Shown here piece after piece: positions 1 to 33,441 of a stretch of DNA of 33,441 nt. Positions within the stretch are counted from its first letter, which is position 1; every line of letters starts with the position of its first letter. The position numbers and the translations under genes are program-made. Below the pieces are notes generated by a model that did not search any database, had not been told where the DNA came from, and saw only the letters and a program-made list of their open reading frames with translations. Source of the DNA: Candidatus Cloacimonadota bacterium (GTDB lineage: Bacteria; Cloacimonadota; Cloacimonadia; Cloacimonadales; TCS61); assembly GCA_021736135.1 (NCBI GenBank), contig JAIPGO010000041.1, forward strand, positions 1 to 33,441. The letters run 5' to 3'.

Positions 1-159
1 CACATGCGTAGCACGACGATTCAGACGGCCAAAGCCGGTGATATATACCATACAAGAGTAACTGGAATTCCGGAAAAGGATGCCCAGGATATATATGAAC
101 TCCTAAATATTCCAATTAAAACTGATCGAAAAATAACAAGAATACCTATTCAAAAGTAG
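1..159 (+). CDS. IS1634-like transposase, C-terminal fragment (5' end outside window)
   Basis: The frame is open from base 1 and ends at TAG 157-159, giving 52 residues that finish in a basic tail (KTDRKITRIPIQK). A short beta-rich stretch followed by an Ile/Leu-rich helix and a basic end resembles the C-terminus of IS1634-type DDE transposases. The stronger argument is context: the terminal inverted repeat 43 bp downstream matches the one upstream of the recognisable IS1634-like N-terminus at the right edge of the window. An internal ATG at 4-6 is not taken as a start. Confidence 0.6.
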   Translation, partial: HMRSTTIQTAKAGDIYHTRVTGIPEKDAQDIYELLNIPIKTDRKITRIPIQK

Positions 160-223
160 TGCCTAAATTGAAAATCGGATCCTTATATTTCAATAACTTA
201 GCTGCATTTTACCGAAAGATGGG
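1..223 (+). mobile_element. Right end of an IS1634-like insertion sequence
   Basis: The stretch holds the last 52 codons of a transposase, about 40 bp of untranslated DNA and a terminal inverted repeat at 202-223. Read outward to inward on the minus strand the repeat starts CCCATCTTTCGG. The same 12 bases begin the element at the other end of the window (32584-32595), and 19 of the first 23 positions match, as expected for the two ends of one IS type. The element stops inside a primase reading frame, so the insertion boundary is about 223/224. Its left end lies outside the window, so the target duplication cannot be checked. Confidence 0.75.
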
Positions 224-872
224 CTAAGGCAGCAGCAATATCGGTTTGAAAGAATATCCAGACGTGTGCTCCATTACCAGACCGGGAACGTTCAATATAT
301 GCAGGAACATTGTATTTTTCACAGGTTTTTCTAAAAGCTCTAATGTCTTCCTGCCATTGTTTCTTGTCAAAATCAAGTGCCAGAAAGTGGCAGCTTTCGC
401 TTTCCAGAAGAGGATATATTCCTATTACGATTTCACCTGTCAAATGCCTTGTGTACTGAGAATAAGACAACGATATTAAATTTCTGCTTTCACATTTTGC
501 ACAAGGAATATTCTTGTATCTGCCGCAAACTCCAGATCTCCAGCTATTATCACAGGCAGGAGAATAACCTGACTTGCCATTTGTTCCCTCCCAGCGTATT
601 GCAAAAACATCTTCCCTTCCCTTGAATAAACTGCGGAAAAGTGCAACTTTATCTTCTGCAGAAGAATGTTTGTGTATTGATACAGAAGGCTTTCCGACAA
701 TTAGTATTTTCTTTTTGTTTTCTGCTTCCCGGGTATTTTTGTCTGCAGATAATTCACTATGCTCCTGTAAATGCAATAATTTCTTCAGCCTGTAATTTTC
801 GCTTTCTAAGCTGGCAATTCGGCTTTGTGCTTTTACTAAAAGTTTTTCAATCTCAGTTTTATCTGCATCCAT
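198..872 (-). pseudogene. TOTE-type archaeo-eukaryotic primase, truncated by IS insertion
   Basis: The 224-residue product has an N-terminal coiled coil (about 1-40), a Cys cluster (C107, C116, C124, C127) suggesting a zinc knuckle, the catalytic DFD of primase motif I (167-169) and the SGNGAHVW of motif II (198-205). This order matches the archaeo-eukaryotic primase domain of TOTE conflict systems, where the primase is normally followed in the same long protein by a helicase and often a nuclease. Here the frame ends soon after motif II: residues from about 218 on and the stop are encoded by the IS terminal repeat (198-223). Motif III and everything downstream are missing, so the enzyme is probably dead. 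The rest of the gene should lie beyond the IS, left of the window. The family call rests on motifs only. Confidence 0.75.
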
Positions 873-889
873 ATATTCACCATAAAGTA

Positions 890-918
890 AATATATTCTG
901 ACAGTTACATTAAGTCAA
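890..918 (-). promoter_or_regulatory. Sigma70-like promoter of the truncated primase gene
   Basis: On the minus strand TTGACT (918-913) is followed after exactly 17 bp by TATATT (895-890), 18 bp before the ATG at 872. Five of six bases match the consensus in each hexamer. The untranslated leader would be short. Confidence 0.5.
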
Positions 919-935
919 TCTCATTTTGAGAAGAC

Positions 936-973
936 ATCGGCTAGCGCCGATAGCATTAGCGGGAGCTAATGCT
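936..973. repeat. Two adjoining perfect hairpins in a divergent promoter region
   Basis: Hairpin 1 (936-951) has a 6-bp stem ATCGGC/GCCGAT around TAGC. Hairpin 2 (952-973) starts at the next base and has a perfect 9-bp stem AGCATTAGC/GCTAATGCT around GGGA. Neither is followed by a T-run in either direction, so they are not classical terminators. They lie between the divergent primase and DUF262 genes. Confidence 0.6.
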
Positions 974-1064
974 CTAAAAGTGATTTCTTTTGACAGATTT
1001 CTCTTGCTAAATTTTCTTAGAAGTTGAAGTTAAATATGCTGATGCGGTTCAGGAGGTAATAGAA

Positions 1065-2756
1065 ATGGCAGGGTCAAATTTTGATACGTCAAATCAATCC
1101 TATAGAATGATCACCGGGAACGGCATCCAATTCCAGGTGCCCTTGTTCCAGCGTAATTATTCCTGGGAGGAAGAGCAATGGGATGATCTCTGGCTTGACA
1201 TAATGGCAATATATCGTGATCAGGAAGAAGAAGAACACTATATGGGTTACCTGGTTCTGCAGACCAGTGATAACCGGAACTACCTGGTAGTTGATGGTCA
1301 GCAGCGTCTAACAACCATCAGTTTGATTATTTTGGCTGGTTTGCAGATTATTCAGGAACTGGTTGATGGTAATAGCAACAGAGAAGAGAATGAACAGCGA
1401 TTTGATCTATTAAAAAAACAATATATTGGTCGAACAGACCCCGTGAGCCTTGTTTCCTCCTCAAAACTAATACTTAACAGGCATAATAATGATTATTTTC
1501 AGAATCATATAATCCCAATGCGTCAGCATCATGTGCGGGGTTTATCAGCATCGAACAAGTTAATGAAGCAAGCCTTTGAATATTATTACAAACAGATAAG
1601 AACAGAAATAGGGATGGATGGCTTGAAAATCACTACATTCATCGAGAAGATAGCTGATATTCTGCTTTTTACTAAAATATCCGTTTCTGATCAGTTAAAT
1701 GCTTTTAAAGTATTTGAGACCCTGAATGCCAGGGGAGTTAAATTATCAGCAACCGATCTGCTGAAGAATTATTTCTTTTCTATAGTCAATAATGAGCAGG
1801 AAAACAACATAGAACTTGATCAACTTGATAAACGCTGGAATAAGCTCATTGAGACTCTGGGGAGTGAGAGTTTTCCAGAGTTTTTAAGGATATATTGGAA
1901 CAGCACCCATAAAATAGTTCGCAAGACTAATCTTTTTAAAACAATACGTAAAAGTGTTATCGATCGAAATGGGGTTTATAGTCTGATCGAACAGATGGAA
2001 GAATATTCCGGCATCTATTTAGCTTTAAATGATCCATCAGATGAGCTTTGGGATAAAGAGCAATCACGACAGATCAATTTGCTAAAAATGTTTAACGTTA
2101 AGCAACCTCAGGTTTTCCTTTTGGCAGCTTATTTTAAGCTCTCAAAAGGAGAATATACTGATCTTTTACGTTATACCGTTGTGCTCAGCTTCCGTTATAA
2201 CGTTATTTGCCGGTTGCATGCAGGAGAGCAGGAAGAACATTATAACAAACTGGCTTTAGACATTTCCACAAGTCCATCAGACCTGAAGAAAATCAAAAAG
2301 TGGCTTCTACATATTTACCCCGATGATGTTACTTTTTATCATGAATTCTGTAATAAAGAACTAAAAACGACTTATTCAAGAAATAAAAAGATAGTAAAAT
2401 ATATACTCTGCCAACTGGAGATGAATCTGGAAAATAAAGAATTAGATTACGAAAGCGAAGAAATAAGCATCGAACACATATTACCTGAAAATCCGAGTGA
2501 TAACTGGGAAGATAATGAGGAATTTAACAGCGATAAAAACAAATACCGGTTAGGTAATTATACCCTTCTGGAAATAAAGAAAAACCGGAATGCCGGGAAT
2601 GACTCATTTGATGAAAAACTACTTTCTTATGAGAAATCCAGTTATAAAATTACTCAGCGACTTGCAAAGCTCTATACTGACTGGAATATGGAAGCAATTG
2701 AAAGAAACCAGAAATCAATGGCTCAGTCTGCAAAGACAATCTGGAAAATAAACTGA
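1065..2756 (+). CDS. DUF262-DUF1524 (GmrSD-like) type IV restriction protein
   Basis: This 563-residue protein joins both halves of the GmrSD family. The DUF262 N-terminus shows FQRNYSW (28-34) and the nucleotide-binding VVDGQQRLTT motif (75-84). The C-terminal DUF1524 HNH-type nuclease shows IEHILP (469-474), then RLGNYTLL and a spaced Asn/Phe/Lys pattern. GmrSD enzymes cut phage DNA carrying modified cytosines; relatives include SspE and BrxU, which act with phosphorothioate and BREX systems. No such partner genes are in the window, so a stand-alone modification-dependent nuclease is the simplest reading. AGGAGGT at 1051-1057, 7 bp before the ATG, supports the start. A TTGACA at 990-995 lacks a convincing -10. 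It is divergent from the primase gene. Substrate is unknown. Confidence 0.85.
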   Translation: MAGSNFDTSNQSYRMITGNGIQFQVPLFQRNYSWEEEQWDDLWLDIMAIYRDQEEEEHYMGYLVLQTSDNRNYLVVDGQQRLTTISLIILAGLQIIQELVDGNSNREENEQRFDLLKKQYIGRTDPVSLVSSSKLILNRHNNDYFQNHIIPMRQHHVRGLSASNKLMKQAFEYYYKQIRTEIGMDGLKITTFIEKIADILLFTKISVSDQLNAFKVFETLNARGVKLSATDLLKNYFFSIVNNEQENNIELDQLDKRWNKLIETLGSESFPEFLRIYWNSTHKIVRKTNLFKTIRKSVIDRNGVYSLIEQMEEYSGIYLALNDPSDELWDKEQSRQINLLKMFNVKQPQVFLLAAYFKLSKGEYTDLLRYTVVLSFRYNVICRLHAGEQEEHYNKLALDISTSPSDLKKIKKWLLHIYPDDVTFYHEFCNKELKTTYSRNKKIVKYILCQLEMNLENKELDYESEEISIEHILPENPSDNWEDNEEFNSDKNKYRLGNYTLLEIKKNRNAGNDSFDEKLLSYEKSSYKITQRLAKLYTDWNMEAIERNQKSMAQSAKTIWKIN

Positions 2757-2884
2757 AATTTATTAATGTAATCTACTTTATAGAATATCAGACCTGAGAG
2801 TGATCTTAAACAATTTTTCCTTTACAAACGGGAGAAAGGAATAATTTATAAGTCAGTAAATAAATCAAGGGAATTGAGGAATAT

Positions 2885-4843
2885 ATGAAGAAGCTGGTAT
2901 TGGCGGAGAAACCGTCTGTGGGTCGTGACCTGGCAGCGGCACTGGGTTGCGGGAAAAACGAAAAGGGTTATCTGGAAGGTGCCCGTTATATAGTTACCTG
3001 GGCACTGGGACATCTGGTGGAACTGGCAGAACCGCATGATTACAATCCGGAGTGGAAACGTTGGGAAATGAAACACCTGCCGATGGTGCCGGAAAAAGTG
3101 AAACTGAAAGTCATGCGGAAGACTTCGCAGCAGTTTCAGGTAGTTCGCGGTTTGATGAAGCGAGCAGATGTGGAAGAAGTGATCATAGCCACAGATGCGG
3201 GCAGAGAAGGGGAACTGGTGGCACGCTGGATAATTATGAAGGCAGGCTGGAAAGGTAATATCAGCCGTTTATGGATTTCTTCTCAGACAGATAAAGCCAT
3301 TAAGGAAGGTTTTGCCAATTTAAAATCGGGCAAAGTTTATATACCACTTTATCAGGCAGCGCAAGCTCGGGCGGAAGCAGACTGGCTGGTGGGCCTCAAC
3401 GTGACCAGAGCATTAGTCTGCAAATTCAATTCCCAGCTTTCGGCAGGCAGAGTGCAAACGCCAACTTTGAACATAATTGTGGAACGAGAACATGAGATAG
3501 AGAAATTTATACCGAAACCATTCTGGACACTTTCGGCAGACCTGGACGGGATCGAGACGGAATGGAAAAGCAAGGATGATAAAAACCGGTTTTATGAAAA
3601 GCAGTCTGCTGAGGAGATGCTGAAGAAGCTGAAGGGTCAACCGGCACTTGTAGAAAGCGTAAGCAAGAAGAAAAAGACGGAAAACCCACCACTTGCTTAT
3701 GACCTTACGGAACTGCAGCGAGAGGCAAATAAACAGTTCGGCTACAGTGCCAAACAGACACTTCAGATCATTCAAGTGCTATATGAGCGACACAAGATAT
3801 GTACCTATCCGAGGACAGATTCGCGGCATATCACGGAAGACATGGTGTCCACACTGCGGGAAAGATTACTGGCAGTTAACGTTCATCCCTGGCATCCGGC
3901 AGTTGCTCCGCTGCTGAAGGAAGAGCTGAAACCGGGAAAGAACTTTGTGGACAGCAGTAAAGTGAGTGATCATCATGCTATCATTCCCACGGAAAAGAAA
4001 GTGAATCCGGCTGCACTCAGTATGGATGAAAAGAAGGTATTTGACCTGATCGTGAAAAGGTTTCTGGAAGTGCTCTATCCGGCTTATGAATATAATGAGA
4101 TAAAACTGGCAGTAAAGATAGGAAGCGAGCAGTTTTTCACCTCGGAGAAACTGCCACTGTCCCTGGGGTGGAAACTGGTTTGCTCTGCGAACGTGCACAG
4201 CAAGCCGCAACTGGTGTTTAAGATGGAAAAGCTGAGACCCGGTGACCGGCTGGAAGTGAAAAGCATGCAGCTCCACGAGGGACGAACAACCCCACCTTTA
4301 CGTTATACGGAAGCATCACTGCTGGCGGCGATGGAAGCACCGGGAAAATTCATCACTGATGAAAACCTGCGCGAATATGTGAAAGACGGCGGATTAGGCA
4401 CTCCCGCAACTCGGGCGGAGATAATTGAGCGCCTGGTGAGTGCATATTATATAGAGCGTAAAGGCAAAACTCTGTTTCCCACGGAAAAGGGACTGCAACT
4501 GGTGACTTTAGTACCGGAAAGCATGAAATCCCCGCTGCTGACTGCAGAATGGGAGAAACGGCTGTCTTTGATCGCTCAGGGAAAGGAAAACTGGCTTAAA
4601 TTCATAGCAGACATTGTGGATAATACGCGGGAACTGGTAAAAAAAGTACAATTTTCCGGCAAAGAATATCATGAAGTAATAAGACCTGATGAAAAAGTAA
4701 TCTTTGAGGAAAAACCGGGCTTACCGACAGGACGCGGCAATCGGAAGCAGAAATCTTTTGAGCGCAGCCTGGTGAAACAGTATGGTAATCAGCGTAAACG
4801 CCAGGAAGAAGAAGAGACACTCGGTGACCTGTTTGATTTTTAG
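2885..4843 (+). CDS. topB: DNA topoisomerase III
   Basis: A type IA topoisomerase that breaks and rejoins one DNA strand, used to resolve recombination and replication intermediates. The 652-residue length fits TopB (E. coli TopB is 653). The N-terminal TOPRIM domain starts LVLAEKPSVGRDLAAALG and contains ATDAGREGE with the metal-binding acidic residues. The active-site tyrosine is Tyr308 in ICTYPRTDSRHI. The conserved GLGTPATRAEIIERL lies in the C-terminal part of the core. No Cys zinc fingers follow; the end is a short basic tail. It starts at an ATG after GAGGA. The EF-G-like gene follows after 139 bp with no terminator seen between. Confidence 0.95.
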   Translation: MKKLVLAEKPSVGRDLAAALGCGKNEKGYLEGARYIVTWALGHLVELAEPHDYNPEWKRWEMKHLPMVPEKVKLKVMRKTSQQFQVVRGLMKRADVEEVIIATDAGREGELVARWIIMKAGWKGNISRLWISSQTDKAIKEGFANLKSGKVYIPLYQAAQARAEADWLVGLNVTRALVCKFNSQLSAGRVQTPTLNIIVEREHEIEKFIPKPFWTLSADLDGIETEWKSKDDKNRFYEKQSAEEMLKKLKGQPALVESVSKKKKTENPPLAYDLTELQREANKQFGYSAKQTLQIIQVLYERHKICTYPRTDSRHITEDMVSTLRERLLAVNVHPWHPAVAPLLKEELKPGKNFVDSSKVSDHHAIIPTEKKVNPAALSMDEKKVFDLIVKRFLEVLYPAYEYNEIKLAVKIGSEQFFTSEKLPLSLGWKLVCSANVHSKPQLVFKMEKLRPGDRLEVKSMQLHEGRTTPPLRYTEASLLAAMEAPGKFITDENLREYVKDGGLGTPATRAEIIERLVSAYYIERKGKTLFPTEKGLQLVTLVPESMKSPLLTAEWEKRLSLIAQGKENWLKFIADIVDNTRELVKKVQFSGKEYHEVIRPDEKVIFEEKPGLPTGRGNRKQKSFERSLVKQYGNQRKRQEEEETLGDLFDF

Positions 4844-4982
4844 GAATAACCTGACATAATGATAACCTAAGAGTGGAAAATTTGAGTAGTTTATTGACAA
4901 TATTAAGCGCAGATAAAATTTTGTCTATCAACGTAAAAAATGATGTTGAGTATATAATGATAAAAATAATAGCGAGGGAAAG

Positions 4983-7043
4983 ATGAAGAAATATGAGATG
5001 AGCCATATTCGCAACGTAGCCCTGGTTGGCGGCAGCGGTTCGGGCAAGACAACCCTGGCGGAGCACATATTATTTGCAGCCAAGAAAACGACGAGAATAG
5101 GCCGCGTAGAAGATGGCAACACCGCAATGGATTACAGTCAGGAAGAGATTGACAAAGGAATTTCGATGTCCCTGGCCATAGCTAATTTTGAATGGAAACA
5201 TGCTAAAGTAAACCTGCTTGATGTACCGGGCACAGCGGATTTTGCTGCCGACCAGTTAGCAGCCAGCCAGTCAGTGGAAACCCTGCTTTTTGTCACAAAC
5301 GCTGCAGCCACAAGCTTTGAAGTAGGGCTGGAGCAGACGATAGAGTTACTGGCAGAATCGGATAATGCGCGAGCTGTAATCGTAAACGGTATGGATCGAG
5401 AAGGGGCTGATTTTAATAAGGCACTGGACCTGATCCGGGAAAATTCAGATTATAATCCTGTTCCAATTTTATTGCCTATCGGCTCAGAAGAGAAATTTGA
5501 GGGAGTGGTTGATATAATAAAAGGGAAAGCTTTTATAAAAGGGCAGGCAGTGGATATTCCAGCCAATATGGCAGAACTTGTAGAAAATTCCCGCGTGGCA
5601 TTAATGGAAGCAGTAGCTGAAAGCGACGATGCGCTTTTAGAGAAATATTTTGAAGAAGGCAAACTGAGCGATGCCGAATTGGCAGGTGGAATCAAGACCG
5701 CTATCACTAAAGGCACGCTGATACCGGCATTTGCCGTATCGGCCGGAGAAGATATAGCCATAAGTGAGTTAATAAACGCAATCGTGGATTATCTGCCCTC
5801 ACCAGCTGATAAGAATAAGGTGAAAATACTTTCAGGGACTACGGAGAAAGAATTTATCTGCAATGAAGACGGGGAATTGCTTGCCTTTTCCTTCAAGCTT
5901 TTAAGCGACCCGAATCTGGGAGAAATAGCTTACGTGCGGGTATTTTCGGGAAAATTAATCCAGGCTCTGGACGTATATATACCGGAAAAAGAAACCAAAG
6001 ACAGAATAGGCACGGTAGCTTTCTTTAATGGCAAGCACCGTGGTGATGCCGAAGAGATATGCGCTGGAGATATAGGCGGCATCGTAAAAGTGAAAGCAAT
6101 ACGCTCTTTCAATTCCATAGTGAAACCAGGCAGTGATATGCGCAAGAAACCGGTTACATTACCTTCTCCGGTATTCTGGCAGGCAATTAAAGCTGTTTAT
6201 CAGAAAGATGAAGATAAGATTGGTGCCGGACTCACTAAACTGCTTGATGAAGACCCGACCTTAAATTTGACGATGAACGTGGAAGCAGGAGAATATGTGG
6301 TTTCCGGTATTGGTGACCAGCAGATTCAGCTCATTGTAAAAAAACTGCTGAGCCGTTTCAAGATCGAAGCCTCGCTGCATGCTCCCTCCGTAAATTACCG
6401 CGAAACCATGAAAGGGGCTACTGTTGACGTGAGCTATAAGCACAAGAAACAGTCCGGTGGACGCGGGCAATATGCCGAAGTATATTTCCGGGTAACGCCA
6501 CGGGAACGTGGAACAGGTTTTGAATTCAAGAACTCAGTAGTGGGCGGGACTATTCCTTCCGGCTACATTCCGGCTATAGAAAAGGGACTCAAAGAAATCA
6601 TGAGTAAGGGAATTGTTTGCGGAAACCCGATCGTGGATGTGGAAGTGGATGTTTATTTCGGCAGTTACCATGATGTGGATTCTTCCGAAATGGCATTCAA
6701 GATAGCCACCTGGCAGGCAATGAAAAAAGCCTTTGCCGAAGGAAGCCCCATCCTCCTTGAGCCTATTCATAATATCCAGATCATTATACCTAATGAATAT
6801 ATGGGTGACGTGATGGGTGACATCAGTACCCGCCGCGGACGCATCAGCGGTATGGAACAGGAAGGACGCAAGCAGATTCTCAATGCCACTATCCCTCTAT
6901 CGGAACTTTACGGATACTATCCGGCTTTGAAATCACTCACCCAGGGTCGTGGAAAATTTACCCAGGACTTCTCGCACTACGAAAAAGTGCCGGATGAAAT
7001 TACTCAGAAGGTTGTTGCTGCCTACGAAAGTGACGATGAATAA
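4983..7043 (+). CDS. EF-G-like translational GTPase (EF-G2 type) with altered G motifs
   Basis: The 686-residue protein has the EF-G domain layout: a P-loop GGSGSGKT (16-23), switch I region KGISMS (58-63), switch II DVPGTADF (80-87), then domains II-V ending in the QGRGKFTQDFSHYEKVP block typical of EF-G domain V. Two residues differ from normal EF-G. The catalytic His after DxPG is Thr84, and the G4 motif NKxD is NGMD (135-138). EF-G2-type paralogues are known to lack the His, often with Tyr there; loss of the G4 Lys is less expected and could alter guanine specificity. No rpsL, rpsG or tuf is nearby, so this is not the housekeeping fusA. Its role in this family is not settled. A terminator follows at 7066-7099. 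Confidence 0.85.
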   Translation: MKKYEMSHIRNVALVGGSGSGKTTLAEHILFAAKKTTRIGRVEDGNTAMDYSQEEIDKGISMSLAIANFEWKHAKVNLLDVPGTADFAADQLAASQSVETLLFVTNAAATSFEVGLEQTIELLAESDNARAVIVNGMDREGADFNKALDLIRENSDYNPVPILLPIGSEEKFEGVVDIIKGKAFIKGQAVDIPANMAELVENSRVALMEAVAESDDALLEKYFEEGKLSDAELAGGIKTAITKGTLIPAFAVSAGEDIAISELINAIVDYLPSPADKNKVKILSGTTEKEFICNEDGELLAFSFKLLSDPNLGEIAYVRVFSGKLIQALDVYIPEKETKDRIGTVAFFNGKHRGDAEEICAGDIGGIVKVKAIRSFNSIVKPGSDMRKKPVTLPSPVFWQAIKAVYQKDEDKIGAGLTKLLDEDPTLNLTMNVEAGEYVVSGIGDQQIQLIVKKLLSRFKIEASLHAPSVNYRETMKGATVDVSYKHKKQSGGRGQYAEVYFRVTPRERGTGFEFKNSVVGGTIPSGYIPAIEKGLKEIMSKGIVCGNPIVDVEVDVYFGSYHDVDSSEMAFKIATWQAMKKAFAEGSPILLEPIHNIQIIIPNEYMGDVMGDISTRRGRISGMEQEGRKQILNATIPLSELYGYYPALKSLTQGRGKFTQDFSHYEKVPDEITQKVVAAYESDDE

Positions 7044-7065
7044 ATAATTCAGATATCAGGATATA

Positions 7066-7099
7066 AGAAAACTCCGGTTAAGTGTAACCGGAGTTTTCT
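7066..7099 (+). terminator. Rho-independent terminator after the EF-G-like gene
   Basis: A perfect stem of about 14 bp (arms AGAAAACTCCGGTT and AACCGGAGTTTTCT) around a 6-base loop, 23 bp after the stop codon. The T-rich end lies in the stem. It separates the topB/EF-G block from the exported-protein cluster. Confidence 0.75.
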
Positions 7100-7102
7100 A
7101 TA

Positions 7103-7119
7103 TGTAAACTTTGTTTACA
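7103..7119. promoter_or_regulatory. Perfect 7-3-7 palindrome, possible operator
   Basis: TGTAAAC-TTT-GTTTACA lies 3 bp after the terminator and 204 bp before the next gene. Its symmetry and size fit a dimeric repressor site, but it could equally be a second small hairpin. The rest of 7120-7323 shows only another short palindrome at 7213-7229 (TTCCAT/ATGGAA) and no recognised promoter. Confidence 0.3.
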
Positions 7120-7323
7120 CCCCCAAAGAGAAATATGACAAAATTAGCGTTTTCTTAACAACTATATTTAGATAAAAGCCCACTCAGAAAGCAATATGCT
7201 AACAATGTAGATTTTCCATTCAAAATGGAACAGTTTATGCTATATCATTAGTTAAGTGCTTATTCCCCCGATGTTACGTTAAGTATGATGATAGAGCCTT
7301 TGTAGAGGTATAGGAGTAAAAAG

Positions 7324-10143
7324 ATGAAAAGATTAAGTTTATTACTTGTATTGAACTTATTTGTATTCCTGAATGGGCAACAGGAATGGGGCGATTATGG
7401 GGCAACCTTCACAAATAACACATTCATTGACTGGAAAGAAGGGGCGGTTGCAGTAGGAGATGATATTATCGTAACCTGGGGCGAAACGGGGGAACTCGAT
7501 TTTGACATTTATGCCTGTCGTTATAATAGTGAAGGAGAGTCGGTGTGGGAAGAACCGGTTGTTGTCTGTTCTGCTTATGGCATTCAGCGAGATCCGCATA
7601 TAATCAGCAGCAGTGACGGCAATTTTATCATAAGCTGGTATGATTATCGTGATCCGTATTTTTATAGAGATGACCCCATACCAGAACTTTATCTGCAAAA
7701 AATTGATGGTTGGGGCAATATGTTGTGGGAGGAAGGAGGAATTTGCACGAATTATGCTTATGGTGACATTCAAAGTATAATTCCGGATGCATCAGGCGGT
7801 TGTCTGGCGGCCTTTTTGAGTTCTTATCATGAAATTCAGATCAGAAATTATGATATTAACGGGAACCTGAATGAAGAAATAGGTATAATCAGCGAACCGT
7901 TTTCTTCCTATATAGACAGCAACAATAATTTAAGACTTTTCAGTAATGATGGTGACTTTTTTCTTTTCTGGAATACTTATAGCGGAGAAAGCCCGTTGAA
8001 TATTAATCGTTATAGCTTTTCCGGCGCGTTGGTGTGGAGTAATAATTATTCTTACCTGGTGCAGGATGACAATCCTGTTAAAGAAAGCGCTATAATTGAT
8101 GTGTCTTTATATATGATCTATACTGCAGAAAATCTGAACTACCTGAAAGAAGTCGATTTGATAACAGGGTTGCAGAGCACAGAAGATATGACAATTCCAA
8201 CTTTAGCGAATGCTTATGAATTTAAACTGACATCCGGGGGTATTTTTGTATTTGGCTCAGCAGATGGTCAATATAATATGAGCTTTTATGACTATGATTT
8301 GCAATTATTAAATGATGAATATCTTTATGATAGTGCATCTTATTATGGTCGTGCCTATGTTTGCGGAAATGATGAGATCGAGTTGATGCATATTGAAAAT
8401 GATAGGCATTTCCATTATTCCCGGTTCAGTGCCAGCGGAGAATTGGAAGAGCTATGTTATAATATTGCGGAATTGGATCATGACGTAACTGATGGAAAAC
8501 TTTTAGCAGGAGAGAGTGCTACTTATTTTGCTTTTGAGAATTTTGGAGTGCAGACAGCAAAGATGTTCTTTATGGCAAAACCGGAGGAAAGCATCTTTGG
8601 AGATTTTTGCGAGATCAGCGAAGGTAAAACAATCAGCAGTTTTTATTGTGATCCATTTATTACAGATAGGGGACTATTTATCAATTGTGACCGTAAAGTT
8701 CTTACTCTGCAGGGATTTGATGATGAAGGCAATACGATTTTTGAGCAACCCGGCTTTGATATGGGAGAGCGAAGCTCAATAAATAACGCTTCATATTATG
8801 ATGAAAATGCCAATGTATTCCTGCAATCTTATTCCACAAATACCGGTAATCAGTATGCTTTATGGTTAAATGGAGCTTTGATGGATGACGAACCGGAATA
8901 TTTATGGGGAGAAGACGGATTATTGATCACCAGCACCAGTCAGAAAATTATGAACATTCAGATTTCCGGATTAGCTGAAAATGACTATCTGGTCGTCTGG
9001 AAAGAAAGATATGGTGGAAATACGGATCTATGCCGCATTTTTGCGCAGCAGGTTTGTAATGGCTCACTCGTCTGGGACGAAGCTGGGATCACTCTTTTGA
9101 CTTTACCTGAAGAATATTCGGAAGTTTATTCCATTGAAAATTATATCTTTTTGGGTAATCCTGAGGGTATTTATGTTACGCGGATCGATGAGAATGGGAA
9201 CTGGGCAGAAGGCTGGGATGGGTTTCTGCATCTGAATTCTGATTATTTTTTGCCTGAAGATAAAATCAGCTATTCATTAACAGACATCGGTTTGAAGCTG
9301 GTCTGGGTTGATGATATTTCAAAGATCAAGGCACAGATCATCACTCCGGAAGGAGGATTGATTTTCGGAGATGATAATTGCACGTTGATTGAAGATGCTG
9401 ATATGAGCCTGTTCAGTAAACAGGTTGTGTTTGAAGATGATCATACTTATATCTGCTATTCTGATCATCAATTCTTGCGTTACAGCGTCTGGGATGACGT
9501 TTTTAACCTGCAATATGAACAGGCGACAGCAACAGATAAAATGCCGACCAATATGGTGAAAGCCGGTAATTATTTTCTGATGACGCGCAATAATGGTGGA
9601 ATGTATGAAGATGATTATCTGGATTTATTTGCTCTTGATCTGGAAGGCAATCCGGCAGCGATCATGGAAAGTAATCCCACGATCATAATTGATGAATGGT
9701 GGCAAACCTGGCGCACTAGTCTTTTGATCAAGGATGGGTTTGCTTATGTGACCTGGCTGGATGAGCGATGCGTGAACGGAGATATCTGGGAAAGTGACCC
9801 AAGAGGTGGAAATGGTGTTTATGCTCAGAAAGTTTCATTAAATATTACCGCTGAAAATAATGATCTGATCTTGCCATCTTGGCAGCTTGCTGTATATCCC
9901 AATCCCTTCAATCCCAGCATCAATATCAGTTGGTCTCTGGAGCAGATTTCCGAAGATGCTGTATTAAATATTTACAATGTTAAGGGGCAAAAAGTTCAGG
10001 AATATGGAGTTAAGGAAAGAAAAGGTCATTTCACCTGGAATGGAAGAGATAAAAGCGAACATCAATGTGCCAGCGGGATCTATTTGATCCGGCTGCAGAA
10101 CGGGAAAGAGGAAAAAACAGCGAAGGTTTTATTAATGAAGTAA
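7324..10143 (+). CDS. Exported protein with Por/FlgD-like C-terminal sorting domain
   Basis: The 939-residue product begins with a Sec signal peptide (MKRLSLLLVLNLFVFLNG, cut near residue 18). A long Trp/Tyr/Asp-rich beta-type body follows, with loosely repeated units of the kind YLQKIDGWGNMLW that resemble beta-propeller blades. YPNPFNP at 858-864 opens a C-terminal domain with YNVKGQKV, GIYLIRL and a final KVLLMK. Such domains direct type IX-type secretion and surface attachment in Bacteroidota and are abundant in other FCB phyla. No catalytic motif was recognised. AGGAG lies 10 bases before the ATG. It has its own terminator and is not a clear paralogue of genes A-D downstream. Exact function unknown. 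Confidence 0.8.
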   Translation: MKRLSLLLVLNLFVFLNGQQEWGDYGATFTNNTFIDWKEGAVAVGDDIIVTWGETGELDFDIYACRYNSEGESVWEEPVVVCSAYGIQRDPHIISSSDGNFIISWYDYRDPYFYRDDPIPELYLQKIDGWGNMLWEEGGICTNYAYGDIQSIIPDASGGCLAAFLSSYHEIQIRNYDINGNLNEEIGIISEPFSSYIDSNNNLRLFSNDGDFFLFWNTYSGESPLNINRYSFSGALVWSNNYSYLVQDDNPVKESAIIDVSLYMIYTAENLNYLKEVDLITGLQSTEDMTIPTLANAYEFKLTSGGIFVFGSADGQYNMSFYDYDLQLLNDEYLYDSASYYGRAYVCGNDEIELMHIENDRHFHYSRFSASGELEELCYNIAELDHDVTDGKLLAGESATYFAFENFGVQTAKMFFMAKPEESIFGDFCEISEGKTISSFYCDPFITDRGLFINCDRKVLTLQGFDDEGNTIFEQPGFDMGERSSINNASYYDENANVFLQSYSTNTGNQYALWLNGALMDDEPEYLWGEDGLLITSTSQKIMNIQISGLAENDYLVVWKERYGGNTDLCRIFAQQVCNGSLVWDEAGITLLTLPEEYSEVYSIENYIFLGNPEGIYVTRIDENGNWAEGWDGFLHLNSDYFLPEDKISYSLTDIGLKLVWVDDISKIKAQIITPEGGLIFGDDNCTLIEDADMSLFSKQVVFEDDHTYICYSDHQFLRYSVWDDVFNLQYEQATATDKMPTNMVKAGNYFLMTRNNGGMYEDDYLDLFALDLEGNPAAIMESNPTIIIDEWWQTWRTSLLIKDGFAYVTWLDERCVNGDIWESDPRGGNGVYAQKVSLNITAENNDLILPSWQLAVYPNPFNPSINISWSLEQISEDAVLNIYNVKGQKVQEYGVKERKGHFTWNGRDKSEHQCASGIYLIRLQNGKEEKTAKVLLMK

Positions 10144-10168
10144 TCGATTCATAGCCATTATATTTTGT

Positions 10169-10199
10169 ATAGACCCCGCCAGCGGGGTCTATTTTTTTG
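10169..10199 (+). terminator. Rho-independent terminator after the 939-residue protein gene
   Basis: An 8-10 bp stem (AGACCCCG/CGGGGTCT at 10171-10178 and 10183-10190, extended by two A-T pairs) with loop CCAG and a following run of seven T. It starts 26 bp after the stop codon. Confidence 0.9.
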
Positions 10200-10364
10200 C
10201 CAGGTAACCTTAATCTGAACCAGGGGTTCACTATAACTGACTTGTGAAACACACCGGAAAAACTCTTCCAATAAACTTAAAAAAAGAAAACCAGGCATCC
10301 CCCCGTATAATTATTCATCATATGGGTTAACTCCTTATTTAATAAAGTAATATTCAGGATTTAT
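10200..10364. other. Intergenic spacer, nothing recognised
   Basis: There is no reading frame with protein-like content, promoter or repeat that I can support. It sits between a terminator and the first MITE-like element. Confidence 0.5.
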
Positions 10365-10524
10365 CCCATATTGTGCAGTAGAAATTTGCGAATAGCAGTA
10401 AGATTTTGGCACAGAGAGAGTTAGATAATTTTCATAAATATAAAAATAATATTCAAAAAAATCTCTAACTCTTCTGTACTCAAAATCTTACTACTCTTCA
10501 TCAAATCCTACTGCACAAAATGAG
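10365..10524. repeat. MITE-like palindromic element, copy 1
   Basis: A 160-bp element whose two halves are imperfect inverted repeats over almost their whole length. The ends read CCCATATTGTGCAGTAG and, inverted, CTCATTTTGTGCAGTAG. Inner paired blocks include GCAGTAAGATTTTG with CAAAATCTTACTAC and AGAGTTAGA-type arms. A second copy lies at 13222-13393. It has no coding capacity. Both copies are flanked by TTTAT-like sequence, so a TA target is possible but not shown. Confidence 0.8.
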
Positions 10525-10550
10525 TTTATCTCTTATAATTCCCGGTACGT

Positions 10551-10717
10551 GATAAATTTGTATAGCGTAAGGTTGCACCGCTGGTGCTACCTTATGTAAA
10601 AAATGAAACGCCCCCCACCCTATCGGCACGCAGCGCCGATGGGGTGGGGGGGGGGGATGCGTCATTCATAAGGTAATCTCGGAGTACCGAGCCAACCTTA
10701 CGCTATACAAATTTATC
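10551..10717. repeat. Cloverleaf-like palindromic element with 25-bp perfect terminal repeats
   Basis: The 167-bp element has perfect 25-bp inverted ends (10551-10575 and 10693-10717, starting GATAAATTTGTATAGCGTAA). Inside lie a side hairpin GCACC-GCT-GGTGC (10575-10587), a second side hairpin CTCGG-AGTA-CCGAG (10678-10691), a 9-bp stem TACCTTATG/CATAAGGTA (10588-10596 with 10667-10675), and an apical GC hairpin built from a C-run, ATCGGC/GCCGAT and a G-run. The G-run at 10646-10656 is 11 bases and may vary in length. One strand would fold like a three-armed cloverleaf. No coding capacity. Confidence 0.8.
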
Positions 10718-10798
10718 CCTTTCAGGGAAATGAACTTCACAACAGTCGAGGTACTTTAACAATTTCGGGGGGATGCGTGCTAAAAAAAAGAAAACTGC

Positions 10799-10827
10799 TT
10801 GACAGTATGGCAGGAAGAACTGAATAT
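10799..10827 (+). promoter_or_regulatory. Candidate promoter of gene A
   Basis: TTGACA (10799-10804), a 17-bp spacer and GAATAT (10822-10827). It is the only good -35 box between the palindromic elements and gene A. It would give a leader of about 150 nt containing the hairpin at 10906-10959. Confidence 0.4.
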
Positions 10828-10905
10828 TAAATCAGTTAAAGATAAGTGAATCTTTTTGATCTTAATATACTGAAAAATAAGCAGCAACACGACAGAGACG
10901 ACTAT

Positions 10906-10959
10906 GCTGAGTGCGGAAAAGTGAAAATTTCGGGGGAAGTTACCTTTCCGCACCTCAGC
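10906..10959 (+). promoter_or_regulatory. Leader hairpin upstream of gene A
   Basis: The arms GCTGAGTGCGGAAA (10906-10919) and TTTCCGCACCTCAGC (10945-10959) pair over 14 bp with one bulged base, enclosing a 25-nt loop containing TTTCGGGGG. It ends 17 nt before the Shine-Dalgarno sequence of gene A. It may be a 5' UTR structure; no known riboswitch was recognised. Confidence 0.4.
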
Positions 10960-10985
10960 TAAATACAGAAAACCTGGAGGAAATG

Positions 10986-13115
10986 ATGAAGAGAACCTTC
11001 GTTATTTTATTGTTGCTGGTGTTGAGCATAAGTTTGCTGGCAGAAATATTTCCGCAGAAGACCGAAAAATATACTGCGGACCGTTCTGTAAAAGCCCGCT
11101 CAGTTACCAGATCCGTAACCCGAGACGTTCCCGATTGGGAATGGGAAGTTCCCCCGCAGTCATTATTAACCAATTATGCAGACTATTTTCAAGCGTATGG
11201 AGCTTTACCAATTGCCTTGCAGCCAGATGAACATGGTAGCGGTATTTATATTGTTTACCGCGTAAAAGACCAAGCAGGCAACAGTGAAGTAAGTTATTCC
11301 TATATTGATGCAGAAGGCAATGTGCTGGCATCACAGGGTATGGGTGAAGTCGGTTATTATTGCGATGCTGAAGTTGACCAGCAAACCGGTGACGTGTTTG
11401 CCACCTGGCATGCGGCTATACCCGGCACACCCGAAACGCTTGACTGCTTGGTAACTTATGATCTTTATCATATTATGTTGAGTCACGGATTGTGGAAAGA
11501 TCCCGTGATCACGGTTATTGATTCCAGTGATCCCCCTATTCCTGACCCTACTGAAAATGATGAATTCATCTGGCCTGAGCTGGCGATAGGTCCTTCACCA
11601 ACTGCGGGTAAGCAGCGTCTATATATGATTGCTTCTAATAATATTGCTGCCGATGGTGCAGTTGGCTTTCCTTCCGAAAATCCGATAATCTGCTGGGCAG
11701 ATTTTGATCAGAATGATCTGGATCTGCAAAGCGATCTGGACTGGAATTACCGTACTATAGCCACTTTTGACAGCTGGAATGCCGAAGACCCAATGTGGTA
11801 TCGCGGCTTCAAAGCCTGGACTGTTATCGATAACAAGGTCATCTTTGCCGGCTATCGCCTTTCTAATGAAGATTATGATCCGGATGAGATGTTCTGCTTC
11901 GTAAACGAGAATTATGGCGAAGGTGAATTCGTGGAGTATTACCAGGAACTACAGATTCCGGAAGATAATCCGAGCTGGGAATATAATGGTTTCACCTGGT
12001 GTATGTATTCTGATCTGACAACGTATCCTGATGGACCTCCTTCTGAGCCATATCCTGATGTTTATCAGAGTTTTATCGATTCCGGCAGGTTCAATCTATA
12101 TCCTTCCCAGGATGGCAACAGTGTAACCTGGGGTGGAGCGTTAGGCATATTGTTTGATATTGATCCTGCTCAATTGAATATGTATCGTCCGCTCTGGTAT
12201 CAGATATATCCAAAAATCTTCCGATTTGATCTCACAACCAATGAATTCAGCTTCACAGATGTATATCCCAGCGGAGCAAATCCCAATGACGGAATTCCGA
12301 TGAAGCCCTGGGATCTTGATGAAGATGGTGAATATGACGAAGTATGGGATGACAATATGCCTAAGTGGGCAGAAGACTGGCCTATATTCCATTATGATGA
12401 GGATTCTGCTTTTTATTACAACCATTACTATGTGACCAGCAATCCGGATTATGGCTGGATGGTATATATCTGGGTGGACGGTTTAAATGCCAAAGAAGCA
12501 AACGAGGGAACGGCAGGTTTTGAAAACTGGGTTGCCACGCCGGAAATTGCCATTTGTGCATCTAATAACTGGGGTATGACCTGGAGCGATCCCATTTTTA
12601 TGAATGCTAATCCGGAAAGTGAAAACTATCAGGAAGAACTGGATGGTATGATCCCCTGTTTTGTGTATCCCGGAGATGTAATTGAAGATGCCGGAGATAA
12701 CATGGGAATTCTGCATCTATTTTTTCTGGATGATAATGACTTTGGTTCTTTCCACAGCCAGCAGCAGGGTCTGAATAACGGTTCCACCTTCGAATATGCT
12801 GCCATCAGGATTGATTTTAATCTTAATGCAGCTCCCGATAACGAACTGGTTCAGGCTCCCTCAATGACCAGGAATTATCCTAATCCTTTTAATCCGCAAA
12901 CGACTATTGAATTTGAACTGAAAAATCCGGGAAATATGAAGATTGACATTTACAATGTTAAGGGTCAGAAAGTGGAAACCCTCACCAACGAATTTTACGA
13001 TCAAGGGAAACATACTCTCATCTGGAATGCTGACAACCTGCCTTCCGGTATGTATTTCTACAAAGCTGATAATGAAGGCTATGTCACCACAAACAGGATG
13101 ATATTGCTGAAATAG
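10986..13115 (+). CDS. Exported Asp-box protein with Por-type sorting domain (paralogue A)
   Basis: First of four paralogues (A-D). The chosen ATG at 10986 is 5 bases after GGAGG and opens a clear signal peptide (MKRTFVILLLLVLSISLLA, mature end EIFPQK); ATG 10983 is possible, and the longer GTG frame from 10911 runs through a leader hairpin and is rejected. The mature protein has a PDWEWEVPPQ block, a NYADYFQAYG block, a DLDEDGEYDE calcium-loop-like motif, an Asp-box-like SNNWGMTWSDP (from about 526) and YPNPFNP at 631-637, ending MILLK. Asp boxes are turns in sialidase-type beta-propellers, so a propeller-like surface protein is likely. No catalytic residues were identified. Terminator at 13132. 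Confidence 0.8.
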   Translation: MKRTFVILLLLVLSISLLAEIFPQKTEKYTADRSVKARSVTRSVTRDVPDWEWEVPPQSLLTNYADYFQAYGALPIALQPDEHGSGIYIVYRVKDQAGNSEVSYSYIDAEGNVLASQGMGEVGYYCDAEVDQQTGDVFATWHAAIPGTPETLDCLVTYDLYHIMLSHGLWKDPVITVIDSSDPPIPDPTENDEFIWPELAIGPSPTAGKQRLYMIASNNIAADGAVGFPSENPIICWADFDQNDLDLQSDLDWNYRTIATFDSWNAEDPMWYRGFKAWTVIDNKVIFAGYRLSNEDYDPDEMFCFVNENYGEGEFVEYYQELQIPEDNPSWEYNGFTWCMYSDLTTYPDGPPSEPYPDVYQSFIDSGRFNLYPSQDGNSVTWGGALGILFDIDPAQLNMYRPLWYQIYPKIFRFDLTTNEFSFTDVYPSGANPNDGIPMKPWDLDEDGEYDEVWDDNMPKWAEDWPIFHYDEDSAFYYNHYYVTSNPDYGWMVYIWVDGLNAKEANEGTAGFENWVATPEIAICASNNWGMTWSDPIFMNANPESENYQEELDGMIPCFVYPGDVIEDAGDNMGILHLFFLDDNDFGSFHSQQQGLNNGSTFEYAAIRIDFNLNAAPDNELVQAPSMTRNYPNPFNPQTTIEFELKNPGNMKIDIYNVKGQKVETLTNEFYDQGKHTLIWNADNLPSGMYFYKADNEGYVTTNRMILLK

Positions 13116-13131
13116 ATTATTCTCTTTTGCT

Positions 13132-13160
13132 AAAAGCCCTGGATTTCCAGGGCTTTTTGT
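13132..13160 (+). terminator. Rho-independent terminator after gene A
   Basis: Perfect 11-bp stem AAAAGCCCTGG/CCAGGGCTTTT with loop ATTT and a T-rich tail, 16 bp after the stop. Confidence 0.9.
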
Positions 13161-13221
13161 TTTATTTTTTTTAACAATTCTCCCTGAAACTGTAGACAAT
13201 GTGAATGCAGTAACTCTTTAT

Positions 13222-13393
13222 CCCATATTGTGCAGTAGAAATTTGCGAATAGCAGTAAGATTTTGGCACAGAGAGAGTTAGATAATTTTAATAAATATAA
13301 AAATAATATTCATAAAAAATTCTCTAACTCTTCTGTACTCATCCCGATATGCATCGGGACTACTCTTCATCAAATCCTACTGCACAAAATGGG
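13222..13393. repeat. MITE-like palindromic element, copy 2
   Basis: It is nearly identical to 10365-10524 over most of its length. Where copy 1 has an AAATCTT-containing block, this copy carries a small palindrome TCCCGATATGCATCGGGA, making it 12 bp longer. A 76-residue frame across it (from 13263) is not protein-like and is not called. Confidence 0.8.
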
Positions 13394-13489
13394 TTTATAT
13401 CTTTTCAATTTCACAGTGTTGTTGAGGTGCGGTAGCGAGTTCAAGATTGAACATGTTATCATTACTTATACCGCCGAAAAAATTATTAC

Positions 13490-13646
13490 TTGACGTATTA
13501 AAAATTACTTTTAGTTTATGATATGTGAAGGTTGAGCGATACTGAAAGATTAATATTCAGCAGCAGGATAAAGGATAATTTGTGATCAAAAGTTAATGTA
13601 ATCGTCTTATGCGGCTACGGGGAGAAAGTTATAACAGGGGATAATT
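13490..13646 (+). promoter_or_regulatory. Promoter and leader of the gene B operon
   Basis: TTGACG (13490-13495) with a 16-bp spacer to TAGTTT (13512-13517), preceded by ATTATTAC as in the upstream regions of genes C and D. The leader contains TGCGGCTACGGGGAG (13610-13624), matching TGCGGATACGAGGAG upstream of C and D, and ends in an AGGGG ribosome-binding site. This is the most diverged of the three copies. Confidence 0.5.
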
Positions 13647-15668
13647 ATGAGAAAAATGACAATCTTAGTTATACTGTTCGTTATGTTATCGGCATTATCG
13701 GCAGAAGTATTTCCCGTAAAGACAGACAGTTTTCTATCTGATATAACATCACCTAATTATACAGATCCGCAAAGATTGATGCGTAACATACCTGACTGGG
13801 AATGGAATATTCCACTGCAGGCATTGGTTGAGAACTATGCTGATTATTTTCAGGCTTATAATGAAACACCTGTGGCCGTTCAACCGGATGGGCAGGGTGG
13901 AATTTATATTGTTTATCGGGTTAAGAACGAGGAAGGCGAAAGTGAGATTTATTACACTTATATCGGAAGTGATGGAGATATTACCACTGAGGAAATTGGT
14001 TCCCTGGGTTCTCATTGTGATGCGGAGATAGACGAATTGACGGGAGACCCCTTAGTCTGCTGGCAGGGTTCACCCTTAGACGGTTCAATGTATACTGACT
14101 GCTTTATAAGTTATGCTCTATACCATTTAAATAGCATTCCCGGAGCCTGGAAAGAAATTCCCATTACAGTAATAGATAATGATACTATGCAGGCATATTT
14201 TCCCCAGGAGAATGATGAATTCGTTATGCCTATGGTTCATATTGGACCTTCGCCGTTAGTCGATAATCAGCGAGTATATTTAATGGCTGATAATAATCAT
14301 CCATCTAATAGTAACGTATTACTTTGTTATGCAGATTTCAGTGTAGATTCACTGGATATACAGAGCGATCTGGAATGGCAATATACGAGTATTCCACAGC
14401 TTGATTCGCTGTGCTCGGAAGATCCGATCTCGGTAAGACTGTATAAGGGATTTTCTGTGAGTAATAATCAAGTAATACTGTTCGGTTACCAGAGATATAA
14501 TGAAGAAGATGCGGTTGATTCACTGTTTTGTATAATTAATGAGAATTATGGAGAAGGTGAATGGCAGGAATATAAAGCAGAATGGGTTTTTGAAGAAGAG
14601 CAGCCGACAATATTACCATATCTGAGTGCATCTCAGAATATTATGTTCACTAATCAATTCAACGTGATAGTGACAGAAAATGGTGAAAAAGTGATGTTTC
14701 CGGGTACTATGGGAATTACTCATAATCAGGGAATATACAATCCACTGGATTTCATGTTTTATCCAAAGACCTTCAGTTTTGATTTGAGCACACATGAGTT
14801 CAGTTTTTGTGACGTTTATCCAATGGGAGCAGATCCCAATGATGATATCCCTATGAAACCCTGGGATCTGGATGAAGACGGCGAGATAGATGCCTTTGGT
14901 CCTCAAGGGCAGGCATTATGGTTTCAAGACTGGCCCATATTCCATTATGATCCTGATTCAGCATTTCATTATAATCAAAGCTATCTTACCGCTAATGAAG
15001 AGAATGGTTGGCTGGCTTATATCTGGGTGGAAGGAATGAATGCCAAGAAAGCCAATGAAGGATATGAAGGATTTGAAAGCTGGGCGGAAATACCGGAAAT
15101 TGCGATTTGTATTTCAGATGATGAGGGTTACACCTGGAGCGATCCGATCTTTATGAATGCTAATCCGGAAAGCGATAATTACCAGGCAGAGCTCGATGGC
15201 ATGATCCCCTGTTTCGTATATCCCGGTGATGTGATTGAAGATGATGGCGGCGGTTTTGGAATACTGCATCTATTTTTCCTGGATGATAATGACTTTGGTT
15301 CTTTCCACAACCAGCAGCACGGTTTGAATAACGGTTCCACTCTCGAATATGCCTCCATCAGAATTGATTTTAATCTTATTGCCACCCAGAAAAACGAATT
15401 GGTTCAGGTTCTCTCAATGATCAGGAATTATCCCAATCCTTTTAATCCGGAAACCACTATTGAGTTTGAATTGCAGGCTGCCGGGGAGGTTTTGATTGAT
15501 ATCTATAATATCAAAGGGCAAAAAGTCTGCGCGCTGACAGATGATCATTATGAGGCTGGAAAGCATTTCGTAGCCTGGAATGCTGCTGAGCAGGTGTCCG
15601 GACTATATTTCTACAAAATCAGGAATGGCAGATTTACCACTGCGAAGAAGATGATACTGATGAAATAA
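13647..15668 (+). CDS. Exported Asp-box protein with Por-type sorting domain (paralogue B)
   Basis: A 673-residue paralogue of A, C and D. The signal peptide is MRKMTILVILFVMLSALSA with mature end EVFPVK. The family blocks are in the same order: PDWEWNIP, NYADYFQAYNETPVAVQPDG, DLDEDGEIDA, an Asp-box ISDDEGYTWSDP (near 490), the GMIPCFVYPGDVIED block, and YPNPFNP at 595-601 with a final KKMILMK. The start follows AGGGG. The next gene begins 33 bp after the stop without a terminator, so B is probably the first gene of an operon with the 1033-residue protein and the PorV-like barrel. A 61-bp stretch (13830-13890) is identical to one in gene C. Function unknown beyond likely surface display. Confidence 0.8.
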   Translation: MRKMTILVILFVMLSALSAEVFPVKTDSFLSDITSPNYTDPQRLMRNIPDWEWNIPLQALVENYADYFQAYNETPVAVQPDGQGGIYIVYRVKNEEGESEIYYTYIGSDGDITTEEIGSLGSHCDAEIDELTGDPLVCWQGSPLDGSMYTDCFISYALYHLNSIPGAWKEIPITVIDNDTMQAYFPQENDEFVMPMVHIGPSPLVDNQRVYLMADNNHPSNSNVLLCYADFSVDSLDIQSDLEWQYTSIPQLDSLCSEDPISVRLYKGFSVSNNQVILFGYQRYNEEDAVDSLFCIINENYGEGEWQEYKAEWVFEEEQPTILPYLSASQNIMFTNQFNVIVTENGEKVMFPGTMGITHNQGIYNPLDFMFYPKTFSFDLSTHEFSFCDVYPMGADPNDDIPMKPWDLDEDGEIDAFGPQGQALWFQDWPIFHYDPDSAFHYNQSYLTANEENGWLAYIWVEGMNAKKANEGYEGFESWAEIPEIAICISDDEGYTWSDPIFMNANPESDNYQAELDGMIPCFVYPGDVIEDDGGGFGILHLFFLDDNDFGSFHNQQHGLNNGSTLEYASIRIDFNLIATQKNELVQVLSMIRNYPNPFNPETTIEFELQAAGEVLIDIYNIKGQKVCALTDDHYEAGKHFVAWNAAEQVSGLYFYKIRNGRFTTAKKMILMK

Positions 15669-15701
15669 ACTGAGCAGAAACTTTAATTAAGGGGGATTAA
15701 A

Positions 15702-18700
15702 ATGAAACTTATTTCAACCAGACTTACATTAATACTGGTAATGTTGATTTTGGTTTCAGGGGCGCTTTATTCCAGGGGATTAACTGAACCGGTAAAGGGA
15801 AGGAAACTTGATCTAACCCGTTATCATAATGTGGGTAACATCTGGTTACGAGTTAGTAATTACGGTTTTTTTGGAAGTGGCGGTGATATATCTCCGCAAT
15901 GGCCTTCTTTGGAATATCCCGGTGGCAGCAGTATTGATTACCTGTATCGAGGTGCTTTGTGGTTCGGAGCCAAAAAAGTAAGACGAAACGGGCTTGGTCA
16001 AAAATATTACTGGAAAGCAAATGCAACCTCAGCAGCCGACATAATAACCGAGAGTGACAGTGCTTGGACATCGAGCCTTAAACTTGTAATAGATACTCTG
16101 GTGACAGTAGGCTTTGACGGTGACCTGGATTTGAAAGAATTTTTACCGGCATATAATCCTCTGGAAACCTCTGCCCTGGGACTGGATTTTAACAATTACA
16201 ATGGAGATGACATAGTGACAACTGCCTCTATCAGAACACAAAGGCGAGCGGAGGATGATGATGGTGATGGCAGAATAGATGAAGATCCGGTGGGCTATGC
16301 ATTTCCCTTCAGATCAGCTACAGAATTACCGACAGATTTTTCCAGTTACGGTAGCCTGTATTTACATGAAATAGCACCAGAACAATTTACTTATGTGCCT
16401 GATAACGAGGAAATCTGGTTTCCTCTGGGATTTGTGGATCTGAGTGCAGATCCCAGTGAAGGTAATTTCTGCTTTACCGAGCCACATGATGACGATATGG
16501 ACGGATTGGTTGATGAGGACGGTTACCCTGTATCGGAACAGGATTTCATAGCCTATTATTACGATTACAGTCCGTTTGGCACAGGTACGGAACGGGACTG
16601 GGGGGAAAGTAAAGAAAATTCATCACATTATCCATTGAAAATACGAGTGAGGCAGATGAGTTACCAATGGGGCTATGAACATCTTAAGAATCTGGTTTAT
16701 GTGGAATTTGATATTACTAATATGAATTTTAACAATGTGTTTAGTGATACTCTTTATGACTGTGCTATGGGCATTTATATGGATTCGGATGTGGGTCCTC
16801 AGGCTTGGGACGAGATCGCATCTGATGATGTGAGTTCCTATGTAGCTGGAGAGGGAGCGGAATATGCCTTTTCGTACGACTATGATGGAGATGGTGGACT
16901 AACAACAGGTATTGTGGGCTCAAGAGTATGTTCACCAGATCCTGAACAACTGGAATTTGCCTGTTGGACCTGGGATGTGGGTGACGGTCCTGATGATACA
17001 GATCCGCAAGCATTTAATCCGCCATCAGCAGCAGCTTCACATAATGATAAATACTGGCTGTTGACTAATTACCGGAATCCTAATGATGATAAATATACTT
17101 CTTTGCGGGATTTCCCCAATGTCACCAGCACCGGGCTTGATACCAGATATTTATTTGGCTTTTATGGAGCACAGGAACATACTGGAGATACTGACGAAGT
17201 GGGTGATCCGGGGTATGGAATTGCTGATTACCTGGAGACAGACGAAAATGGGAATTATTTTAAGCGCTGGAATCTGGCTCCCGGCAAAACAATGAAGATA
17301 GTTGTGGCAGTATTTCCTGGTGATAACCTGCTGGATCTAAACGTAACCTCCAGTCATGCCAAATACACTTATGGTACACCACAGGATCTGGTTTCTGTAA
17401 CTTTACCCGATACTTTCATCCATTACACAACCCCAGACCCGCCGGAAATACCAATGATGTTTACTGAAATGGATGATGAAGGAGAAGTTATCACCGTTTA
17501 CTGGGATAACCGCTCTGAGATAGATAATGAAGATACGCAAACGATCAAAAAGCAGGATAAAGGCTGGCAGACCGACATTACCTATATCGATAGTTATATT
17601 GAAAACTGGGATGAAAACACATTTCCACCGGAATATGCTCCTTATGAATGGGATGAAGATACCCAAACTTATGACTATCTGTCTGAAAATAATCGCAACA
17701 TAAATGCCTTGGTCAATCCCTGGCGGGGTTACAGGCTAAGACACGATTTTCAGGGTTATTCCCTATGGGGAAGGTCAGGAAGTGGTTCTCAGGAATTCTG
17801 GATGCTAAAGGAAAAGTGGGATAAAATAGACACAGAGCAGGATCTGGAAGACTATGAAGTGAATTTGGGAACAGACAAGTTCGTGAATTTTGGGGGAGAA
17901 ACCGGTATTAATAAGGGTTTGCCAAATATTCACGAGATAATGCCGGAAGATATTGGTTATTATCATTTTGATGAGAATTACATTTTAGTATCCTATGAGC
18001 AGGAAGATGTTGATGAGCATCTCATGATAGCAGGATATCCCATATACAATAAAGATGTGACTTATGAGACGGCAGAGGATCTGGCATCTGGACTAAGCTT
18101 TAACGAGCAGGCGCTGCTGTTTAAGCACAGCGACCTGCCAGATGAAATATATCTGGAATTATATGACGATAATCTGATACCTTTGGATGGTCATCTGGGT
18201 CAAATTGCCAATACCGATGAAGATCGGCTGGAGAAATTGCGCTGGGACAGACTGGCTCGCCGATATTACATTAGTCACCTCTATCATCCACCTAAAGGCA
18301 TTGAATATTATGTAGCTGTTTCTGCCTGGGACCGTGGAATGCCTTCCATTAAAGTGCCGGTTCTGGAATCAGCCAGAGATGAAGACGGCAATATGGACAT
18401 TCTTTTCCCTGGTCCTTCAAGTAAATCTAAAATGAATAACATCTACGTGGTCCCTAATCCCTACATAGTATTCAGTCGTTTTGACGGCAGGCGCGATAAC
18501 GACACAAAGGGTGACAAAAGCAGGCGTCTGTGGTTTGTGAACCTGCCGGAATACTGCCAGATAAAAATCTGGACACTGGCAGGAGATCTGGTTGATGAAA
18601 TCACACATAACGGGAGCGAAAATTATGAAGATATCATCACATTATCAAAGTCATCATTGCAGGGAAAATCTGCCAGTGGCATTCATTCTTGGGATATGCT

Positions 18701-18803
18701 TTCGCGCTATGATCAGATCATTGCACCGGGTGTATATCTGTTTACCGTAATCGACAGGGACAGCGGGGATAAGAAAGTGGGCAAGTTTGTGATTGTAAAG
18801 TAA
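15702..18803 (+). CDS. Large exported protein with calcium-loop-like motifs, linked to a PorV-like gene
   Basis: The 1033-residue product has a signal peptide (about 1-25, hydrophobic run LTLILVMLILVSG). The body contains several Asp-rich loops such as DDDGDGRIDEDP and DDDMDGLVDEDG, of the DxDxDG type seen in thrombospondin-3-like calcium repeats. The C-terminal part has VVPNPYI followed by a beta-sandwich-like stretch (WTLAGDLVDEI, GVYLFTVIDRDSG, KVGKFVIVK), a variant of the FlgD-like sorting domain. It is not a paralogue of A-D. GGGGG precedes the start by 7 bases. The PorV-like start codon lies 9 bp beyond its stop, so the two are almost surely co-transcribed and this protein may be a client or partner of the barrel. 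Function unknown. Confidence 0.75.
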   Translation: MKLISTRLTLILVMLILVSGALYSRGLTEPVKGRKLDLTRYHNVGNIWLRVSNYGFFGSGGDISPQWPSLEYPGGSSIDYLYRGALWFGAKKVRRNGLGQKYYWKANATSAADIITESDSAWTSSLKLVIDTLVTVGFDGDLDLKEFLPAYNPLETSALGLDFNNYNGDDIVTTASIRTQRRAEDDDGDGRIDEDPVGYAFPFRSATELPTDFSSYGSLYLHEIAPEQFTYVPDNEEIWFPLGFVDLSADPSEGNFCFTEPHDDDMDGLVDEDGYPVSEQDFIAYYYDYSPFGTGTERDWGESKENSSHYPLKIRVRQMSYQWGYEHLKNLVYVEFDITNMNFNNVFSDTLYDCAMGIYMDSDVGPQAWDEIASDDVSSYVAGEGAEYAFSYDYDGDGGLTTGIVGSRVCSPDPEQLEFACWTWDVGDGPDDTDPQAFNPPSAAASHNDKYWLLTNYRNPNDDKYTSLRDFPNVTSTGLDTRYLFGFYGAQEHTGDTDEVGDPGYGIADYLETDENGNYFKRWNLAPGKTMKIVVAVFPGDNLLDLNVTSSHAKYTYGTPQDLVSVTLPDTFIHYTTPDPPEIPMMFTEMDDEGEVITVYWDNRSEIDNEDTQTIKKQDKGWQTDITYIDSYIENWDENTFPPEYAPYEWDEDTQTYDYLSENNRNINALVNPWRGYRLRHDFQGYSLWGRSGSGSQEFWMLKEKWDKIDTEQDLEDYEVNLGTDKFVNFGGETGINKGLPNIHEIMPEDIGYYHFDENYILVSYEQEDVDEHLMIAGYPIYNKDVTYETAEDLASGLSFNEQALLFKHSDLPDEIYLELYDDNLIPLDGHLGQIANTDEDRLEKLRWDRLARRYYISHLYHPPKGIEYYVAVSAWDRGMPSIKVPVLESARDEDGNMDILFPGPSSKSKMNNIYVVPNPYIVFSRFDGRRDNDTKGDKSRRLWFVNLPEYCQIKIWTLAGDLVDEITHNGSENYEDIITLSKSSLQGKSASGIHSWDMLSRYDQIIAPGVYLFTVIDRDSGDKKVGKFVIVK

Positions 18804-18812
18804 GGAGTGAAT

Positions 18813-19856
18813 ATGAAATATCTACTGATTTTATTGGTTTTATTATTATCGTGTCTATTGTATGCGGAGATTTTCCCCCAGGTCAGCTATACCGGGGTTC
18901 AGTTTCTGATGATACCAATTGATGCCAGAGCAACGGGCATGGCGGAAGCTTATACGGCTGTGAGCGATGATATTTCATCGGTATTCTGGAATCCGGCAGG
19001 TTTAGTATTACAGCCCGGGATCCAGGCAATGTATTCACAGCGGGTATCACGAACATACTCTTCGGGAAAATGGACTGAGAATCCGGATTACAGTTTTATG
19101 GCAGCATCGATATTTAGTAAATATGGGGCTTTTGGGGTAAATGTTTCCTATTGGAATTGGAAAATGGATGGCTGGGTGCAGGGAGAATCATTTGGGCCTT
19201 CAGAAGAAAGCATTACATATTCTGATCTGACATCAGGATTAACTTATTCTTATCAATTAACCGATCAATTGTCATTGGGGATCACAGGTAAATATATTCG
19301 TGAAGAAATCGATAGATTCGTGGCGGAAGGTCAGGGAATTGACCTGGGATTACTTTTTAAGCCAGGTTTCAGGAATATCAGTGCCGGGATAACGGCAAAG
19401 AATCTGGGACCGGATATGAGATTTAAAATTGATGAAGATGACGATGGTCTTTTTGATGAAGATCCGTTTGATCTTATTGATAATGATGGTGACGGACTTA
19501 TTGACGAAGATAGAGAAGAAATGCCCTTTAAAATACCCCGGATGTTTTCTTTCGGTGTGGCAGGAGAGGTTTACCGCCTGGAAAATATCTGCCTGCTGGC
19601 ATCAATGCAGATTGATAATAATTTTGATTATAAAGAATGCAGCAGCATCGGAACAGAATTGCAATATGATAGTTTACGTCTTCGCAGCGGAATCAAGATG
19701 GATGATGAGGCAGAATATATTCCTCTGGGACTGGGAATCAGGATTGCCGCAAAGGGGCTGACGCTCGCTCTTGATTATTCTTATGCAAAAACAAAAATGT
19801 ATCATTATTCTTCTAAATCGGCGATGCATAATATTACTGTTAAAGCGAGTTTTTAA
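18813..19856 (+). CDS. PorV/PorQ-family outer-membrane barrel protein
   Basis: The 347-residue protein starts with a signal peptide (MKYLLILLVLLLSCLLYA) and the typical family N-terminus FLMIPIDARATGMAEAYTAV with DDISSVFWNPAGL, followed by alternating beta strands and a terminal aromatic residue (KASF). PorV is the outer-membrane shuttle of type IX secretion that carries substrates with C-terminal signals to the attachment complex. Unusual here is an Asp-rich insertion at about 206-238 with DEDDDGLFDED and DNDGDGLIDED, which looks like two calcium loops. I place the start at ATG 18813, about 6 bases after AAGGA; the GTG at 18807 directly abuts that site. It is last in the operon with B and the 1033-residue protein. 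Confidence 0.85.
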   Translation: MKYLLILLVLLLSCLLYAEIFPQVSYTGVQFLMIPIDARATGMAEAYTAVSDDISSVFWNPAGLVLQPGIQAMYSQRVSRTYSSGKWTENPDYSFMAASIFSKYGAFGVNVSYWNWKMDGWVQGESFGPSEESITYSDLTSGLTYSYQLTDQLSLGITGKYIREEIDRFVAEGQGIDLGLLFKPGFRNISAGITAKNLGPDMRFKIDEDDDGLFDEDPFDLIDNDGDGLIDEDREEMPFKIPRMFSFGVAGEVYRLENICLLASMQIDNNFDYKECSSIGTELQYDSLRLRSGIKMDDEAEYIPLGLGIRIAAKGLTLALDYSYAKTKMYHYSSKSAMHNITVKASF

Positions 19857-19869
19857 AAAAATATAAGTG

Positions 19870-19980
19870 GACGTTCACCAGTGCGCAGCATGGGGAATGA
19901 ACACGATACTTACCTCAGAACTGGCAGGTATAAGGTCGTCATTCATTCCCCAAACTCGCAGGCTCGCTCTGGTGAACGTC
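19870..19980. repeat. Long REP-like palindrome, copy 1
   Basis: The outer arms GACGTTCACCAG and CTGGTGAACGTC are exact inverse complements, and an inner pair GGGGAATGAA/TTCATTCCCC nests inside. It contains CACCAGTGCGCAGCATGG (19876-19893), which differs at one base from the REP flanking the RAYT gene. It lies 13 bp after the PorV-like gene and may serve as its terminator-like end. Confidence 0.8.
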
Positions 19981-20001
19981 TGACTTAGAAAAAAGTATTA
20001 C

Positions 20002-20095
20002 TTGACAAAGTAAAAATTACTTTAGATTTTTAGGTGAGAAGATTGTAAACGCTGTGTGCGGATACGAGGAGTTTTAAATATATTTGGGGGTTATT
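20002..20095 (+). promoter_or_regulatory. Promoter and leader of gene C
   Basis: TTGACA (20002-20007), a 15-bp spacer and TAGATT (20023-20028), then the leader motif TGCGGATACGAGGAG (20057-20071) and GGGGG 5 bases before the ATG. The block is nearly identical to 22961-23055 upstream of gene D. Confidence 0.6.
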
Positions 20096-22042
20096 ATGAA
20101 ACGAATTTCAATTTATTTTATGTTACTGTTTTTGTTTTCTTTATCGTGGGCAGATCGAATTATACCTGACTGGGACTGGAATATTCCACCGCAGGCATTA
20201 CTCGAGAACTATGCTGATTATTTTCAGGCTTATAATGAAACACCTGTGGCCGTTCAACCGGATGCAGAGGGCGGGATTTATATAATTTATCGAGTGCAAG
20301 CCGGGGCTGGTGATAATGAAGTGTATTACACTTATATCGATAGCGATGGAAATATTACAACGGAAGGATTAGGTTTTTCCGGTCAATATTGCGATGCCGA
20401 AATTGACGAATTTTCAGGAGATCCCTTTGCCTGCTGGCATGGAACTCCATTGGACGGTTCAACTGGTTTCGATAGTTTTTTATCTTATGACCTCTATAAC
20501 ATTGCCGGGAGTCCGGGTGCCTGGAAAGAAACGCCAATTACGGTGATCGATGGTGATGCCATGCAGGCATATTACCAATATGCAGATGATGAATTTTTCT
20601 GGCCCATAGTGCACATTGGAGCATCACCCCTGGAAGATAATCAGCGCGTATATTTGATGTCGAGTAATATAACAACATCTCACGGTACTGAGAGTCTTCC
20701 CTGTGAAAACGTTCTTTTGTGCTATGCTGATTTCAATGCAGATTCACTGGAAATACAGAGTGACCTGGAATGGAATTATACCAGCATTCCTTTTCTTGAT
20801 GCCTTGAGCGCTGAAGACCCATATTGGGGAAGACCAATAAAATCCTGGACCGTGGTAGATAATCAAGTCATTGTTTTTGGATATCTTAGCTATGAAGAAG
20901 ATTATCCGGGAGTTGATAATTACCTATTCTCCTGTGTGAATGAGAATTATGGCGAAGGAGAGTGGCAGAATTATTTTTATGAATCAGGTATTCCGGAATT
21001 GGAATTCCCGGGTGGAGTATTTGATTATTCCTGGGAAATAATTCATACCTCAAAATTCAATGTGATCTCTGTAGAAAACGGTACGAGAGTAATATTCCCA
21101 GGGATGATGGGATTGACTTTTGACAGCGGAACCGGACCCGGATATTATAATCCGCTGGATTTCATGATCTTTCCCAAGACCTTTAGATTTGATTTGAATA
21201 CACATGAATTTGATCCCTGTTTTGACGTGTATCCTATGGGAGCCAATCCCAATGATAACATTCCCATGAAACCCTGGGATGTTGATGAGGATGGCATAAT
21301 TGATGAAGTCTGGGCTGAGGACTGGCCCATATTCCATTATGACCCTGATGGAGCATTTCATTATAATCAAAGCTATCTTACTGCCAATAAAGAAAATGGC
21401 TGGCTGGCTTACGTCTGGGTGGATGGGTTGAATGCCGTGAAAGCACATGAAGAATATGAAGGATTTGAAAGCTGGGAGGAAAAACCGGAAATTGCAATCT
21501 GCATTTCCGATGATGATGGTTACACCTGGAGTGATCCCATTTTTATGAATGCCAACCCGGAAAGTGAAAATTATCTGGCAGAACTGGATGGAATGATCCC
21601 CTGCTACGTGTATCCCGGTGACAGGATCAAAGAAATTGATGAATGCACGGGAGAACTGGAGCTGTTCTTTCTGGATGATTATGTTTATGGTTCGAATGAC
21701 AGCAATGGTTCAATGTATGAATTTGCCTCTATCAGGATCGATTTCTGTTATCTGGATAATGATCAGACCGATCTGGTGTCTGTGTCCTTAATGGCCAGGA
21801 ATTATCCAAATCCCTTTAATCCGGAAACTACTATTGAGTTTGAATTGCAGGCTGCCGGAGATGTGCAGATCGAGATATATAATGTTAAAGGACAGAAAAT
21901 CTGCACTTTGACAGATGCTCAATATCCGGCAGGGAAAAACAGCATCGTCTGGAAAGCTGAAGATGTTCCATCCGGAGTATATTTCTATAAAATCAAGAAT
22001 GGCAGATATACCACTTCCAAGAAGATGGTATTGATGAAATAA
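20096..22042 (+). CDS. Exported Asp-box protein with Por-type sorting domain (paralogue C)
   Basis: This is the shortest paralogue, 648 residues from ATG 20096. A TTG frame start at 20084 is rejected because GGGGG at 20086-20090 is well spaced for the ATG. The signal peptide MKRISIYFMLLFLFSLSWA runs almost directly into IPDWDWNIPP, so the 20-40 residue linker found in A, B and D is missing. It has DVDEDGIIDE, the Asp-box ISDDDGYTWSDP, a GMIPCYVYPGD block and YPNPFNP at 570-576, ending KKMVLMK. It shares 61 identical bases with gene B (20204-20264) and its upstream region with gene D, so it looks like part of a recent duplication series. Function unknown. Confidence 0.8.
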   Translation: MKRISIYFMLLFLFSLSWADRIIPDWDWNIPPQALLENYADYFQAYNETPVAVQPDAEGGIYIIYRVQAGAGDNEVYYTYIDSDGNITTEGLGFSGQYCDAEIDEFSGDPFACWHGTPLDGSTGFDSFLSYDLYNIAGSPGAWKETPITVIDGDAMQAYYQYADDEFFWPIVHIGASPLEDNQRVYLMSSNITTSHGTESLPCENVLLCYADFNADSLEIQSDLEWNYTSIPFLDALSAEDPYWGRPIKSWTVVDNQVIVFGYLSYEEDYPGVDNYLFSCVNENYGEGEWQNYFYESGIPELEFPGGVFDYSWEIIHTSKFNVISVENGTRVIFPGMMGLTFDSGTGPGYYNPLDFMIFPKTFRFDLNTHEFDPCFDVYPMGANPNDNIPMKPWDVDEDGIIDEVWAEDWPIFHYDPDGAFHYNQSYLTANKENGWLAYVWVDGLNAVKAHEEYEGFESWEEKPEIAICISDDDGYTWSDPIFMNANPESENYLAELDGMIPCYVYPGDRIKEIDECTGELELFFLDDYVYGSNDSNGSMYEFASIRIDFCYLDNDQTDLVSVSLMARNYPNPFNPETTIEFELQAAGDVQIEIYNVKGQKICTLTDAQYPAGKNSIVWKAEDVPSGVYFYKIKNGRYTTSKKMVLMK

Positions 22043-22063
22043 ACTGAGTGAACTGGCTGAGCG

Positions 22064-22175
22064 GACGTTCACCTATGCGCAGCAAGGGGAATGAACACGG
22101 ACATTGCCTCAGAATTGGCAGGTAAAAATGTCTTCATTCATTCCCCAAACTCGCAGGCTCGCTCTGGTGAACATC
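22064..22175. repeat. Long REP-like palindrome, copy 2
   Basis: The arms are GACGTTCACC and GGTGAACATC, with one mismatch, and the inner GGGGAATGAA/TTCATTCCCC pair is kept. It starts 21 bp after the stop of gene C and is followed by a 51-bp spacer that is repeated after copy 3. Confidence 0.8.
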
Positions 22176-22226
22176 TGACTTAGAAAATTGTCTTTCGTGA
22201 GAAATGCTTTTGACGGTGATTAAGTG

Positions 22227-22351
22227 GACGTTCACCTGTGCGCAGCATGGGGAATGAACACGGAAAACAATGGATGATGGACAATGGACGATGGAGGATT
22301 ATGAATCAAAATGGTCGTGTTCATTCCCCAAGCTGCGCTCTGGTTAACGTC
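22227..22351. repeat. Long REP-like palindrome, copy 3, with altered centre
   Basis: The arms are GACGTTCACC and GGTTAACGTC. The central part differs from the other copies: it carries an ATGGA/TGGAC-rich low-complexity segment (about 22269-22295) that looks inserted or slipped. Confidence 0.75.
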
Positions 22352-22402
22352 TGACTTAGAAAATTGTCTTTCGTGAGAATTGCTTTTGACAGTGATTAAG
22401 TG

Positions 22403-22512
22403 GACGTTCACCAGTGCGCAGCATGGGGAATGAACACGGAAATAGCTTCAGAAGTTTGAGGAATAAGGTCGTCATTCATTCCCCAAGCTCATAAATTCGC
22501 ACTGGTGAACGA
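22403..22512. repeat. Long REP-like palindrome, copy 4
   Basis: The left half matches copy 1 closely. The right half is changed near the end (CACTGGTGAACG), and the usual following CTGACTTAG is lost. With copies 2 and 3 it forms a tandem group spaced by about 165-175 bp. Confidence 0.75.
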
Positions 22513-22663
22513 GCCTGTTCAATTTAACTCTTTATATGATAACCAAGATTATTAAAACGAAGATAAAAAAGTGCACATCTGCTGTGCTTTAAGCAGGATT
22601 ATCAAATTTGACAAAACTTTTTATATAAGAGGTTAATCAGGGAAGATTTTAGTCCGTAGAACT

Positions 22664-22760
22664 TATTTATTTGTAGAAAAGGATGTTGTCCTCCCCTCCC
22701 CGCGACCGGCGGAGCCGGTCGCGGGGAGGGATGCTCTTATCTTTTTTCTACAAATAAATA
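22664..22760. repeat. Short MITE-like element with GC-rich hairpin
   Basis: The 97-bp element has perfect 17-bp ends TATTTATTTGTAGAAAA (22664-22680) and its inverse (22744-22760). Inside is a perfect 17-bp GC-rich stem (22694-22710 with 22714-22730) around loop GGA. The base composition of the hairpin contrasts sharply with the AT-rich flanks. No coding capacity. Confidence 0.8.
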
Positions 22761-22792
22761 TCCCCAATGGGGAAAAGAAGAAATAAACTACC

Positions 22793-22804
22793 GAAAGCGC
22801 TTTC
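22793..22804. promoter_or_regulatory. Perfect palindrome resembling a LacI-family operator
   Basis: GAAAGCGCTTTC matches the core of LacI/GalR-type operators such as the CcpA cre site (TGAAAGCGCTTTCA). It is about 170 bp upstream of the gene D promoter, far for a simple repressor. No LacI-family gene is in the window. The remaining bases of 22513-22960 show no gene. Confidence 0.3.
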
Positions 22805-22924
22805 TTAATGCTTTATAAATGACATCAACATAAGCCATATTTGTCAAGAAAACATCAAGGCGTGCAGTATTATTGAAATTATTCAGTGTAATTTACTGCA
22901 AAAGAGTACCTGATGTTGAACAGT

Positions 22925-22948
22925 CTCTGGCGAACATCTGATTTAGGA
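22925..22948. repeat. Remnant of the long REP-like palindrome right end
   Basis: CTCTGGCGAACATCTGATTT resembles the right arm and tail of copies 1-4, without a left arm. It occupies the same position relative to the gene D promoter as the right end of copy 1 does relative to gene C. Confidence 0.6.
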
Positions 22949-22960
22949 AAAAAGTATTAC

Positions 22961-23055
22961 TTGACAAAGTAAAAATTTCTTTTAGATTTTGGTATGAGAA
23001 GAATGTAAACGCAATGTGCGGATACGAGGAGTTTTAAATTGATAAGGGGGTTATG
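22961..23055 (+). promoter_or_regulatory. Promoter and leader of gene D
   Basis: TTGACA (22961-22966), a 16-bp spacer and TAGATT (22983-22988), then TGCGGATACGAGGAG (23017-23031) and AAGGGGG just before the start. It is almost the same sequence as upstream of gene C. Confidence 0.6.
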
Positions 23056-25107
23056 ATGAAACAATTTTTAATTCTTGTTGTGCTGCTGGTTTTATTCTCG
23101 TCCTTGCTGGCAGAGGTGTTTCCCGAAAAGATAGACAAGTTTCAAGCTGATATGACAAAATCGATTAAACCGCGTCAACCAGTTGCCGAGCGTGTTGTTC
23201 CTGACTGGGATTGGGATATTGTCCCGCAGGAGCTATTAACAAATTATGCGGATTATTTTCAGGCTTATAATCAGACTCCGGTAGCCCTGCAGCCGGATGA
23301 ACATGGCGGAGGAATTTATATTATCTATCGTGTTAAGGATCAGGAAGGTAACAGTGAAGTATCTTACACTTACGTAGATAATGCCGGTAATGTGAGTTCC
23401 AGCGGCATGGGGTATGTGGGATATTATTGCGATGCAGAAGTCGATCAGCAGACCGGAGATCCGTTTGCCTGCTGGCATGCCTACGATGGCGATGATTCCG
23501 GTTGTTACCTGACCTATGATCTTTACCACATCATGGCAGCACCGGGTTTATGGAAAGATCCGCCTATTCTGGTGATTGATAACCAGACTATGCAGAATAA
23601 TTTTCCATTTCCTGATGATCAATACATCTGGCCTATGGTGCACATAGGACCCTCACCTGTAGAAGATATGCAGCGCGTTTATTTTGTTGCCAGTAATAAT
23701 ACCCATACTCCTGTACAGGATTTACCTGGAGAAAATTATTTGCTCTGCTATGCAGATTTCAGTGCCGGTGATCTGGAACTGCAGAGTGACCTGGAATGGA
23801 CTTATACATCCATCCCGCAATTAGATTCACTGCATGTAGAAGATCCAGCCTGGGCGAGACCTTTTAAATCCTGGACGATAATAGATAACCAGGTGATAAT
23901 TCTGGGATATTTAATTTACGGTGAGACTCAGCCGGTTGATTCCTTATTCTGCTGTATCAATTCCAATTACGGAGAAGGCGACTGGGAGATGTACACAGAG
24001 GGTTTCCGTTTTGAAGAGACAGATCCTGACACTCTTTTCCCGGATGCCATTGCAGTGTGGCAGAATATTATCCATACTGGGCACTTTAATATTGTGCCGA
24101 CCGAGAACCGCACGAAAGTAACTTTCCCGGGTGCCATGGGGATAACCTGGGATGATGCTGCCGGAGATAATTATTATTATCCGCTGTATTTTATGATCTA
24201 TCCCAAAACCTTTTCTTTTGATCTGGAAACTCAGGAATTCAGTTTCTGCGACGTATTTCCGATGGGTCTCAGTGCATCAGATGATATCCCAGCGAAACCC
24301 TGGGATCTCGATGAAGATGGTTTAGTAGACGAGTATGATCCGCAAGGTAGACCCCGGTGGGTAGAAGACTGGCCAATATTCCATTTTGATCCTGATAATG
24401 CTTTTCATAATAATGAATATTTCCTGACCACAAACGAGGAAAATGGCTGGATGGCTTTTATCTGGGTTGACGGTAAAAATGCTTCGGCAGCTAATGAAGG
24501 CTGGGAAGGTTATGAAAGCTGGGTTGCCAAACCGGAATTGGCAATCTGTTGCTCCAAAAACTGGGGAGCATCCTGGAGTGACCCCATCTATATGAATGCT
24601 AATCCGGAAAGTGGAAATTATCAGGAAGAACTGGATGGTATGATCCCCTGTTTTGCTTATCCCGGTGACCGTATTGAAGATATCGGTAATGAGCAGGGTA
24701 TTCTGCATCTCTTTTTCCTGGATGACAACGATTATGGATCTAATCATAACGGAGGAGTTGGGCTTAATAATGGTTCCACCTTCGAATATGCATCCTTGCA
24801 GATCGATTTCAGTTTTGCCGTAGGAGATAAATCAGAACTGGTTGCAGCACCTTTGAAGGCAAAGAACTATCCTAATCCCTTCAATCCGGAAACCACCATC
24901 GAATTTGAATTGCAGAGTGCCGGAAATGTGCAGATTGATATCTATAATATCAAGGGACAGAAAGTGTGCACTCTGGCGGACAGAAACTTTGATTCCGGGA
25001 AAAACACTGTGACCTGGAAAGCTGATAATTATGCTTCAGGAGTATATTTCTATCTCATTAAAAATGATAGATTTACAACTTCCAAGAAAATGATATTGAT
25101 GAAATAA
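23056..25107 (+). CDS. Exported Asp-box protein with Por-type sorting domain (paralogue D)
   Basis: A 683-residue paralogue. The ATG at 23056 has the same spacing to GGGGG as in gene C; ATG 23053 directly before it is the alternative. The signal peptide MKQFLILVVLLVLFSSLLA gives mature end EVFPEK. The family blocks are VPDWDWDIVPQ, NYADYFQAYNQTP, DLDEDGLVDE, the Asp-box-like SKNWGASWSDP and YPNPFNP at 605-611, ending KKMILMK. In the N-terminal half it is closest to A (LQPDEHGGGIYI, CDAEVDQQTGD), although its promoter matches C, suggesting mosaic exchange within the family. No catalytic residues were recognised. A REP pair follows 8 bp after the stop. Confidence 0.8.
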   Translation: MKQFLILVVLLVLFSSLLAEVFPEKIDKFQADMTKSIKPRQPVAERVVPDWDWDIVPQELLTNYADYFQAYNQTPVALQPDEHGGGIYIIYRVKDQEGNSEVSYTYVDNAGNVSSSGMGYVGYYCDAEVDQQTGDPFACWHAYDGDDSGCYLTYDLYHIMAAPGLWKDPPILVIDNQTMQNNFPFPDDQYIWPMVHIGPSPVEDMQRVYFVASNNTHTPVQDLPGENYLLCYADFSAGDLELQSDLEWTYTSIPQLDSLHVEDPAWARPFKSWTIIDNQVIILGYLIYGETQPVDSLFCCINSNYGEGDWEMYTEGFRFEETDPDTLFPDAIAVWQNIIHTGHFNIVPTENRTKVTFPGAMGITWDDAAGDNYYYPLYFMIYPKTFSFDLETQEFSFCDVFPMGLSASDDIPAKPWDLDEDGLVDEYDPQGRPRWVEDWPIFHFDPDNAFHNNEYFLTTNEENGWMAFIWVDGKNASAANEGWEGYESWVAKPELAICCSKNWGASWSDPIYMNANPESGNYQEELDGMIPCFAYPGDRIEDIGNEQGILHLFFLDDNDYGSNHNGGVGLNNGSTFEYASLQIDFSFAVGDKSELVAAPLKAKNYPNPFNPETTIEFELQSAGNVQIDIYNIKGQKVCTLADRNFDSGKNTVTWKADNYASGVYFYLIKNDRFTTSKKMILMK

Positions 25108-25115
25108 ACTGAGTG

Positions 25116-25199
25116 GACTGGCACCAATGCGCAGCATGGTGCAAGAGCACGGACATGTAGCCGACATCTTTGCAACATGCTGGCGCATTGTTGCCAGTC
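25116..25199. repeat. REP pair upstream of the RAYT gene
   Basis: The outer ends GACTGGCA and TGCCAGTC are exact inverse complements. The left REP (25121-25142) folds through GCACCA/TGGTGC, and the right REP (25171-25196) folds through GCAACA/TGTTGC. The two halves are imperfect inverse complements of each other, the usual layout of bacterial interspersed mosaic elements. Confidence 0.85.
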
Positions 25200-25215
25200 A
25201 AGACTGAGAAAAAAT

Positions 25216-25797
25216 ATGCAATGCAAGAAAGAAGATTATACAGAAGGAAGCATATTTCACTTTTATAACCGGACAGAAAAAGGAAAACTATTATTCCAGA
25301 GTGATGAAGATTATTTTTATTTCCTAAGAAAATTCAAGTCAAATATCACAAAATATCCCTGTGAAGTTTATGCCTATTGCCTGATGCCGAACCATTTTCA
25401 TTTCTGCCTGAAACAGATCAGCAGCAGACCGGCATATGGAATTTTTAATGCTGCCATGATGTCATATACTCTGCATTATAATTATAAATACAATTGCAGG
25501 GGGCACTTACTTGAAAAAAGACTGCAAAGCAAAAAACTCAAGGATGACGGATATTTGATTCAATTGTGCCGATATATACATTATAATCCGGTAAAAGCCG
25601 GTTTAGTGGAAGACATTGAAAGCTGGAAATATTCCAATTACCTGGAGATTATCGGAAAAAGGAATGGTACCATGTTTTCTGCTCATCTTTCCAGGACCTA
25701 TCCTGAGGAATTTGAGAATTATGCAGGTAATATTTTAACGTATCAGAAATATTTAACAGGATCTGAATTCACAGAATTACTTATGGACGGAGAATAG
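25216..25797 (+). CDS. REP-associated tyrosine transposase (RAYT, Y1/IS200-like)
   Basis: RAYTs are single-strand DNA transposases that bind and process REP hairpins. The product has 193 residues from ATG 25216. An upstream ATG (25177) lies inside the REP hairpin and gives an unfamily-like N-terminus, so it is rejected. The HUH motif is in MPNHFHF (H60, H62), and the active Tyr sits in RYIHYNPVKAGLV (from Y120), both typical of the family. EGSIFHFYNRT matches the usual RAYT start. REP pairs lie on both sides (25116-25199 and 25811-25897), so the gene and its substrates form one unit. No obvious defect, so it may be active. Confidence 0.9.
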   Translation: MQCKKEDYTEGSIFHFYNRTEKGKLLFQSDEDYFYFLRKFKSNITKYPCEVYAYCLMPNHFHFCLKQISSRPAYGIFNAAMMSYTLHYNYKYNCRGHLLEKRLQSKKLKDDGYLIQLCRYIHYNPVKAGLVEDIESWKYSNYLEIIGKRNGTMFSAHLSRTYPEEFENYAGNILTYQKYLTGSEFTELLMDGE

Positions 25798-25810
25798 TCT
25801 CATCTGTCAT

Positions 25811-25897
25811 CTGGCACTAATGCGCAGCATGGTGCAAGAGCAAGAGTACAAAAAGTAAGAATACCAACTTTGCAACATGCTGTCGCATTGTTGCCAG
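25811..25897. repeat. REP pair downstream of the RAYT gene
   Basis: It has the same architecture as 25116-25199: a left REP with ACTAATGCGCAGCATGGTGC and a right REP with TTGCAACATGCTGTCGCATT. The central spacer differs. It starts 13 bp after the RAYT stop. Confidence 0.85.
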
Positions 25898-25904
25898 TTG
25901 GGGT

Positions 25905-27206
25905 TTATTTCTGCTTTGCAACATGCTGACGCATTGTTGCCAGGCTTCGCTCAGTATAAGCCAGTTTCTTTTTCTGTTTTTCCCGGATATTTTTTTCCAA
26001 GGGTGGCAGAATGCCGAAATTGGCATTCATGGGCTGGAAGTTCTTAACAGGAGTAATAAGATGTCTCCAGAGTTGACCGCTGATCGTGGTTTCGGGCAGA
26101 GATTTAAGACCACCTGCGATAATATGATAGGCAAGCAAGCCTCCGAAGATGGATTCCGTATAGCCTTCCACTCCAGTGATCTGTCCCCCGAAGAAAATAT
26201 GCGGCTTATCCTTCAGACTCAGGTTTTCATTCAGTGTTTCCGGTGCATTCAGATAGGTGTTGCGGTGAATGGAACCATAGCGCAAAAATTCGGCATTTTC
26301 CAGTCCAGGGATGAGCTGGAATATCCTTTTCTGCTCAGGATAACGCAGCATGGTCTGGCAGCCTACCAGGTTATAAGCGCTCCAGTTGCTGTTTTCCGTG
26401 CGTAATTGAAGAACGGCAAAAGGACGTTCTCCACTGGGTTTTTCCAATCCCACGGGGCGCATAACGCCAAAGCTCAAGGTATCTTTTCCGCGCCGGGCCA
26501 GTTCTTCCACGGGAGTGCAATTTTCATAGAAATTGAATTTGGTATTATGAAAGAATTCGTTTTCAAATTCGTGAGCTTCATGTTTTTCGGCAGCATTCAG
26601 TGCCTCCACGAACCGGTAATATTCATCCTTAGTAAAAGGGCAGTTCAGATAATCTGCCTCCCCTTTATCATAGCGTGTTTTGCGGTAAACAACGTTATAG
26701 TCGAGGCTGTCCGCCGCCACGATAGGTGCGATGGCATCAAAGAAATAAAGCTGCTGTTCACCCAGGTGCGGCAACAGCGCTTGCACGAGTTTATCGGAAG
26801 TCAAAGGTCCGGTTGTGACCAGGGTCAGGTCATCAGGTAATTCGAAAACTTCTTCCCGCATTATATGAATGTTTGTATGCTCGGAAATGGTTTGCGTAAC
26901 CAGTTCAGCAAAAGCACTGCGATCAATAGCCAGCGCATTTCCTGCCGGAACGGCGCATTCCTGTGCCAGAGGTAAAAGTTTACATCCCAGCAGCTCCATT
27001 TCAGCTTTTAGTAAACCTGATGCTGTGGATGGCAATAGAGACTTAAAAGAATTAGAACAGACCAGTTCTGCGAATTCACCGGTTTCGTGTGCCGGGGTCA
27101 TTTTATGGGGACGCATTTCATAAAGCATCACCTGCCAGCCGGCATCAGCAAACTGCAAAGCTGCTTCCGAACCTGCCAGCCCGGCACCGATGATGTTAAT
27201 CTGCAT
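25905..27206 (-). CDS. trmFO: Methylenetetrahydrofolate-tRNA (uracil-5-)-methyltransferase
   Basis: TrmFO makes 5-methyluridine at position 54 of tRNA using methylenetetrahydrofolate and FAD in the cytosol. The 433-residue protein has the FAD-binding IIGAGLAGSEAA (5-16), the conserved MRPHKMTPAHETGEFAELVCSNSF region cut here to its key residues Cys50 and SNSFKS, and the C-terminal GQITGVEGYTESIFGGL. The last 12 residues (LATMRQHVAKQK) are encoded by a REP element, so the natural end has been replaced, probably without loss because the core is complete. The ATG shares one base with the queC stop (TAATG) and has no strong ribosome-binding site, which points to translational coupling. Confidence 0.95.
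   Translation of the reverse strand: MQINIIGAGLAGSEAALQFADAGWQVMLYEMRPHKMTPAHETGEFAELVCSNSFKSLLPSTASGLLKAEMELLGCKLLPLAQECAVPAGNALAIDRSAFAELVTQTISEHTNIHIMREEVFELPDDLTLVTTGPLTSDKLVQALLPHLGEQQLYFFDAIAPIVAADSLDYNVVYRKTRYDKGEADYLNCPFTKDEYYRFVEALNAAEKHEAHEFENEFFHNTKFNFYENCTPVEELARRGKDTLSFGVMRPVGLEKPSGERPFAVLQLRTENSNWSAYNLVGCQTMLRYPEQKRIFQLIPGLENAEFLRYGSIHRNTYLNAPETLNENLSLKDKPHIFFGGQITGVEGYTESIFGGLLAYHIIAGGLKSLPETTISGQLWRHLITPVKNFQPMNANFGILPPLEKNIREKQKKKLAYTERSLATMRQHVAKQK
25916..25943. repeat. Single REP inside the 3' end of trmFO
   Basis: The right half only (TTGCAACATGCTGACGCATT, then GTTGCCAG). It lies in the coding strand of trmFO and supplies its last codons. Confidence 0.8.
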
Positions 27207-27886
27207 TATTTTTGCCAGTCAATATTGATGGCGTAAGGTATCGGATCGGGAATTCCGGCCTTCTTAAAAGCATTTATTCGCAAAACGCAGCTGTCACAGG
27301 TTCCGCAGGCTTTATCTTCGCGGCGGTAGCAGCTCCAGGAATGCTGCAAAGGAGCCTTAAGTTCCAGACCTTTGCGGATTATTTCAGCTTTATTCATTTT
27401 GATTACCGGAGTGCATATCTTAATGACTGTGGTATCTTTTGTACCCAGATTGATGGCTTTTTCAAAAGCCTGGAAAAAGCTCTGCCGGCAGTCAGGATAG
27501 CCGGAGCTGTCTTCTTCCACGGCACCGATATATATCCTTTCCGCTTTGATTACTTCTGCCCAGGAAGCGGCAATACTGAGAAAATTGGCGTTCCGGAAGG
27601 GTACATAGCTGGAAGGAATGCCTTCAGAACTGTCATGATCAGTTATTTCCATACTGCTATCCGTCAGACTTGACCCACCGATCTGTCCCAGATAGTCAAT
27701 ATCAGCGATTAACGTATCTTTCGGCTGATAATGTTTTTCCAGTTTATAAAAACAGTTCAGCTCTTTATCCAGCGTTGACTGTCCATAATTAACGTGCAGA
27801 AAATAGATTTCGTCACATTCCTGATCGGCGATGGCAGCCGTAACCAGGCTGTCCATACCTCCGGATACTAAAACAATTCCTTTCAT
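27206..27886 (-). CDS. queC: 7-cyano-7-deazaguanine synthase
   Basis: QueC converts 7-carboxy-7-deazaguanine to preQ0 with ATP and ammonia, a step toward queuosine in tRNA or 7-deazaguanine in DNA. The 226-residue length is normal. The PP-loop SGGMDS is at 8-13, the SSYVPFRN substrate region is present, and the zinc site is C186, C194, C197 and C200 (SCYRREDKACGTCDSC). It starts at ATG 27886 after AAGGAG, overlapping the upstream phosphoesterase stop by 4 bases (ATGA). No queD, queE, queF or tgt is in the window, so the rest of the pathway must be elsewhere. With trmFO next to it, the operon is largely about tRNA modification. Confidence 0.95.
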   Translation of the reverse strand: MKGIVLVSGGMDSLVTAAIADQECDEIYFLHVNYGQSTLDKELNCFYKLEKHYQPKDTLIADIDYLGQIGGSSLTDSSMEITDHDSSEGIPSSYVPFRNANFLSIAASWAEVIKAERIYIGAVEEDSSGYPDCRQSFFQAFEKAINLGTKDTTVIKICTPVIKMNKAEIIRKGLELKAPLQHSWSCYRREDKACGTCDSCVLRINAFKKAGIPDPIPYAINIDWQK

Positions 27887-28749
27887 AGCAATCTCCTTTT
27901 TGCTGCCTTCAGTTCACCCGGATCGAAACGAATAACTGCCAGTTCCTTGCTGTCATGAGAAGCATTAAACATCGTTGCAGCGGAAATTTTATCCTGCCAG
28001 CTTCGCGTGAGGCGTGTCGATTCATGAACGTGCCCATGAATTGTCAATAATGGCTGTTTTCTGGTGATAAAGTTTTTAATAGCGATACTGCCCACATGCA
28101 CATCCAGGGGTGCATAATCTATCATTTTGCCATCCAGGGCAGCCCGGTCTAATAGCGTTTTATAGGGTGGCGAATGAAAAAGACAGATGTCGGATGAAAG
28201 GTCAAAATCATCATATATTAGTTCCAGGTCGCGCTGGATAGTACCCCATTCCAGTTCCAGCGGATCGGCGTCAATGGTGCGAAATCCGGCATCAGGAGCA
28301 ATAGCGCCCACGTCCACGTAGCGCGAAACATCATATTTCTCCCAGTCTTTCATCTGAAAAGGCGTAGGCGGTACAAAAGAATAACCGGAAATTTGAAAAC
28401 CAGACCATTTCAGACGACGGTTGTGCATATAATGCCACAGATCCTCCTGCTCCAATTGCTGCATTGCTTCTTCCAGAAGACGCGGATCGTCATTACCCAG
28501 GATGACGAAAATTGCCGGATAATCCGCCTGCAGTTCCTGTCGCAGGCGCAGCAGATTATCACGCAGATATATCAGAATGAAATCTTCTAAAATTTCTCCC
28601 ATTAGTATGCGGTAATATCCCCCCGTCAGGTCACCTGCAATGAAAACGGCTTCCGGACGCTCTTCCCTGATCAGAGAAAACAGCTTCTCATAACGGGGTA
28701 TCTTGCCATGCAGATCCGATACTGCTATAAATCTATATTTATTTTGCAT
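27883..28749 (-). CDS. Calcineurin-like metallophosphoesterase
   Basis: The 288-residue protein has the metallophosphoesterase signature: SDLHG (D12, H14), GDLTGG (D40), GNDD, FHSPP and HGHVHES, which together bind two metal ions. Substrate cannot be told from sequence; relatives act on nucleotides, phosphoproteins or cyclic nucleotides. It is the first gene of the minus-strand operon with queC and trmFO. The start is ATG 28749, preceded by AGGTGG. A TTG start at 28770 would place the N-terminus inside a hairpin and is rejected. A hairpin with a run of T overlaps the ribosome-binding site. Confidence 0.85.
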   Translation of the reverse strand: MQNKYRFIAVSDLHGKIPRYEKLFSLIREERPEAVFIAGDLTGGYYRILMGEILEDFILIYLRDNLLRLRQELQADYPAIFVILGNDDPRLLEEAMQQLEQEDLWHYMHNRRLKWSGFQISGYSFVPPTPFQMKDWEKYDVSRYVDVGAIAPDAGFRTIDADPLELEWGTIQRDLELIYDDFDLSSDICLFHSPPYKTLLDRAALDGKMIDYAPLDVHVGSIAIKNFITRKQPLLTIHGHVHESTRLTRSWQDKISAATMFNASHDSKELAVIRFDPGELKAAKRRLL

Positions 28750-28780
28750 AAAAAAACCACCTGTAAACAACAGGTAGTTT
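28750..28780 (-). promoter_or_regulatory. Hairpin plus T-run overlapping the phosphoesterase ribosome-binding site
   Basis: On the minus strand ACCTGT (28775-28770) pairs with ACAGGT (28764-28759), extended by four more pairs after one mismatch, and is followed by seven T directly before the ATG. The 3' arm contains the AGGTGG Shine-Dalgarno. It could be an attenuator, a translation-blocking hairpin, or a terminator of upstream transcripts. Confidence 0.5.
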
Positions 28781-29313
28781 ATATATTATTCAGTCAATAT
28801 TTTGCTCAATATTCTCTGATTTGATTATATCAGCCAAAACCTTGCGTATGGTCCTGCACCTTCGCAATGGTTGACATAAGTCTCCCAGCCCATATCAAGT
28901 AAATGCAACTTAGCAACTTCAGAAAACTGGCGTTTTCTACAAATTAACACGGTTAATTTACTCCAAAGGATACTCCAAAGGATTTTTCAGGTGGGTTGCT
29001 ATTGCTCTATTCCTAATAACGTCAGCAGGTTTACGTTGAGCATAATGTCTTCCTTTTGTTGAAATTCCTGCTCATCGCCTCCAGGAAATTTTGATAGCTA
29101 TATTGCAGATGTATTAAATCTTTGTAATTAAGATTTAAACCAATTCCTGAGATTTTCCAGGCATTGATTATTATAATTAAGATTCCAGCTAAACCAGCCT
29201 CTAATCAGTAATTCGGGCAGGACTATTACGCTTCAGTAAAATACTCTTCAAAAGCAGTCAAAACTCAATATATTCTTTCCTCACAGTTGATTATTCAGCA
29301 ATTAAACTCATCA
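28781..29313. other. Intergenic region without a clear gene; possible gene remnants
   Basis: No intact reading frame stands out. On the minus strand there are short protein-like pieces interrupted by stops (for example around 29010-29135 and 28810-28930), which could be decayed coding DNA, but I cannot name a parent family. A small direct repeat ACTCCAAAGGAT occurs twice at about 28960-28983. No terminator of the beta-helix gene was recognised. Confidence 0.4.
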
Positions 29314-32193
29314 TTATTTTAATAGCATTATCTTTCTCAATTCCCTGTTACTTAGGGATTTGAATTGTAGCAGGTAAATTCCGCTACTCTGTTTCTCAGC
29401 ATTCCATATTACTAAATGCATACCAGCTTCCATATCTTGATCAACCAGAGTCTTAACCTTCTGCCCTTTCAGATTATAAATCTCCAGTAATACATTCTCA
29501 CCTTCTGCCAGAGCATAATTAATATTTATTGTCGGATTAAAGGGATTGGGAAATAATCCGGTCAATCCGGTAGTGGTTATTAATTCCGTTTCTTTTGCAG
29601 CAGTTATGTTTACTTCTATTATATCTGAAACTCCTTCACTATATACGGCTTGTACTCCCAAATCAAATTCACCTTCCGGTAAAATAAACATATATACGCA
29701 ATTTGCTGCATCCTGTAAACTATCAAACTCACAACCCTCAAAAAACATCTGGTATCCCAGTAGTTCAAATTGTCCACAGCCTGAAGCTATTGTCGGTGAC
29801 CAGTTTATTCTGATCATAGATGCCGGGAGAAAGATATCACATTCCACATTCAGAGGTTCATCATCCCAGTATTCTAGACTCAGGCTGTCAATAGAACTAT
29901 TAAACCCATCATTAATCTCCAGGTAAAGCATTGCCTCTTCCATTTCATTTATTTCTGGTAAAGTGACTATTGCCTGGGCACTATTTGCATTTTCAATTTG
30001 AAGAGTTCCATCTGCACTCCATAAATAAGTCAAACCATTTTGTAAAGGGTCAAGGCTCCCGCTTCCATCCAGAACAATAGTTTCTCCATCTCGTGTAATA
30101 ATATCTTCTCCGCAGACAGCTAGTGGCTGGCAATATACTTCTACCTGCAAAGTATCAGAAGATATCGGTCGATTCCCATCATCTTCAGCATAAACAGTTA
30201 CCGTTTCAGTTCCCAGCCAGCCGGCTTCTGCTTCCAGAAACAGGTAGGGATTCTGTATCCAGGCCGTGATGTGATCACTACCGGATGCCGATAGTAATAT
30301 TGTGTGCCCTTCGATATCGTAGATATATTGCAACACGTCATGATAATAATGACCCACATTATTGAAACTGATACTTTCCGGCAGCTCAATGATCGGAGCA
30401 TCATTAACACTTAATACTTCCACAAGTATATAATCTCGGAAAGTTTCACCGCCTGCAGTTTCAAAATAAACCCACACTTCATCAAAACCATACCAGTTCT
30501 CAGCCGGCTGCCAGCTTATGATATTATTATCAATCATACTTGTAAGGCTATTCTCATATCGGGCAGAAAACTGACCTATCATATCTTCAATATATTCTTC
30601 CAGATTAAAATTGAAAACAATATCCTCTTCCATCGCAAGGTAGGTGGGAAGATCAAAGTAATATTCCTCATCTCCAGTCTCATAGATACCAATATCACGG
30701 TTTTTGCCGATAATTTCTTCCTCTGGAACCAGATAATATCCCGACCCCCATTTAATGCAGGCATTGACTCCGCTGTCAATTCCCGGTGAACCATCCTGTA
30801 AATGGAAATCATTATTTTCTGCATCTACAAACATCGGACTAGAAAGTAAATTCTCTTCTCCCCAGAAATAATCTCCTCCTGCGTAACATACAATGCCGTT
30901 TTCACCATTTTCAATTATACTATGAAATATCTGCATATCAAGAAGCCCTTCCAGATAAAACTCACTGTTGCCATTATTCCAGAAAATGGAATTCACTATT
31001 CTGAATCTTCCGCCACCGCAACAATTCATACCTTCATGATTACTCGACTGGTTATTAAATACAATGCAATTTATCATGAGGCAATCTGCTCCGCCAGCCT
31101 TTATTACTGAACCATCTGCCGCGATGTTACCTTGTATAAGTACACGGTTAAAAATCACATCGCAATCCTGCCCAATCCAGATACTTCCGGCTCCAGCATT
31201 AGCTGTATTGTCTTTTATTTCGCAATCTTCCACCAGCAAATTTCCTGCAGAAAGTGATAGACCCCCACTGCCTGAATGAGTGACACTAATAGATGAATTC
31301 TCAGCGATCAGACAGTCCCGTATTGCAACATCTCCTATCGCTGAAATCCTCATCCCGCCCGCACCTGATGAATAACTCTCGACGCTGTTACTAATTATCT
31401 GGCTATTACAAATAATAACATCTTCAACATAACGCATTGATAGTCCACCTTCAGAAGCACCGTCAGCTCCAGTGACCAGGTTATTACTTATGGTGCAATT
31501 CTTTAAAAAAACGTTACGGGCTCTTATGATTATACCGCCCCCATTGCTTCCATCTGAATCTGCATCTACCCAATTATCTGAAACCAACAGGTTTTCCATA
31601 ATGATCAGGTTATATCTATAACCTATTTCAAATCCACCTGACCTGGCGTTGTTACCTCTTGTTACATTTTCAGAAATCTCCACATTCCTGATTATCATTT
31701 GTCGATAATCTGGTGAATATGCATCGCCATCTGCATATAATCCGCCACCTGCAGGATAATTAGGCGACTCAGAGAGATTGTTCCTTATTTTAAGGTATTC
31801 CAGTTTTGCTCCACTTTGATAAATATGAACTCCACCCCCAAGGTTGTAATTACCATTTCTGATTACGAAACCGCAGAGATAGCTGAGTGTGTCTTCTCCG
31901 CTTTCCATCCTGACAACAGAATCGTTATTGCCTCCATCAATAATTGTTCCTTCAATATCATCTTCATCTCCGGAAAATATAAACTCTGATGCTACTGTTA
32001 TCTTTTTACCCAGAAAATTGATATTTTCATAATATATACCCGGAGCGACTAAAACAGTATCTCCATCCGTTGCTTCCATAATTCCAGCTTGTATAAGTGT
32101 AAAATCCCCTGATCCATTACTATTTATGGTGATCATATAACCGTTTATACTAATAATAGATAACAATAAGAACAGTAGTAAATTAATTTTCAT
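29314..32193 (-). CDS. Exported right-handed beta-helix protein with Por-type sorting domain
   Basis: A 959-residue surface protein. The signal peptide is MKINLLLFLLLSIISING. The N-terminal half (about 30-500) has DFTLIQAGIMEATDGDTVLV followed by many parallel beta-helix coils with GGGI/GGGV turns and NN..S patterns, as in pectate-lyase-fold or DUF1565-type proteins. Then come a cadherin-like SVNDAPIIELP segment, a PKD-like domain (VLDGSGSLDPLQNGLTYLWS), a fibronectin-like stretch and FPNPFNP at 881-887, ending LRKIMLLK. No catalytic site was identified, so binding or adhesion is as likely as polysaccharide cleavage. The start follows GGGGG as in genes C and D, and TTGACA lies upstream at 32255-32250 on the minus strand. 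It is a separate unit from the queC operon. Confidence 0.85.
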   Translation of the reverse strand: MKINLLLFLLLSIISINGYMITINSNGSGDFTLIQAGIMEATDGDTVLVAPGIYYENINFLGKKITVASEFIFSGDEDDIEGTIIDGGNNDSVVRMESGEDTLSYLCGFVIRNGNYNLGGGVHIYQSGAKLEYLKIRNNLSESPNYPAGGGLYADGDAYSPDYRQMIIRNVEISENVTRGNNARSGGFEIGYRYNLIIMENLLVSDNWVDADSDGSNGGGIIIRARNVFLKNCTISNNLVTGADGASEGGLSMRYVEDVIICNSQIISNSVESYSSGAGGMRISAIGDVAIRDCLIAENSSISVTHSGSGGLSLSAGNLLVEDCEIKDNTANAGAGSIWIGQDCDVIFNRVLIQGNIAADGSVIKAGGADCLMINCIVFNNQSSNHEGMNCCGGGRFRIVNSIFWNNGNSEFYLEGLLDMQIFHSIIENGENGIVCYAGGDYFWGEENLLSSPMFVDAENNDFHLQDGSPGIDSGVNACIKWGSGYYLVPEEEIIGKNRDIGIYETGDEEYYFDLPTYLAMEEDIVFNFNLEEYIEDMIGQFSARYENSLTSMIDNNIISWQPAENWYGFDEVWVYFETAGGETFRDYILVEVLSVNDAPIIELPESISFNNVGHYYHDVLQYIYDIEGHTILLSASGSDHITAWIQNPYLFLEAEAGWLGTETVTVYAEDDGNRPISSDTLQVEVYCQPLAVCGEDIITRDGETIVLDGSGSLDPLQNGLTYLWSADGTLQIENANSAQAIVTLPEINEMEEAMLYLEINDGFNSSIDSLSLEYWDDEPLNVECDIFLPASMIRINWSPTIASGCGQFELLGYQMFFEGCEFDSLQDAANCVYMFILPEGEFDLGVQAVYSEGVSDIIEVNITAAKETELITTTGLTGLFPNPFNPTININYALAEGENVLLEIYNLKGQKVKTLVDQDMEAGMHLVIWNAEKQSSGIYLLQFKSLSNRELRKIMLLK

Positions 32194-32361
32194 ATTTGTG
32201 CCCCCATTAAATATATTACATCTACAAAAAGAGTAATTCTATTCTCTCTTGTCAAATACTTCTTTTTGGGCATTCATCATCTGGCATTTAGAAACCCATT
32301 TTGGGTAGTAGTCACTTACTATCAATGTCCATACGATTTTTGGCAGAAAAAGAAATTATGC

Positions 32362-32502
32362 GCCGCGAACAACGCGAACTGAAGAGAATACTTTAAAATA
32401 TTATATTGGGCTATAATAAGATAGCATCCTGTTTTTGCTGAAAGCAATTGATAATATAATATTATGATTGTATTCGTTCGCGTTGTTAGCGTAGTTCGCG
32501 GC
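32362..32502. repeat. Palindromic intergenic element with GCGAAC repeats
   Basis: The left end reads GCCGCGAAC-AACGCGAAC (32362-32379). The right end has the inverse blocks GTTCGCGTT (32476-32484) and GTTCGCGGC (32494-32502), separated by 9 extra bases. An inner AATATTATATT/AATATAATATT pair adds to the fold. Bases 32194-32361 and 32503-32583 show no gene. Confidence 0.65.
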
Positions 32503-32704
32503 TAAAATATTCTTACATTCTTCTTTCTCAATCTCACAATTTCGGTTATCCGAATTAGGCGCTTACGAATTCAAACTTACCAACCCATCTTTCGGCAAAA
32601 AATAGCAGAAATAGCCTTTTTGCTGACCTAAGTTATTATAAAATAGTATTATTTTCTTGAAAAGTAGCTGAAAAGGTACTAAAAATGGTGAGTTAAATAT
32701 ATAC

Positions 32705-32732
32705 TTGACATATTTTTATGGTATGTAATACT
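32705..32732 (+). promoter_or_regulatory. Transposase promoter candidate
   Basis: TTGACA (32705-32710) followed after 15-16 bp by TAATAC/AATACT (32726-32732). The ATG at 32739 is so close that the transcript would be nearly leaderless, consistent with weak expression of an IS transposase. Confidence 0.4.
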
Positions 32733-32738
32733 TGGTTT

Positions 32739-33441
32739 ATGTATATAGTAAAAAAGAAAACTAAAGATAAGAAGACAGGGTCAGTTTATTATTTCCATCA
32801 ACTCGTGGAAAACATAAAGACTGAAACAGGTATTAGTAAGAAAAGAGTCATTCTTCATTTAGGACTCCTGGATTTACCTGATGACAAAATAAAAATATTA
32901 GGTAAAATGATTGAACTCAGGATTCACGGAAGAACAGAGTCGTCAAAGTTCCCTAAACTGGAAAAGATAGTGGATCAAGCAATTATAAAATACAGAGAAA
33001 AGCAGAAAATAGAAGCTAAAATGCAAAAGGAAGCTGCTGCGGCACAATATGTGGAAATAGATTTAAAATCAACTAATCAGACTAATTACCGGTCAGCAGG
33101 CTGCGAAATTATTTGTGAACACTTATGGCGTGAGCTTCATTTTTCTGCAATATTGCGTGAGTGTAAGTTTAGCCGGAAAGAGATTGATCTTGCCAAAGTG
33201 ATCATATTTGGTCGTTTGATTGCACCAGGCAGCGAGCTCCAGATAATCCGCTGGTTTTTCAATCAGAGTAGTCTTTTAGAGACTCTTTCATCAGATTTGA
33301 AAAATACCGGCAAGGATGCCTTCTACGAGATCAGCGATTTGCTTTACGCCAATAAGGATAAAATAGAACGTCTTCTCCGTGAAAATACAAAGCAGTTATT
33401 TCCATATTCTGATACAATTTATCTTTATGATTTAACCAATA
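32739..33441 (+). CDS. IS1634-like transposase, N-terminal part (3' end outside window)
   Basis: A DDE-type transposase of the IS4/IS1634 group, 234 codons visible of a usual 500-600. It starts MYIVKKKTKDKKTGSVYY, followed by the typical HLGLLDLP region, a Lys/Glu-rich helix, an IFGRLIAPGSEL block, and near the cut LYDLTN, whose Asp is the expected first catalytic residue. The ATG at 32739 is chosen because the protein fold begins there; no Shine-Dalgarno is evident. No frameshift is visible. The matching C-terminal fragment lies at 1-159 and belongs to another copy or, if the molecule were circular, would still miss the middle. Confidence 0.85.
   Translation, partial: MYIVKKKTKDKKTGSVYYFHQLVENIKTETGISKKRVILHLGLLDLPDDKIKILGKMIELRIHGRTESSKFPKLEKIVDQAIIKYREKQKIEAKMQKEAAAAQYVEIDLKSTNQTNYRSAGCEIICEHLWRELHFSAILRECKFSRKEIDLAKVIIFGRLIAPGSELQIIRWFFNQSSLLETLSSDLKNTGKDAFYEISDLLYANKDKIERLLRENTKQLFPYSDTIYLYDLTN

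Follow-up and report, generated by a model that had tools for sequence, protein, structure and literature searches.

The element in the window

The window, by which we mean the whole 33,441-nt stretch of Candidatus Cloacimonadota DNA that was analysed, contains at 10551-10717 a palindromic sequence originally predicted to be a cloverleaf-like unit in its own right. We found that the true unit is larger, as copies of this core also have common left and right arms outside it. The features of the locus are as follows:

10276..10291, + strand: left target-site duplication, 16 nt with one mismatch to the right copy and its last 13 nt identical (13 nt computed, read by eye to 16)
10292..10779, + strand: whole non-autonomous element (MITE), its right end facing the promoter, with arms common to a 40-copy family
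10292..10305, + strand: left terminal inverted repeat, CAGGCATCCCCCCG
10366..10524, + strand: different hairpin repeat nested in the left arm, with flanking TTTATC at 10360-10365 and 10525-10530
10551..10717, + strand: folded core, the predicted cloverleaf, assessed by folding against shuffles
10551..10567, + strand: closing stem, 5' side, pairing with 10701-10717
10568..10594, + strand: left hairpin of the four-way junction
10613..10653, + strand: apical GC hairpin
10669..10700, + strand: right hairpin of the four-way junction
10766..10779, + strand: right terminal repeat, CGGGGGGATGCGTG
10780..10795, + strand: right target-site duplication
10799..10804, + strand: host -35 hexamer TTGACA, 3 nt (TGC) after the duplication
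10823..10828, + strand: possible -10 element AATATT at an 18-nt spacer, a consensus match only
10911..13115, + strand: downstream ORF, the candidate gene served by the promoter

The neighbourhood is rich in repeats. The hairpin repeat nested in the left arm has the ends CCATATTGTGCAGTAG and CTACTGCACAAAATGAG and a further copy at ~13217-13403; its first copy is bounded by the TTTATC duplications, and a related end is found at L046. Several paralogous ORFs with common DNA blocks (60-94% identity) occupy 10911-25107, and three of them have a promoter-like TATTACTTGAC upstream (near 13490, 19999 and 22960).

Copies in the host genome

The host genome (G000; 4.14 Mb in 148 contigs, 98% complete) holds at least 40 copies of the 167-nt core at 81-100% identity (40 of 79 candidates scored), and further cut or partly deleted cores occur beyond these. 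The unit begins with the left end CTGGCATCCCCCCG and finishes with the right end CGGGGGGATG plus four bases (CCAG, CGAG, CGAA, TTAA or CGTG); the last four bases vary by subfamily (CCAG, CGAG, CGAA, TTAA), and the left end is mostly CTGG. Measured to GATG, the usual copy spans 311-323 nt and the window copy 484, the excess being due to the nested hairpin repeat in its left arm. CGGGGGGATG occurs 48 + 46 times in the genome versus 0 + 1 for a reversed control, and many of these sites belong to other families that have the same ends and different interiors. Short, devoid of a transposase gene, and bounded by inverted ends and a target duplication, the element is classed as a MITE.

Stability and alternative folds of the core

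The predicted cloverleaf is real in the sense that it lies well beyond chance: the 167-nt core folds to -60.1 kcal/mol as DNA (z -14.1) and to -99.1 as RNA (z -12.6), and none of 200 shuffles folds as well. Its perfect 25-bp arms are a property of the window copy and not a rule of the family, the fifth-position pair being broken in 27 of the 36 copies that have letters there. The two side hairpins, held to be unrelated in sequence, are so only in part, since both can be built on a common TAAGGT/ACCTTA stem, and the core can consequently adopt either a 25-bp stem or a four-way junction.

Covariation was scored on 40 aligned cores against 500 shuffled versions and against slid versions. For the four-way junction, 94.3% of cells are paired (shuffled, 92.9), 28 cells show a double change (shuffled, 11.7), and seven pairs carry one (shuffled, 4.3, with 24 of 500 as high). 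The covariation score of this form is 0.069 versus 0.041 for shuffles (0 of 500 as high) and at most 0.025 for slid versions, although relatedness alone can push such a score above shuffles. The long-stem form has no excess in the same 40 cores (0.032 versus 0.032). The prediction that shape is preserved is thus partly borne out, and only for the four-way junction, some of whose pairing is kept by compensatory changes; for the 25-bp stem none exceed the controls. Most of the double changes fall in the apical GC hairpin and a single pair of the right hairpin; for the most part they distinguish subfamilies and thus stand for few events. Template switching can also give pair-keeping change in DNA palindromes, and the covariation is therefore no proof of an RNA or of a protein-recognised shape. 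No Rfam family matched in the window at gathering scores.

Some copies are without part or all of the folded core yet keep their arms, from which it follows that the core is not needed for the rest of the element. The palindromic core may be passenger DNA able to extrude as a four-way junction. At L043 (960), L044, L062, L050 and L056, the core is wholly or partly deleted or has ~190-310 bp inserted in it.

A fixed offset and a single orientation relative to TTGAC

Locus-specific duplications flank the elements, with a total range of 9-18 bp over MITEs and autonomous insertion sequences (ISs). In the host genome, where duplications were detected without use of TTGAC, 60 entries were obtained from 35 loci, most elements having been read on both strands; perfect duplications there are 10-18 bp long, most often 13 or 15. 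TTGAC stands exactly 3 nt past the right duplication at 28 of these 35 loci, the chance expectation at this offset being ~0.03 for 34 elements, and the distinct sites with this arrangement number 29 (26 TTGACA, 3 TTGACT). The other seven loci read as follows: at L006 the match ran one base further and the offset is 2 nt; L027 and L030 passed only in mirrored reading and have 3 nt in a separate reading; L005 and L073 have TTGCCA and TTGGCA, both at 3 nt; and at L031 and L064 another element end comes next.

In the 40-copy family itself, TTGAC is found 15-29 nt after GATG in 28 of the 35 copies with a readable right flank, five copies being uncounted for want of an intact right end or flank. Of the seven misses, L035 and L037 are stacked, L002 has nothing resembling the hexamer, and L005, L007, L009 and L026 have TTGCCA, TTGCCA, TTGGAT and TTGAAA, respectively, at about its position. 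A mirrored GTCAA 8-34 nt outside the left end was found at none of the 37 left ends located among the 40 copies. With the four terminal bases taken into account, the distance from right junction to hexamer is 13-22 nt, and in 33 of 47 sites it is 16-18 nt.

Elements are also found stacked, with a right end, 12-26 nt and then a left end. Among the loci up to L112 there are 19 such junctions, several of them one junction read on both strands and some looking degenerate or due to chance; they include L024, L031/L066, L035, L064, L067, L069, L072 and L074 and, in a relative, L108.

A second repeat family served as a negative control for the -35 rule. The AAGTGGACGTTCACC-ended family of the window (19862-22511) had seemed to obey the rule but does not in 30 loci: of 13 right ends, four, all in the gene cluster of the window itself, have TTGAC at 13, 14, 26 and 26 nt, and one more has it at 68 nt. 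These repeats have the ends AAGTGGACGTTCACC and GGTGAACGTCTGACTTAG and dozens of short genome-wide matches, and their tandem copies in the window share a TTGAC-containing link.

Relatives and autonomous partners

The pattern of an end followed by 10-22 nt and TTGAC is present in five of 59 genomes, the host's own included, with no control matches among those listed. The pattern-bearing genomes include three of one other genus in the same family, and one genome of another family with a single match. TTGAC comes after the exact end CGGGGGGATGCCAG at six of six places in genome G004 and four of four in genome G026. In named genomes, a narrower pattern yielded 24 stretches. Three MAGs of Candidatus Cloacimonadota or Candidatus Stygibacter frigidus account for 13 of these, and kinship to them places the window's organism in Cloacimonadota. 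The remaining 11 each come from a different organism, and we take them for chance matches, no left end being seen at the two examined (L089, L096).

The autonomous relatives are ISs of 1.5-1.8 kb that obey the same insertion rule. One in G004 (L114) is 1.49 kb long, encodes a 465-aa transposase and has ATTTTGTAATAA on both sides, followed by ATA and TTGACA. Its right end is identical to CGGGGGGATGCCAG, the commonest form among the families here. At 1e-5, 46 of 147 genomes contain a homologue of the transposase; at 1e-30, 26 of 124 genomes from the phylum do. Among 30 IS loci examined, nine (L118, L120, L122, L124, L125, L128, L130, L131 and L132) allowed placement of both ends and a duplication, and their proteins are 34-42% identical to that of L114 where they are not L114 itself; the other 21 gave no pair of ends and duplication, many being fragments or running to a contig end. 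In all nine, TTGACA comes 3 nt after the duplication that flanks the end lying downstream of the transposase gene, although L131 and L122 were first drawn with 4 nt and 0 nt and reached 3 nt only after a second end placement. When right ends were instead located by motif, they were found at 15 of 29 IS loci and were followed by TTGAC at 14 of the 15, nine of these being the placeable copies and five additional ones decayed or cut. The one miss, L151 (the same locus as L123), has good inverted ends and neither duplication nor TTGAC; it reads TGGACA.

That the rule holds in distant ISs also bears on whether it could arise by selection. Insertions within genes are often harmful, and elements inserted at random might survive only just upstream of -35 boxes. 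Selection, however, cannot yield an exact 3-nt offset, the lack of mirrored hexamers at 37 left ends, or the same rule in distant ISs, and we regard random insertion followed by selection as very unlikely. A precise, directional preference of this element group for DNA just upstream of apparent -35 boxes is well supported by sequence.

No intact autonomous copy was found in the host genome, where the transposase search returned only a fragment at E 9e-6 and nothing at 1e-30, and we therefore infer from the shared ends that the relatives' transposase would act in trans on the window's family. A DDE transposase locus on host contig C3 (L115) first looked like the partner because the left arm of the family lies beside it; it was rejected as a different IS nested in an element copy, with AACTSAYATTTCCGAGTTA-type ends. 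This nested IS occupies 681-2498 of L115, and its DDE transposase frame has one in-frame TAG. Another locus, L049, looked coding and is not. A phage-labelled homologue (MT838322, 27.8% identity) has no such ends, and no homologue was found in plasmids at 1e-5.

The transposase

All 14 transposases compared match Pfam DDE_Tnp_1, and a few also match two related DDE families. D104, D192 and E327, the putative DDE residues, are invariant in these 14 sequences and fit the D(60-110)D(100-150)E spacing in a single ORF. The YREK motif, Y-(2)-R-(3)-E-(6)-K, is likewise invariant (Y320, R323, E327 and K334). The NCBIfam models for IS4, IS701, IS1380 and IS1634 all match weakly, far below their cut-offs, the best scores being 43 bits against a cut-off of 160 for L114 and 49 against 115 for L125; the lineage is thus at most a new subgroup of, or a sister family to, IS4. 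An AlphaFold2 model (mean pLDDT 85.7, pTM 0.84) matches five PDB chains at E <=0.001, all of them Tn5 transposase, with a TM of about 0.6 and 12-13% identity over 396-469 alignment columns including gaps. Searching solved structures by sequence returned just two matches, both to enolase at E 0.5.

These relatives also bear on the route by which the elements move. The folded strand is very stable, and REP-like hairpins are mobilised by single-strand (HUH) transposition, which would favour IS200/IS605- or REP-like movement of the folded strand. Single-strand elements are not known to make a target duplication; the 9-18 bp duplications and inverted ends found here, together with the DDE, Tn5-like enzyme of the autonomous relatives, point to double-strand DDE transposition and leave the single-strand route highly improbable. 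The long duplication beside a fixed recognition sequence also recalls CRISPR leaders, where the same arrangement occurs, and hence casposon-like (Cas1) integration. We rejected this, giving it almost no credence, as Cas1 was not found in the host genome and the autonomous relatives encode a DDE transposase. The original suggestion of a mobile element holds on the strength of dispersed copies, inverted ends, target duplications and element-free orthologous promoters, and its single-strand transposase does not. Very probably, the folded core is part of a MITE derived from an IS4-type IS and mobilised in trans by a DDE transposase, which inserts it in one orientation 3 bp upstream of -35 boxes.

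Are the hexamers host promoters?

At a position 25-28 nt from the first base of TTGAC, the fraction of T is 0.54 at the insertion sites (47 sites) and 0.51 at other TTGAC upstream of ORFs (43), compared with 0.32 at in-gene (182) and 0.36 at remote TTGAC (85); p is 7e-8 versus in-gene and 8e-5 versus remote TTGAC in an approximate test assuming independent bases. A search of the sites for a TATAAT or Bacteroidota-type TAnnTTT box revealed no such box, only the T-rich block, and the classical -10 TANNNT at a spacer of 16-18 is present in five of 47 sites versus 25 of 273 controls.

The counts for gene context depend on a crude gene caller. Under one gene rule, an ORF lies within 400 nt downstream of 38 of 45 sites versus 54 of 223 controls; under a stricter rule (within 200 nt) the figures are 24 of 47 and 43 of 310, with nine of the 47 sites scored as "in gene". 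When only intergenic positions are counted, 24 of 38 sites are upstream of an ORF versus 43 of 128 control TTGAC (p 0.0014). In the relatives, 17 of 18 entries (three pairs being duplicates, and with no control set) are followed at 26-162 nt by an ORF of 160 codons or more. Two host sites (L003 and L024) are followed by tRNA-Thr and tRNA-Leu genes.

Orthologous promoters were also compared. A site with two stacked elements in the relative genome G019 (L108) has orthologues in G004 and the host genome that align across the promoter, keep TTTGACA and have no element end in the 120 nt upstream. An element in G026 (L080) has the duplication CTTATTGGGGAAA, then TTG, then TTGACA; in its G004 orthologue no end lies close by and TTGACT stands about as far from the start codon, the alignment in this case starting inside the gene. 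The G019 orthologue of L080 (L210) departs from the usual spacing, its TTGACA being preceded by a right end at 42 nt, and a third orthologous-site search gave no match. TTGAC is thus retained at orthologous promoters that have no element, and the hexamer accordingly belongs to the host. TTGAC does come after almost every copy, as it would if the element brought its own -35 box. This origin is most unlikely in view of the locus-specific duplication, which separates the element from TTGAC and recurs at the element's other end, and of the element-free promoters that have TTGAC in place (one aligned, one by start-codon distance).

A host hexamer could nevertheless be read merely as a short sequence, the transposase recognising bare TTGAC and hitting promoters since they bear it. 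The hexamer is nearly invariant in the 29 sites counted above, and the predicted fold matches Tn5 alone, with no obvious extra docking domain in the model. Weighing against such recognition, the sites have the T-rich block that gene-upstream TTGAC have and in-gene or remote TTGAC do not, and the intergenic sites are upstream of ORFs in excess of controls, although survivor bias could add to both the block and the excess. We give recognition of bare TTGAC an even chance.

Comparison with known elements

Oriented insertion upstream of promoters has been published for the Mutator-type elements TnGBS, ISLre2 and ISKra4, with the junction 15-17 bp from the -35 region and duplications of 8-9 bp, and they have been suggested to make contact with the RNA polymerase initiation complex (PMC3942029); ISs targeting motifs upstream of promoters are also cited in PMC10433421. 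The elements described above resemble the Mutator-type group in inserting in one orientation upstream of promoters, with a junction 13-22 nt from the hexamer, and differ from it in their longer duplications (9-18 bp), in their fixed point 3 bp from the -35 box and in a transposase with a Tn5 fold match and no Mutator-type match. Indeed, no Mutator-type model matched any of the 14 transposases at E 0.01 (Pfam) or 0.1 (NCBIfam).

The IS4 family is defined by a single-ORF DDE transposase, Y-2-R-3-E-6-K and a duplication of about one helix turn, 7-13 bp, and comprises the subgroups IS4, IS231, IS4Sa, ISH8, IS10, IS50/Tn5 and ISPepr1 (PMC2266710). On this description the lineage is like IS4 in its single-ORF DDE enzyme, YREK motif, fitting DDE spacing, Tn5-like predicted fold and inverted ends; its duplications overlap the IS4 range and exceed it; and it is unlike IS4 in an insertion that is anchored at TTGAC and oriented, and in scores far below the NCBIfam cut-offs. 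"Spectacular" target-arm specificity is described for some IS4-subgroup elements, and the portions used here of this review, "IS4 family goes genomic", its target figure aside, make no mention of promoters (PMC2266710). IS1634/IS1549 share the variable duplication length, theirs being 8-514 bp with an incomplete YREK motif (PMC2266710), unlike the 9-18 bp and intact YREK found here. Among short MITEs, MITEAba12 (113 bp) has 9-bp AT-rich duplications with no target sequence trend in the account consulted and, like the family here, is short; it is mobilised by a co-resident IS (PMC6382973). Yeast Ty3, an analogy drawn in PMC3942029, also inserts just upstream of host promoters, of Pol III genes in its case, and differs as a retrotransposon guided by Pol III factors. 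No report of oriented -35-box targeting in the IS4/Tn5-type superfamily was found in the literature searched. What appears to be new is an IS4/Tn5-type lineage that inserts upstream of promoters in one orientation, with duplications that are longer and vary in length, an offset fixed at 3 bp and MITEs riding on it.

A model for promoter-upstream insertion

At the level of sequence, we have established the ends, duplications, offset, orientation and stacking of these elements, their autonomous relatives and their element-free orthologous promoters. In the mechanism that we propose, the DDE transposase would act in trans on CTGGCATCCCCCCG-type ends and insert the element into double-stranded DNA next to promoters. 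The join on one strand would fall exactly 3 bp before the -35 hexamer TTGAC(A/T) and that on the other strand 9-18 bp further upstream, generating a duplication of variable length. Because the right end always faces the promoter, the complex of transposase and target must be asymmetric and anchored at the -35 box, and it may operate much as in Mutator-type TnGBS/ISLre2. The box would presumably be read by the transposase alone or together with RNA polymerase/sigma. Since the duplication rebuilds the sequence adjoining the -35 box, the core promoter remains unchanged and probably functional; the site would stay usable, and later copies could stack in front of earlier ones.

More tentatively, and with rather less than even confidence, we suggest that a second, unrelated DDE lineage, of Tn5/IS4 type, has evolved promoter-guided insertion, in which sigma/RNA polymerase positions the transposase on the -35 box, the near strand is joined 3 bp before the box and the far strand at a distance that can vary, always in one orientation. 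If so, each promoter would be a reusable safe harbour, and the insertions in front of it would form a last-in-first record. An oriented habit in a Tn5/IS4-type lineage would mean that such insertion has more than one origin, and would make the Tn5 fold, that of the best studied bacterial transposase, a place to seek promoter recognition. For its hosts, the group settles next to genes without breaking them, and in a phylum with hardly any cultured members it may serve as a natural promoter marker.
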